A DNA stretch of 51,098 nucleotides from Planosporangium mesophilum. GTDB taxonomy: Bacteria; Actinomycetota; Actinomycetes; Mycobacteriales; Micromonosporaceae. Position 1 is the stretch's first letter. Each line of letters opens with the position of its first letter. The notes beneath the pieces are model-generated. The model had not been told where the DNA came from. It worked only from the letters and a program-made list of their open reading frames with translations, and made no database searches. Made by a program: the position numbers and the translations under genes. Below, piece by piece: positions 1 to 51,098 of this stretch. The stretch covers positions 1 through 51,098 of the forward strand of contig NZ_BOON01000013.1 of assembly GCF_016863255.1 (NCBI RefSeq). Reading direction: 5' to 3'.

Positions 1-29
1 GAAGGCCGCGACCGGAGGTCGCGGCCTTC
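1..29. terminator. Perfect hairpin, probable transcription terminator
   Basis: Two 13-nt arms (GAAGGCCGCGACC and GGTCGCGGCCTTC) pair perfectly around a 3-nt GGA loop. It lies just beyond the stop of the leftward oxidoreductase gene ending at 57. There is no long T tract, which is usual for terminators in GC-rich actinobacteria. It may also serve a gene entering from the left. Confidence 0.75.
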
Positions 30-56
30 CGCTGTCGATGGGGTGATCAGTGACGG

Positions 57-1019
57 TCAGCTTCCCCGCAGGGCCGGCAGGAGCTCGCGCTCGGCGAAGT
101 CGAGGAACGCGCCCTGGCCCTCGGCGCCGACCTGGACCACGGCGACGTGGGTGAACCCGGCGTCCACGAATGTGCGGACCGCCTCGACGTGCTTGTCGAG
201 ATCGGGGCCGCAGGGGATCGCCTCCGCGACCTCCTCCTCGCTGACGGAGGCGCTGGCATGGGCGAAGGATCGGGGGTTGGGCAGCTCGGCGTTGACCGGC
301 CAGCCGAGGCCGAACCAGCGGAACTGCTCGTGTGCGATCTTGCGGCACTGCGCCTCGTCCGGGCCGTAGCAGACCGCGACCTGCCCGTACCGTGGCTTGC
401 CGGAGCCGCCCGCGGCGTCGAACATCTCGCACAGCTCCCGCTTGGGCTCCACAGCGATCATGACGTCGGCGAACTCGCCGGCGATCTCGCAGGACGACGG
501 GCCGGAGACCGCGATGCCGATCGGGACGCGCTCCTCGGGGAGGTCCCAGAGCTTGGCCTCGGGCGCCTCGAAGTACTCCCCGCCGTGGTGGATGGTCTCG
601 CCGGCCAGCAGCGGCCGGATGATGTCGAGCGCCTCCACCAGCATGTCGTGGCGCTGGGCCACGTGCGGCCAGGCCCCCACGACGTGCTCGTTGAGGTTCT
701 CGCCGGCGCCCAGGCCGAGCGTGAACCGGCCGCCGGACATGACGCCGATCGTGGCGGCCTTCTGCGCGACCACCGCCGGGTGGTAGCGCCGGATCGGCGA
801 GGTCACGAAGGACATCAGCTCCATCCGGGACGTCTCGTACGCCACCGCGCCCAGGACCGACCACGCGTACGGTGAATGACCCTGCTCCTCCAGCCAGGGG
901 TAGTAGTGGTCGGAGATGACCGCGAAGTCGAAACCGGCGCGCTCGGCCCGGATCGCGTCGTTGACCAGTTGGGTCGGTCCGGCCTGCTCGCACATCAGGG
1001 TGTAGCCGTAGCTGGCCAC
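57..1019 (-). CDS. F420-dependent LLM-class oxidoreductase
   Basis: This 320-residue protein belongs to the luciferase-like (TIM-barrel) flavin/F420 oxidoreductases, closest to the group that includes F420-dependent glucose-6-phosphate dehydrogenase (TIGR03557 type). Family-typical stretches are the N-terminal YGYTLMCEQAGP, the barrel segment SDHYYPW and the LGLGAGENLNEHVVG strand-loop near residue 100 that binds the cofactor phosphate. The substrate cannot be told from sequence. The start is GTG with a GGGAGG site about 7 nt upstream. The gene begins 12 bp after the recQ stop on the same strand, so the two are probably cotranscribed. A hairpin follows the stop. Confidence 0.88.
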   Translation of the reverse strand: MASYGYTLMCEQAGPTQLVNDAIRAERAGFDFAVISDHYYPWLEEQGHSPYAWSVLGAVAYETSRMELMSFVTSPIRRYHPAVVAQKAATIGVMSGGRFTLGLGAGENLNEHVVGAWPHVAQRHDMLVEALDIIRPLLAGETIHHGGEYFEAPEAKLWDLPEERVPIGIAVSGPSSCEIAGEFADVMIAVEPKRELCEMFDAAGGSGKPRYGQVAVCYGPDEAQCRKIAHEQFRWFGLGWPVNAELPNPRSFAHASASVSEEEVAEAIPCGPDLDKHVEAVRTFVDAGFTHVAVVQVGAEGQGAFLDFAERELLPALRGS

Positions 1020-1031
1020 GAAGATCCTCCC

Positions 1032-2663
1032 TTATCCCAGCTCCGTCAGTAGTCCCTGCTCCTCGACGACCGGGACCGACAGGGTCTTGTACCCGAGGTC
1101 GTCGAAGAGCACCGTCATCTGATCGCCGGAGTAACGCAGGACGGTCCCGTCGCCCCACTCCGGATGGGCCACCCGGCCGTTCACCGGGTAGGGGCCCTCG
1201 TCGCGAGCCGCCTCGACCTCGTCCGCCGCGCCCGACAGGCAGTTGTCGCAGTGCCCGCACGGCTGGTCCAGGTGCTGGCCGAAGTAGGCGAGCAGGGCCT
1301 GGCCCCGACAGCTCAGCGTCTCGGCCAGGTTGCGCATCATGTCCAGGCGCGAACGCTGTACGGTCTGCCGCCGCTCCGCCTGCTCGACTGCTGCCTCGGC
1401 GGCCTCGGCCGGGCCCGGCGCGTACGCCGCGGCCCGCCACTTCCCGCCCCGGCCGGCCACCGCCGCGCCGACCTCCTCCAGCAGGGACAGGTGCTCGCCG
1501 AGCTTGCGGGGGCCCAGCCCGGTCTTCTCCCGCAGCGCGGTCCGCGTCGCCGGGCCGATGCGCAGCGCCTCCGCGAGCCGGGACAGGCCGTCGACGGCCG
1601 GGATGCCCCCGGTGAAGAACTTGCGCAGGCCGGTGTCCTCGGTGCGGAACAGCAGCAGGGCCTGTGCCGGTTCGCCGTCCCGGCCGGCCCGGCCGATCTC
1701 CTGGAAGTAGCTGTCGGGGGAGTCGGGCAGCGAGACGTGGTTGACCCAGCGGATGTTCGGCTTGTCGATGCCCATGCCGAAGGCGCTGGTCGCCACCATG
1801 ACGGGTACCTCGTCGGCGAGGAACGCCTCGTGGCGGCGGGTACGCTCGCGCGCCGACATCCCACCGTGGTACGCGGCGGCTTCGATCCCCGTGTCGGTCA
1901 GCCATGCCGCCAGCTCCTCGGCGGCGCGACGGGTCGACACGTACACGATTCCCGGTGGTTGCGACTCCCGCAGCCGGCCGAGCAGGCGCTGCCGGCGCTG
2001 CTCCTCGTCGACGCACTGGACCGCCTCCAGGAGGATGTTCGGCCGGTCCAGGTCGGAGATCACCACCTCCGGGTCGCGCATGCCCAACCGGCTGAGGATG
2101 TCCTCGCGTACGGGTGGGGAGGCGGTCGCGGTCAGCGCGACGACCGGCGGGTGCCCCAGGTCGCGGACCGCCCGCCCGAGCTGAAGGTAGTCGGGGCGGA
2201 AGTCGTAGCCCCAGGCGGAGATGCAGTGCGCCTCGTCGACGGCGACCAGGCTGGGCCGGGCCTCGCGGATGGCCGCCAGTTTCTCCGGGTCGGCGAGCTG
2301 TTCGGGGGTCACGAACACGTACTCGACGCGCCCGGAGTGCAGTGCCTCGACGGCGGCGCGCTGTGCGGACGCGCTCTCCGCGGAGCTGAGGCGGACGGCG
2401 GCCAGGGCGGCGTCGTCGCGGTCGGCGAGCCCGGCGATCTGGTCGTGCTGCAGCGCGAGCAGCGGTGAGACCACGACGGTCGGGCCGGCGAGCAGGGTCG
2501 CCGGTACCTGGTAGATCGCGGACTTCCCGCCGCCGGTGGGCGCCACCACCAGCGCGTCACGGCCGGCCATCAGGGCCCGCATCGCGGTCTCCTGCTCCGG
2601 GCGCAGTTCTTCCCAGCCGAAGCGCTCGCGCGCCGCGGCGCGCAGTTGAGCTGTCACGTCCAT
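1032..2663 (-). CDS. recQ: RecQ-family ATP-dependent DNA helicase
   Basis: This 543-residue superfamily 2 3'-5' DNA helicase has every motif intact: motif 0 with RPEQ near residue 21, Walker A APTGGGKS with Lys47, DEAH at 143-146, TATAS near 178, the GMGIDKP motif V near 297, and motif VI QEIGRAGRDG at 321-330 carrying the arginine fingers. Four cysteines (452, 469, 472, 475) form the RecQ zinc site. A further C-terminal segment of about 55 residues (VAHPEWGDGTVL) resembles a small beta module seen in actinobacterial RecQ proteins rather than an HRDC domain. The gene is divergent from the radical SAM gene and precedes the oxidoreductase gene by 12 bp. A degenerate paralogue lies at 29519-30913. 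Confidence 0.93.
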   Translation of the reverse strand: MDVTAQLRAAARERFGWEELRPEQETAMRALMAGRDALVVAPTGGGKSAIYQVPATLLAGPTVVVSPLLALQHDQIAGLADRDDAALAAVRLSSAESASAQRAAVEALHSGRVEYVFVTPEQLADPEKLAAIREARPSLVAVDEAHCISAWGYDFRPDYLQLGRAVRDLGHPPVVALTATASPPVREDILSRLGMRDPEVVISDLDRPNILLEAVQCVDEEQRRQRLLGRLRESQPPGIVYVSTRRAAEELAAWLTDTGIEAAAYHGGMSARERTRRHEAFLADEVPVMVATSAFGMGIDKPNIRWVNHVSLPDSPDSYFQEIGRAGRDGEPAQALLLFRTEDTGLRKFFTGGIPAVDGLSRLAEALRIGPATRTALREKTGLGPRKLGEHLSLLEEVGAAVAGRGGKWRAAAYAPGPAEAAEAAVEQAERRQTVQRSRLDMMRNLAETLSCRGQALLAYFGQHLDQPCGHCDNCLSGAADEVEAARDEGPYPVNGRVAHPEWGDGTVLRYSGDQMTVLFDDLGYKTLSVPVVEEQGLLTELG

Positions 2664-2740
2664 CGAACCTGCGCCGTACCCGTACGCCGCATTGGCAAAC
2701 CATCGCGGTTGGGTGGGGTGGCGCAGGGTACCCGGGAGCC

Positions 2741-3760
2741 GTGGTATCCGTGGCCCGGGCGTGGCCGGAGGCTCCGCCGCTGCCTACCGAGTTGCAGGTC
2801 GAGATCACGTCCGCCTGCAACCTGCGCTGCACGATGTGCCTGGTCAGCTACCGGCCGCCGGTCAACAAGCTGGCCGGGGCGATGACGCCGGAGCTGTTCG
2901 ACCGCGTCCTGGACGGGGTGCCGACGCTGCGCCGGATGACCATGCAGGGGCTGGGCGAGCCGCTGCTGTCGCCGTACCTGCTCGACCAGGTGCGGCGGGC
3001 CAAACGGCGCGGGTTGACGGTCGGCTTCAACTCCAACGCCACCCTGCTCAGTCGTGGCCGCGCCGACGAACTGGTCGGGGCCGGGCTGGACTGGCTGCAC
3101 GTGTCCCTGGACGGCGCCACCGCCGGTACCTACGAGAGCATCCGCCGGGGCGCGACCTTCGACACCGTCGTGGCCAACCTCGCCGGGCTGGTCGCCGCGA
3201 AACGGGCCGCGGGCAGTGAGACCCCGTGGATCCGGGCGGTCTTCGTCGCCATGCGCCGCAACGTCGCCGAGCTGCCCGACCTGGTACGGCTGCTGGCCGG
3301 CATCGGCGTCGACGAGCTTCGGGTGCAGAACCTCAGCCACGACTTCTCCGACACCGACCCGGCGGGCCGCTACGCCGGCATCCGCGAGTTCGCCGGCGCC
3401 GAGGCACTGTGGACGGACGGCGTGTCGGACGGGGTACGCACCGTCTTCACCGCCGCGCGGACAGCCGCCGACGCGTACGGGCTGACACTGCGGCTGCCGC
3501 GACTGTCGGCAGGACCGTCCGAACCGGGCCGGCCGGGCTGCACCTGGCCCTGGGACTCGGTGTACATCACCAGCCAGGGCGTGGTGCAGCCGTGCTGCAT
3601 GGTGATGGGCGACGACCGGGTGTCGCTGGGCCGGCTGACCGACCAGACCTTCGCCGAGATCTGGCACTCGGCCGGCTACCGGGACTTCCGCCGCCGGTTG
3701 GCGGCCGACGACCCGCCCGACGTGTGCCAGGGCTGCGCGCTGTACCAGCGGACGTTCTGA
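2741..3760 (+). CDS. Radical SAM/SPASM domain protein
   Basis: About 339 residues. The N-terminal TIM-barrel radical SAM domain carries the cluster motif CNLRCTMC (Cx3Cx2C) near residue 27. The C-terminal SPASM-type region has clustered cysteines (CTWPW, VVQPCC, and a final DVCQGCALYQ) that would bind auxiliary Fe-S clusters. Such proteins modify peptides or act as anaerobic sulfatase-type maturases. No precursor peptide or partner is visible beside it, so the substrate is unknown. The start is either GTG 2741 or GTG 2750: a GGGAG at 2734-2738 suits 2750 better. The reading frame is open further upstream, but that part is antisense to recQ. The stop abuts the stop of the convergent response regulator with no spacer. 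Confidence 0.85.
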   Translation: MVSVARAWPEAPPLPTELQVEITSACNLRCTMCLVSYRPPVNKLAGAMTPELFDRVLDGVPTLRRMTMQGLGEPLLSPYLLDQVRRAKRRGLTVGFNSNATLLSRGRADELVGAGLDWLHVSLDGATAGTYESIRRGATFDTVVANLAGLVAAKRAAGSETPWIRAVFVAMRRNVAELPDLVRLLAGIGVDELRVQNLSHDFSDTDPAGRYAGIREFAGAEALWTDGVSDGVRTVFTAARTAADAYGLTLRLPRLSAGPSEPGRPGCTWPWDSVYITSQGVVQPCCMVMGDDRVSLGRLTDQTFAEIWHSAGYRDFRRRLAADDPPDVCQGCALYQRTF

Positions 3761-4432
3761 CTAACTGCCCTGCCGGCCGCAGCCCAGCCAGGCGCCGGTC
3801 TCGGGGTTGACCATGCCGTGCCGTACCGCGCTCGTCGCCGCCTCCACCCGGGAGTGCGCACCCAGCTTGGTCAGCACGTTCTGGATGTGGCAGCGTGCGG
3901 TCGCCGCGGCGATGCCCAGCGAGCGGGCCAGCCTGGTCGTGTCGTCGCCGCGTACCAGGGCGCCGAGGACCTCGCGCTCGCGCGGGGTGAGGAACCCGGC
4001 CAGCCGCTGCATGTCACCGCGTGGATGGACGGTCGTGCGCGGCTCGGGCGCCCGGACGATGGCGTTGACGCACACCACCGACTCGCCGGCCCGTACCCGT
4101 CGCAGCAGGTCCAGAATCTCGGCCGGGGACCGTCGCTTGTCGGCGACGCCCCGGACGCCGGCTGCGCGCGCGGCCGCGAGCGTCGCGTCGTCGACCTCGC
4201 CGGTGAGCAGCACGACGGGGATGCCGGGGGAGGCCTCGCACAGGTCGGCGAGCCGGTTCTCCGGTCCGGAGCCCACATCGACCAGGCAGACCTCGACGGC
4301 CTCGCGCCGCAGGACGGCGACCGCCCGGTCGGGGTGGTGGGTCACCGCCACGACCTCGGCTCCGGCCGCGGTGAGCAGGTGGGCAAGGGCCTCGGCGAAG
4401 ACGACCTGCTGGTCACAGATCAGCAGTCGCAT
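3761..4432 (-). CDS. LuxR-family response regulator
   Basis: This 223-residue protein has an N-terminal receiver domain and a C-terminal LuxR/NarL helix-turn-helix (FLTPREREVLGALV onward, about residues 148-205). The receiver keeps the phosphoacceptor Asp in CLVDVGSG, the Thr in VVLLTGEV and the Lys in VADKRRSP. The N-terminal acidic pocket reads ICDQQ, so only one of the usual two acidic residues is present and metal-dependent phosphorylation may be altered. Its start overlaps the 3' end of the upstream histidine kinase gene by 20 bp, which indicates translational coupling and a cognate pair. Confidence 0.88.
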   Translation of the reverse strand: MRLLICDQQVVFAEALAHLLTAAGAEVVAVTHHPDRAVAVLRREAVEVCLVDVGSGPENRLADLCEASPGIPVVLLTGEVDDATLAAARAAGVRGVADKRRSPAEILDLLRRVRAGESVVCVNAIVRAPEPRTTVHPRGDMQRLAGFLTPREREVLGALVRGDDTTRLARSLGIAAATARCHIQNVLTKLGAHSRVEAATSAVRHGMVNPETGAWLGCGRQGS

Positions 4433-5273
4433 CGCACTCTCCCGGTACCGGGCGCGCCTCGCCAGGCGGCGCGGCCCGCATCCGCAGCCGGACCCGGCAG
4501 CCGCTGGGGCTGCCCTGGCGGATCTCGACCTGGCCGCCGGCCGCGACGGCGAACTCCCGCACGATGCTCAGGCCCAGCGAGTCGGTGCCCGGCGGTACCG
4601 CGCCGAAGCCGGGTCCGTCGTCGTCCACCTGGGTCACCGTCCAACCGGCGGACTGGTAGATCCGCACGTCGACGTGGCCGTGCGGGCCCGCCGCCCGTAC
4701 CGCGTTGCCGATCACGTTGCGCAGCGCCCGCCAGAAGGCGAGCCGGTCGGCGTACGCCCAGGTCTCCTCCGCCCGGAACCGGATCGTGGTCGAGGTGGAC
4801 AGCCCGACCGCCGAGACCACCTCGGCGGCGAACCGGTCGAGTCGGATCGGCTCGGCGACGGCCGGCACGGACTCGTTCAGCCCGCCGAGCGTCTCCTCGT
4901 ACGCCCGCTGCAGTTGCTCGAGCCAGCGCGTCTCGTCGAGGATCTGGCGGGCTCGCCGGCGGCTCTCCGGGCCGACGTCGGCGGCGGAGTCCAGCAGCGA
5001 CGCGAGCAGGATGATCGTGGCGAGCTCGTGCCGGATGTCGTGGCCGAGTTGCCGCCGCCGCAGCCGGGCCCGGTCGCCCAGGCGGCCGTCGGCCGAGGGC
5101 TCCACGTCGCGCGACCGCGACACCGTCCCGTGCGCCAGCCCGCCGGCCACCGGCGCGGAGCGGCCCGGGCGCGCCACGTCCGGGAGTCCGGCCGGCGGCC
5201 CGGCCGTCGTGTTGGTGCACACCGTGGACACGCCGGTACCGGTCAGCCCACCCGTCGACTCGGAAACGCCCAC
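4413..5273 (-). CDS. Soluble sensor histidine kinase
   Basis: 286 residues with no transmembrane segment. A disordered N-terminus of about 75 residues precedes an H-box (GHDIRHELATIILLA, with His near 80). The ATPase domain has an N-box (ALRNVIGNAV near 186), a G1 box (VDDDGPGFG near 220) and a G2-like SLGLSIVREF. The input signal is unknown, and the lack of a sensor or membrane domain suggests a cytoplasmic signal or a partner protein. The start is GTG with AGGGG 5-6 nt upstream. It overlaps the downstream LuxR regulator gene by 20 bp, so the two form an operon. Confidence 0.85.
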   Translation of the reverse strand: MGVSESTGGLTGTGVSTVCTNTTAGPPAGLPDVARPGRSAPVAGGLAHGTVSRSRDVEPSADGRLGDRARLRRRQLGHDIRHELATIILLASLLDSAADVGPESRRRARQILDETRWLEQLQRAYEETLGGLNESVPAVAEPIRLDRFAAEVVSAVGLSTSTTIRFRAEETWAYADRLAFWRALRNVIGNAVRAAGPHGHVDVRIYQSAGWTVTQVDDDGPGFGAVPPGTDSLGLSIVREFAVAAGGQVEIRQGSPSGCRVRLRMRAAPPGEARPVPGECDATADL

Positions 5274-5414
5274 GACATCCCCTTTGTACTCTCACATCGG
5301 TCGCCGTCGTCGAGCGGCGAGCGGCGGACCCGGACGGGCCACGCGCTACCCCTTGGCCCTGTTCCGAAACCGGCGCCGCGCCCGCCGCCGCGCCCGCTGT
5401 CACGGAGGTGTCGG

Positions 5415-6137
5415 CTAGTTCAGGGCGTCGGAGGCGCGCAGGCCATTGCGGAGCGCCACGGCGACGCACTCCAGTGTGGAGTGAACCCCGAGCTTCGCGA
5501 TCAGATGCTGGAGGTGCGTCCGTACCGTGTTGCCGGAGACGCCCAGCCGCGCGGCGATCTCGGTACGGCTCAGACCGTCCACCATGAACTGGAGCACCTC
5601 GCGTTCGCGGGGACTCAGGCCGGCGAGCGGTGTGGACCGCCGGGTCGTCGTGCGCGCGGCCAGGTCGGCCAGTACCCGGCCCAGCAGGTCCGGCGCCAGC
5701 CAGGCCTCCCCGCGGTTCACGCCACGGATGACCCGGACGAGGTGGCCGGTGTCGACGGTCTTCGGCAGCCAGGCCCTGGCTCCGCGAGTGAGCGCCGCCA
5801 CCACGTCGTCCACGGACTCCACCGCCGTCAGCATCACGACGCGGCTGGTCGGCGACGCCTCGCGCAGGTGGTCGAGCACGTCGATCCCGCTGCCGTCGTC
5901 GAGGACGACGTCGAGGACGACGACGTCGGGGTGGGTCACGGCGACCCGTTCGGCCGCCTCCCTGGCCCCGTACGCCACCGAGACCGGGCCGAGGTCGGGC
6001 TCCTGGGTCAGCCGGGCCCGCAGCGCCTCCGTGAAGAGCGCGTGGTCGTCGACGACCAGCACGGCGATGTCGGACGGCGCCATGTCGGACGGCGCCATGT
6101 CGGACGGTGCGGTGTCTGTCGATGGGGTACGCATCAT
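5415..6137 (-). CDS. LuxR-family response regulator with repeat N-terminus
   Basis: About 240 residues from the ATG pair at 6137/6134. A short N-terminal tail with three APSDM-like repeats precedes a canonical receiver: VLVVDDH acidic pair, phospho-Asp in VVVLDVVLDD, Thr in VVMLTAVES and Lys in AWLPKTVD. A LuxR helix-turn-helix (GLSPREREVLQFMV onward) ends the protein. The frame is open further upstream, but that part would overlap the SRPBCC gene. The start lies 10 bp after the SRPBCC stop, implying cotranscription. No adjacent kinase faces it. The nearest is the kinase at 4413-5273, which has its own overlapping regulator, so this may be an orphan. Confidence 0.85.
   Translation of the reverse strand: MMRTPSTDTAPSDMAPSDMAPSDIAVLVVDDHALFTEALRARLTQEPDLGPVSVAYGAREAAERVAVTHPDVVVLDVVLDDGSGIDVLDHLREASPTSRVVMLTAVESVDDVVAALTRGARAWLPKTVDTGHLVRVIRGVNRGEAWLAPDLLGRVLADLAARTTTRRSTPLAGLSPREREVLQFMVDGLSRTEIAARLGVSGNTVRTHLQHLIAKLGVHSTLECVAVALRNGLRASDALN
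6067..6111. repeat. 15-bp tandem repeat x3 inside response regulator
   Basis: Three head-to-tail copies of ATGTCGGACGGCGCC (6067-6081, 6082-6096, and 6097-6111 with two changes). On the coding (minus) strand they encode three APSD(M/I) units between the start codon and the receiver domain. Each unit is in phase, so copy-number change would only lengthen the tail. Confidence 0.9.
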
Positions 6138-6147
6138 CGGGCGCCCA

Positions 6148-6597
6148 TCAGTGGCTGACCGGCACGCGCCGGGTCGCGAGATCGTCCAGGCGCCGCAGGG
6201 ACTCCTTGTTGCGCCAGTGCATGGCGAGGTCGTTGATCCGCGTGTACAGCCACCGGATCGGGCCACCGGGGAAGTGTTCGATCATCGTGACCCGGGTGGC
6301 CCCGTCGCCGACCGGAGTGAGGATGAGCCGCACCACCCCTTCGCCGATCGGCCAGAGCCCGACCCGCAGCAGCAGCATCCGGTCCGGCTCCCGGTCGAGG
6401 ACCACGGACTTGTCCCGCACCGCGAGCGGCCACGGGCCGACCTTGTGGTGCAGGGCCGTGCCGGGGTCGGGGTAGTCGCGGTCCACCGCGCGGATGTGGG
6501 CGGTGCCGACCACCCAGTCGCTGTACGTCCACCCGTCTGCGAGGACCGCGAAGACCCGGTCCGGGGTGGTACCGATGGTGTGCTCCGTTCTCGCCAC
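6148..6597 (-). CDS. SRPBCC-family protein (polyketide cyclase/dehydrase-like)
   Basis: 149 residues with the START/SRPBCC helix-grip profile: an N-terminal strand TEHTIGTTPDRVFAVL, then WTYSDWVVGT, a central sheet, and a long C-terminal helix (INDLAMHWRNKESLRRL). Members bind small hydrophobic ligands; the ligand here is unknown. The gene is upstream of, and probably cotranscribed with, the response regulator at 5415-6137 (10-bp gap), and divergent from the SDR gene. A GGGTAT element on the minus strand about 57 nt upstream, with GTCT before it, vaguely resembles a SigB-type promoter, but the spacing is short. Confidence 0.82.
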   Translation of the reverse strand: MARTEHTIGTTPDRVFAVLADGWTYSDWVVGTAHIRAVDRDYPDPGTALHHKVGPWPLAVRDKSVVLDREPDRMLLLRVGLWPIGEGVVRLILTPVGDGATRVTMIEHFPGGPIRWLYTRINDLAMHWRNKESLRRLDDLATRRVPVSH

Positions 6598-6683
6598 GGC
6601 TACCCGATGCCCGCCGCGACCCCCGTTAACCGCCGCGCCAGGTCGGCCGATTGGATACCCCGCGCCGTGGGAAAGACCATGCC

Positions 6684-7697
6684 ATGGGTACCGATGCGCA
6701 TGATCAGGTGGTGGTGGTCACCGGGGCCAGTGGCGGGGTGGGCCGGGCCGTCGCCCGACGGTACGGCAGCCGGGGCGCCCGGGTGGCGCTGCTCGCCCGC
6801 GGGGAGGAGGGGCTCGAAGCGGCGGCCGCCGAGGTCCGCGCCCGCGGGGGCAAGGCCCTGGCGGTACCGGTGGACGTGGCCGACTTCGACGCGGTGGACG
6901 AGGCCGCCGAGCGTGTGGAGTCGGAGCTGGGGCCGATCGACGTCTGGGTCAACGACGCGTTCACGTCGGTCTTCGCGCCGTTCACCGAGATCGGGCCGGA
7001 GGAGTTCGCCCGGGTCACCGAGGTTTCCTACCTGGGGTACGTGTACGGCACCAAGGCGGCGCTGTCACGGATGCTGCCCCGCGACCGGGGGGCCGTCGTG
7101 CAGGTCGGGTCGGCGCTGGCGTACCGGGGTATCCCGCTGCAGACCGCGTACTGCGGTGCCAAGCACGCCATCCAGGGCTTCAACGAGGCGCTGCGCTGCG
7201 AGCTGCTGGCCACCGGCAGCCGGGTACGGACCACGATGGTGCAGTTGCCGGCGGTGAACACGCCGCAGTTCGACTGGGTGCTGTCGCGGCTACGCCGGCG
7301 CGCCCAGCCGGTACCGCCGATCTACCAGCCGGAGGTCGTCGCCGGCGCGGTCGTGTACGCCGCGGACCATCCGGAGCGCCGCGAGTACTGGGTCGGCGGA
7401 TCGACGGTCGCGACGCTGATCGCCAACGCCGTCGCGCCCGGCCTGCTCGACCGGTACCTCGCCCGGACCGGCTTCTCGTCACAGCAGACCGACCAGGTGC
7501 GTGACGGGCACCAGCCGGCGAACCTGTGGGAGCCGGCCGACGCCGACGTCGACTACGGCGCGCACGGCGATTTCGACGACCGGGCGGTGTCGCGCTCGCC
7601 GCAGGTCTGGGCGTCCCAGCACCACGGCCTGCTGCTCGGCGGCGCGACGGTGGCGGCCGGCGTCATCGCGGCGACGATGATGCGGCGCTCACGCTGA
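6684..7697 (+). CDS. SDR-family oxidoreductase with C-terminal membrane anchor
   Basis: About 337 residues. The Rossmann domain has TGASGGVG near residue 14, the N(D)AF segment in VWVNDAF, the catalytic Ser in VQVGSALAY and YCGAK as the YxxxK dyad. The substrate is unknown. Past the usual SDR length there is an extension of about 100 residues ending in a hydrophobic segment (LLLGGATVAAGVIAAT) and basic residues, which looks like a C-terminal membrane anchor. ATG 6684 is chosen because GGAAAG lies 8 nt upstream. Confidence 0.87.
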   Translation: MGTDAHDQVVVVTGASGGVGRAVARRYGSRGARVALLARGEEGLEAAAAEVRARGGKALAVPVDVADFDAVDEAAERVESELGPIDVWVNDAFTSVFAPFTEIGPEEFARVTEVSYLGYVYGTKAALSRMLPRDRGAVVQVGSALAYRGIPLQTAYCGAKHAIQGFNEALRCELLATGSRVRTTMVQLPAVNTPQFDWVLSRLRRRAQPVPPIYQPEVVAGAVVYAADHPERREYWVGGSTVATLIANAVAPGLLDRYLARTGFSSQQTDQVRDGHQPANLWEPADADVDYGAHGDFDDRAVSRSPQVWASQHHGLLLGGATVAAGVIAATMMRRSR

Positions 7698-7737
7698 TCA
7701 GGCTGGGCTACAGGTTGTCGGCGGCGGCGACGTGGCC

Positions 7738-7805
7738 GTCACCACATCCCGACAGTCGTGGCCTGCCAAGGGGGTCGGAGGCCACGACTGCCGGGACGTT
7801 GTGAC
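7738..7805. terminator. Long imperfect inverted repeat between convergent genes
   Basis: Arms 7738-7764 and 7779-7805 (27 nt each, three mismatches) surround a 14-nt loop. The core of 17 nt has one mismatch. It sits between the SDR stop (7697) and the stop of the leftward DUF5709 gene (7821), so it could end transcription both ways. The loop carries CAAGGGGGTCGG, which is repeated exactly at 7809-7820 just outside the hairpin. Confidence 0.65.
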
Positions 7806-7820
7806 GATCAAGGGGGTCGG

Positions 7821-8414
7821 TCAGCGCGGGGGTTCCTCGTGGATGGCCATCTCCTCGGCGGTCGGGCCGCCGCCGTCCGGGCCGGCGTCCCAGGCGACCA
7901 TGTCCTTCTCCCGGTCCTCGTGCACGCCCTCGTCGGGCTCGACCAGGCGGCCGATCGGCCTTCCGGCGTCGGGTACCACGCCCGGCCGGTCGTACATCGA
8001 GACCGGCGAGTCGTCGGCGTCCAGCGGCGGCTCCTGGGCCAGGCCGGCGTCCTCGTCGGGCCGGTCCACCTGGTCGTTGCCGAGGTCGACGTTGTCGCCC
8101 CGCTGGTCGTCCACGAGGTCGGCCTGTGCGCTCTCGCTCGGACTGGCCAGGCCGGCGCCCTCCTCGAGGGGATCCTCGCGGGCCAGCTTGTACTCCAGCG
8201 ACTCGCCCAGGCGGCCCTCCTCGGGTGTCACCCCGTACAGGTCGATCGCCATCGGCGCGCGACCGGGCAGGGGCGCCGGGTCGGGGCCGTCCGCCTCCCG
8301 CGGTGACTCGGCCCTGCTCTCCTCGAACGCGATGTGGTCGTCGTCGGCCACATCCGGCAGGCCCAGGGACTCCGGGTCGGATACGGGTTCGGGGTAGTTG
8401 TCCAAACGTCGCAT
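7821..8414 (-). CDS. DUF5709 domain protein
   Basis: 197 residues, very acidic and low-complexity, with no membrane segment. The N-terminus (YPEPVSDPESLGLPDVADDD) and the C-terminal block RLVEPDEGVHEDREKDMVAW match my memory of the actinobacterial DUF5709 family, whose function is not established. Composition suggests an intrinsically disordered cytoplasmic protein. A SigB-like promoter ends only about 10 bp before the ATG, so the transcript may be leaderless or nearly so. Confidence 0.8.
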   Translation of the reverse strand: MRRLDNYPEPVSDPESLGLPDVADDDHIAFEESRAESPREADGPDPAPLPGRAPMAIDLYGVTPEEGRLGESLEYKLAREDPLEEGAGLASPSESAQADLVDDQRGDNVDLGNDQVDRPDEDAGLAQEPPLDADDSPVSMYDRPGVVPDAGRPIGRLVEPDEGVHEDREKDMVAWDAGPDGGGPTAEEMAIHEEPPR

Positions 8415-8423
8415 ACCACCGAT

Positions 8424-8448
8424 CTACCCATTGACCGGTTCTTGACAC
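8424..8448 (-). promoter_or_regulatory. Possible SigB/SigH-type stress promoter for the DUF5709 gene
   Basis: Read on the minus strand, GTGT (8445-8448), 15 nt, then GGGTAG (8424-8429). This fits the GNNT-N14-16-GGGTA pattern of stress sigma factors in actinobacteria. Transcription would begin about 3 nt before the ATG at 8414. Confidence 0.4.
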
Positions 8449-8569
8449 CTCGGCCTCCGTAGCCGTTTGCGCTGCCAGGATCGGATGCCACCTTGCGCAC
8501 GCGGACCCTTCCCCTGCGTTATCCGCGCGCCTAGGCTCGGCGGGCGGCCGACGCGGGGAGGTGATCGCG

Positions 8570-9904
8570 GTGGCCACCCTGGCCGAAGGGCTGGCGGAGG
8601 CGGAGCGTCTGCGGGAGCGGTGGCAGTTCGCCGCCGCCCGGGACGTGCTGACCGCCCTGCTGTCCGAGTCGCCCGAGCCGGCCGACCGGCTGCCGATGGT
8701 GACCGGTCGGCGCATGCTCGCCGAGGTACTGCGCGACCTCGGCGAGGCCGACGAGGCGTACGCCGTGGCCCGGCCCCTCGCGGCCGAGTGCGAGGAGCGG
8801 TTCGGCGAGCGCCACCCGGCGACCGCCCGGGCGCTGACGGTACTGGCGACGGTCGTGCACGCTCGTGGAGACCTGGCCGCCGCCGCCGAGCTGTACGGGC
8901 GGGTGCTGGACGGCCGGTTGCGCGAGCAGGGCCCGACCGGGCGGGCAGTCCGCCTCGCGCGGGCGCACCTCGCCCTGCTGCACCGCGACCGCGCCGAGGC
9001 CGGCGGTCCCGAGAGTGCCGAGGCCGGGCGGGCGAGGGCCGAGCTGGACGCCGCGTACAAGGGGCTGCGCCGGGCGTACGGCATCACCGACCCGGACACC
9101 ATCCGGTTCGGCCTGGAGCTGGCCCGGATGTACCGCAGCGCCGGGGACGGCGCCGTGGCGCGCCGGCTGCTCACGATCGCCCGCGCCGGCTGCCAGGCCG
9201 CCCTGGAACCGTGGCATCCGCTGTCCAGTCTGGTCCGGCGCGAGCTGGCCGAGCTGGAGCCGGCGCCGGCTCCCGCGCCGGCTCCAGCGCTGGCCATGGC
9301 CCCGGTGCTGGAGCTGGAGCCGGCGCCGGCTCCAGTGCAGGCGCCACTCGACGGCCCACCGGGCCGCCCTCCCGTGCAGCTGTGGACGGCTGCCGGGATG
9401 CCGGAGCAGCCCGCCGGGGCCCGGTACCTGCCCGCCCCGGTCACCGCCGAGGACCGCCGGCGCCGGGCCGGGCGGCGGCGCCTCGTGGTCCTGCTCGCCG
9501 TCGCGCTCGCGGTGATCGTGGCCGCGGTCGTCACCGTCACCGTCACCGTGGCCGTGCTCACCGGCGGGCGCGACGGGGGAGCGGCGCGGCGACCGGCCGC
9601 CCGTCCCGCGCCGGCCCCGCCCAGTGGTCACGAGCGGCTCCGGGTCGAGCTGCGCGACGAGGGTACGACGCTCGTCGCGAGCTGGCGCGACCCCGCCGAC
9701 GGGCCGGCGCCGGTGGTGGTCGCGGTGGCCCGCGACGGCAAGGAGCCGGCCGTGGTCGCGAACCTGCCGGCCGGCACCCGGGAGTACACCCTGACCGCTC
9801 TGGATCCGAGGGCCGAGTACTGCGTGATCGTCGGCGCGATCTACCCCGGCGAGGCCGTCGCCGAGCCGACCACGACCTGCACCCGCCGCGCCCCGGGCGC
9901 CTGA
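8570..9904 (+). CDS. TPR-containing single-pass membrane protein with FnIII-like tail
   Basis: 444 residues. Residues 1-220 are helical tetratricopeptide-like repeats (for example ALTVLATVVHARGDLAAAAELYGRVL). A proline/alanine linker near 230-260 contains a duplicated ELEPAPAP segment. A hydrophobic helix near 310-335 (LVVLLAVALAVIVAAVV) spans the membrane. The last 100 residues look like a fibronectin type III-like beta domain (LRVELRDEGTTLVASWRDP). The function is unknown; a protein-interaction scaffold is likely. The GTG at 8570 has an almost complete anti-SD match, GGAGGTGATC, beginning at 8557. The GTG at 8561 overlaps that site and is rejected. Confidence 0.75.
   Translation: MATLAEGLAEAERLRERWQFAAARDVLTALLSESPEPADRLPMVTGRRMLAEVLRDLGEADEAYAVARPLAAECEERFGERHPATARALTVLATVVHARGDLAAAAELYGRVLDGRLREQGPTGRAVRLARAHLALLHRDRAEAGGPESAEAGRARAELDAAYKGLRRAYGITDPDTIRFGLELARMYRSAGDGAVARRLLTIARAGCQAALEPWHPLSSLVRRELAELEPAPAPAPAPALAMAPVLELEPAPAPVQAPLDGPPGRPPVQLWTAAGMPEQPAGARYLPAPVTAEDRRRRAGRRRLVVLLAVALAVIVAAVVTVTVTVAVLTGGRDGGAARRPAARPAPAPPSGHERLRVELRDEGTTLVASWRDPADGPAPVVVAVARDGKEPAVVANLPAGTREYTLTALDPRAEYCVIVGAIYPGEAVAEPTTTCTRRAPGA
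9251..9333. repeat. 23-bp direct repeat in the Pro/Ala linker
   Basis: The 23-bp word starting GAGCTGGAGCCGGCGCCGGC occurs at 9251-9273 and again, identically, at 9311-9333, 60 bp apart and in phase. It encodes the ELEPAPAP motif twice, before the transmembrane segment. Confidence 0.85.
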
Positions 9905-9935
9905 CCGGGGTGACTGGGCGCCTGACGGGGTGACT
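9895..9935. repeat. Tandem duplication spanning two convergent stop codons
   Basis: A 21-nt segment (9895-9915) is followed by a 20-nt near-copy (9916-9935, one base missing). The first copy contains the TGA of the TPR gene. The second runs into the stop of the convergent HAD gene. It accounts for most of the 30-bp gap between the two genes. Confidence 0.8.
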
Positions 9936-10612
9936 CAGCCCGTCAGCTTGGCGATCGCGGAGCGGTCCAGCTTCTCGCACAGCTCCGCCGGATCGTCGTA
10001 CGTCTCCACCGCGCCGGCCTCGCGTAGCTCCGCGGCGTTGGTGCCGCCGCAGGTCAGCCCGATGCACCTGAGGCCGGCCCGTTCGGCCGCGAGCACGTCC
10101 CACACCGAGTCGCCGACCATCACCGCCCGGTCCGCGGACAGCCCGGACTCGGCCATCGCGACGGCGAGGATGTCGGGGTCGGGCTTGCTCGCGCCGGCGT
10201 CGCTCTTGCTGGTCGCCGCGGAGATGACGTCGTCGGCGTCCAGCGCCCGCCGCAGCACCCCCAGCTCCTTCTTCGACGCCGACGAGGCGAGGACGACCCG
10301 CAGGCCCCGGCCGGCGCAGGTGCGCAGGAGCTCCGCCGCGCCGGGCAGCGGCCGTAGCCGTTCCCAGTACGTGGTGTAGAGCGTCAGGTGCGCGGCGCGC
10401 AGCTCGTCGTCGGCCTCCCGGTCGCGGTCGGCGTCGAGGAGGTGGTCGAGCAGCTTGTCCGAGCCCATCCCGATGGCCCGGTGGATGCGTGCGGTCGGTA
10501 CGGTGTGGCCGCCCTGCCGAAGCGCCTCCCACCACGACACCGCGTGGAGATAGTTGGTGTCGACGAGGGTGCCGTCGACGTCGAACAGCACGCCGCGAGC
10601 TGATTGGTCCAT
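9935..10612 (-). CDS. HAD-family hydrolase (phosphoglycolate/beta-phosphoglucomutase-like)
   Basis: 225 residues with all four HAD motifs: DVDGTLVD with nucleophile Asp11 and acid Asp13, SSAS (motif II), Lys in SKPDPD (motif III) and GDSVWD (motif IV). The helical cap inserted after motif I makes it a C1-cap subfamily I enzyme such as phosphoglycolate phosphatase or beta-phosphoglucomutase. The substrate cannot be decided. It is convergent with the TPR gene and divergent from the STAS gene at 10729. Confidence 0.87.
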   Translation of the reverse strand: MDQSARGVLFDVDGTLVDTNYLHAVSWWEALRQGGHTVPTARIHRAIGMGSDKLLDHLLDADRDREADDELRAAHLTLYTTYWERLRPLPGAAELLRTCAGRGLRVVLASSASKKELGVLRRALDADDVISAATSKSDAGASKPDPDILAVAMAESGLSADRAVMVGDSVWDVLAAERAGLRCIGLTCGGTNAAELREAGAVETYDDPAELCEKLDRSAIAKLTG

Positions 10613-10728
10613 GCGGCGACTGGTACCCAGGAGACGCCGCCGTGATACGTTCCGGCGACCCGGTCCGGGCGTCGATAGCTCCGTACGGTAGAAATCTGGA
10701 CGAGTTACCGGATTCTAGGAGTGCGACC

Positions 10729-11049
10729 GTGCCGGAGTGGCTGATGAACACGCGCCGTCTTGCCGACGGGACGGTGGTCATCGAGGTGCGTGGCGAGATC
10801 GATCTGGGCAACGCGGAGCGGTTGCGCGGCGCGCTCGCCGACACCGCCACCAGTGTCCGCCCGGTCCGCGTCGTCGTCGACCTGATGCAGGTGACGTTCA
10901 TCGACTCCACCGGCATCGGCGCGCTCGCCGTCGGCCGCAACACCGCGCGCTCGGTCGGCGCGGCGTTCGAGGTCCGCAACCCGCCCCCGTTCGTACGCCA
11001 GCAGTTGCGCATGATGGGCCTGACCGAGGCCTTCGGCGTGCAGGGCTGA
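10729..11049 (+). CDS. STAS-domain anti-sigma factor antagonist
   Basis: 106 residues forming a single STAS domain of the SpoIIAA/RsbV type. The phosphorylatable Ser is in FIDSTGIG (Ser60). When dephosphorylated such proteins bind an anti-sigma kinase and release a sigma factor. No RsbW-type kinase is encoded in the window. The GTG at 10729 has AGGAG 7 nt upstream. An ATG five codons later is the alternative. A second STAS gene and a PP2C phosphatase lie 2-3 kb downstream. Confidence 0.87.
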   Translation: MPEWLMNTRRLADGTVVIEVRGEIDLGNAERLRGALADTATSVRPVRVVVDLMQVTFIDSTGIGALAVGRNTARSVGAAFEVRNPPPFVRQQLRMMGLTEAFGVQG

Positions 11050-11197
11050 CGCGGGTGGGTCGGATCACGGATCGCTTTAAAGATCAAGTACTGACGGCCG
11101 AATTCGCACCAGGCGGAATCGTCGGCCACGCCGGTTGGAAAGCGAGATCGACGGGTCTAAACACAACGGGGTCTGCCCACCGGCCCCGGAGGTGTCC

Positions 11198-12934
11198 ATG
11201 CGACGGCTGCGCTCACCCGTCGTCCTCGTCAGTACCCTCGCGCTGCTCGGCGCCGCGGGCGTGACCGCCCACGCAGCCGGCGCGGAGACGACCTCCGCGG
11301 CCGCCGGCACCCGGCTGGCCGGCGTCGATCTCGACCGCGCGACCGTGCTCGACCTGCAGCGGGCGATGGACGGCCGCCGCTTCGGCTCGGTCGCGTTGAC
11401 CGGGTTCTACCTGGCCCGCATCCGCCAGCTCAACCCGAAGCTCAACGCGGTGATCGAGACCAACCCGGACGCCCTTCGCGAGGCGCGGGCCAGCGACGAG
11501 CGGCGCCGCCACCACGGCGCCCGGTCCGCCCTCGATGGCATCCCGGTGCTGCTCAAGGACAACATCGACACGGCCGACCGGCAGCACACCACCGCCGGTT
11601 CGTACGCCCTCGCGGCCTCGACGCCGGCCCGCGACGCGCACCTCGTCTCCCGCCTGCGCGACGCCGGCGCCGTGATCCTCGGCAAGGCCAACCTCTCCGA
11701 GTGGGCCAACTTCCGCTCCACCAACTCGACCAGCGGCTGGAGCGGCCGCGGCGGGCAGACCAACAACCCGTACGTCCTGGACCGCAACCCGTGCGGCTCC
11801 AGCAGCGGATCGGGGGTGGCCGCCGCGGCGACCCTGGCCGCCGTGACCATCGGTACCGAAACCGACGGGTCGATCGTCTGCCCGTCCGGGATCAACAACG
11901 TCGTCGGGATCAAGCCGACGCTGGGGCTGGTCAGCCGGGGCGGCGTGGTACCCATCTCGGCGCAGCAGGACACCGCCGGGCCGATGACCCGTACCGTCAC
12001 CGACGCCGCCGCGGTGCTCTCGGTGATCCAGGGCGTGGATCCGGCCGACCCGGGAACCGCCCCGGCCGGACCGTACGCGCGCCGCGACTACCTGCGCGCG
12101 CTCGACCGCGACGCGCTGCGGGGCAAGCGCATCGGCGTGTGGCGGGAGGCCGCCGGTACCAGCGCGGACGCGGCCCGCGTCCTCGACGCGAGCGCCGCGA
12201 AGCTACGTGAGCTCGGCGCCACCGTGGTCGACGTGACGCTGCCCGGGCTGGACGAGGTCGGCAACGCGGAGTACCCGGCGCTGCTGACGGAGTTCAAGCA
12301 CGACCTCAACGCGTACCTGGCCCAGCGGCCGGGGCCCCACCCGGCCGACCTCGCCGGGCTGATCGAGTTCAACCGGCAGCACGCCGACTCCGAGCTGCGC
12401 TACTTCGGCCAGGAGATCTTCGAGCAGGCGCAGCAGACCACCGGCGACCTGTCCGACCCGCAGTACCGCGCGCTGCGCGCGACCGCGACGAACGGCGCCC
12501 GGGCGGCGATCGACGACACCCTGCGGGCCGGCCGGCTGGACGCGATCCTCGCCCCCACCAACAGCCCGGCCTGGGTGACCAACCTGGGCGGCGGTGACGA
12601 CTTCACCGACTTCGCCGCCTCGTCCACGCCGGCGGCGGTGGCCGGCTACCCGAACATCACCGTGCCGGCCGGGTACGCGCGGGGCGAACTGCCGATCGGC
12701 GTGTCCTTCTTCGGTACCCGGTGGAGCGAGCCGCGGCTGATCTCCTACGCGTACGCGTTCGAGCAGGCCACCCAGGTCCGCCGGCCACCGCGCTACCTGC
12801 CCACACTGCCGAGCGCGGCCGCCGGTGGCGCGGCTGTCCCGGACGGCCCGGCTCGATCCGACGGCCCGACCGCGGACGGCCCGGCTCGATCCGACGGCCC
12901 GACCGCGGACGGTCCGGCGATGGCGACCCGGTAG
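11198..12934 (+). CDS. Secreted amidase (amidase signature family)
   Basis: 578 residues. A signal peptide (SPVVLVSTLALLGAAGVTAHA) is followed by an amidase-signature hydrolase with its Ser-cisSer-Lys triad: Lys120 in LLKDNID, the GSSSGSG loop near 200-206 and nucleophile Ser225 in ETDGSIVCPS. It hydrolyses an amide of unknown identity outside the cell or at the envelope. The C-terminus carries a tail of two DGPARSDGPTA repeats that has no place in the fold. The ATG at 11198 has GGAGG 5 nt upstream. The 148-bp gap upstream holds an AT-rich patch near 11075-11090 but no clear promoter. Confidence 0.9.
   Translation: MRRLRSPVVLVSTLALLGAAGVTAHAAGAETTSAAAGTRLAGVDLDRATVLDLQRAMDGRRFGSVALTGFYLARIRQLNPKLNAVIETNPDALREARASDERRRHHGARSALDGIPVLLKDNIDTADRQHTTAGSYALAASTPARDAHLVSRLRDAGAVILGKANLSEWANFRSTNSTSGWSGRGGQTNNPYVLDRNPCGSSSGSGVAAAATLAAVTIGTETDGSIVCPSGINNVVGIKPTLGLVSRGGVVPISAQQDTAGPMTRTVTDAAAVLSVIQGVDPADPGTAPAGPYARRDYLRALDRDALRGKRIGVWREAAGTSADAARVLDASAAKLRELGATVVDVTLPGLDEVGNAEYPALLTEFKHDLNAYLAQRPGPHPADLAGLIEFNRQHADSELRYFGQEIFEQAQQTTGDLSDPQYRALRATATNGARAAIDDTLRAGRLDAILAPTNSPAWVTNLGGGDDFTDFAASSTPAAVAGYPNITVPAGYARGELPIGVSFFGTRWSEPRLISYAYAFEQATQVRRPPRYLPTLPSAAAGGAAVPDGPARSDGPTADGPARSDGPTADGPAMATR
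12842..12907. repeat. 33-bp tandem repeat x2 in the amidase tail
   Basis: Two identical 33-bp units (12842-12874 and 12875-12907), each encoding DGPARSDGPTA, followed by a partial third (GACGGTCCGGC). They lie after the last conserved amidase residues and end nine codons before the stop. Confidence 0.92.
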
Positions 12935-13020
12935 TCGGCCGAGGGACCGGGCGGGGGGTGGCGGAAGCGGCCGTCACTGCCATCATGGGAGCGAGCAGAA
13001 ACCGGCCTTTGGAGTTCTGG

Positions 13021-13374
13021 ATGGCGACCCCCCGCACCTTCCTGCTGGTCGACGAGCAGGCCGGCGACCCGGACGGCGATACCGTGCTGCGGATCCGCGG
13101 TGAACTGGACCTCAGTACGGCCGAGCAGCTCCGCGCCGCCGCCGCGCCGTACCTCACGGCCGGCGGCCGGCTGGTGCTGGATCTTTCCGAGGTAACATTC
13201 TGCGACTCCACCGGCCTCGCCGTTCTGGTCGGTTTCCACAAGCGCCTCGCCGCGTCGGGAGGCGGTCTGGAGTTGTACGCACCGGTCCAGCGGGTGCGGC
13301 ACCTGCTCCACATCACCGGGCTGAACCGGGTCTTCCGGGTCCGTACCGAGGGTGAGGAGGCCGCGCCCCGCTGA
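13021..13374 (+). CDS. STAS-domain anti-sigma factor antagonist
   Basis: 117 residues, RsbV/SpoIIAA-like. The phosphorylation motif is FCDSTGLAVL (Ser63), and the N-terminal strand DTVLRIRGELDLSTAEQL is typical of the domain. The ATG at 13021 has GGAG 6 nt upstream; an in-frame ATG at 12985 lacks a site. The PAS-PP2C phosphatase gene starts 92 bp downstream on the same strand, which suggests that the phosphatase dephosphorylates this protein. Confidence 0.87.
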   Translation: MATPRTFLLVDEQAGDPDGDTVLRIRGELDLSTAEQLRAAAAPYLTAGGRLVLDLSEVTFCDSTGLAVLVGFHKRLAASGGGLELYAPVQRVRHLLHITGLNRVFRVRTEGEEAAPR

Positions 13375-13466
13375 CCCGCCCGTCCACCGGCCACATCCAC
13401 CCGGGAACCGTCAGCGGCGCCCCGCGGCATCCGAGTCAAGTCACGCTACGTGTCAAGGAGGACAAG

Positions 13467-14903
13467 ATGCCCAGGTGGCGGGCGGCGAGGCGAGCACTCG
13501 CCGCCTTCGGGCTGGGCATGGCGGCGGGCCTGGCCGTGTCGTACCGGTCGTCCGTGACGGCCTCGCGGCGGCCGGCTGTACCGCAGCCGCGGGCCGGCGG
13601 GGAGGCGGCGTTCACCCTGGACCGGGTGCAGCACATGGCCGGCTTCGCGACCTGGGAGTACGACCCGAAGACGGGGAAGGTCAGCTACTCCCGCCAGTTG
13701 AGCGCCATGATCGGCGTCGACGGGATCCCCGGCAACCTGGCCACGGTGGGCGCGTACGTGCACCGCGACGACGCGGCGCGGGTACGGGCGGCCCGCGACG
13801 ACCTGGTGGTGCACCACAAGCCCTTCACCATCGAGTTCCGGCTGGTGTGCCCGGACGGCCGGGTGCTCGACGTCATCAGCTCCGGGGAGGCGGTGCGCGA
13901 CACCTCCGGGCGGCTCGAACGGCTGTGGGGGACCATCCACGACGTGAGCGAGCAGCGCGCCGCCGAGCGCGCGGCGCGGGACTCGGCCCGTCACGCCGAG
14001 GAGGCCCGCGCGGATCTGGAGGTGGAGCACCAGGCGCTGCAGATGTTCCAGCGCGCCATGCTGCCGGCCGACCTGCCGCGCCTCGGCGGCGTCGACCTGT
14101 CGGCGGTGTACCTGCCGATGGCCGAGCGGATCGACATCGGCGGCGACTGGTACGACGCCTTCCTGCTGCCCGACGGCCGGCTGGCGCTCGCCGTGGGCGA
14201 CGTGACCGGTCACGATCTGCGCGCGGCGACCGTGATGGGGCAGGTCCGCAACGCGGTACGCGCCTACGCCACCGAGTGCCCGGATCCCGGTACGGTCCTG
14301 GGGCGGGTCAACCGGCTGCTGGCCCGCCTGCCCGACCTCGACCTGGTGACGATGATCTACGGCGTGTACGACCCGGTCCGGTACGAGCTGGTGTGGAGCA
14401 ACGCCGGCCATCCTCCGCCGCTGCTGCGCCGCGGGGGTACGGTCACCACCCTCACCGTGGAGGGCGGGCTGCTGCTGGGCGTCGTACCCTCCGACGAGCC
14501 GTACCCGGAGCACCGGTTGCGCCTGGGCCCCGAGCACTCGGTCCTGTGGTACACCGACGGGATCGTCGACCAACGCTCGGTCGATCCGGACGAGGCGCTG
14601 GAGCGGCTGTGCCAGGCGTACGCGCGGGCCGGCGGCGGGGCCGGTGAGCTGCTCGGCACGGTCTCGGTCGAGATGCTCGCCGAGGGGCAGCGCGAGGACG
14701 ACGTCTGCCTGCTCGTGCTGCGCCGGGCGGCGCAGGACGTCGGGGGTCGGCCTTCCGACGCGCAGCCTTCCGACGCACAGCCCGCCGGCGCGCAGCCTTC
14801 CGACGCACAGCCCGTCGGCGCGCAGTCCGCCACGCCGGCCCGGGACGCCGGGATCGTGCCGGTGGACGACGAAGCGGACGCTGCAGCCGCGGCCCGCTCC
14901 TAG
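13467..14903 (+). CDS. PAS-domain PP2C (SpoIIE/RsbU-type) serine phosphatase
   Basis: 478 residues. An N-terminal hydrophobic stretch (about 8-25) may anchor it. A PAS fold spans about 50-165 (TWEYDPKTGKVSYS, then a PAC-like GRLERLWGTIHDVSE). A short coiled-coil linker leads to a PP2C phosphatase domain (195-420) with the metal-binding motifs GGDWYDAF, VGDVTGHD, SNAGHPPPL, YTDGIVD and REDDVCLL. It should dephosphorylate STAS antagonists such as its upstream neighbour. A low-complexity tail with five QPSDA-like repeats ends the protein. AAGGAGG lies 5 nt before the ATG. Confidence 0.92.
   Translation: MPRWRAARRALAAFGLGMAAGLAVSYRSSVTASRRPAVPQPRAGGEAAFTLDRVQHMAGFATWEYDPKTGKVSYSRQLSAMIGVDGIPGNLATVGAYVHRDDAARVRAARDDLVVHHKPFTIEFRLVCPDGRVLDVISSGEAVRDTSGRLERLWGTIHDVSEQRAAERAARDSARHAEEARADLEVEHQALQMFQRAMLPADLPRLGGVDLSAVYLPMAERIDIGGDWYDAFLLPDGRLALAVGDVTGHDLRAATVMGQVRNAVRAYATECPDPGTVLGRVNRLLARLPDLDLVTMIYGVYDPVRYELVWSNAGHPPPLLRRGGTVTTLTVEGGLLLGVVPSDEPYPEHRLRLGPEHSVLWYTDGIVDQRSVDPDEALERLCQAYARAGGGAGELLGTVSVEMLAEGQREDDVCLLVLRRAAQDVGGRPSDAQPSDAQPAGAQPSDAQPVGAQSATPARDAGIVPVDDEADAAAAARS
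14751..14825. repeat. 15-bp repeat x5 in the phosphatase tail
   Basis: Five in-phase 15-bp units related to CCTTCCGACGCGCAG. Units 1, 2 and 4 are near identical, and units 3 and 5 are a diverged CCCGYCGGCGCGCAG type, so an alternating two-unit duplication is likely. They encode PSDAQ/PAGAQ/PVGAQ. Confidence 0.9.
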
Positions 14904-15005
14904 CGCCACCTCGCTCCTGGTGGGCCCCGGACGGCCGGGCCGGTTGGCCGGTCGGCCGACGGGTAAGCCCCCGGGGACGGAGGATCAGCAGGAGGGTGCG
15001 CGCGG

Positions 15006-15236
15006 ATGGTCGACGAGATCGAGTCGCTACGGCGGGCGCGGGCGGCGGCCCGCAGCTACGCGGCGGTCACGCAGGACATGGTGGAGTTCCTCGACCGGAC
15101 CTCGGCGGTACCCAGCCCGGAGCAGGAGGCCGAGTACGCGGCCCTGCTGGGCCGGGAGGAGCTCCAGTTGAAGGAGCGCCAGGAGGCGCTGCACGCGCTG
15201 GGCCTGGTGGTGCGCAGCCTCGAAGCCAAGGAGTGA
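15006..15236 (+). CDS. Small helical (coiled-coil) protein, unknown function
   Basis: 76 residues, highly charged and almost entirely helical, with heptad-like spacing (IESLRRARAAARSYA, then LLGREELQLKERQEALHAL). It has no cysteines and no membrane segment. GGAGG lies 10 nt before the ATG. It follows the PP2C gene by 102 bp on the same strand and is convergent with the response regulator at 15252. I do not recognise a family. Confidence 0.65.
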   Translation: MVDEIESLRRARAAARSYAAVTQDMVEFLDRTSAVPSPEQEAEYAALLGREELQLKERQEALHALGLVVRSLEAKE

Positions 15237-15251
15237 GAGGCCGGAGAGTAG

Positions 15252-15902
15252 CTAGGAGTCCGTGTCGAGCCCGCGCTCGATCGCGTACCGCACCAGCTCC
15301 ACCCGGTTGTGCAACTGCAGCTTGCCCAGCGTGTTCTGGACGTGGTTCTGCACGGTGCGGTGGGACACGACGAGGCGCTCGGCGATCTGCTTGTACGACA
15401 GCCCCTTCGCCACCAGCCGCAGGACCTCGGTCTCGCGGTCGGTGAGCCGGGGCGCGTCGTCGGCGGGCTGCGCCGCCGTGGCCAGCCGCCGGTACTCGCC
15501 GAGCACCAGGCCGGCCAGGCCCGGCGTGAACACGGCGTCACCGTCGGCGGTGCGCCGCACGGCGTCCAGGAACTCCTCGCGGGCCGCGGACTTGAGCAGG
15601 TAACCGGTCGCGCCTGCCTTCACCGCGTCGAGCACGTCCTGCTGCTCGCCGCTGGCCGAGAGCATGAGCACCCGTACCGGAGGGTGGGCCGCCAGCAGCC
15701 CGCGGATCACCTCGACGCCGGACAGGTCGGGCAGCTGCAGGTCCAGCACCACCACGTCGGGCCGGGCCGCGGCCGCCACCCGGACCGCCTGGCCGCCCTC
15801 GCCGACCGCGGCGACCACCTCGTACCCGGCCTCGTCGAGGTCGCGGGCGACCCCGTCGCGCCACATCGGATGGTCGTCGACGACCATGACCCGTACCGTC
15901 AT
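15252..15902 (-). CDS. LuxR-family response regulator (MacR-like)
   Basis: 216 residues. The canonical receiver has VMVVDDHP, phospho-Asp in VVVLDLQLPD, Ser in VLMLSASG and Lys in GYLLKSAA. The LuxR helix-turn-helix is RLTDRETEVLRLVAKGLS onward. It forms a pair with the kinase gene upstream: the kinase stop (15908) overlaps a GTG at 15911 in a GTGA arrangement, so translation is coupled. Either GTG 15911 or ATG 15902 is the start. No independent ribosome binding site is visible, consistent with coupling. Confidence 0.88.
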   Translation of the reverse strand: MTVRVMVVDDHPMWRDGVARDLDEAGYEVVAAVGEGGQAVRVAAAARPDVVVLDLQLPDLSGVEVIRGLLAAHPPVRVLMLSASGEQQDVLDAVKAGATGYLLKSAAREEFLDAVRRTADGDAVFTPGLAGLVLGEYRRLATAAQPADDAPRLTDRETEVLRLVAKGLSYKQIAERLVVSHRTVQNHVQNTLGKLQLHNRVELVRYAIERGLDTDS

Positions 15903-15907
15903 GCGCG

Positions 15908-17092
15908 TCACGATAGCGAGCGGTACGGGATCGTGAGCTCCACCTCGGTGCCCTGGCCCGGCGCTGAGGTGATCGTCACCGTGCCGCCGAGGTCGCGGAC
16001 CCGGCCGCGGATCGACTGCGCGACCCCCAGGCGCCCGGCGGCGGCGGCCTCGTCCAGCCGCCCGGCCGGGATCCCGGGGCCGTCGTCGCGTACCGACACC
16101 GTGACCGTGCCGCCGCCGATCACCCCGTCCTCGGACTCCACCAGTACCCACGCCCGCGCGTCGGGTCCGCAGTGCTGGCGGACGTTGGCCAGCGCCGCCC
16201 CGACGGCCGCCGCCATCTCGGAGGCGGCGTGCGCGGGCAGCGGTACCGGGTGGGCGGGGGTGGCGAGCGAGACCGTCGCGGTCGCGTGCGCGGCGAGCAG
16301 GGGCCGCAGGTCCACCGGCCGGTGACGATCCCCGGACGAAGGATCCCCGGACGCGGGGTGGCCCGATGCGGTACCGATCAGCGACCGCAGCGCAGCCTCC
16401 TGCTCGCCGGCCAGCCGCCCGAGTTCGGCGGCGTCCCCGCCGATCTCGGTACCGCGCCGCTGCACCAGGGCGAGGACCTGCAGGACCGAGTCGTGGATGC
16501 CGCGCGCGAGCCGCTCCCGCTCGCGGTTGGCGGCCTCCAGTTCGGTGGCCCGCTGCAGCGCCTCCTGGGCCCGTACCGCCAGCCGGGTGACGTGCCCGAC
16601 GGCGATGCCCGCGAGCAGCATCAGGACGTTGCCGTCGAGGCTGTTCGGGGTGATCCGGCCGCGCAGCCCCTGGTCGCAGATGGTCAGCAGGACGGCGGCC
16701 GCCGCACCGCGCCGACGCCCGCCGCTGATCGCCCAGGCCAGGACCGGCCCGGCGATCCAGGCCGCGGGCAGGGTGGCGAAGCCCCGGGAGAGCCCGCTGG
16801 GGCCGAGCACCCACGGCGAGACCACCACGCACGCCGCCGTGACGGCCAGGTCGGCGCCGAGCAGCGGCCAGGCGCGCAGCCGGGGCCGGGCGTACCCGGT
16901 GATGGTGACCACGCTCCAGGTGGCCATGACCCCGGTCACGAACCAGCCGATCGCCGGGTGCTCGTAGTGGCGGAAGTTGAGCGCGACGAGCAGGCTCGCG
17001 TACCCGAGCGCGGCCAGCCGGAACACGGCCAGCGCCCGCCACAACGGCTCCTCCGGCGACTCCGAGTTCCTGGCACCTTTCGGGTCGAGCAC
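15908..17092 (-). CDS. DUF5931 membrane sensor histidine kinase
   Basis: About 394 residues. The N-terminal half has four to six hydrophobic helices (FRLAALGYASLLVALNF, GWFVTGVMATWSVVTI, ADLAVTAACVVVSPW and others) matching the DUF5931 sensor of MacS-type actinobacterial kinases. The HisKA_3 helix has its His in ARGIHDSVLQVLALVQ. The ATPase domain has ANVRQHCG and VRDDGPGIPAGRL. Its signal is unknown. GTG 17092 leaves about 15 residues before the family's conserved PLWRALAVFR. GTG 17131 is an in-frame alternative. It is coupled to the downstream LuxR regulator and divergent from catalase, which it may control. Confidence 0.87.
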   Translation of the reverse strand: MLDPKGARNSESPEEPLWRALAVFRLAALGYASLLVALNFRHYEHPAIGWFVTGVMATWSVVTITGYARPRLRAWPLLGADLAVTAACVVVSPWVLGPSGLSRGFATLPAAWIAGPVLAWAISGGRRRGAAAAVLLTICDQGLRGRITPNSLDGNVLMLLAGIAVGHVTRLAVRAQEALQRATELEAANRERERLARGIHDSVLQVLALVQRRGTEIGGDAAELGRLAGEQEAALRSLIGTASGHPASGDPSSGDRHRPVDLRPLLAAHATATVSLATPAHPVPLPAHAASEMAAAVGAALANVRQHCGPDARAWVLVESEDGVIGGGTVTVSVRDDGPGIPAGRLDEAAAAGRLGVAQSIRGRVRDLGGTVTITSAPGQGTEVELTIPYRSLS

Positions 17093-17217
17093 CGGGTCAC
17101 TGTACCGGCCACCGCACCCGTCATGATCCACTTTTCGTTCCCGGAGCGGCGGGATGCCACGCGTCGGTGCCGTCACTGTCGGCAAGATCATGCGTGAACC
17201 CGCGCGCCAGCCCGCCA

Positions 17218-17244
17218 CTATTCTTGACTGATTCCAGAAAATAG
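17218..17244 (+). promoter_or_regulatory. Possible operator/promoter region upstream of catalase
   Basis: CTATT (17218-17222) and AATAG (17240-17244) form the ends of a 27-bp AT-rich imperfect dyad that overlaps a TTGACT hexamer (17224-17229). It lies 134 bp before the catalase start, in a stretch noticeably richer in A/T than its surroundings. A Fur/PerR-type or kinase-regulator site is possible. No good -10 hexamer at 17 nt was found. Confidence 0.3.
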
Positions 17245-17377
17245 GGTGGGCTGGAACAGTTCGTGATCAGTCCGCAGGTCACCCACGCGACGGTGCGGGC
17301 CATCCGCGGAACGCCGACAGGCGCCCGCCCGGGTGGCCGGCACCACGGGGGCCACGAGAGGTCAGGAGACGGTCTTC

Positions 17378-18865
17378 ATGTCCGACAAGCCGGTGTTGAC
17401 CACACGGCAGGGCCATCCGGTCTTCAACAACCAGCAGCAGCGCACGGTTGGCACCCGGGGTCCGGCGACGCTGGAGAACTACCAGTTCCTCGAGAAGATC
17501 AGCCACTTCGACCGGGAGCGCATCCCGGAGCGCGTGGTGCACGCCCGCGGCTTCGTCGCCCACGGCGAGTTCGAGGCGTACGGGACGATCGGTGACGAGC
17601 CCGCCAGCAAGTACACCCGGGCCAAGCTGTTCCAGGAGAAGGGTAAGAAGACCCCGGTCACGATCCGGTACTCGACCGTCATCGGCGGTCGGGACTCCTC
17701 CGAGGCAGCGCGTGACCCGCGCGGGTTCGCGGTGAAGTTCCGCACCGAGGACGGCAACTGGGACATGGTGGGCAACAACCTCCAGGTCTTCTTCATCCGC
17801 GACGCGATCAAGTTCCCGGACGTGATCCACTCGCTGAAGCCGGACCCCGTCACGTTCCGGCAGGAGCCCAACCGGATCTTCGACTTCATGTCGAACACGC
17901 CGGAGAGCATGCACATGCTGACCTGGCTGTTCTCCCCGTACGGGATCCCCGCGAACTACCGGACCATGCGCGGCTCGGGCGTCAACACGTACCGCTTCGT
18001 CAACGCGCAGGGCGAGGGCGTGCTGGTCAAGTTCCACTGGCTGACCCAGCAGGGTGAGCACAACCTGACCCAGGAAGAGGCCAACGCGATCCAGGCAGGC
18101 GACCTGGGCCACGCCTCCAAGGACCTGTACGAGGCGATCGAGCGCGGCGACTTCCCCAAGTGGGAGCTCAACGTGCAGATCATGAGCGACGACGAGCACC
18201 CGGAGCTGGACTTCGACCCGCTCGACGACACCAAGATCTGGCCGCGTGAGCAGTTCCCGTACCTGCCGGTCGGCATGATGACGCTCAACCGCAACATCAC
18301 CGACCACCACAACGAGAACGAGCAGGCCGCCTTCGGCACCGGCGTGCTGGTCGACGGCATCGACTTCTCCGACGACAAGATGCTGATCGGCCGCACCTTC
18401 TCGTACTCGGACACCCAGCGTTACCGGGTCGGCCCGAACTACCTGCAGCTGCCGGTCAACGCACCGCGTCCGGACGTCGTGGTCAGCACCAACCAGGGTG
18501 GCGGCCAGATGTCGTACGGCGTCGACAACCGGGGCGACAACCCGCACATCAACTACGAGCCGTCGTCGATCGCGGGGCTGCGCGAGGCCGACGAGTCGTA
18601 CCGGGAGTACCGCCCGTTCGTCTCCGGTCAGATCATGCGGGCTCCGATCGAGCGACAGAACAACTACAAGCAGGCCGGCGAGACGTTCCGGTCGTTCACC
18701 GACTTCGAGCGGGACGACCTGATCGGAAACCTCGTCACCAACCTTCAGCAGTGCGAGAAGCACATCCAGGAGAAGATGGTCTGGCACTTCTCGCAGTGCG
18801 ACGAGGACTACGGCCGCCGCGTCGCCGACGGCCTCGGCCTGGACTACACCACGGTCCGCGCCTGA
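17378..18865 (+). CDS. katA: Monofunctional heme catalase
   Basis: 495 residues, the size of a small-subunit (clade 3-like) catalase, which converts hydrogen peroxide to water and oxygen. The catalytic His55 is in [12 protein letters not shown], the distal Asn is in [12 protein letters not shown], and the proximal heme-binding Tyr is in the [17 protein letters not shown] block. AGGAG lies 9 nt before the ATG at 17378; the longer open frame is ignored. Divergent promoter space of 285 bp separates it from the DUF5931 kinase. A strong hairpin follows the stop. Confidence 0.95.
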
Positions 18866-18894
18866 GCCGGCAGACGCCGGCCTCGCGGTAGCAC

Positions 18895-18930
18895 CCGCCG
18901 GTGGCGAGCCTTCGGGCCCGCCACCGGCGG
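18895..18930 (+). terminator. Hairpin terminator after catalase
   Basis: Perfect 12-nt arms CCGCCGGTGGCG (18895-18906) and CGCCACCGGCGG (18919-18930) with a 12-nt loop, starting 29 nt after the catalase stop. Its presence argues against the GTG at 18901 being the start of the next gene. Confidence 0.8.
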
Positions 18931-19026
18931 TCCGTACCTCCGGGCCGTATCTTCCAGGCCGTTGTCCTCCCCGAACGCTCTCGGCCGTTCCGCTCAGGTT
19001 CGTCCGTTCGGTACCGATGGCGCAGC

Positions 19027-21267
19027 GTGCGGAAGAGGACCGGTGCGCCCCCTGAGCGTCAGATCGAGGCCTGGCTACGCCAGGTACGCCTCGGTCTGCT
19101 GCTCGTCGGTGCCCTCGCCGGGCTCGGCGCCGTCCTCGCCCTCGCCGGCTGGTACCCGGCCGACCAGCCCTGGATCGTCCCGACGCTCGTCACCGGCGTG
19201 CTGGCCCCCGCCGCGCTCCGGCTGCCCTGGCGGCGCCTGTACCCCAACCGGCTGATCCGGGCGACCCCGTACGCGTTCGGCGTCCTGATCTGGCTCGCGG
19301 TTACCGCATTCGGCGTGGCCGACCCGCACGGCCCGCTGTTCTACGCCGCCGCGTACACGTTCGTGCTGCTGTACGCGCTGGTCGGCTACCCGCCGCGGAT
19401 GGTGGCCGGCTTCGGCGCGCTGTGCGTGCTGGGGTACGGGGGCCTGGTCGCCGGCGTCGGGCTCGCCGAGCGCGAGCAGGGGATCGCCGCCGGCCTCGCC
19501 GGCGTCCTGCTGGTGCTGTCCGGCCTGACGGTGGCGCTCGCCAGCGCCCGGCAGGCCCGCGAGCACGCGCACCGGCTGGGCGACGTACGGGTGTGGGCGC
19601 TGATGAACCTCGCCTCCGACGGTGTGGTCATCGTCGACGCGAAGGGCCGGGTGGTCTACCAGAATCCGGCGATGAGCCGGACCTTCGGCTATGACCAGGG
19701 CGAACTGCTCGACCTGGAGTCGATCACGCTCGTGCACCCCGACGACGCGCCCCGGAGCCGGGCCTGGTTCTGGCAACTGGCCGCCTCCGCCCCGGGTACG
19801 GTCGACCGGATCGAGATCCGGGTGCGCACCGCCGACGAGGCCTGGCGCCATGTCGAGGTGGCCGGCACGAACCTGCTCCACGACCCGGACCTGCGCGGGA
19901 TCATCCTGACCGGGCACGACATCACCGACCGCAAGCTGCTCGAGGAGCAGTTGAGCCACCAGACCTTCCACGACTCGGTGACCGGCCTGGCGAACCGGGC
20001 GCTGTTCCGCAACCGGGTGGACCACGCGATCGCACGTGGCCAGCGGTCCGGTGCCGCGATCGCGCTGTTCCTGGTGGATCTGGACCACTTCAAGCTGGTC
20101 AACGACGGGCTGGGCCACAGTACCGGCGACCGGCTGCTGGCGGCCGTCGCCCAGCGGCTGCGCGAGGAGCTGCGGCCCAGTGACACGGTCGCGCGCCTGG
20201 GCGGTGACGAGTTCGCGGTGCTCGTCGAGGACGACGTCACCGAGCTCACCGCGGCCGCGGTCGCGGAGCGCCTGCTCGAGGCGGTCCGGCCGGCGTTCCA
20301 CGTCGACGGGCAGGAGGTCGCGACGTCCGCGAGCGTCGGCGTCTCCATCCTGAAGGTCCAGGGCCCGGACAGCCCGGCCGGCTCCGACGGCGACGAGCTG
20401 CTGCGCGACGCCGACCTCGCGATGTACGCGGCGAAGGCCGCCGGTGGCAACCGGTACGCGCTCTTCGACCCGGCGATGCACGCGGACCTGCTCGACGAGG
20501 CGCGCCGGCGCGCGGAGCTGGAGCGGGCGCTGGCCGAGGGGCAGTTCGTGGTGCACTACCAGCCGATCGTGGAGCTGAAGACGTCGCGGCTGGTCGGCGT
20601 CGAGGCACTGGTGCGCTGGAACCACCCGGAGCGGGGTCTGGTGGGGCCGGGGGCGTTCATCCCGCTGGCCGAGGCGACGGGTCTGATCGTTCCGCTCGGG
20701 CACTGGGTGCTGCGCCAGTCGTGCCAGCAGCTCGCCCGCTGGCGGGTCGCCTACCCCCACGCCTGTGACGTGTACGTCAGCGTCAATCTGTCGGCGCGGC
20801 AGTTCCAGGCGCCGGGGCTGGTCGACGACGTGGCCGCCGCGATCGCCGACGCCGGCATCCCGGCCGGGAACGTCACCCTGGAGCTGACCGAGACGCTGCT
20901 CATGCGCGACACCGCGGCGACCGCCAACGCGCTCGCCGCCCTCAAGAGGATCGGTATACGGCTGGCCGTCGACGACTTCGGCACCGGGTACTCCGCCCTG
21001 GGGTACCTGAGGAGCTTCCCGGTCGACATCCTGAAGATCGACAAGTCGTTCGTCGACGGGGTCGCGACCAACCACGAGGACGCGGCGCTGGCCCAGACGA
21101 TCGTGCAGCTCGGGCGCACGCTGAACCTGCAGACCCTGGCCGAGGGCATCGAGTCGGTCGAGCAGTCGTCGCAGCTGGAGGCGCTGGGCTGTACGTACGG
21201 GCAGGGCTACCTCTTCGCCCGCCCGACCGCACCGGAGCAGGTCGAGACGCTGCTGCGCCGCTCCTGA
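19027..21267 (+). CDS. Membrane PAS-GGDEF-EAL c-di-GMP enzyme
   Basis: About 746 residues. Five or six N-terminal transmembrane helices occupy the first 180 residues (VRLGLLLVGALAGLGAVL onward). A PAS domain follows (DGVVIVDAKGRVVYQNPAMS). The GGDEF domain has RLGGDEF and an upstream RPSD I-site. The EAL domain is complete: VEALVRW, VNLSARQF, LELTETLL, VDDFGTGYS, LKIDKSF and AEGIES. Both diguanylate cyclase and phosphodiesterase activities are therefore possible. GTG 19027 is the first start beyond the catalase terminator, but no clear ribosome binding site is seen. The neighbouring flavin reductase starts 119 bp downstream. Confidence 0.9.
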   Translation: MRKRTGAPPERQIEAWLRQVRLGLLLVGALAGLGAVLALAGWYPADQPWIVPTLVTGVLAPAALRLPWRRLYPNRLIRATPYAFGVLIWLAVTAFGVADPHGPLFYAAAYTFVLLYALVGYPPRMVAGFGALCVLGYGGLVAGVGLAEREQGIAAGLAGVLLVLSGLTVALASARQAREHAHRLGDVRVWALMNLASDGVVIVDAKGRVVYQNPAMSRTFGYDQGELLDLESITLVHPDDAPRSRAWFWQLAASAPGTVDRIEIRVRTADEAWRHVEVAGTNLLHDPDLRGIILTGHDITDRKLLEEQLSHQTFHDSVTGLANRALFRNRVDHAIARGQRSGAAIALFLVDLDHFKLVNDGLGHSTGDRLLAAVAQRLREELRPSDTVARLGGDEFAVLVEDDVTELTAAAVAERLLEAVRPAFHVDGQEVATSASVGVSILKVQGPDSPAGSDGDELLRDADLAMYAAKAAGGNRYALFDPAMHADLLDEARRRAELERALAEGQFVVHYQPIVELKTSRLVGVEALVRWNHPERGLVGPGAFIPLAEATGLIVPLGHWVLRQSCQQLARWRVAYPHACDVYVSVNLSARQFQAPGLVDDVAAAIADAGIPAGNVTLELTETLLMRDTAATANALAALKRIGIRLAVDDFGTGYSALGYLRSFPVDILKIDKSFVDGVATNHEDAALAQTIVQLGRTLNLQTLAEGIESVEQSSQLEALGCTYGQGYLFARPTAPEQVETLLRRS

Positions 21268-21386
21268 CGGTGTTCCCGTCGGTCGTATCCCACGGATCAC
21301 ACAAACAGGGACCGGACGCCCCGGGACGAACCGGAGAGCCGCACACTACCGTTACGCGGGGACGTGACGACAGGAGGCGGTCGACG

Positions 21387-21977
21387 GTGAGCGATACGGG
21401 GAACGGCGACGCGTGGACGACCGCCGGCCCGGACGCTCCGGTGGCGGCTGACGTGTTCCGGGAGGCACTGCGCCATCACGGCGGCGGAGTGGCGGTGGTC
21501 ACCGTGGCGGGGGAGGACGGGCCGAGAGGCTTCACCGTCACCTCCCTGACCGCGGCCAGCCTGCGGCCGCCGCTGCTGTCGTTCTTCGTGAACCACGACT
21601 CGCGTAGCTGGCCGGCCCTCAAGGCCGCCGACCACCTCGGCGTACACCTGCTCGGTGCCGCGCACCGTGACCTCGCCGCGCTGTTCGCCCGCCGGGGTGC
21701 GGACCGCTTCGCCCCGCCGACCCGGTGGTGGCCGGGTCCCGGCGGAGTCCCGCTGCTGACCGACGCCACGATCCGGATGATCTGCGCCCGCCGCGAGGTG
21801 GTACCGGTGGGCGACCACTTCCTGGTGGTCGGCGAGGTGCTCGGCGTCGAACGCAACGGCGCGGGCGGCGACCCGCTGCTGTACGCCCACGGCGAGTTCG
21901 GCCGCTGGGTACCACTGGGCGAGGCGCCCGGCCTGCCGATCGACGAGCTGGACCTGGCCGACACGATCGACGAGTAG
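21387..21977 (+). CDS. Flavin reductase family protein (HpaC-like)
   Basis: 196 residues with the FMN-binding split-barrel flavin reductase domain: FREALRHHGGGVAVVTV, the GFTVTSLTAASLRPPLLSF strand-loop that binds FMN, and a C-terminal LLYAHGEFGRW. It would reduce free flavin for a two-component monooxygenase, but no partner oxygenase is adjacent. The start is GTG with AGGAGG 9 nt upstream. It sits between two c-di-GMP enzymes, sharing strand with the first and convergent with the second. Confidence 0.87.
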   Translation: MSDTGNGDAWTTAGPDAPVAADVFREALRHHGGGVAVVTVAGEDGPRGFTVTSLTAASLRPPLLSFFVNHDSRSWPALKAADHLGVHLLGAAHRDLAALFARRGADRFAPPTRWWPGPGGVPLLTDATIRMICARREVVPVGDHFLVVGEVLGVERNGAGGDPLLYAHGEFGRWVPLGEAPGLPIDELDLADTIDE

Positions 21978-22078
21978 CTTCGCGGTCCTCAACGCTCAGG
22001 CCGCCGGCGCGCCACGGGGCCCGCGGGCGGTCCCGTCGGGGTCCCACCGGGTGACTGGGCTGGCCGGAATACCGGTGC

Positions 22079-24097
22079 TCAGGCCACGCCGTACACGGCC
22101 CGGGTCTCGGCGTACCAGCGGTCGAAGGCGTCGGCCGGCAGCGGGCGCGACATGTGGTAGCCCTGGGCCACCGCGCAGCCGTTCGACGCCAGCGCGGTGA
22201 AGGTGTCGGCGTCCTCCACCCCCTCCGCGACGGTGGTGAGGCCGAGGTTGCGGGCGAGGTCGACGATGGCGCGCACGATCAGCCCGTTGCTGCGCTCGAC
22301 GGTCATCGTGCCGACGAAGGTACGGTCGATCTTGAGCTCGGTGATCGGCAGGTTCTTCAGCTGGGCCAGGCTGGTGTACCCGGTGCCGAAGTCGTCCACG
22401 GCCAGCGAGATGCCGGCCGCACGCAGCCGGGTCATCAGGTGCAGCGCGTGCTCCGGTTCGGTGGTGATGGCGCTCTCGGTGAGCTCCAGGCAGAGCAGGT
22501 TCGCCGGTACCCCGTGCTCGTCCAGCAGGCGCAGCACGTCGTCGCACAGGTCCGGGTCGGCCAGGTTGCGGGCGGCGAGGTTGACCGCGATCGGCAACGG
22601 GTGGCCCTCGTCGAGCCAGCGGCGCGCCTGCCGCAGCGCGACGTCGAGGACGTAGCGGGTCAGCGGCCCGATCAGGCCGGTGTGCTCGGCGAGCGGGATG
22701 AACCGGTCCGGCGGCACCATGCCCCGCCGCGGGTGCTCCCAGCGGACCAGCGCCTCCACCCCGGACACCTCGCCGGTGGGCAGCGAGATCTTGGGCTGGT
22801 AGTGCAGGACCAGCTCCCGCTGGTCGATCGCGCGCCGCAGTTCGGTCAGCAGGGCCAGCCGACCGGGGTCGTGGGCGTCCTCGCTCGCGTCGTACACCGC
22901 CACGCCGCGGTTGCGCTCCTTGGCCACGTACATCGCGACCTCGGCGCGGCGCAGCAGGGACTGCGCGTCGTCGCCGTGCTCGCCGGAGACCACGACGCCC
23001 ATGCTGGCCTCGACGCTCAGGTCGGCGCCGACGATCTGGATCGGCAACTCGATGGCCGTGCGCAACTTCTCGACGATGGCGAGTACGTCGTCGAGGGAGG
23101 TGACGTGGGGCAGCAGTACGGCGAACTCGTCACCGCCCAGGCGCGCCACGGTGTCGGTGGCCCGTACGGTCTCCGCCAGGCGCGGGCCGACGCGCGTGAG
23201 CAGTTCGTCGCCGCAGCGGTGGCCCAGCGTGTCGTTGATCTCCTTGAACCGGTCCAGGTCGAGCAGGACGAGCCCGACCCGCTCGCTGCTCTCCACGGCG
23301 TCCTGCAGCCGGGTGGCGAGCAGCTGCCGGTTGGGCAGTCCGGTCACGCTGTCGTGCAGCGAGTCGTGTACCGCCTGCTGCCGCTCCGCCTCGAGGTCGC
23401 GCCGGAAGCGGCGCAGCGTGGTCGAGACCATCACGGCGGCGGCGAGCCCCACCACGAACAGCAGCGGTACTCCCCAGGTCAGGGTGTTGCTGACCCGGCG
23501 CATCAGGTCGAGCTGGTTGCGCGCTTCCTCGCGGTGCTCCGCGATCCCGCGGTCGACCGCCTGCTGCAGGCTGAACAGGAGCTGGCTCTGGCTGTACTCG
23601 ATCCTCTCCGCCAGTTCCGTGTCACCGCGGTCGGCTGCGGCGAACAGGACCCCGGCGGATCCGGCCAGGTCATTGTGGAGCTGCTGGATGGCGCTCACGT
23701 TGCTCCGGTCGCTGGGGCCGCCGTCCGTCCGTATCTGGTCGAGCTCGGCCTTCAGCAGCCGCTGCGCGGCCGAGTGGGCGGTGCGCGTCTCGGTGCTCGG
23801 GTTCATCCGGTACCGCTGCTCCAGGGCCAGTTCCTCGCTGGCGGCGTGTGATACCTCGAGGTAGCACGAGGCCAGGCGGTTGGCGGTGGCGGCGCCGTTG
23901 GCGGCGCGGGCCGTGGTCTGCGACGCCCACAGGGCGACGCCGCTCATCACCAGGACCACCATGATCAGTCCGACGACGGCGAACCTGGACGACGTCGGGG
24001 ACGGCACCCGGGATGCGCGGCGTACCCGGTCGCGCGCGGCAGCGGCGGTGTGCGGTCTTGGGGCGCGAGCCGACGAGAACCGAGCCGTGGAGAACAC
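22079..24097 (-). CDS. Membrane GGDEF-EAL c-di-GMP enzyme with periplasmic four-helix sensor
   Basis: About 672 residues. Transmembrane helix 1 (AVVGLIMVVLVMSGVALW) and helix 2 (TWGVPLLFVVGLAAAVMV) enclose an extracellular helical region of about 140 residues, a likely ligand sensor. The GGDEF domain has RATD (I-site) followed by RLGGDEFAVL. The EAL domain keeps VEALVRW, VNLAARNL, LELTESAI, VDDFGTGYT, LKIDRTF and AEGVED. Both catalytic domains appear intact. The start is uncertain: GTG 24097 or TTG 24109. A GGGGGAGG run lies between them and is too close to the GTG for a normal ribosome binding site. Confidence 0.88.
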   Translation of the reverse strand: MFSTARFSSARAPRPHTAAAARDRVRRASRVPSPTSSRFAVVGLIMVVLVMSGVALWASQTTARAANGAATANRLASCYLEVSHAASEELALEQRYRMNPSTETRTAHSAAQRLLKAELDQIRTDGGPSDRSNVSAIQQLHNDLAGSAGVLFAAADRGDTELAERIEYSQSQLLFSLQQAVDRGIAEHREEARNQLDLMRRVSNTLTWGVPLLFVVGLAAAVMVSTTLRRFRRDLEAERQQAVHDSLHDSVTGLPNRQLLATRLQDAVESSERVGLVLLDLDRFKEINDTLGHRCGDELLTRVGPRLAETVRATDTVARLGGDEFAVLLPHVTSLDDVLAIVEKLRTAIELPIQIVGADLSVEASMGVVVSGEHGDDAQSLLRRAEVAMYVAKERNRGVAVYDASEDAHDPGRLALLTELRRAIDQRELVLHYQPKISLPTGEVSGVEALVRWEHPRRGMVPPDRFIPLAEHTGLIGPLTRYVLDVALRQARRWLDEGHPLPIAVNLAARNLADPDLCDDVLRLLDEHGVPANLLCLELTESAITTEPEHALHLMTRLRAAGISLAVDDFGTGYTSLAQLKNLPITELKIDRTFVGTMTVERSNGLIVRAIVDLARNLGLTTVAEGVEDADTFTALASNGCAVAQGYHMSRPLPADAFDRWYAETRAVYGVA

Positions 24098-24234
24098 AGC
24101 CTCCCCCAAACATGGTGACGAGGTCCCGGTGGACTACTGAGGTATCGGTCATCCCGCCGACGAGTTGAGGGAGTTCGCCGACCAGGTGGGCAACGTCTGG
24201 CGAGGTCGAGGGTCGCGGACACGGGGGAGCGGGC

Positions 24235-24249
24235 GTAGTATTTCACTAC
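24235..24249 (+). promoter_or_regulatory. Palindromic operator candidate before FAD monooxygenase gene
   Basis: GTAGTATTTCACTAC has 5-nt perfect arms (GTAGT/ACTAC) in an AT-rich pocket 43 bp before the start at 24292. The following TGATGAATTATC could hold a -10. A small dimeric repressor (MarR, PadR or TetR type) is a plausible reader. No regulator gene is adjacent. Confidence 0.4.
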
Positions 24250-24291
24250 CTGATGAATTATCTGGGGGCTCCGAACCATGGGAGGCCCTGA

Positions 24292-25515
24292 ATGACGGGA
24301 GGCTCAGTGGACACCGATGTCTGCGTCGTCGGCGGCGGGCCGGCCGGCCTGATGCTCGCCCTGCTCCTGGTCCGGCGTGGGATCCGGACCACCGTCCTGG
24401 AGAAGCACGTCGACTTCCTGCGCGACTTCCGCGGTGACACCGTCCACCCCTCGACCCTCGACGTCCTCGACGAGGTCGGCCTGGGCGACCGGGTCGCCGC
24501 GCTGCCCCACCGCAAGGTCGAGGGCCTGCGCTTCACCTTCGCCGACGGCGACTACCGCATCGTCGACTTCGCCGGGCTGGCGGTGCGCCACCCGTACCTG
24601 CTGTTCCTGCCGCAGTGGGACTTCCTGGAGCTGCTGGCGGCCGAGGCGGCCCGGTACGACGGCTTCACCCTGCTGCGCTCGCACGAGGTCGTCGACCTGC
24701 TGCGCTCGGATCGGGTGGTGGACGGTGTCGGTGCTGTGGAAGGGGTCGTTGCGCGTGGGCCGGACGGGCCGGTGGAGGTCCGCGCGCGGCTCACCGTCGC
24801 CGCCGACGGGCGCCATTCGACCGTACGGTCGAAGCTCGGCCTGCGGCCCCGGGAGTTCGGCGCGCCCATGGACGTGCTGTGGTTCCGGGTCCGCCGCGAG
24901 CCGGACGACGGCGAGGGCGTGAACGCGCGGCTGGGCGCCGGCCGGATGCTGATCGGCATCGACCGCGGAGAGTACTGGCAGATGGCCTACGTGATCCCGA
25001 AGGGCGGCTACGACCGGGTCCGTGCCGCGGGCCTGGACGCCTTCCGCGCCGGGGTGGCGGAGTTGGCGCCCCGGCTGGCCGATCGGGTCGACGAGGTCCG
25101 CTCCTGGGACGACGTGCGGATGCTGACCGTGCGGATCGACCGGCTCCGGCGCTGGCACCAGCCGGGGGTGCTGCTCATCGGCGACGCCGCCCACGCCATG
25201 TCGCCGATCGGCGGGGTCGGCATCAACCTCGCGGTGCAGGACGCGGTCGCCACCGCCCGGCTGCTGGCCGGTCCGCTGCTGGCCGGCCGGCTCAGCGAGG
25301 ACGACCTGGCCCGGGTACGGGCCCGGCGGGCCTTCCCGACCGCCGGCACCCAGCTGCTGCAGCGGGTGGTCCAGCGCGCGGTCATCGGCCGGGTCCTCGG
25401 CTCCGAGCGGCCGATCCCCGCGCCGCTGCCGATGCGGGTCCTCCAGCACGTCCCGGCGCTGCGGAGGGCGGCAGCCCGTCTCGTCGGTGTCGGCCTGCGC
25501 CCGGAGCACGTCTGA
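24292..25515 (+). CDS. FAD-dependent aromatic-ring monooxygenase
   Basis: 407 residues of the class A flavoprotein hydroxylase family (PHBH/UbiH-like). The Rossmann motif is VVGGGPAGL near residue 12, the DG motif is AADGRHSTVR near 168, and the GD motif GDAAHAMSPIGGVGINLAVQ near 300 binds FAD. Such enzymes insert oxygen into aromatic or polyketide substrates using NAD(P)H. The C-terminal extension has no separate thioredoxin-like domain. GGAGG is 6 nt before the ATG. The acetyltransferase gene follows after 28 bp and is probably cotranscribed. Confidence 0.9.
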   Translation: MTGGSVDTDVCVVGGGPAGLMLALLLVRRGIRTTVLEKHVDFLRDFRGDTVHPSTLDVLDEVGLGDRVAALPHRKVEGLRFTFADGDYRIVDFAGLAVRHPYLLFLPQWDFLELLAAEAARYDGFTLLRSHEVVDLLRSDRVVDGVGAVEGVVARGPDGPVEVRARLTVAADGRHSTVRSKLGLRPREFGAPMDVLWFRVRREPDDGEGVNARLGAGRMLIGIDRGEYWQMAYVIPKGGYDRVRAAGLDAFRAGVAELAPRLADRVDEVRSWDDVRMLTVRIDRLRRWHQPGVLLIGDAAHAMSPIGGVGINLAVQDAVATARLLAGPLLAGRLSEDDLARVRARRAFPTAGTQLLQRVVQRAVIGRVLGSERPIPAPLPMRVLQHVPALRRAAARLVGVGLRPEHV

Positions 25516-25543
25516 GCCGATCAAGACGTGACACGATGGCCGG

Positions 25544-26755
25544 GTGAGGATCCGTCGTATCGGCGCCGCGGAGCGCCCCGCGCTGTCGCTGCCCCTTCAG
25601 GCGTACGCCTTCGACCGCACCCCGATGCCGCCGGGTGAGCTCGAGGACCTCCGGAAGCACGCCCGGTACAGCGAGGGCAACGTCACCCTGGTCGCCGAGG
25701 TCGACGCCGAGGCGGTGGCCGTCGCTTCGGCGATCCCGATGCGCCAGAACGTCCGGGGCCGGGTGTACCCGATGGCCGGCGTCGGCGGCGTCGCGACCCA
25801 CCCGCTGGCCCGCCGCCAGGGCCACGTCCGGGCGCTGTTGACGCGACTGCTCGGGGAGGCGCGCGACGCCGGCCACGTCGTCAGCGCCCTGTACCCGTTC
25901 CGCCCCTCGTTCTACGAGCGCTTCGGCTACGTCGGGCTGCCGCAGACGGGTACCGTCACGTTCTCGCCCGCAGACCTGGCCGGCCTGCTCGCGCACGATC
26001 TGCCGGGCACGGTCGCGGTCGAGCGGATCAAGGACGGGTACGACAGCTACCGGGCGCTCTTCGAGCGGCTGCTCGCCGACCGGCACGGGTTCGCCACGCT
26101 CCCGGAGTACCGCGCGGTCCGGCTGCGCGACGACGACGAGCACTGGCTGGCCACCGCCCGGGTCGACGACGAGGTGGTGGGAGCGGTCACGTACCGCATC
26201 TCCGGGCACGCCGGCACCCTGCAGGCCGACCACCTGCTGGCCACCGGGCCACTCGGCCGGGCGCTGCTGCTCGGGTTCTTCGCCCGCCACGTCGACCAGG
26301 TCGCGACGGTCGAGGCGACCGTCGCGCCGGACGAGAGGCCCGAACTGTGGGCGACCGACCTCGGCACGGTGACCGAGACCCGGGCGCGGTTCCCGGAGAA
26401 CGCCCCGATGGGCCGGGTGCTCTCGCTGGACGCCCTGGCCGGGCTGCCGGTCGGGCCGGGCCGGGTAGCCGTCGAGGTCGTGGACGACCCCTTCGTCGCC
26501 GGGCGCTACCTCCTCGACGGCACCGGCGGTGCCCTGTCGGTCGAGCGCGGCCAGGCAGTCGGCGCGGCGTCGGTACCCGCGTCGTCGATACCGACGGCCA
26601 CGCTCACCGCCGCCGGGCTGTCCGGGCTCGTCTACGGCGTGCTCGACCCGGACGACCTCGTCGTGCGCGGGCTGGGACGTGTCCCCCGCGACGCCGCCCG
26701 GCAGCTCCGTACACTGTGGACACGATGCGTCCCTTACCTCGCCGTCGGGTTCTGA
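25544..26755 (+). CDS. Eis-like GNAT N-acetyltransferase
   Basis: 403 residues with the tripartite architecture of Eis proteins: an N-terminal GNAT domain with the acetyl-CoA loop VATHPLARRQGHVRALL near residues 84-100 and the SFYERFGYVG catalytic tyrosine region, a second GNAT-like fold, and a sterol-carrier-like C-terminal domain ending in Phe, as in mycobacterial Eis, where the C-terminal carboxylate is catalytic. Eis acetylates amines, including aminoglycosides. The true substrate here is unknown. The start is GTG, 28 bp after the monooxygenase stop. Confidence 0.85.
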   Translation: MRIRRIGAAERPALSLPLQAYAFDRTPMPPGELEDLRKHARYSEGNVTLVAEVDAEAVAVASAIPMRQNVRGRVYPMAGVGGVATHPLARRQGHVRALLTRLLGEARDAGHVVSALYPFRPSFYERFGYVGLPQTGTVTFSPADLAGLLAHDLPGTVAVERIKDGYDSYRALFERLLADRHGFATLPEYRAVRLRDDDEHWLATARVDDEVVGAVTYRISGHAGTLQADHLLATGPLGRALLLGFFARHVDQVATVEATVAPDERPELWATDLGTVTETRARFPENAPMGRVLSLDALAGLPVGPGRVAVEVVDDPFVAGRYLLDGTGGALSVERGQAVGAASVPASSIPTATLTAAGLSGLVYGVLDPDDLVVRGLGRVPRDAARQLRTLWTRCVPYLAVGF

Positions 26756-26756
26756 T

Positions 26757-27361
26757 TCACCCGGAGCAGGTGGGGCCATCGGGTTGAGTGGTCGACCGGT
26801 GCGGTGGTCGAGCCGGATGTCGAAGTCGCCGTAGTTCGACGAGATGTGTACCAGGTCCTCGGAGATGAACCGCGCCGTCGCGGTCGGCCCGCAGGGTGAG
26901 CCGGCGTGGCCCACGTCGCGCAGCGTCAGCGAGCCGCCGGACCAGATCCTCAGCTCCCGGCTGTCGCCGTGGATCACGAACGCGGCCTTGCGCGCGCCGC
27001 TGGGGGACCGGGCGACCTCCCTGGTCGCGACCGTGAAGAAGCTGTGGAAGAGGCCGTAACACATCAGGTTCGGCAGCAGTGCCAGGATCAGCAGCCAGCG
27101 GATCCGGTGTCGCCGGCTCTGCGCCGCCTCGCTGTGGACCGGTGCGAGCAGCCAGAATGCGGCCAGGGCGGACACGTGCACCACGAGCAGCCCGAAGAGC
27201 GGGTCGTTGAAGAACTGCTGCAGCCGCACCAGCCGCCACGGGTTCCACGCCCCGGCGGCGAACCCGATCGCCGCGCCGCCGGCGACCACCGCCGCCAGTA
27301 CGCCGACCACCCGGCGCGGTAGCGGTACGGGCGGTGCCACGGCATCGATGGTCCTCGCCAT
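26757..27361 (-). CDS. Membrane protein of unknown function; 3' end uncertain
   Basis: From ATG 27361 the protein has three hydrophobic helices (VVGVLAAVVAGGAAIGFAAG, LFGLLVVHVSALAAFWLL, WLLILALLPNLMCYGLFHSF) followed by an extracytoplasmic domain of about 85 residues (ARKAAFVIHGDSRELRIW to ISSNYGDFDIRLDHRTGRPL). Natural-looking sequence stops there. The frame itself stays open to 25382, antisense to the whole acetyltransferase gene. A one-nucleotide shift near 26770 would end it at the TGA at 26757-26759, right beside the acetyltransferase stop. I give that end. A frameshift, a sequence error or a true long overlap cannot be separated here. Confidence 0.55.
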
Positions 27362-27543
27362 GCCGGTATCCTGCCAGACCGGTCGGCCGGCCTGCTCCGA
27401 TCTAGCGGGAAGGCGATCTCGGTGCCCCCCACGCGGCGAGTTGGCCGGGTAGAGTCAGCGGCGCATCGATGCCGGTCGTTGTTCTGCGACTGCCTGTCTC
27501 ATGTCCACGTCCATACCGTCGGTCCACGCGGTCCGCGGGCGTT

Positions 27544-27607
27544 GCCGGCGGTGCTGGTATTGCCGGCTCTGCCGGCGGTGCTGGGATTGCCGGCTCTGCC
27601 GGCGGCG
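27544..27607. repeat. 27-bp tandem repeat in the leader of the I36-like gene
   Basis: Two units of 27 bp (27544-27570 and 27571-27597), starting GCCGGCGGTGCTGG and differing at one base, plus a 10-bp partial third. They end 30 bp before the start at 27638. The surrounding 27362-27543 has no recognisable gene. Confidence 0.88.
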
Positions 27608-27637
27608 GCGCTGACCGACGGGTGTCGAAGGAGGACC

Positions 27638-27961
27638 ATGAAGAAGACGATTGTCGCCCTGGCCGTCGGCGCCGCGGCGCTGGTGGTTCCCGCCGAGGCC
27701 GCACACGCGGCCGCGCCGTGCCCGACGGGTTCGGTGTGTGGCTGGACCGGGACCAACTTCACCGGCTCGGCGTTCATCTCGCGCGGTGCGCCGGGCAACT
27801 GCGTCTCCGGCACGTCCGGGTTCAACTCGGTCGCCAACTCCGGCACCGGGACCGTCCGGTTCTACAGCGGCCGGGCCTGCAGCGGCACGTTCTTCGACGT
27901 GCCGCCGGGTGGCTCCTCGCCGGACACGCCGTTCCCCGTGACGAGCCTGCGCGGAGTCTGA
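27638..27961 (+). CDS. Secreted peptidase inhibitor family I36-like protein
   Basis: 107 residues: a signal peptide (KKTIVALAVGAAALVVPAEAAHA) and a small beta-rich domain with paired cysteines. PCPTGSVCGWTGTNFTG matches the repeat start of the I36/SMI protease-inhibitor (crystallin-like) family, and the rest (VRFYSGRACSGTF) continues it. It is probably secreted and may inhibit a protease. AGGAGG lies only 3 nt before the ATG. The frame is open upstream through the 27-bp repeats, but that part lacks a start with a ribosome site. A hairpin follows the stop. Confidence 0.78.
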   Translation: MKKTIVALAVGAAALVVPAEAAHAAAPCPTGSVCGWTGTNFTGSAFISRGAPGNCVSGTSGFNSVANSGTGTVRFYSGRACSGTFFDVPPGGSSPDTPFPVTSLRGV

Positions 27962-27966
27962 ATGGC

Positions 27967-27993
27967 GCGACCCGGCGGCCGGGGGCGGGTCGC
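27967..27993. terminator. Hairpin between convergent genes
   Basis: GCGACCCG (27967-27974) pairs with CGGGTCGC (27986-27993) over an 11-nt GC-rich loop, 5 nt after the I36-like stop and before the stop of the convergent glutamate decarboxylase gene (28018). Confidence 0.6.
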
Positions 27994-28017
27994 CGGGTCC
28001 GGGTCAGGGCAGGGCGG

Positions 28018-29436
28018 CTACCGCCGGCCCGCCGCCGTGACCGCCCGGTTGGACGAGCCGACGCCGTGCGAGAAGGAGACCGAGTCGGGGCCGCGCAGCG
28101 GCGCCGGCTGCCGTTCCAACTCGGGCAGGCAGTCTCTCAGGTCGCGCAGGAACTGGTCGGCCAGGTCGTGGGTGAACCCGTTGCGCACCACGACCCGTAG
28201 CACGGCGAGGTCGGCCCGGTTCTCCGGGAACGTGTACGCCGGGACCAGCCAGCCGCGCTGCCGAAGCGCCGCGGACACGTCGAACACCGAGTAGTTGCGC
28301 ACGTCGCCCGCGAGCGTGAACGCGACCACCGGTAGCTCGTCACCCCTGGTCAGCAACTGGAACGGCCCCAGCTCGCCGATGCTGATGGCCAGCGCGCGGG
28401 CCACCTCCCGCGAGTACTGCTGCACCCGGCGGTAGCCCTCGAACCCCAACCGCAGGAAGTTGTAGTACTGCGCGACCACCTGTGATCCGGGGCGGGAGAA
28501 GTTCAGCGTGAAGGTCGGCAGCTGGCCCCCGAGGTAGTTGACGTTCAGCATCAGGTCCGCCGGCAGCGCGTCGGGGTCGCGCCACACCACCCAGCCCACT
28601 CCGGGGTAGACCAGGCCGTACTTGTGCCCGGACGTGTTGATCGAGGCGATCCTGGGCAGCCGGAAGTCCCATACCAGTTCCGGGTCGCAGAACGGTGCGA
28701 TCATCCCGCCGCCCGCGGCGTCCACGTGGACCTGGATGTTCCAGCCGGTGCGCTCCTCGAGGTGGTCCAGCGCGGTGCAGATGTCGAGGACGGGCTCGAA
28801 GCTGCCGTCGAACGTCGAGCCGAGGACGGCGACGACGGCGATCGTGTTCTCGTCGCAGCGGGCCACCGCCTCGTCCGCCGACAGGTGGAACCGCTCGCCC
28901 TCCATCGGTACCTGTCGCGGCTCGACGTCCCAGTAGTTGGCGAACTTCTCCCAGCAGACCTGCACGTTGACGCCCATGACGATGTTGGGACGGTCGGCCG
29001 GCCGGCCGACCGCGCGCCGGGCGTGCTGCCAGCGGCGCTTGAGCGCGAGCCCGCCGAGCATGCACGCCTCGCTCGACCCGGTGGTCGAGGTGCCCAGGGC
29101 GTTGTCGACGTCGGGGGCGTGCCACAGGTCGGCGAGCATCCGTACGCAGCGCGTCTCCAGGTCGGCCGTGTGCGGGTACTCGTCCTTGTCGATGAGGTTC
29201 TTGTCCTTGCCCTCATCCATCAGACGGCCGGCCTGCGACTCCATCCAGGTGGTGACGAACGTGGCCAGGTTCAGCCGGGGGTTGCCGTCCAGCATCAGCT
29301 CGTCGTGCACGACCTGGTAGGCGACCTCCGGATCGAGTTCCCCGGCGGGGAACCGGTCCCTCGGGATGCGCACCGGCGCTCTGGTGAAGATCGGGTTGAC
29401 CGACAGGTCCGGGCGGCGGGTACGAGGCGCGGCCAT
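28018..29436 (-). CDS. gadB: Glutamate decarboxylase
   Basis: 472 residues, full length for the PLP-dependent GAD family, converting glutamate to GABA and CO2 with proton consumption. Conserved blocks are DEYPHTADLETRCV, GSSEACMLGGLALKRRW, HVDAAGGGMIAPF with the PLP-binding Asp, and SINTSGHKYGLVYPGVGWVV with the Schiff-base Lys. The N-terminal lead (DLSVNPIFTRAPV) fits actinobacterial GADs. No GABA antiporter gene is nearby. It lies 82 bp downstream of the RecQ-like gene on the same strand. Confidence 0.95.
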   Translation of the reverse strand: MAAPRTRRPDLSVNPIFTRAPVRIPRDRFPAGELDPEVAYQVVHDELMLDGNPRLNLATFVTTWMESQAGRLMDEGKDKNLIDKDEYPHTADLETRCVRMLADLWHAPDVDNALGTSTTGSSEACMLGGLALKRRWQHARRAVGRPADRPNIVMGVNVQVCWEKFANYWDVEPRQVPMEGERFHLSADEAVARCDENTIAVVAVLGSTFDGSFEPVLDICTALDHLEERTGWNIQVHVDAAGGGMIAPFCDPELVWDFRLPRIASINTSGHKYGLVYPGVGWVVWRDPDALPADLMLNVNYLGGQLPTFTLNFSRPGSQVVAQYYNFLRLGFEGYRRVQQYSREVARALAISIGELGPFQLLTRGDELPVVAFTLAGDVRNYSVFDVSAALRQRGWLVPAYTFPENRADLAVLRVVVRNGFTHDLADQFLRDLRDCLPELERQPAPLRGPDSVSFSHGVGSSNRAVTAAGRR

Positions 29437-29518
29437 ACCGGCGACGTTACGGCCTGCGCCGGGTCTGCGCAGGCTGGGCGGGCGACCGGCGTCACCGGCG
29501 CGTGGGCACCGTTCCGGC

Positions 29519-30913
29519 TCAGGCCGGCGCGAGCACGTTCTCGGCCGACCGCCGGGGGGCCGGGATGACGCCGCGCCGGCAGTTGTCGCAGTGCCCGCAC
29601 GGGCGGGCCAGGCGTTCGCCGAAGTGCGCCAGCAGGTGCTGCCCGCGGCAGCCGTGCGCCTCGGCCAGCTGGAGCATCGCGTCGATGCGCGACTTCTGTA
29701 CGGTCTGGTGGCGGCCGATCTCCCGCAGCGCCAGCGACACCGCCTCGTCGGGTGGCGGCGCGTAAGGCGGCGTCGTCACCCGTCCGTTGACGAGGGTCAC
29801 GGCGGCGCCGACCCGCTCCAGCAGCGCGAGGTCCTGGGCCAGCCGGCGGGTACCGAGGCCGAGGTCGGCGGCGATGTCGGTGCGGCGGGCCGGACCGTCG
29901 CCCAGGGCGCGGATCACCCGGGCCAGTTCGGCGCGGTCGGGTGCGCCGCCGACGAAGAGGCGCTGCGGCGCCAGGTCCTCGGGCCGGTACAGCAGCAGCG
30001 CGCGGGCCGGCTCGCCGTCGCGGCCGGCCAGCCCGATCTCGTGCAGGTAGGCGTCGGGGGAGTCGGGCAGCCCGACGTGCACGACCCAACGGACGTCGGG
30101 CTTGTCGACGCCCGTGGTGAACGCGCTCGTGGCCACCATCACCGGGGCGTCGCCGGAGCGGAACGCCTCGGACCGGCGGGCGCGCTCACCGGCGGCCATC
30201 CCACCGTGGTACGCGGACGCCGCGACGCCCTCGCCGACGAGGCGCTCGGCCAGGTCCTCGGCGGCGCGCCGGGTCGGTACGTACGCGATGCCGGCCCCCT
30301 CGGCCGCGCGCAGCCGGGTGAGCAGTCGCCGCCACCGGTCCTCCTCGCCGGCGCAGCCGACCGCCTCCAGGTACAGGTTCGGCCGGTCCAGGCCGGCGAC
30401 GACCAGCTTCGGGTCGCGCAGCCGCAGGCGCGCCACGATGTCCTCGCGTACCGGCGGGGAGGCGGTCTCGGTCAGCGCGATGACCGGCGGGCTCCCCAGG
30501 TCGCGTACCAGCCGGCCTAGCGGGAGGTAGTCGGGGCGGAAGTCGTGCCCGAAGGCCGAAACGCAGTGGGCGAACTCCACGGCGACCAGCGACGGCCGTA
30601 GCGCGCGCAGCTCGGCCAGCCGTTCGGGCCGGCCCAACTGCTCGGGCGTGACGAACAGGAGCCGGGTGGGGCCGTCGGCGGGGGCAGCCCGGTCGGCCCG
30701 CGGCGAGATCACCACCGTCGGGCCGGGCAGCAGGGTCGCCGGCACCCGGTACCCGGCCGATCTGCGCGGGCCCGCCGGCATGACCACCAGCGCGTCGCGT
30801 CCGTTGAGCACGGCGCGCGCGGCGGCGAGCTGCTCACCGCAGAGTCCGCAGCCGAAGTGGCGGCGGGCGGCGCGGCGCAGGCGGATGCTGTTGGGGAGGA
30901 GGCTCACGGTCAT
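29519..30913 (-). CDS. RecQ-like protein with eroded ATPase motifs (probable pseudo-helicase)
   Basis: 464 residues, clearly a paralogue of RecQ at 1032-2663, but nearly every catalytic motif has changed. Walker A APTGGGKS is MPAGPRRS (45-52; Gly to Arg, Lys to Arg). DEAH is EFAH (113-116; the catalytic Glu is Phe). TATAS is TETAS. GMGID is TTGVD. QEIGRAGRDG is HEIGLAGRDG (291-300), losing one arginine finger. About 34 residues around motif Ia are deleted. The fold-defining parts and the four zinc cysteines (422, 439, 442, 445) remain, while the C-terminal module after the zinc site is missing. The frame is uninterrupted. It may bind DNA or partners without ATP-driven unwinding. Confidence 0.88.
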   Translation of the reverse strand: MTVSLLPNSIRLRRAARRHFGCGLCGEQLAAARAVLNGRDALVVMPAGPRRSAGYRVPATLLPGPTVVISPRADRAAPADGPTRLLFVTPEQLGRPERLAELRALRPSLVAVEFAHCVSAFGHDFRPDYLPLGRLVRDLGSPPVIALTETASPPVREDIVARLRLRDPKLVVAGLDRPNLYLEAVGCAGEEDRWRRLLTRLRAAEGAGIAYVPTRRAAEDLAERLVGEGVAASAYHGGMAAGERARRSEAFRSGDAPVMVATSAFTTGVDKPDVRWVVHVGLPDSPDAYLHEIGLAGRDGEPARALLLYRPEDLAPQRLFVGGAPDRAELARVIRALGDGPARRTDIAADLGLGTRRLAQDLALLERVGAAVTLVNGRVTTPPYAPPPDEAVSLALREIGRHQTVQKSRIDAMLQLAEAHGCRGQHLLAHFGERLARPCGHCDNCRRGVIPAPRRSAENVLAPA

Positions 30914-31016
30914 CGCGCACGCAGCGTACCGGACCCTCGTGGCCTATAACGACCAGAGTGGATGCCGTCCATCCACTGAACGGCCAGCTGTCCACAGTGG
31001 CCGACGTATCTGCTGC

Positions 31017-31141
31017 GCCACCTGCGCCGGGTGGCGAGGCACCCGGCTGCGCCACCTGCGCCGGGTGGCGAGGCACCCGGCTATGCCACCTGCGCCGGGT
31101 GGCGAGGCACCCGGCTATGCCACCAGCGCGGGGTGGCGAGG
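31017..31141. repeat. 34-bp tandem repeat array with internal hairpins
   Basis: Three full units (31017-31050, 31051-31084, 31085-31118) and a partial, diverged fourth (31119-31141). Each unit begins GCCACCTGCGCCGGGTGGCG. Inside each, GCCGGGTG and CACCCGGC make an 8-bp stem with a 6-nt loop, and GCCACC/GGTGGC forms a competing stem. The partial copy is the last codons of the kinase-like gene and copy 3 contains its stop, so the array looks like an amplification of that gene's 3' end. The rest of 30914-31016 shows no gene. Confidence 0.93.
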
Positions 31142-31738
31142 GTCGTCGACGCGCACGACCACGTCGGCCAACATCGGCGGGTCGACCTCGTCGGCGTAGC
31201 GCCGGTACGCCGGCAGTGTCCAGCGGTCGGCCTCCACGGTGCGGCGGGCCAGCGCGGCCGGCGACATCTCCAGGTGCACCACCAGGTCGAGCGGCAGGCC
31301 GGTACCGAGCAGCAGCGCGCCGCTGAGCAGCAGGACGCCGCTGTCCGGCACGGTCACGTACCCGGCCCGGGTCGCCCGGTCCCTGTCGGCGTCCCAGAGC
31401 GTCGGCAGGATCCGGCCGGTACCGGCGCTGCCGAGCGGGTCGAGCACCTCGCGCGTGAGGCCCCGCACGTCGAGCCAGTCCTCGTAGAAGGCGTCCGGGT
31501 CGGTACGGCCCCGCTCCAGGCGGAGCGAGGCCGGGCGCAGGAAGTCGTCGGCGCGTACCCGCTGGACCGGCCGGCCCCGTACGCGCAGCGGGGTGACGAG
31601 GGCGTCGGCGAGGTCGTGCGGTCCGGCCGGCGGTGGGCCGTCGACGCCGACCCGCAGCCACCGGCCGCTGGGTGCGCCGGCGACGATGTCGGCCAGTTCC
31701 TCGACGAGGATGCCGGGAGAGACGGGTCGGACGGGCAC
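31115..31738 (-). CDS. Uridine-kinase-like P-loop protein with degenerate Walker A
   Basis: 207 residues resembling proteins annotated as uridine kinase in actinobacteria: an N-terminal strand RWLRVGVDG, then VRADDFLRPASLRLERG, FYEDWLDVRGL, LPTLWDADRDRATRAGY and LLLSGALLLG as the Walker B-like region, and a C-terminal WTLPAYRRYADEVDP. The phosphate-binding loop reads GVDGPPPAGPHD (31-42) where GKT/S is expected, so ATP binding is doubtful. I recall that related actinobacterial proteins also have eroded loops, so this may be a family trait. It starts 4 bp after the oxidoreductase stop and is surely in its operon. Confidence 0.78.
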   Translation of the reverse strand: MPVRPVSPGILVEELADIVAGAPSGRWLRVGVDGPPPAGPHDLADALVTPLRVRGRPVQRVRADDFLRPASLRLERGRTDPDAFYEDWLDVRGLTREVLDPLGSAGTGRILPTLWDADRDRATRAGYVTVPDSGVLLLSGALLLGTGLPLDLVVHLEMSPAALARRTVEADRWTLPAYRRYADEVDPPMLADVVVRVDDPRHPALVA

Positions 31739-31742
31739 GGGC

Positions 31743-32675
31743 TCAGTCGACGGTCAGGACGACCTTGCCGCGGACGTGGCCCTCCTCGAGCAGTCGATGC
31801 GCCTCGGCGGCCTGCTCGAGCGGGAACTCGCGCGAGATCTCCACCTGCAGTCGGCCGTCGTCGGCCAGGTCGCCCAGCGCCTTCAACTGGCCGCCGTTGG
31901 GGCGTACGAACACGTACCGCCCGCCCTGCTCCTTCGACCTCGGGTCGACGACCGAGACGTGGCGCCGAGGCGACCGTACGATCGCGGGGGACTGCTCCAG
32001 GGCCTGCCCGCCGACGTAGTCGGCGACCGCGTCTACCCTGCCGTCGCCGCCGACCACCTTGGCCAGCCGTTCGGGCAGGTCCGGCCCGTACTCGACCGGT
32101 TCGCCGCCGAGTGAGCGGATGAAGTCGTGGTTGCGCAGCGAGGCGGTGCCGATCACCCGGATGGCGCCGAGCGCCCGCGCGATCTGGACCGCGAGGTGAC
32201 CGACCCCGCCGGCGGCGGCGTGTACCAGCACCAGGTCGCCCGAGCCGGTGTCCACGGCGCTCAGCGACTGCAGCGCGGTGAGCCCGGCGAGGGGGAGCCC
32301 GGCCGCCTGGCTGAACGTCAGCGAGGCCGGCTTCGGCGCCACCGCCTCCTCGCGGACGCGGACCAGTTCGGCGTAGGTGCCCCACTGGATGTGGTCCTTG
32401 CGGGCGTACGCCATGACCGCGTCGCCGACGGCGACCCGGGTCACGGCAGGGCCGACCGCCACCACCTCGCCCGCCACGTCCCAACCGGGGATGAGTGGGA
32501 AGTGGTACGGAAACGCGTCCTTCAGGTAACCGGCACGGATCTTGTAGTCGACCGGGTTCACGCCGGCGGCCCGTACCCGGATCACCACCCCGTCCGGCCC
32601 GGTCACCGGGTCGGGCAGCTCCTGCACCCGTAGGACGTCCGCATCGCCGAACTCGGTCAACGCAACAGCCTTCAT
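31743..32675 (-). CDS. NADP-dependent quinone oxidoreductase-like (zinc-free MDR) protein
   Basis: 310 residues of the medium-chain dehydrogenase/reductase superfamily, zeta-crystallin/quinone oxidoreductase branch. The GroES-like half has GVNPVDYKIRAG and IPGWDVAGEVVAVG, and lacks zinc-binding cysteines. The nucleotide loop is VHAAAGGVGHLAVQIAR near residues 145-165. ATG 32675 has GGGAG about 5 nt upstream. It is first in an operon with the kinase-like gene and probably the RecQ-like gene. A 17-bp palindrome lies 28 bp upstream. Confidence 0.9.
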   Translation of the reverse strand: MKAVALTEFGDADVLRVQELPDPVTGPDGVVIRVRAAGVNPVDYKIRAGYLKDAFPYHFPLIPGWDVAGEVVAVGPAVTRVAVGDAVMAYARKDHIQWGTYAELVRVREEAVAPKPASLTFSQAAGLPLAGLTALQSLSAVDTGSGDLVLVHAAAGGVGHLAVQIARALGAIRVIGTASLRNHDFIRSLGGEPVEYGPDLPERLAKVVGGDGRVDAVADYVGGQALEQSPAIVRSPRRHVSVVDPRSKEQGGRYVFVRPNGGQLKALGDLADDGRLQVEISREFPLEQAAEAHRLLEEGHVRGKVVLTVD

Positions 32676-32702
32676 GCCCGCTCCCCACTCCCGGTACCGG
32701 CT

Positions 32703-32719
32703 CGTGCCAGTCTGGCACG
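32703..32719 (-). promoter_or_regulatory. 17-bp perfect palindrome, operator candidate
   Basis: CGTGCCAGTCTGGCACG has 8-nt arms around a single central T, 28 bp before the oxidoreductase ATG. The size, symmetry and position resemble a TetR-family operator over a promoter. No TetR gene is adjacent. Confidence 0.55.
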
Positions 32720-32808
32720 CGCCGATCATCTACGTACCCACCCGGGGGCGGATCAAGAGTCGGCGGGTGAACCGGCCTGAGGTCCCGGCAGCCGGATGTC
32801 GGGACCGT

Positions 32809-33150
32809 CTACAGCTCGCGACCGTCAGCGGCGAGCGCGCAGACCGCCAGCAGGCGTAGCGCCCGCCAGTCGGCGTGCACCCAGTCGATCGGCTCCGGCA
32901 GATCCCAGCCGGTCTCCTCGGCGGCGTGGATGAACCCCTCGGCGTACCCGGCGAGGGCCACCGTGCTGGGGGCGGCGCGGCCGTCGCCCAGCGCGTCGCG
33001 GACCTCGGCCGCGTGCTGGTCCACCGCCGCCAGCAGGCCCGGTAGCAGGGCGGCGATCGCCAGGCCGCCGGTGCCCAGCACCGTCATCAAGTCGCGCAGC
33101 ATCTCCCGCGAGGCGCACAGCCGTCCGGGTACCGCAGATCCCTCGTACAC
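32809..33150 (-). CDS. DUF6401-like small protein
   Basis: About 113 residues, mostly helical. LGTGGLAIAALLPGLLAAVDQHAAEVRDAL and GYAEGFIHAAEETGW, ending IDWVHADWRALRLLAVCALA, resemble the actinobacterial DUF6401 family found near natural-product genes (recalled from memory, not checked). The function is unknown. The start is uncertain: GTG 33150, given here, or ATG 33102. Neither has a good ribosome binding site. It is divergent from the metallo-hydrolase gene. Confidence 0.6.
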   Translation of the reverse strand: MYEGSAVPGRLCASREMLRDLMTVLGTGGLAIAALLPGLLAAVDQHAAEVRDALGDGRAAPSTVALAGYAEGFIHAAEETGWDLPEPIDWVHADWRALRLLAVCALAADGREL

Positions 33151-33251
33151 GCGTGTCTGTCGGTAAAACCTGCCCGTGGTGAACCTATGTGACCGCATCG
33201 AAACCCACCGGCACCGCACATGATCGCCCCGGCGGTGGGTACCGCGGGGGG

Positions 33252-34070
33252 ATGCCGCAAGACGCCTCGGTCACGTTCATCGGGACCGCCACCACGCTGC
33301 TGCGTCTGGGGGAGTTCACCCTCCTGACCGACCCGAACTTCCTGCACGTCGGCGAGGCGGCGTACCTCGGGTACGGGCTGTGGTCGCGGCGCCGTACCCA
33401 GCCCGCGCTCGACATCGACGAACTGCCCCAGCTGGACGCGGTGGTGCTGTCGCACCTGCACGGCGACCACTTCGACCGGGTCGCCAAGGCCCGGCTGCCG
33501 CGGGCCCTGCCGATCGTGACCACCCCGTCGGCGGCGGTACGGCTGGAGCGGTCCTGGCGCTTCCGGGACACGATCGGCCTGCGGGTCTGGTCGCGGACCG
33601 AGTTCAGCAAGGGCGACCAGACGGTACGGGTGACCGCGGTACCCGGCCAGCACGGGCCGGCCGGCGTCCACCTGCTGCTGCCCGAGACGATCGGCAGTGT
33701 CGTCGACTGGGAGGTGGCCGGCGAGCGCCGGCTACGGCTGTACATCACCGGCGACACCCTGTGCCGCCCGTGGCTGCGGGAGATACCGCAGCGGCTGCCC
33801 GGCATCGACGTGATGCTGGTGCACCTGGGCGGCACCAAGGTGCTCGGGCTGCTGCTGACGATGGACGGCCGGCAGGGCGCCGATCTGGTCGAGCTGATCC
33901 GGCCGTCGCTGACCGTACCGATCCACTACGACGACTACACGGTGTTCCGCTCGCCGCTGGGCGATTTCGAGGCGGAGGTGCGCCGGCGCAACCTTGATCA
34001 TCTCGTCCGGCCGATCCTGCGGGGGCAGACGGCGGGCCTGACGCCGGTGGGTCGGTCCGCGCCCCGCTGA
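33252..34070 (+). CDS. MBL-fold metallo-hydrolase (UlaG-like)
   Basis: 272 residues. The metal motif HxHxDH is present as LSHLHGDHFDR near residue 75, followed by QHGPAG, a GDT(L) motif in YITGDTLCRP, and a final His in PIHYDDYTVF. The short FIGTATTLL/LLTDPNF opening is typical of the UlaG/lactonase-like branch. The substrate is unknown. The ATG at 33252 follows a G-rich run. An in-frame GTG at 33189 is possible but would lengthen the N-terminus beyond the family. Confidence 0.85.
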   Translation: MPQDASVTFIGTATTLLRLGEFTLLTDPNFLHVGEAAYLGYGLWSRRRTQPALDIDELPQLDAVVLSHLHGDHFDRVAKARLPRALPIVTTPSAAVRLERSWRFRDTIGLRVWSRTEFSKGDQTVRVTAVPGQHGPAGVHLLLPETIGSVVDWEVAGERRLRLYITGDTLCRPWLREIPQRLPGIDVMLVHLGGTKVLGLLLTMDGRQGADLVELIRPSLTVPIHYDDYTVFRSPLGDFEAEVRRRNLDHLVRPILRGQTAGLTPVGRSAPR

Positions 34071-34175
34071 CCGCTGGCCTGCTGACCACGGGCCTGCTGG
34101 CCGCTGGGCGCATGTGGCTTTCCGCACAGCGAGACGGTCTGGTCACCGGCGGTGTCCGTGACCAGGATGACAGGC

Positions 34176-36062
34176 ATGAACGGGTACCGGCAGGCGCATG
34201 GGCAGAGCATCAGCGACCCGGAGGAGTTCTGGGGTCAGGCGACCAAGGGCCTCGACTGGAGCCGTCCGCCGAGCCGGGTCCTGGACCGCAGCCGGGAGCC
34301 GTTCTTCCGCTGGTTCCCCGACGGGGAGCTCAACACCTGCCACAACGCCCTGGACCGGCACGTCGACTCCGGTGCCGGCGACCGCACCGCGTTGATCTAC
34401 GACAGCCCGGTGACCGGTACCGTCCGCACGTACACGTACCGGCAACTGCGCGACGAGGTGGCCCGCTTCGCGGGTGCGCTGAAGAACCTGGGCGTGCAGC
34501 GCGGCGACCGAGTCGTCGTGTACCTGCCGATGGTGCCTGAGGCCCTGATCGCGATGCTCGCCTGCGCCCGGCTGGGCGCGGTGCACTCCGTCGTCTTCGG
34601 CGGGTTCGCCGCCCACGAACTGGCGGTGCGCATCGACGACGCGAAGCCGACCGTGGTGGTCTCGGCCTCCTGCGGCATCGAGGCGGGCCGGGTGCTGCCG
34701 TACAAGCCGCTGCTGGACGCCGCGATCGAGGAGTCGGCCCACAAGCCCCGGCACTGCGTGATCCTCCAGCGTCCACAGTGCACGGCTGAGCTGGTCTCCG
34801 GCCGCGACCTCGACTGGGCCGAGGCGATCGCCGGCGCCGAGCCCGCAGCCTGCGTACCGGTCGCCGCGACCGACCCGCTGTACATCCTCTACACCTCGGG
34901 CACGACCGGCCGGCCCAAGGGCGTGGTACGCGACAACGGCGGCCACGCGGTGGCGCTGCACTGGTCGATGGGGAACATCTTCGACACCCGGCCGGGGGAG
35001 GTGTTCTGGGCCGCCTCCGACGTCGGTTGGGTCGTCGGCCACTCGTACATCGTCTACGCGCCGCTGCTCGCCGGTGCCACGACCGTGCTGTACGAGGGCA
35101 AGCCGGTCGGCACCCCGGACGCCGGCGCGTTCTGGCGGGTGGTCTCCCAGCACCGGGTGACGACGCTGTTCACCGCGCCGACCGCGTTCCGTGCGATCAA
35201 GAAGGAGGACCCCTCGGGTACCCTGATCGCCTCCTACGACCTGTCGTCGCTGCGGCACCTGTTCCTCGCCGGCGAGCGCCTCGACCCGGAGACGTACGCC
35301 TGGGCGGGGGAGCGGCTCGAGGTGCCGGTCCTCGACAACTGGTGGCAGACCGAGACCGGCTGGCCGATCGCGGCCAACCCGCGCGGTCTGGAGCCGCTGC
35401 CGACCAAGCCCGGGTCGCCGAGCGTTCCCGTGCCCGGCTACGACGTCCGGGTGGTCGACTCGGCCGGCAACGACGTGCCGCCGGGCACCGACGGGTCGAT
35501 CGTGATCCGGCTGCCACTGCCACCGGGCTGCCTGCCCACGCTGTGGGGCGACGACGACCGGTTCGTCGCGTCGTACCTGTCGGCGTTCCCGGGCAACTAC
35601 CTGACCGGCGACGGCGGCCGCTTCGACGAAGACGGGTACCTGTACGTGATGGGCCGTACCGACGACGTCATCAACGTCGCCGGGCACCGGTTGTCGACCG
35701 GCGCGATGGAGGAGGTTCTCGCCGCGCACCCGGCCGTCGCCGAGTGTGCCGTCATCGGGGTGGCCGACACGCTGAAGGGCCAGGTGCCGCGCGGCTTCGT
35801 GGTGCTCAAGGCGGGCGTGGAGGCCGATCCGGCCACGCTCACCGCCGAGCTGGTCGCGATGGTCCGCCAGCGCATCGGCGCGGTCGCCGCGCTTCGCCAG
35901 GTCGACGTGGTACCCGCGCTGCCCAAGACGCGCTCCGGGAAGATCCTGCGGCGCACCATGCGAGGCATCGCCGACGGCCGGGACGAGCCGGTACCGTCGA
36001 CCATCGACGACCCCGCGGTGCTCGACACGCTGCGCCCGGTGCTCATCCGCTCGACGCCGTAG
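34176..36062 (+). CDS. prpE: Propionyl-CoA synthetase
   Basis: 628 residues, matching the usual PrpE length. It is an AMP-forming acyl-CoA synthetase: the P-loop YILYTSGTTGRPKGV lies at 236-250, WWQTETGWPI in the acyl pocket, GRTDDVINVAGHRLSTG at the hinge, and the catalytic, acetylatable Lys in TRSGKILRRTMRG near 590. It activates propionate for the methylcitrate or methylmalonyl pathway. ATG 34176 is chosen because AGGATG lies 6 nt upstream; ATG 34167 is an alternative. The 127 bp after the stop contain a 19-bp palindrome (36091-36109) and the 16-bp repeats described separately. Confidence 0.93.
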   Translation: MNGYRQAHGQSISDPEEFWGQATKGLDWSRPPSRVLDRSREPFFRWFPDGELNTCHNALDRHVDSGAGDRTALIYDSPVTGTVRTYTYRQLRDEVARFAGALKNLGVQRGDRVVVYLPMVPEALIAMLACARLGAVHSVVFGGFAAHELAVRIDDAKPTVVVSASCGIEAGRVLPYKPLLDAAIEESAHKPRHCVILQRPQCTAELVSGRDLDWAEAIAGAEPAACVPVAATDPLYILYTSGTTGRPKGVVRDNGGHAVALHWSMGNIFDTRPGEVFWAASDVGWVVGHSYIVYAPLLAGATTVLYEGKPVGTPDAGAFWRVVSQHRVTTLFTAPTAFRAIKKEDPSGTLIASYDLSSLRHLFLAGERLDPETYAWAGERLEVPVLDNWWQTETGWPIAANPRGLEPLPTKPGSPSVPVPGYDVRVVDSAGNDVPPGTDGSIVIRLPLPPGCLPTLWGDDDRFVASYLSAFPGNYLTGDGGRFDEDGYLYVMGRTDDVINVAGHRLSTGAMEEVLAAHPAVAECAVIGVADTLKGQVPRGFVVLKAGVEADPATLTAELVAMVRQRIGAVAALRQVDVVPALPKTRSGKILRRTMRGIADGRDEPVPSTIDDPAVLDTLRPVLIRSTP

Positions 36063-36147
36063 GGCCCCGACAACATCGGCGGCCCGCCGCTCGACGAGGA
36101 CCTCGTCGAACCGTCCATCGAGGACGGATACCTGCTCCTCGATCGGG

Positions 36148-36200
36148 GCGAGGAGGCTACGGGGCGAGGAGGCTACGGCGCGAGGAGGCTACGGCGCGAG
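36148..36200. repeat. 16-bp tandem repeats at the 3' end of a serine hydrolase gene
   Basis: Copies of GCGAGGAGGCTACGGS begin at 36148, 36164 and 36180, with a 5-bp remnant at 36196. Read on the minus strand each copy carries a TAG, and the one at 36189-36191 is the actual stop of the leftward serine hydrolase gene. Confidence 0.88.
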
Positions 36201-37322
36201 CTGCCGGGTCACGGTGCGGCACACCTCGGCGCCGTGGGCCAGGCCGAGGCTCGCCGGGTACCGGATGAGCACCGAGAGTGCCCAGCCGTCGGTGACGCCG
36301 AGGCAGTTGACGTGCCAGGTGCCGTCCCACCACTTCGTCCAGCCGTTCTTGACGGCCACCCCGGGGCGCTCCTGGACGATGCCGAATCGGCCCTCCCCGC
36401 GTACCTGGCGCATCTCGCCCAGCAGCCACGAGGTCCAGCGGCCGTTGGTGGCCTTGCCGTCGGCGATGCAGTCGCCCATCCGGACCGCGTCCCGGGCGGA
36501 GATCTGCGTCAGGCTCCACCAGCCGGAGTACAGGCGGGTGTCGGTGAGCCCGCAGGTGGAGATCAGGCGCCTGATCACGGCGTCGCCGCCGCGGCGTTCG
36601 TACAGCTTCTGCGCCGCCTGGTCGTCGCTGTCGCGGATCATCCGGCGCAGCAGGTCGGTGTCGGCCGCGCTGGGCTCCTTGCCGGCGAGCCCCTGCAGGA
36701 AGTCGGCCGCGATCCAGGCCTTGACCATCGACTCGGTGGAGTTGGTGCCGGTGTCGCCGCCGGTCGTCAGGCCGCCGGTGCTCCGGTCGAGCAGGGCCCA
36801 GCTCACCCATTCGCCCGAGGCCCGGGCGAGGGTCACCGATCCCGGGCCGGCGGCGGCCGCCGCCGGTGGCTGGAGCTGCACCGGTACGGCGTGCGGCGCG
36901 GCGTCGACCGGACGCCAGGACACCGGCTGTGCGCCGTCGGCCGGGTCCGGGATGGTCCGGCTCACCTGGGGCGCCAGCGCCACCGCGGGTCCGTGGGACG
37001 TCGACAGCCGGGACACGCACGCGCCGGTGATGAGCGTGGCGAGCAGCGTCAGCGACAGGGCGAGGCCGGCCGGCCGGCGCGTGGTGGTGGCCGGCTTGCG
37101 TGCGCGTACCGGGTAGTCGGCCTGCGTGTGTCGCGCGGCGGCGGCCTGCGGGCCGGACCGTCGCGGCGCGGTGGCGCGTCGCCTCGCGGCGGCCTGCCTG
37201 CCGGCGCGTGCGGCGCTGGTCTGGGTGTCCGCGCGTGCGGCGTTCGTCTGGGTGCCGCCTCGCGCGGCGCCGGCCCACCCGGCGGCTTGGCCGGGGCGCT
37301 GGCGGTGCGCATTGCTGGACAT
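36189..37322 (-). CDS. Beta-lactamase-like serine hydrolase, membrane anchored
   Basis: 377 residues. An N-terminal Arg/Ala/Thr-rich region of about 84 residues, with duplicated TQT(N/S)AARA, precedes one hydrophobic segment (LALSLTLLATLITGACV). The extracytoplasmic domain has class A beta-lactamase/PBP-like motifs: SMVK (Ser198-Lys201), SDD at 232-234 and KNGW in place of KTG. Two conserved cysteines flank the fold. It may act on peptidoglycan or be a divergent beta-lactamase; the activity is uncertain. A paralogue at 47210-48085 shares the domain (for example LLGEMRQVRGEGRFG). It lies upstream of no operon partner. Confidence 0.82.
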   Translation of the reverse strand: MSSNAHRQRPGQAAGWAGAARGGTQTNAARADTQTSAARAGRQAAARRRATAPRRSGPQAAAARHTQADYPVRARKPATTTRRPAGLALSLTLLATLITGACVSRLSTSHGPAVALAPQVSRTIPDPADGAQPVSWRPVDAAPHAVPVQLQPPAAAAAGPGSVTLARASGEWVSWALLDRSTGGLTTGGDTGTNSTESMVKAWIAADFLQGLAGKEPSAADTDLLRRMIRDSDDQAAQKLYERRGGDAVIRRLISTCGLTDTRLYSGWWSLTQISARDAVRMGDCIADGKATNGRWTSWLLGEMRQVRGEGRFGIVQERPGVAVKNGWTKWWDGTWHVNCLGVTDGWALSVLIRYPASLGLAHGAEVCRTVTRQLAP

Positions 37323-37408
37323 CGCCTGCTGACGTTAGCAGCAAGGATGGGTCAAATCCGGCAAATAACTCTAAAGTGGCGAAGTGTCCGTGTCGCGCGA
37401 GGGGCACG

Positions 37409-40400
37409 TCAGCGCGCGTACACCTCGAACTCGTACAGCGAGTACCCGTACCCGGTGGCCCGTTTCAGGCCGGTCATCCGCACGTACCGGGCGGTCGTGG
37501 CGGTGAAGGTGTCGTTGTCGACGCCGCCGTCCCCGGCGCTGGTCGACCACACCGGCCGCCAGGTGCCGCCGTCGTCGGAGACCTCGATGCGGTACCCCTT
37601 CGCGTACGCCGCCTCCCAGCGCAGCACGACCCGCGAGACCGGCTGCGTACCGCCCAGGTCGACGCGGATCCACTGGTCGTCACTCCAGCCGCTGGACCAC
37701 CGGGTACCCCGGTCGGAGTCGACCGCCGCCGCGGTCGAGAACAGCAACTGGGTGCTTGACGCGTTGACCGGACGGCCGGCGGCCAGGTTGGCGACGGGGC
37801 TGCCCTGCGCCGCCGGGTACGACACCACCTGCTGGTATGTGGGGCGGTTCTGCCAGGCGATCGGCGGCTGGGTGATGCCGCCGAGCGGGGAGTGAACGAT
37901 CGAGTCGGCGCACCACTGGTCGCCGGCGGAGCAGGTGGCGTCGCCCGGGTACACCTCGGCGGCGGGCTGCGCGGCCGCCCGGCCCAGGGTGGTCAGCAGC
38001 GTCTGCCGGCACGCCGACACGGCGCCATTTCCGCAGAAGCGCCGGGGGAGCGGGCCGCTCACCGGGTCGCCGAGGACCGCCCGGAGATCCTTGTCGACAT
38101 AGCCCCACCAGCCGTACTGGAACGACGAGCCCTTGTGCGCCTGCGCCTCGTTGACCGACGACGGGCCGCCGGCGTCGCCCTGCTGCCCGCCGGACGGCGA
38201 CTCGTTGATCTGCATCGCGCCGGCCAGCGACGCGTACAGCCCGTCGCCCAGGTCGCCCTTGAACTGGCCTGACACCAGCAGCGGCCACCACGCGTCGAAG
38301 ATGCGGATAGCGTCGGCGTGCCGGTACACCTTGGATCCGGGGGCGGTCTCGACGCGTTTCGCGCCGGCGTTGCGCCACGCGGTCAGTTTGGCCACCGCGT
38401 CCGCGGCCCCCGGGTCGGTCACCGGCTGGCTGGTCAGCACCCGCAGCAGGGTGCCGAGAACCTTCTCGCCGCGCAGGTCGGTGACTGCCGCGTCCTCGAC
38501 CAGGCGCAGCGTGCCGGCGCGGTCGAGCGTGCCGCCGCCGGCCAGCGCCGCCCGTACCCGCGCGTCCAGCAGGTCGCCGCGGTGCACCGACCCGAAGCTG
38601 AAGTTGCCGTCGGCCGCCGAGTAGTCCTTGGCCTGCTTGTTGTTCCAGCTGACGAAGTAGTCCTGGTTGACGCCCTGCGGGTGCTGGGCGGCGCCCTGGT
38701 AGGTCGCGGTGTTGGCGGCCGGGTCGAATCCCTGCCACTCGTACCGCTGCTCGGCGCGTACCGGCAGGTTGGGGTCGTGAACGGCCGAACGGACCGGGTT
38801 GAGGCCGGAGTTGACGTACGCGCTGTCCTTCGAATTGACGAAGAACCAGTTGAAGGCGTACCCGATCTGGGCCGCCGCGTTCGCGAAGCCGGCCGGGGAT
38901 GTCATCGCGGCGGGCTCGTTGAACATCTGGAAGCCGATCGCGGAGTCCGCCTCGTGCCGGTACGTCGAGCGCAGGCTGGTGAACGCGACGGGCCTGCCGT
39001 CGACCGTGCCCCGCCAGGTCACCAGGCCGTAGTTGGTGCGCAGCGTCCGCAGCGTGTACGAGCCGGCCGCGGTGCCGTCGGCGAGCGTCGGCTGCCACGA
39101 GTTGCGCCGCTCCAGTACCTCCATCGCCGTGCACTGCCCGTGCCACAGGTAGTGCTGCGACTGCACCGTCGGCGCCGACCCGTCCGGCTCGCACAGCGAC
39201 AGCGCGTACGTGTCAGTGATGTCCTGGGTGGCCGAGGTGGCGCTCCAGGAGTAGTCGAGGCCCCGCCCGATCAGCACGTACAGGTTGAGCCCGGCGAACG
39301 CCGCGCCGCGCGCCGCGATGCCGGGGCCGCGCAACTCCTGGACCATGAGCAGTTGCGGCGAGAAGTACCCGGTCTGCGGGCCGAACACCGCGATCGGGTG
39401 CCCGGTCGCCGACTTCGCCGCCGAGATGACGGCGGCGTTGGACATCCCCTGGTGGGTGGCGCCGATCCGCAGCCCCGGCAGCACGCCGGCAGCGGCTGCG
39501 GGTCCGCCGGACACGCCGGCGGAGCCGCTCTTGTCGTACGCCACCGGCTCGGGCTTCGCCGAGCCACTGTCGGGCAGGGCCACGCCGCTGGTGTCGGCCG
39601 GCGCCGCGCCGTACGGAAAGCTCTGTCCGTTGTGGAGGGTCAGGACCGTTTCCGGGTCGTTCTGCTCCCGGAAGCCGGCCCACACCCGGTCGCCCTCGTC
39701 CGTGCCGTACCGGGCCCGGGCCGCCACGCGTACCAGTGCGGACTGCATCTCCGCACCGCCACCGCCGCCGAAGATGCCGCCGACGACCCCGGCGGTGGCG
39801 ATGAGGTCGGTCGGCGTGAACGGCTGCGGGCCCTCGAGGTGACCGGTCAGCGTGTACTCGCCGGGGCAGCTGAGGCTCGCCGTGCAGTCGGTGATGTACC
39901 TGTTGACGCCGGCCACGTACGCGGTCACGTCGTCGTAGAGCTGTGCGCCGCGGCTGCCCTGCCGGCGCAGGTGGTCGACCTGCGCCGCCAGGTCGGCCTC
40001 GGTGTACGGGGAGCTGCGCCACACGCTCTGTTCGAGGGCCTGGTTGCCCGGCGCGCCGCCGGCGAACGGGGTGAGCTGGCCCCGGCCGACGTGGCGCAGC
40101 AGGTCCATGGTGAACAGCCGGTCCTGCGCCCCCGCGTACCCGGCGCCGAACATCGTGCCCGCCCGGGTGGTACCGGTGACGTGCGGCGTGCCGGTCGCCC
40201 GGTCCCGCACGATCGTGACGTCGGGGCGCGGCCGGTCGGTGCGCTCCACCTCGCCGGCGGGTACGCCCAGCGAGGCGTCGTTGAAGAAGCGCTCGATCTG
40301 TCCGTCGGTGAGGCCGGCGTAGTTGTAGACCAGGTCGGCGTACCGGTCGAGCTGGTCGCCGGAGTGGGGTGGCCGGGTACCGAGGGTCTTGTGGGCGAGG

Positions 40401-40639
40401 ATGTCGGCGAGGGTCGCGTTGCCGTTCTGACCCGGGGGCAGGATGTCGCCGCACTGGCCGAGGCAGTAGTCGTCGCCGGCGGCGGCGGCCGGCGCTGCGG
40501 CGGCGGTCGGCGCCGTGGGCGCCGGGGCCGCGCCCACGGGTTCGCCGGGCACCGACACCACGGCAAGGGCCATGGCCGAGGCCACGGTCAGCACCGCGAG
40601 TCGATGGGTCAGCCCTCTGTCGTCCGGTCGTGAGCGCAT
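37409..40639 (-). CDS. Secreted penicillin acylase family protein with discoidin domain
   Basis: 1076 residues. A signal peptide (about 1-38) is followed by an Ala/Pro linker and an Ntn-hydrolase of the penicillin/acyl-homoserine-lactone acylase family. Chain A carries FGAGYAGAQDRLFTMDLLRH near 164-184. The nucleophile is Ser400 in HQGMSNAAVI, exposed by autoprocessing. The last 130 residues are an F5/8 type C (discoidin) carbohydrate-binding domain (LAAGRPVNASS, WSDDQWIRVDLGG, GYSLYEFEVYAR). Close relatives cleave acyl-homoserine lactones or beta-lactams; the substrate here is unknown. It has its own promoter region upstream. Confidence 0.92.
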   Translation of the reverse strand: MRSRPDDRGLTHRLAVLTVASAMALAVVSVPGEPVGAAPAPTAPTAAAAPAAAAGDDYCLGQCGDILPPGQNGNATLADILAHKTLGTRPPHSGDQLDRYADLVYNYAGLTDGQIERFFNDASLGVPAGEVERTDRPRPDVTIVRDRATGTPHVTGTTRAGTMFGAGYAGAQDRLFTMDLLRHVGRGQLTPFAGGAPGNQALEQSVWRSSPYTEADLAAQVDHLRRQGSRGAQLYDDVTAYVAGVNRYITDCTASLSCPGEYTLTGHLEGPQPFTPTDLIATAGVVGGIFGGGGGAEMQSALVRVAARARYGTDEGDRVWAGFREQNDPETVLTLHNGQSFPYGAAPADTSGVALPDSGSAKPEPVAYDKSGSAGVSGGPAAAAGVLPGLRIGATHQGMSNAAVISAAKSATGHPIAVFGPQTGYFSPQLLMVQELRGPGIAARGAAFAGLNLYVLIGRGLDYSWSATSATQDITDTYALSLCEPDGSAPTVQSQHYLWHGQCTAMEVLERRNSWQPTLADGTAAGSYTLRTLRTNYGLVTWRGTVDGRPVAFTSLRSTYRHEADSAIGFQMFNEPAAMTSPAGFANAAAQIGYAFNWFFVNSKDSAYVNSGLNPVRSAVHDPNLPVRAEQRYEWQGFDPAANTATYQGAAQHPQGVNQDYFVSWNNKQAKDYSAADGNFSFGSVHRGDLLDARVRAALAGGGTLDRAGTLRLVEDAAVTDLRGEKVLGTLLRVLTSQPVTDPGAADAVAKLTAWRNAGAKRVETAPGSKVYRHADAIRIFDAWWPLLVSGQFKGDLGDGLYASLAGAMQINESPSGGQQGDAGGPSSVNEAQAHKGSSFQYGWWGYVDKDLRAVLGDPVSGPLPRRFCGNGAVSACRQTLLTTLGRAAAQPAAEVYPGDATCSAGDQWCADSIVHSPLGGITQPPIAWQNRPTYQQVVSYPAAQGSPVANLAAGRPVNASSTQLLFSTAAAVDSDRGTRWSSGWSDDQWIRVDLGGTQPVSRVVLRWEAAYAKGYRIEVSDDGGTWRPVWSTSAGDGGVDNDTFTATTARYVRMTGLKRATGYGYSLYEFEVYAR

Positions 40640-40682
40640 CGCGGGTTCCCCTCGGTCAGGCCGCCGATATGAGAAACATTCG

Positions 40683-40713
40683 AATAGACGAGCGTAACAA
40701 CGAGTGCAGTCAA
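40683..40713 (-). promoter_or_regulatory. Candidate promoter of the acylase gene
   Basis: On the minus strand, TTGACT (40708-40713) is followed after 18 nt by GTCTAT (40684-40689), or after 19 nt by TCTATT (40683-40688), in an AT-rich stretch. The start at 40639 would follow a leader of about 35 nt. Confidence 0.4.
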
Positions 40714-40940
40714 TGTACGGCGAGCGTGCGCGAACCGCACGATGGCGAATAACAGTCCACTCCGGAGGGTGAAGAGCCTCCCGCGCCCCGCCGTGGGGCG
40801 CTTGTGCACGGATACCGTTGCGATTTAAGGCATCGGGGTCATGAGGATGCCTCAGTACCGGTGGCGGACTCCGAGACCTCGCGCCGTCGCGCAGTCCGCC
40901 CGTACCAAGCCCTTAACCCGCAATTTCGGTGACCGGGTAC

Positions 40941-40949
40941 TGCTATAAA
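40941..40949 (+). promoter_or_regulatory. Extended -10 promoter element for the XRE regulator gene
   Basis: TGCTATAAA is an extended -10 (TGN plus TATAAA), rare in such GC-rich DNA. Seventeen nt upstream is a poor -35 (CAATTT). Transcription would start near 40957, giving a leader of about 110 nt that contains the GCACAATTTGTGC palindrome. Confidence 0.5.
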
Positions 40950-41004
40950 TCGGCACGCGACGGTGCGCCGCGAAATCGAGTGGTAACTGAACGTTGGGAA
41001 ACGA

Positions 41005-41017
41005 GCACAATTTGTGC
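41005..41017 (+). promoter_or_regulatory. Palindrome GCACAATTTGTGC, operator candidate
   Basis: Six-nt perfect arms around a single T, 49 bp before the XRE regulator start. The position downstream of the candidate promoter would suit autorepression by the regulator or an unlinked repressor. Confidence 0.45.
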
Positions 41018-41065
41018 AAGCTAGCTGTTCGGCCCACATTAGGCTGACCATTCGTGGGGCAGAGC

Positions 41066-42280
41066 ATGGATGTTCGTAACCGGGACATCGGCCGGCGGGT
41101 CAGCTACTGGCGCGCGCGGCGGGGGCTGACCCGGCAGCAGTTCGGGGATCTGGTCGGGCGCTCCATCAGCTGGGTGGACAAGGTGGAGACCGGGCAGCGG
41201 GGGTTGGTACGGCTACCGATGCTCGAGGCGGTGGCGAGCGCGCTCCAGATCGACGTCGCGGCGCTGACCGACGACGACGTGGCCCGCAGGGCCGTCGCGA
41301 GCCCGGACGCCGTGGAGGTACGGGCGATCCGCGCGGCGCTCGGCTCGTACCGGGTGCTTCTGGGCGAGCGAGGCACCGCGCCCGACCTGGCCCGGCTGCG
41401 CGGACAGGTCGACTACGCCTGCTCGGCCTGGCTGTCGTCGCACTTCTCGACCATGGGCAGGGTGCTGCCGGGGCTGATCGCGGAGGCGCAGCGGGCGGTC
41501 GAGGCGCTTGAATGCGCCGAACGGGTGGAGGCGGTCCGCTGCCTGGTGATGAGCTACCGGCTCGCCTCGTCGACGCTGCTGAAGCTCGAGATCCCGGAGA
41601 CCGCGTGGCTGGCCGCCGACCGCGCGATGATGGCGGCGCAGAGCGTCGACGACACGATCTGCCTGGCCCGAGCCACTCGCAGCGTGGCGCGGGCGATGGC
41701 CTGCCTGGGGCACCCCCGGGACGCCCTCGACGCGCTCCTGGCGATGGCCGACCGGATGGGGCCCGAGCTCGCCTCGCGCGACCCGCAACTGCTGTCGCTG
41801 TACGGCATGCTGTTGCTGCCCGCCGAGATGGCGGCCGCGCAGGACGGTGACAACGACCTGGCGCTGACGATGCACCGCCGGGCCGACGAGGTGACCCGCA
41901 TGCTGACGCCCGGGTACTGCGACCCGGTCAACGTCTTCGGCGCCACCAACGTCGCCCTGCACCGCCTCGCCGCCCTGGTACGGATGGAGGAGGGCGGGCG
42001 CGGGATCGCCTACGCCAGCACCATCGAGCCGCAGTCGCTGGCCCGGCTGCCGCGCGAGCGCAAGGCGGCCTACCTGCTGGACATGGCCGAGGCGTACCGG
42101 CAGTGCCGCCAGTACCCGGAGGCCACGGTCGCAGTCTCGCGGGCCGAGCAGGTGGCGCCCGAGGAGGTGCGCCGCCGCCCGGCCAGCCACATGCTCATCC
42201 GGCGGCTGCTCGACGTCGCGTCCGGCCAGTCCTCGCTGTTGCTGCGGCAGCTCGCGGACCGGTGCGGCGTCGGGAACTGA
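41066..42280 (+). CDS. XRE-family regulator with C-terminal TPR-like domain
   Basis: 404 residues. The N-terminal helix-turn-helix (about 8-60: VSYWRARRGLTRQQFGDLVGRSISWVDKVETG) is of the XRE/Cro type common in actinobacterial regulators linked to secondary metabolism or morphology. The remaining 330 residues are helical and repeat-like (ALECAERVEAVRCLVMSYRLA, MAEAYRQCRQYPEATVAVSRAEQ), probably a ligand- or peptide-sensing TPR domain. ATG 41066 is preferred over GTG 41054; no strong ribosome binding site is seen. It is divergent from the acylase gene, a likely target. Confidence 0.85.
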   Translation: MDVRNRDIGRRVSYWRARRGLTRQQFGDLVGRSISWVDKVETGQRGLVRLPMLEAVASALQIDVAALTDDDVARRAVASPDAVEVRAIRAALGSYRVLLGERGTAPDLARLRGQVDYACSAWLSSHFSTMGRVLPGLIAEAQRAVEALECAERVEAVRCLVMSYRLASSTLLKLEIPETAWLAADRAMMAAQSVDDTICLARATRSVARAMACLGHPRDALDALLAMADRMGPELASRDPQLLSLYGMLLLPAEMAAAQDGDNDLALTMHRRADEVTRMLTPGYCDPVNVFGATNVALHRLAALVRMEEGGRGIAYASTIEPQSLARLPRERKAAYLLDMAEAYRQCRQYPEATVAVSRAEQVAPEEVRRRPASHMLIRRLLDVASGQSSLLLRQLADRCGVGN

Positions 42281-42308
42281 CCGCCGGCCCGGCTACGACG
42301 CGGCCCGG

Positions 42309-42458
42309 CTACTTGCGCCGGCCGAACATGGCCCGCATCGCGGCCAGCAGCAGCACCGTGCCGACCACGATGCCGAGCAGCTTGACGCCGTTGACCGCGG
42401 TGGACTCGGGAGACGCGAGCGGAGGGAGCGGAGTCAGCGTCAGCGAGGTCAGTGGCAT
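42309..42458 (-). CDS. Small single-pass membrane protein (49 aa)
   Basis: ATG at 42458, TAG at 42309-42311. A Thr/Pro/Ser-rich N-terminus (MPLTSLTLTPLPPLASPEST) precedes one hydrophobic helix (VKLLGIVVGTVLLLAAMRAM) and a positive end FGRRK, so the C-terminus should be cytoplasmic. No clear ribosome binding site is seen. It lies in the gap between the XRE gene and the alcohol dehydrogenase gene, on the strand of the latter. No family recognised. Confidence 0.5.
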   Translation of the reverse strand: MPLTSLTLTPLPPLASPESTAVNGVKLLGIVVGTVLLLAAMRAMFGRRK

Positions 42459-42491
42459 GGGTCAATGGTGCACCCGGGCGCCCCGGACCGG

Positions 42492-42563
42492 TCACCCGCC
42501 CGCCATCGTCTGCCAGCCGCGGTCCCCGGTCAGCGGCAGCGAGGTGACGGTGTTCCGGTCCAT
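42492..42563 (-). CDS. Possible 23-residue peptide downstream of the alcohol dehydrogenase
   Basis: ATG at 42563, TGA at 42492-42494. The peptide starts MDRNTVTSLPLTGDRGWQT. A GGGGAG lies 4 nt before the ATG, a better site than many full genes here have. It starts 21 bp after the dehydrogenase stop on the same strand. It could be a real small protein, a leader for the next small gene, or chance. Confidence 0.3.
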   Translation of the reverse strand: MDRNTVTSLPLTGDRGWQTMAGG

Positions 42564-42584
42564 GCGGCTCCCCAGGGCGTGCGC

Positions 42585-43832
42585 TCACCTGTTGGTGCGC
42601 ACGCTCCGCTGCTCATACCGCTCCTCGCTCTCGCGGTTCTTGCTCTCCTGCGGCTTGAGGAGCACCTTGACCGTGCCGTCCACCTTCTTCTGGAAGTTCT
42701 CGTACGCCTGCGGCGCCTCGTCCAGCGGCACCCGGTGGGTGGCGAAGTGCTCGACGCCGAGCGGGTCCTCGTCGTTCAGCAGCGGCATGATGTCGTCGAC
42801 CCAGGTCCGCACGTTGGCCTGGCCCATGCGCACCTCGACCTGCTTGTCGAACATCTCCAGCATCGGCAGCGGGTCGGCCAGGCCGCCGTACACGCCGATG
42901 ACGGAGACGGTGCCGCCGCGCCGTACCGTGTCGATCGCCATGTGCAGCGCGGCCAGCCGGTCCACGCCCGTGATCTCCTTGAGCTTGGTGACCAGGGCGT
43001 CCGGTTTCGGGCCGCCGAGCTTCTCGCCGAGTTCGGTGCGCGCTGCCGCCCCGTGGGCCTCCATGCCGACGGCGTCGATCACGGAGTCCGGTCCGCGCCC
43101 CGCGGTCATCTCGCGGATGGTGGCGGCGATGTCGGGGTATTCGTTGAGGTCGAGGGTCTCCACGCCGTTGCCGCGTGCCCGCTCCAGCCGCTCGGGTACC
43201 AGGTCGACGCCGATCACCCGGGCAGCGCCGCGGTGCATGGCGACGCGGGTCGACATGTCCCCGATCGGGCCCAGCCCGAAGACGGCGACGCTGCCGCCGG
43301 GCGGGATGGCCGCGTACTCCACCGCCTGCCACGCGGTCGGCAGCACGTCGGACAGGTAGACGTACCGGTCGTCGGGCGGCCCGTGCGGCACCTTGATCGG
43401 GCCGAACTCCGCCATCGGTACCCGCAGCAGTTCGGCCTGGCCGCCGGGCACCTGGCCGTACAGCTTCGTGTAACCGAACAGCGCCGCACCCATCCCGTAC
43501 TCGCGGACCTGGGTGGTCTCGCACTGCGTCGGCAGGCCCTCCAGACACATGAAGCAGTGCCCGCAGGCGATCTGGAACGGGATGACGACGCGGTCGCCCG
43601 TCTTCAGAGTGTTGACTCCCGGGCCGACCTCCAACACCTCGCCCATCGCCTCGTGGCCCAGGACGTCGCCCTCGGTCATGAACTGCCCCATCATCTCGTA
43701 CAGGTGCAGGTCGGAGCCGCAGATGCCGGTCGACGTGACCTTGATGATGGCGTCTTCCGGCTCCTGGATCGCCGGATCGGGAACGGTGTCGACGCGGACA
43801 TCCCGCTTCCCGTGCCAGGTGACTGCCTTCAT
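42585..43832 (-). CDS. Zinc-dependent alcohol dehydrogenase (glutathione-independent formaldehyde dehydrogenase-like)
   Basis: 415 residues of the zinc MDR family. The catalytic zinc ligands are the Cys in GICGSDLHLYE and His in GHEAMGEV. The structural zinc site is CGHCFMCLEGLPTQC (Cx2Cx2Cx7C). The NAD-binding loop is VAVFGLGPIGDMSTRVAM. The insert SVIDAVGMEAHG matches the long-chain glutathione-independent formaldehyde dehydrogenase/threonine dehydrogenase-like branch. The substrate is not settled. ATG 43832 is used, with GGAAGG upstream; the longer open frame has no support. Confidence 0.9.
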   Translation of the reverse strand: MKAVTWHGKRDVRVDTVPDPAIQEPEDAIIKVTSTGICGSDLHLYEMMGQFMTEGDVLGHEAMGEVLEVGPGVNTLKTGDRVVIPFQIACGHCFMCLEGLPTQCETTQVREYGMGAALFGYTKLYGQVPGGQAELLRVPMAEFGPIKVPHGPPDDRYVYLSDVLPTAWQAVEYAAIPPGGSVAVFGLGPIGDMSTRVAMHRGAARVIGVDLVPERLERARGNGVETLDLNEYPDIAATIREMTAGRGPDSVIDAVGMEAHGAAARTELGEKLGGPKPDALVTKLKEITGVDRLAALHMAIDTVRRGGTVSVIGVYGGLADPLPMLEMFDKQVEVRMGQANVRTWVDDIMPLLNDEDPLGVEHFATHRVPLDEAPQAYENFQKKVDGTVKVLLKPQESKNRESEERYEQRSVRTNR

Positions 43833-43966
43833 CGCCGCTTCCTTCCGGTCGGGTGGGGGCGGTGACCACCTGCGCGCCCCGCAGGCGATGGACAACTCTG
43901 CTCACGCGAGCGGCTACCCCGGCTGGATCAGGCGAAACCGGGCAGCCGAGCCATGATCAGGGATGC

Positions 43967-44743
43967 TCAGTGCACCAACTCGGTCCTTGGGTCGTAATCG
44001 GCGCGGGTCACCGGGAGCCCTCGGCGGCGGGCCAGCTCGGCCAGCGCGACGGCGTCCCGGATGGCGGCACCGCCCGGGTCGTTGTTGAAGAAGACGTACG
44101 CCTCCCGGTCGGTTCCGAACGTCTCGGCGATCCGGCCGAGCCAGGTGCCGAGGGCCTGCCGGCCGTACGCGGGGCGGGGCCGGGCCCGCCCCTCGTGCAG
44201 CCGCAGGTAGCCCCAGTCCGCGGTCCGCCACAGCGGCGTGACCGGGCGGCCCAGCCGGTCCGCCCAGCACAGCGCGGCGCCGCGCCGGATGAGCGTCTCG
44301 CGGATCTCGGGCACCCACCACGATTCGTGGCGGGGCTCGACCGCGACCTTGACGTGGGCCGGGAACTCGGCCAGCACGGCGTCGAGCAGGCCGGCGTCCG
44401 CGCGCAGGGTCGGCGGCAGTTGCAACAGGACCGGGCCGAGCTTGTCGCCGAGGCCGGCCGCGCGGTCGAGGAACCGCGCCACCGGCTCCTGCGGTTCGCG
44501 CAGCCGCTTGATGTGGGTCAGGTAGCGGCTCATCTTCACCGCCACGACGAAGTCGTCGGGCGTACGCCGTCGCCAGTCGGAGAAGGTGGCGCGCTCGGGC
44601 AGGCGGTAGAACGCGTTGTTGACCTCGACCGTGGCGAACGCGGCCGCGTACCACTCCAACCACTTCCGCTGCGGCAGGTCGGACGGGTAGAAGCGCCCGC
44701 GCCAGTCGCGGTACTGCCAGCCCGACGTTCCAACCAGGATCAT
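43967..44743 (-). CDS. DUF72 domain protein
   Basis: 258 residues, full length for the DUF72 (YecE-like) TIM-barrel family. Signature stretches are VGTSGWQYRDWRGRFYP at the N-terminus, EVNNAFYRLP, LLQLPPTLRAD, VAVEPRHESWW, WGYLRLHEG and YVFFNNDPGGAAIRDA near the end. The biochemical role is unknown. The ATG at 44743 lacks a clear ribosome binding site. The STAS gene is 29 bp upstream on the same strand, so cotranscription is possible. Confidence 0.9.
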   Translation of the reverse strand: MILVGTSGWQYRDWRGRFYPSDLPQRKWLEWYAAAFATVEVNNAFYRLPERATFSDWRRRTPDDFVVAVKMSRYLTHIKRLREPQEPVARFLDRAAGLGDKLGPVLLQLPPTLRADAGLLDAVLAEFPAHVKVAVEPRHESWWVPEIRETLIRRGAALCWADRLGRPVTPLWRTADWGYLRLHEGRARPRPAYGRQALGTWLGRIAETFGTDREAYVFFNNDPGGAAIRDAVALAELARRRGLPVTRADYDPRTELVH

Positions 44744-44772
44744 GGTTCGGGCGTACCCACCCAGGTCGTCAT

Positions 44773-45114
44773 CTACGCCGACGGTTGATCGGTGCCCGCC
44801 TCCGCCCGCGGCGACAGGTGGGTCAGTGCGCCGGTGAGTTCGAGGACCCGCAGCACCACGCCGGTCGCCCTGATCACCACCAGGACGCACCCGTGGCGGC
44901 CGGTTGTCCGGTACGCCCGGTTGAGCGCGGCGACGCCGGTGGAGTCCATGAACCGGAGGGCGCCGAGGTCGACCTCGATCCGCTCGGTCGGCTCGGACTC
45001 GGCCAGCCGGCAGAGCATCGAGCCGAACGGCCCGCCGGCGGCCACGTCCATCTCGCCGCCGGCGGTCACCGACACCGTGCGACCCTGGCGGTTGACGGTA
45101 TAGACAAACGTCAT
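44773..45114 (-). CDS. STAS-domain anti-sigma factor antagonist
   Basis: 113 residues, a third STAS protein in the window. The phosphorylation motif is FMDSTGVAAL (Ser58). The N-terminal strand RTVSVTAGGEMDVAAGG is standard. GGAG lies 6 nt before the ATG at 45114. No kinase or phosphatase gene adjoins it. It precedes the DUF72 gene and is divergent from the DUF2231 gene. Confidence 0.85.
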   Translation of the reverse strand: MTFVYTVNRQGRTVSVTAGGEMDVAAGGPFGSMLCRLAESEPTERIEVDLGALRFMDSTGVAALNRAYRTTGRHGCVLVVIRATGVVLRVLELTGALTHLSPRAEAGTDQPSA

Positions 45115-45296
45115 ACGAATCTCCGCTCCACCCGTATGTGCCCGCATGGACATTTTTCGTCGCCGCCGTCCGGCTCGCATTCCGGCCGTACGGATGACGT
45201 CTACCGGCCCGTCGGCGGTTGGCTGCTCCCAGCTTTTTCCTAGGATCGAACGGCAGAATGACGACGATCGAACGCCGTACCCGACAGGAGGCCATC

Positions 45297-45797
45297 GTGC
45301 CCGACAGCATCAACGGTCTGCCCCTGCACCCGCTCGTCGTACACGCCGTCGTGGTCCTGCTGCCCCTGGCCTGTCTCGGGGTGATCGCTGTCGCGCTGCG
45401 TAGTTCGTGGCGGGCCCGGTACGGAGGGATCGTCGTCGCGCTCGCCACGCTCGCTACGCTCGCCATCCCGGTCGCGACCCACAGCGGGGAGCAACTGGCG
45501 CTCAAGGTCGGCGACCCGGGTCAGCACGCGGTCCTCGGCGACCGCCTCCTCTGGTTCGCGCTGCCGCTGCTCGTGGCCGCCGTGGCGCTGTACGTCCTGG
45601 GCCGGCGTGGCGCCCGGGCCGGCTCCGAGTCGGGCGGCGGTGCCGCGGTCGGTGGTTCGTCTGCGCTCACGCTCGCCGTCGCGGCGGTCGCGGTGATCGT
45701 CGCCGGGGCGAACCTGGTCCAGGTGTACCGGGTCGGCGACAGCGGCGCCCGCGCCGTCTGGCAGGGCGTGCAGAACGTGCCGAGCCAGAACCGCTGA
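45297..45797 (+). CDS. DUF2231 membrane protein
   Basis: 166 residues with four hydrophobic helices. The opening INGLPLHPLVVHAVVVLLPL is the DUF2231 signature, with two conserved histidines that might bind heme or metal. GTG 45297 is chosen because AGGAGG lies 5 nt upstream. The longer frame from ATG 45258 lacks a site. The function of the family is not established. Confidence 0.87.
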   Translation: MPDSINGLPLHPLVVHAVVVLLPLACLGVIAVALRSSWRARYGGIVVALATLATLAIPVATHSGEQLALKVGDPGQHAVLGDRLLWFALPLLVAAVALYVLGRRGARAGSESGGGAAVGGSSALTLAVAAVAVIVAGANLVQVYRVGDSGARAVWQGVQNVPSQNR

Positions 45798-45822
45798 CTC
45801 CGTTTCAGGAACCCGTCAGCTC

Positions 45823-46773
<951 letters not shown>

Positions 46774-46886
46774 AGAGCGAGCGTGGCTCTGTTGGCTTCG
46801 CGCGTGCTGAAGTGCGCCTGGGAGGTGGCTGAGACTGCGCGGGCGCCCGCTGCGCCGGGCACACCGGGTGCGGATACGGTGGATCC

Positions 46887-47195
46887 ATGGGGATTGTGAA
46901 GATTAACGCGATCGACGTACCCGAGGGCTCCGGCCCCGAGCTCGAGCGCCGCTTCGCCGCCCGCCACCGGGCGGTCGAGGGCGCGCCGGGCTTCCTCGGC
47001 TTCGAACTGCTGCGGCCGGTGAAGGGCGAGAACCGGTACTTCGTCTACACCCGCTGGGAGAGCGAGGAGGCTTTCCGGGCCTGGGCCGACAGCGGCGCCC
47101 GCGAGGCGCACGCCGGCGAGCGGGAGCGGCCGGTGGCGACCGGTGCGACCCTGCTGGAGTTCGAGGTGGTGCAGAGCAGCGGCCCGGAGAGCTAG
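46887..47195 (+). CDS. mhuD: MhuD-type heme-degrading monooxygenase
   Basis: 102 residues, an antibiotic-biosynthesis-monooxygenase-fold dimer closely resembling mycobacterial MhuD (Rv3592). VKINAIDVPEG, GFLGFELLRPVKGENRYFV and VATGATLLEFEVV are shared. The residues known to be catalytic in MhuD are at the same numbers: Asn7, Trp66 and His75. It should cleave heme and release iron for iron acquisition. The start is ATG with a weak GGTGG upstream. It is divergent from the protease and convergent with a serine hydrolase; no heme uptake genes adjoin it. Confidence 0.9.
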   Translation: MGIVKINAIDVPEGSGPELERRFAARHRAVEGAPGFLGFELLRPVKGENRYFVYTRWESEEAFRAWADSGAREAHAGERERPVATGATLLEFEVVQSSGPES

Positions 47196-47209
47196 GCGTG
47201 TCGGCAGCG

Positions 47210-48085
47210 CTAGCTACGGGGACGGAGCTGACTGGTGACGCTTCGGCAGATACCGGCCCCGTAGTCCAGCCCCAGCTCCTCCGGGTACCGGGTGAGCACC
47301 GCCAGCACGTACCGGTCGACCACGGCCATGCAGTTGACGTGCCACTCGTCGCCCACGACGGTCCAGCCGTTCTTGATCGGGATCCGGTTCGCCACCTCGG
47401 TGGGCAGCGCCTCGACCACGCCGAAGCGGCCCTCCCCGCGTACCTGACGCATCTCGCCCAGTACCCAGCTCGTCCACTTCGGGCCGGCGGCGCGCCCGTC
47501 GGTCAGGCACGCGCCGAGGCGTACCGCGTCCCGCGCCGAGATCTGGGTACGGCTCCACCAGCCGTCCACGACCGACGTCTCGGTCAGGCCGCAGACGCTC
47601 ACCATCCGCTGGACGACCGCGTTGTCGCCGTCGGCCTCGTAGATGTCCTGGGCGGCCGCGTCGTCGCTGTCACGGATCATCCGGCTCAGCTCGTCCAGCC
47701 GCTCCTGGTCCGGCCCGGCGGCGGTGAAGCGGCGCAGGTAGTCCGCGGTGATCCAGACCTTGATCATCGACTCGGTGGTGTTGGTCGCGGCGGCGGCGTT
47801 GGTCGAGCCGGTCATCGTGCCCGTCTTGCGGTCCAGCAGCGCCCAGGCGTAGAAGCCCTGAACGGACACGCTCACCGGGGCGGGAGCCAGCAGCGGGGGA
47901 GCGGCCTGGCCGGCCATGCCGAGCGTCGGGGAGGGCTCCTCGCCGCCCAGGTCCCGGGTGTAGCGCGCGAACGGGCCCGGTACGGTGGCGGCGTTCCCGG
48001 TGCCGGTGACGTCCGTCCATAGCGTGACCGCCGACAGCGCCAGGGCGGCGATCGTGAAAGCCGTGAAGACATTGCGAAGGCGCAC
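47210..48085 (-). CDS. Beta-lactamase-like serine hydrolase
   Basis: About 291 residues. An N-terminal signal/anchor helix (VFTAFTIAALALSAVTLW) precedes an extracytoplasmic class A beta-lactamase-like domain with SMIK (Ser106-Lys109), SDD and IKNGW in place of KTG. It is a paralogue of the protein at 36189-37322, sharing the long block around WTSWVLGEMRQVRGEGRFG and the paired cysteines. GTG 48085 is chosen because the helix begins there and GAGGAG lies about 10 nt upstream; the frame is open further up without a good start. Confidence 0.8.
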   Translation of the reverse strand: MRLRNVFTAFTIAALALSAVTLWTDVTGTGNAATVPGPFARYTRDLGGEEPSPTLGMAGQAAPPLLAPAPVSVSVQGFYAWALLDRKTGTMTGSTNAAAATNTTESMIKVWITADYLRRFTAAGPDQERLDELSRMIRDSDDAAAQDIYEADGDNAVVQRMVSVCGLTETSVVDGWWSRTQISARDAVRLGACLTDGRAAGPKWTSWVLGEMRQVRGEGRFGVVEALPTEVANRIPIKNGWTVVGDEWHVNCMAVVDRYVLAVLTRYPEELGLDYGAGICRSVTSQLRPRS

Positions 48086-48303
48086 CGGAATTGAGCTCCT
48101 CGGGGAGTGCGGTTTCCGGATATGCAAACCCAGCCTGCCCGGGTCACGCACGTAGCGACACCCGGAATTCACTGGGAGCAGCCTGGGAACGCCCGGTGGG
48201 TTCGTCCGGTGGTGGCGTAGCCGCCGCAATTGGGTTGCCGCCGCAGTTCTTGGCCGGCAGGGTGGAGTCCAACCGACGGCGTAGAACTGGAGTGATCCTC
48301 CCG

Positions 48304-48363
48304 ATGCTCTGATCCGCGTGCCCGCAGACGAAACGTCCCGCCGCACGGAGTTCAGAGGATCAG
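48304..48363 (+). promoter_or_regulatory. Attenuator-like leader of the ABC-F gene (mini-ORF plus SD-masking hairpin)
   Basis: ATG CTC TGA (48304-48312) follows GGAGTGATCC (48289 onward). CTGATCC (48309-48315), which includes its stop, pairs exactly with GGATCAG (48357-48363), which covers part of the ABC-F ribosome site AGAGGATC. Inner stems are CGTGC/GCACG (48317-48321/48343-48347) and GACG/CGTC (48327-48330/48334-48337). In-frame GTGs at 48262 and 48292 could give a 16- or 6-residue peptide ending VILPML. A ribosome at the short ORF would open the stem. The remaining 48086-48290 shows no gene. Confidence 0.5.
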
Positions 48364-48364
48364 C

Positions 48365-49993
48365 ATGTCACTCGTCACGGTCACCGCGCTGTCCAAGCGG
48401 TTCCACGCCGACCCGATCTTCGCCGACGTCGACCTCGTCGTCGGAGCCGGCCACCGCATCGGGCTGGTAGGCCCCAACGGCGTCGGGAAGTCCACCCTGT
48501 TACGGGTACTCGCCGGCCAGGAGTCGCCCACGTCCGGGCACGTCCGGCCCGGGCCGGCCACCCGGCTCGGGTACGTGGCTCAGAAGGTACCCGACCCGCA
48601 CGTCACCGTCGGTGCGTTCCTGAGCGAAGGCCTTGGGCCGGTGTTCGCCGCGGAGCAGCGGATGCGTCAGCTGGCCGCCGCGATGGCCGATTCCCCATCC
48701 GCGCCGGATGAATATGCGGCGGCGCAGGAGCGGTGGATGGCGCTGCGCGGCTGGACCGCGCACAGCCGACTCGCCGAGGTCCGCCAGCGGCTCGACGTCG
48801 CGCACCTGCCCGACGACGCCCGTCTGATCGAGGTCAGCGGAGGGGAGCAGGCCCGGCTCATGCTCGGGCGGGTGCTGCTGGCCGAGCCCGACCTGCTCCT
48901 ACTCGACGAGCCGACCAGCCACCTCGACGCCGACGGCGCCGCCTGGCTGGCCGACTACCTCGTCGCCTTCCGCGGCGGCGTACTGGTGGTCAGTCACGAC
49001 CGCGCCTTCCTCGACCGGTCCGTCAACCGCATCATCGAGCTGGACGGAATCGACGTACGGCCACAGCTCTACGAGGGCGGCTACACCGCCTACCGGGCGG
49101 AGAAGGCCCGGCGCTGGCAACGGCGACTGCTCGACTACGAGGCGCAGGAGAAGGCGCGCCGGCGCTGGGAAGCCGACATCGAACGCACCAAGGAGCAGGC
49201 CCGCCAGGTCGAGGCCAGCACCCGCAACGACAAGATCCGACGGTACGCGAAGAAGGTCGCCAAGAAGGCGAAGGCGCGTGAGCGGCGACTGTATCGACAG
49301 CTGCGGAGCGCCCGATGGCTGGCCGAGCCGCGTACCCGTCCGGTGTTGACGCTGGCGTTCTCCGGCGACCCGGCACCGCTCACCGTACGCGGCCTCACCG
49401 TGCGGCGGGGTCGCCGCACCATCCTCGACGACGTCGACCTCGACGTACGGGCCGGCGAGCGGATCCTGATCGCCGGCCCCAACGGTGCGGGCAAGACCAG
49501 CCTGCTGCGCGAGTTGGCCGGGCTCACCGGGGCTGTCCTGCTGCCGCAGACCCACGACGACATCCGCACCGGCATCAGCGTCCTGGACTTCTTCCGGTCG
49601 CGGGTGCCGGTCTACATCGACGATGCCGAGGAGCTGCTGGACGCGTACCTGTTCGACGAAGAGATGTGGAGCGCGCCCCTGCGTACGCTCTCCGCCGGCG
49701 AGCTGCGCCGGCTGCTGCTCGCCGTCATGGTCAACAGCCGGTCGCCGGTACTGCTGCTCGACGAGCCGACCAACTACCTCGACTTCGATTCGCTGGACGT
49801 GGTGGAGGAGGCGCTCCGGGCGTACCGGGGGACCCTGCTGGCGGTCACGCACGACACGTACTTCGCGCGGTCGGTCGGCTTCAACCGGCGCTGGGAGGTC
49901 GGCGGCGGTCGGGTGGTGACGTCGGCGGCCACTCCGGCGTGGGGCAACGGACGTCCTGGAAACAGCGGCTCGACCGGCTCGGTGACTACCTGA
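48365..49993 (+). CDS. ABC-F family ATP-binding protein
   Basis: 542 residues with two ABC cassettes and no membrane domain. Cassette 1 has Walker A GLVGPNGVGKST, signature VSGGEQARL and Walker B LLLLDEPTSHLD. The linker (about 250-320) is basic and helical (RRYAKKVAKKAKARERRL), as in ribosome-binding ABC-F proteins. Cassette 2 has AGPNGAGKTS, LSAGELRRL and LLLDEPTNYLD. ABC-F proteins bind the ribosomal E site, either as translation factors or as antibiotic resistance (ribosome protection) proteins. The leader above suggests the inducible resistance type, but this is inference. Confidence 0.93.
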   Translation: MSLVTVTALSKRFHADPIFADVDLVVGAGHRIGLVGPNGVGKSTLLRVLAGQESPTSGHVRPGPATRLGYVAQKVPDPHVTVGAFLSEGLGPVFAAEQRMRQLAAAMADSPSAPDEYAAAQERWMALRGWTAHSRLAEVRQRLDVAHLPDDARLIEVSGGEQARLMLGRVLLAEPDLLLLDEPTSHLDADGAAWLADYLVAFRGGVLVVSHDRAFLDRSVNRIIELDGIDVRPQLYEGGYTAYRAEKARRWQRRLLDYEAQEKARRRWEADIERTKEQARQVEASTRNDKIRRYAKKVAKKAKARERRLYRQLRSARWLAEPRTRPVLTLAFSGDPAPLTVRGLTVRRGRRTILDDVDLDVRAGERILIAGPNGAGKTSLLRELAGLTGAVLLPQTHDDIRTGISVLDFFRSRVPVYIDDAEELLDAYLFDEEMWSAPLRTLSAGELRRLLLAVMVNSRSPVLLLDEPTNYLDFDSLDVVEEALRAYRGTLLAVTHDTYFARSVGFNRRWEVGGGRVVTSAATPAWGNGRPGNSGSTGSVTT

Positions 49994-50058
49994 CCGACCA
50001 TCCCTGACCGACCATTCCGACGCGCCAGCGCAACGGGTCAGACCATGGCCGACCGCTA

Positions 50059-50258
50059 CGTCACGCGCGCCACCAGGATGGACCGCTGCTGATGTTCGAG
50101 TCCGTGTACCACGACATCGTCCCGGGGGAGCGGATCGTCTTCGACTCGACCCTCCACCGTGGACAGAAACTGGCCACCGTATCGGTCACGACGGTGGAGT
50201 TCGGTCCGGTGGGGGACGGTCGCCGTGCTGACCATCCGCATGGGCAGCGCAGCCGGCG
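50059..50258 (+). pseudogene. Fragment of an SRPBCC/AHSA1-family gene
   Basis: The frame through ATG 50092 reads DGPLLMFESVYHDIVPGERI, followed by TVSVTTVEFGPVGDG. This matches the middle of SRPBCC (AHSA1-like) proteins. Near 50220 the frame breaks: the expected VLTI continues one nucleotide out of frame, after which similarity is lost. The N-terminal third and the C-terminus are absent. The remaining 49994-50342 shows only a 14-bp tandem repeat (TGACCGACCATCCC at 49991, and again at 50005). Confidence 0.65.
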
Positions 50259-50342
50259 TGACCGCAGCCGCACGCGCACCAGGATGTGGGCGGCGCCGAA
50301 CACCACCCTCTCGACGGCAGTTCCGGAAAGCCCAACAACCGG

Positions 50343-50873
50343 TCAATGCGTTGACGAGAGGGCAGCGAAGGCCAACCGGTCCCTCCACTGCCCTCGGATC
50401 AGCAAGTGCTGACGCAGATGCCCCTCGTACTGCATGCCGATCTTCTCGAGAACGCGGGCGGAAGCGACGTTGTCCGGGTCGCAGGTCGCGGTGATCTTAC
50501 GAAGGCCGACCTCGTCGAACCCGAACCGGAGGATGGCCGCGGCGGCCTCGGTGGCGTAACCCCTTCGCCAATGGGGCTGAGCCAGGACGTAGCCCATCTC
50601 GCCACGGCGGTGGGCTCTGCTTGTCTCCTCCAGGTGGATCGCGCCGACGAGATCGCCGGTCGCATGAACGACGACGGCCAGGGTGTAGGCCGAGCGCGGC
50701 GCGGCCTGCCTATCCTGCCGCACCTCGGCCAGGAACGCGGCCGTGTCCTCCGGGCTGTTCGGTCCCCAGTCCATGAACCGCGTCACCTCGGGATCAGCGG
50801 CATACGCGTGGACAGCGTCAAGATCCGATTCGCTGAACTCCCGTAGCAGCAGACGGGACGTGACAAGTTCCAT
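50343..50873 (-). CDS. GNAT-family acetyltransferase (RimJ/RimL-like)
   Basis: 176 residues. The RimJ/RimL-like fold opens with VTSRLLLREFSESDLDAV. The acetyl-CoA loop is YVLAQPHWRRGYATEAAAAI near residues 95-115, and the C-terminal part has NVASARVLEKIGMQYEGHL. The substrate may be a ribosomal protein N-terminus or a small amine. The ATG at 50873 is used; GGAG lies 12 nt upstream, which is rather far. A longer open frame upstream shows no family similarity. Confidence 0.85.
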   Translation of the reverse strand: MELVTSRLLLREFSESDLDAVHAYAADPEVTRFMDWGPNSPEDTAAFLAEVRQDRQAAPRSAYTLAVVVHATGDLVGAIHLEETSRAHRRGEMGYVLAQPHWRRGYATEAAAAILRFGFDEVGLRKITATCDPDNVASARVLEKIGMQYEGHLRQHLLIRGQWRDRLAFAALSSTH

Positions 50874-51026
50874 TGCCACGATCATCTCCGCACCGGACCC
50901 GCCACGCCACCGAAAATGCCCAGCATCCGCCTCGATCAGCTCCCACAGCTCAACGCACCCATTGGAACCCACTAATTGGCACATTCGTTCGAGAAAAGTG
51001 TCGTATCCGGTCTCTACTTTGGGCGG

Positions 51027-51098
51027 GTGGATGAGCGGTTGGACGGGCTGAGTCGGGTGCTTCGGGAGCACCTGGGGTCGGTGCCGTTTGTCTGTTCG
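51027..51098 (+). CDS. Possible gene start cut by the right edge
   Basis: GTG at 51027 opens a frame that runs off the window, beginning MDERLDGLSRVLREHLGSVP. TACTTT (51014-51019) could be a -10 for a nearly leaderless transcript. The 24 codons are too few to name a family. The gap back to 50874 has no other gene. Confidence 0.35.
   Translation, partial: MDERLDGLSRVLREHLGSVPFVCS

Follow-up and report, generated by a model that had tools for sequence, protein, structure and literature searches.

A RecQ-family protein with replaced ATPase motifs in Planosporangium mesophilum: a candidate bacterial pseudohelicase

Introduction

Is a helicase-family protein whose ATPase motifs have been replaced a folded protein that is kept for something other than unwinding DNA, or is it an early stage in the decay of a gene? 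The question is raised by a RecQ-like open reading frame at positions 29519–30913, on the reverse strand of a 51,098-nucleotide stretch of DNA from the soil bacterium Planosporangium mesophilum, the whole of which is referred to here as the window. An initial annotation of the window saw in this frame a repurposed scaffold rather than decay. The same genome also encodes an intact RecQ, at 1032–2663 on the reverse strand, which we use for comparison.

Described pseudohelicases seem to be few. The PriA protein of Deinococcus radiodurans is a demonstrated example, as experiments in the part of the report that we draw on found neither ATPase activity nor unwinding and found binding to both DNA and DnaB (PMC4504706). 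For RECQL4, the part of the study used here reports that ATP-dependent helicase activity is dispensable for the physiological role (PMC6636780). The literature that we searched, partly by title and the start of the abstract, contained no natural bacterial RecQ pseudohelicase.

Results

Family and domain content

The frame encodes 464 amino acids followed by a stop codon and is unbroken, as the initial annotation had it, with a GC content of 0.81, 0.55 and 0.95 at the three codon positions. By BLASTP the protein is 55% identical to the intact RecQ over 475 alignment columns that include one large gap, and the alignment stays in a single frame from end to end despite its gaps. Pfam finds Helicase_C and RecQ_Zn_bind domains and no DEAD domain, compared with a DEAD domain at 1e-22 in the intact RecQ. 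The score against the NCBIfam family model TIGR00614 (recQ_fam) is 252.6 bits, which passes the cut-off of 219.8, while the stricter recQ equivalog model TIGR01389 (cut-off 640.2) accepts neither the 464-residue protein (295.8) nor the intact RecQ (417.1). The protein belongs to the RecQ helicase family by descent, with two RecA-like domains followed by a zinc-binding domain.

Of the residues that would mark RecQ as an active enzyme, only the glutamine of motif 0 and the second arginine of motif VI remain, the others being changed (K51R, D113E, E114F, R295L and R25C). The protein combines helicase descent with missing catalytic residues, two features of a pseudohelicase, which would in addition have been maintained by selection since the loss and would have a non-catalytic role such as binding DNA or a partner.

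Motif losses and retained sites

We compared the motifs with those of 80 relatives that make up the rest of an 81-row alignment. Motif 0, the adenine clamp (residues 20–28; 30830–30856, reverse strand as for all features of the gene), has lost its aromatic residue (W22C) and its arginine (R25C), conserved in 80/80 and 78/80 relatives, as well as one residue by deletion, and keeps Q28. In D. radiodurans RecQ the adenine is bound by Arg26, Tyr22 and Gln29, the first two of which sandwich it, according to the part of the paper used here (PMC4163472). The matching of these positions to R25, W22 and Q28 is our own. In motif I, or Walker A (residues 46–53; 30755–30778), PTGGGKSA has become PAGPRRSA, so that the P-loop lysine and the preceding glycine, present in all 80 relatives, are gone and the serine is still there. 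About 34 residues are missing in frame after motif Ia, in two gaps of the alignment (30662–30703). Motif II (residues 113–116; 30566–30577) reads EFAH for DEAH, retaining the histidine and replacing an aspartate and a glutamate found in 80/80 relatives, and the tryptophan of the aromatic-rich loop, equally conserved, is changed by W121F (30551–30553).

Further along, motif III (residues 148–152; 30458–30472) is TETAS for TATAS, with the lost alanine present in every relative, and motif V (residues 266–271; 30101–30118) is TTGVDK for GMGIDK, the Gly-Met pair again being conserved in 80/80. Motif VI (residues 291–298; 30020–30043) has changed from QEIGRAGR to HEIGLAGR; its glutamine and both arginines are conserved in all 80, and Q291H and R295L leave only the second arginine. 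The winged-helix-like region (residues 326–367; 29813–29938) is helical in the predicted model and gives a weak Pfam match to DprA_WH (324–366, E 0.017) that falls below the cut-off. All four cysteines of the RecQ zinc site, C422 to C445 (29579–29650), are kept, as they are in 80/80 relatives. The C-terminal tail beyond the zinc site is absent, and its signature, H..WG.G.V, is found in 79 of the 81 proteins, the exceptions being this one and a RecQ copy from another genome (L028 of G197). The tail of that copy stops early after the zinc site, possibly through a frameshift or assembly error. The corresponding tail of the intact RecQ (residues 496–533) gives a weak match to the PcrA/UvrD tudor domain (E 0.0044) and one to DUF3553, both below cut-off.

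All of the replacements named in the initial annotation are present in the alignment, as are its gap of about 34 residues, which lies after motif Ia, and its four zinc cysteines; W22C, R25C, D113E, W121F, Q291H and the lost tail come in addition. The segment at motif Ia and the aromatic-loop tryptophan are presumably parts that touch DNA, and these are altered too. The net charge of the protein lies inside the spread of its relatives. The aligned residues show a scaffold that is largely kept.

An active helicase with unusual motifs could be imagined from the retained motif 0 glutamine, P-loop serine, DEAH histidine and second motif VI arginine, but changes affect the P-loop lysine and glycine, the DEAH aspartate and glutamate, the first motif VI arginine and the adenine clamp alike. 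In E. coli PriA the Walker A lysine-to-arginine change by itself abolishes ATPase and helicase activity, as stated in the part of the PriA report cited (PMC4504706). We regard activity as very improbable, and the residues make a strong case that the protein would no longer use ATP. An error of sequencing or assembly, or a chimaera, is more improbable still: the genome is a draft of 103 contigs, but the substitutions are many and scattered, the open frame and coding bias are kept, and the gene lies inside a single contig of 51,098 bases.

Relatives and origin

The initial annotation expected the replacements to recur in orthologues, and here it was not borne out, as RRS, EFAH and GLAGR occur in none of the 129 relatives in which the motifs were read. 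The catalytic lysine, aspartate and glutamate and both motif VI arginines are intact in all 129 (80/80 nearer and 49/49 farther). Of a set of 80 loci, 31 joined the 81-row alignment (30 once a duplicate had been removed) and the other 49 were read for the five catalytic residues; other helicases of the same genome scoring below 200 bits were excluded. Likewise, no relative sharing the replacements emerged from similarity searches that covered 4 genomes of the genus, 354 of the family, 397 drawn from the order and 394 drawn from the class, within limits of E <= 1e-60, 1e-80, 1e-148 and 1e-145 respectively; the order and class draws overlap in genomes, and a fast-evolving orthologue below these limits would escape. 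Among the matches listed none is better than one that is 63% identical and catalytically intact. At least 32 of the 354 family genomes, including the present one, have two matches at E <= 1e-80 among those listed, and the 30 matches from 15 two-copy genomes, after duplicate removal in the 81-row set, have intact catalytic residues.

In the tree the protein stands alone on a branch of 0.85–0.86 (0.61 under a simpler model), which leaves the RecQ clade of Micromonosporaceae close to its base. A recent duplication of the local RecQ was considered and is rejected by AU tests, with p values of 1.9e-11 for a grouping with the window's own RecQ (L009) and 6e-5 for one with the RecQ clade of the genus. 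Placements as sister to L014, a RecQ of genome G005 (p 0.23), or to the second copies of Dactylosporangium (p 0.19) are not rejected by the same test.

The gene lies between an upstream gene at 31115–31738 (reverse strand), which we take to be kinase-like, and a downstream one at 28018–29436 (reverse strand), which we take to encode a glutamate-decarboxylase-like protein. The former has a homologue in 4/4 genus genomes and the latter a match at E <= 1e-50 in 2/4. In genomes G001 and G002 another gene, presumably DsbA-like (L160 and L159), stands beside the kinase-like gene in the place of the RecQ-like one, and in G002 it is a gene other than the RecQ-like one that lies between the kinase-like and decarboxylase-like genes; the next frame in G003 is presumably LytR-like. 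The stretches of G001, G002 and G003 that were searched contain no RecQ remnant. Since these genus neighbours carry the flanking gene and, in those stretches, no trace of RecQ, the protein, which is known from one genome, either was acquired in this lineage or disappeared from other members of the genus, and gene content at the site beside the kinase-like gene seems to vary.

A tandem array of 3.8 copies of a 34-bp unit (95% matches) lies at 31012–31141, between the kinase-like gene and the RecQ-like frame, and reaches into the 3′ end of the kinase-like gene. Just upstream of the RecQ-like frame, at 30958–30976, there is a perfect palindrome, GTGGATG-N5-CATCCAC, which occurs nowhere else in the genome. 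We do not claim it as an operator, as by a rough estimate so short a site near a gene can arise by chance. A promoter scan for the frame found none.

Distribution of the changes

Early decay is the main alternative to a retained protein. It would have a redundant second RecQ lose its ATPase and now drift neutrally, with no stop or frameshift yet, and it is favoured by the presence of an intact RecQ in the same genome, by the occurrence of the protein in one genome and by the missing tail. The distribution of the changes bears on it. Among 67 relatives there are 132 invariant columns (counted without L019, which has an odd N-terminus, and 12 distant rows), and the protein departs from 27 of them, 7 of which are deleted. 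When each sequence is left out in turn, the highest count after this one is 2, so the change is beyond chance. In the 125 invariant columns that are not deleted, 12 of 34 are changed in the motifs and 8 of 91 outside them (Fisher p = 7.7e-4); the motifs are those usually recognised, chosen when the alignment had already been viewed. This agrees with the initial annotation in placing the loss chiefly in catalysis. Three of the eight changes outside the motifs (S77A, S78P and E80D) adjoin the deletion, and 7 of 48 near-invariant columns outside the motifs are also changed, so the scaffold is not untouched.

Neutral simulations were started from the L014 gene and stopped at 20 changed invariant columns; two GC settings were used, with 300 runs for each. 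They gave a mean of 5.2–5.5 motif changes, and 12 or more were reached in 0/300 runs at each setting, which argues against decay. So do the codons that were hit more than once: 4 of the 20 changed invariant codons are at least two bases from any synonymous codon, which 9 and 5 of 300 neutral runs achieved, and one is three bases away (2 and 2 of 300). The gaps that keep the frame and the GC3 of 0.95 point in the same direction. The open frame itself was dropped as proof of selection, since neutral runs were often free of stops (12, 16, 38 and 72 of 150 at GC targets of 0.50, 0.70, 0.85 and 0.95), so that the lack of stops is weak evidence and is what decay would also allow.

Selection on the branch

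Rates were estimated with a purpose-written branch codon model, applied to 22 of the 81 rows. The branch leading to the protein has a dN/dS of 0.27 (about 0.18–0.40) compared with 0.104 elsewhere (LR 17.5). Fixing it at 0.15, 0.20 or 0.40 costs 7.4, 1.9 or 3.7 in 2dlnL, and a value of 1.0 is rejected at 31.5, in line with the ratio below 1 that the initial annotation had anticipated. The branch is long, with about 2 neutral changes per codon, and given the unsure placement in the tree the values are rough. Control branches gave 0.23 for L014 (LR 7.8), 0.13 for L031, 0.045 for L016 and 0.048 for L145. L014, the nearest relative, is catalytically intact and yet fast-evolving, so faster evolution by itself is not special.

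The first RecA domain has a dN/dS of 0.17 compared with 0.07, with 1.0 rejected, and the second has 0.32 compared with 0.11, with 0.5 not rejected. With 14 taxa, the winged helix and zinc domain gave 0.32 compared with 0.17 (LR 1.75), where 1.0 is rejected at 6.3. Over the same 14 taxa the 40 motif codons rise from 0.024 to 0.21, short of 5% significance (LR 3.2), and the sites outside the motifs from 0.125 to 0.27 (LR 10.3). The scaffold is therefore relaxed too, and this is as decay would have it. The branch value also averages the periods that preceded and followed the loss, and about 18% of the branch at a dN/dS of 1 would likewise yield 0.27, which again fits decay. The argument against such a neutral portion is the clustering of the loss and not the average dN/dS.

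Predicted fold

An AlphaFold2 model built from a 47-row alignment, in which the in-group rows are 52–64% identical, has a pLDDT of 88.2 and a pTM of 0.87, and its weak point is residues 77–80 at the deletion (pLDDT <50). The best Foldseek matches are RecQ cores, with 4tmu at rank 1 (E 1.9e-30, TM 0.67 by query) and 1oyw at rank 9 (E 3.7e-28). The structure is thus predicted to be that of RecQ, as the initial annotation supposed. An alignment of intact relatives biases a model towards an intact look, so the support for a RecQ fold is modest.

Discussion

Because the loss is clustered (p 7.7e-4 and no neutral run) and the branch dN/dS is 0.27, we favour a constrained pseudohelicase over decay, and find it rather probable that the protein is an old RecQ-family paralogue that has lost ATP binding and hydrolysis and would have been kept as a folded protein. 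Its occurrence in one genome, the raised dN/dS of the scaffold and the other genes found at the site in sister species count against this. The proposal of a repurposed scaffold therefore stands in part: the pattern of loss and the constraint on the branch are in its favour, and the single genome, the relaxed scaffold and the changes in parts that presumably touch DNA are not. As the protein is seen in one genome only our claim is modest, and early gene decay is a serious possibility that we nevertheless think somewhat doubtful. That the motif Ia segment and the tail are missing fits decay as well as it fits design.

A retained pseudohelicase of this kind would neither hydrolyse ATP nor unwind DNA. 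It might act passively, most likely through predicted DNA binding by the second RecA domain, the winged-helix-like region and the zinc domain, and its putative role could be to mark or shield the substrates of RecQ-type enzymes, or to compete for them. To name a partner would be a guess, and this includes the intact RecQ, which the initial annotation suggested it could modulate. The fuller account, in which an old second RecQ lineage turned into an ATP-independent DNA-binding protein that kept the second RecA domain along with the winged helix and the zinc domain but shed the ATP parts, the segment at motif Ia and a tudor-like tail, is one that we regard as evenly balanced.

The RecQ helicases of Micromonosporaceae, such as L014 and the intact RecQ of the window, share the predicted fold and the zinc site with the protein, and differ from it in having their ATPase motifs, the motif Ia segment and the C-terminal tail. 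RECQL4, as described in the part of the study cited above, is similar in being a RecQ-family protein with a role that reportedly does not need helicase activity, but it is a RecQ of vertebrates, has motifs of its own and does not represent a natural loss in a bacterium. The PriA of D. radiodurans, in the portion of its report used here, is alike in being a bacterial repair helicase with the Walker A lysine changed to arginine, a degraded Walker B and a kept scaffold. It differs in that it is PriA and not RecQ, in that its loss recurs in its phylum, and in that its lack of ATPase and unwinding activity and its binding to DNA and DnaB were demonstrated by experiment. If the reading as a pseudohelicase is true, the protein would be a natural RecQ equivalent of the Deinococcus PriA and would offer a way to test RecQ function without ATP.
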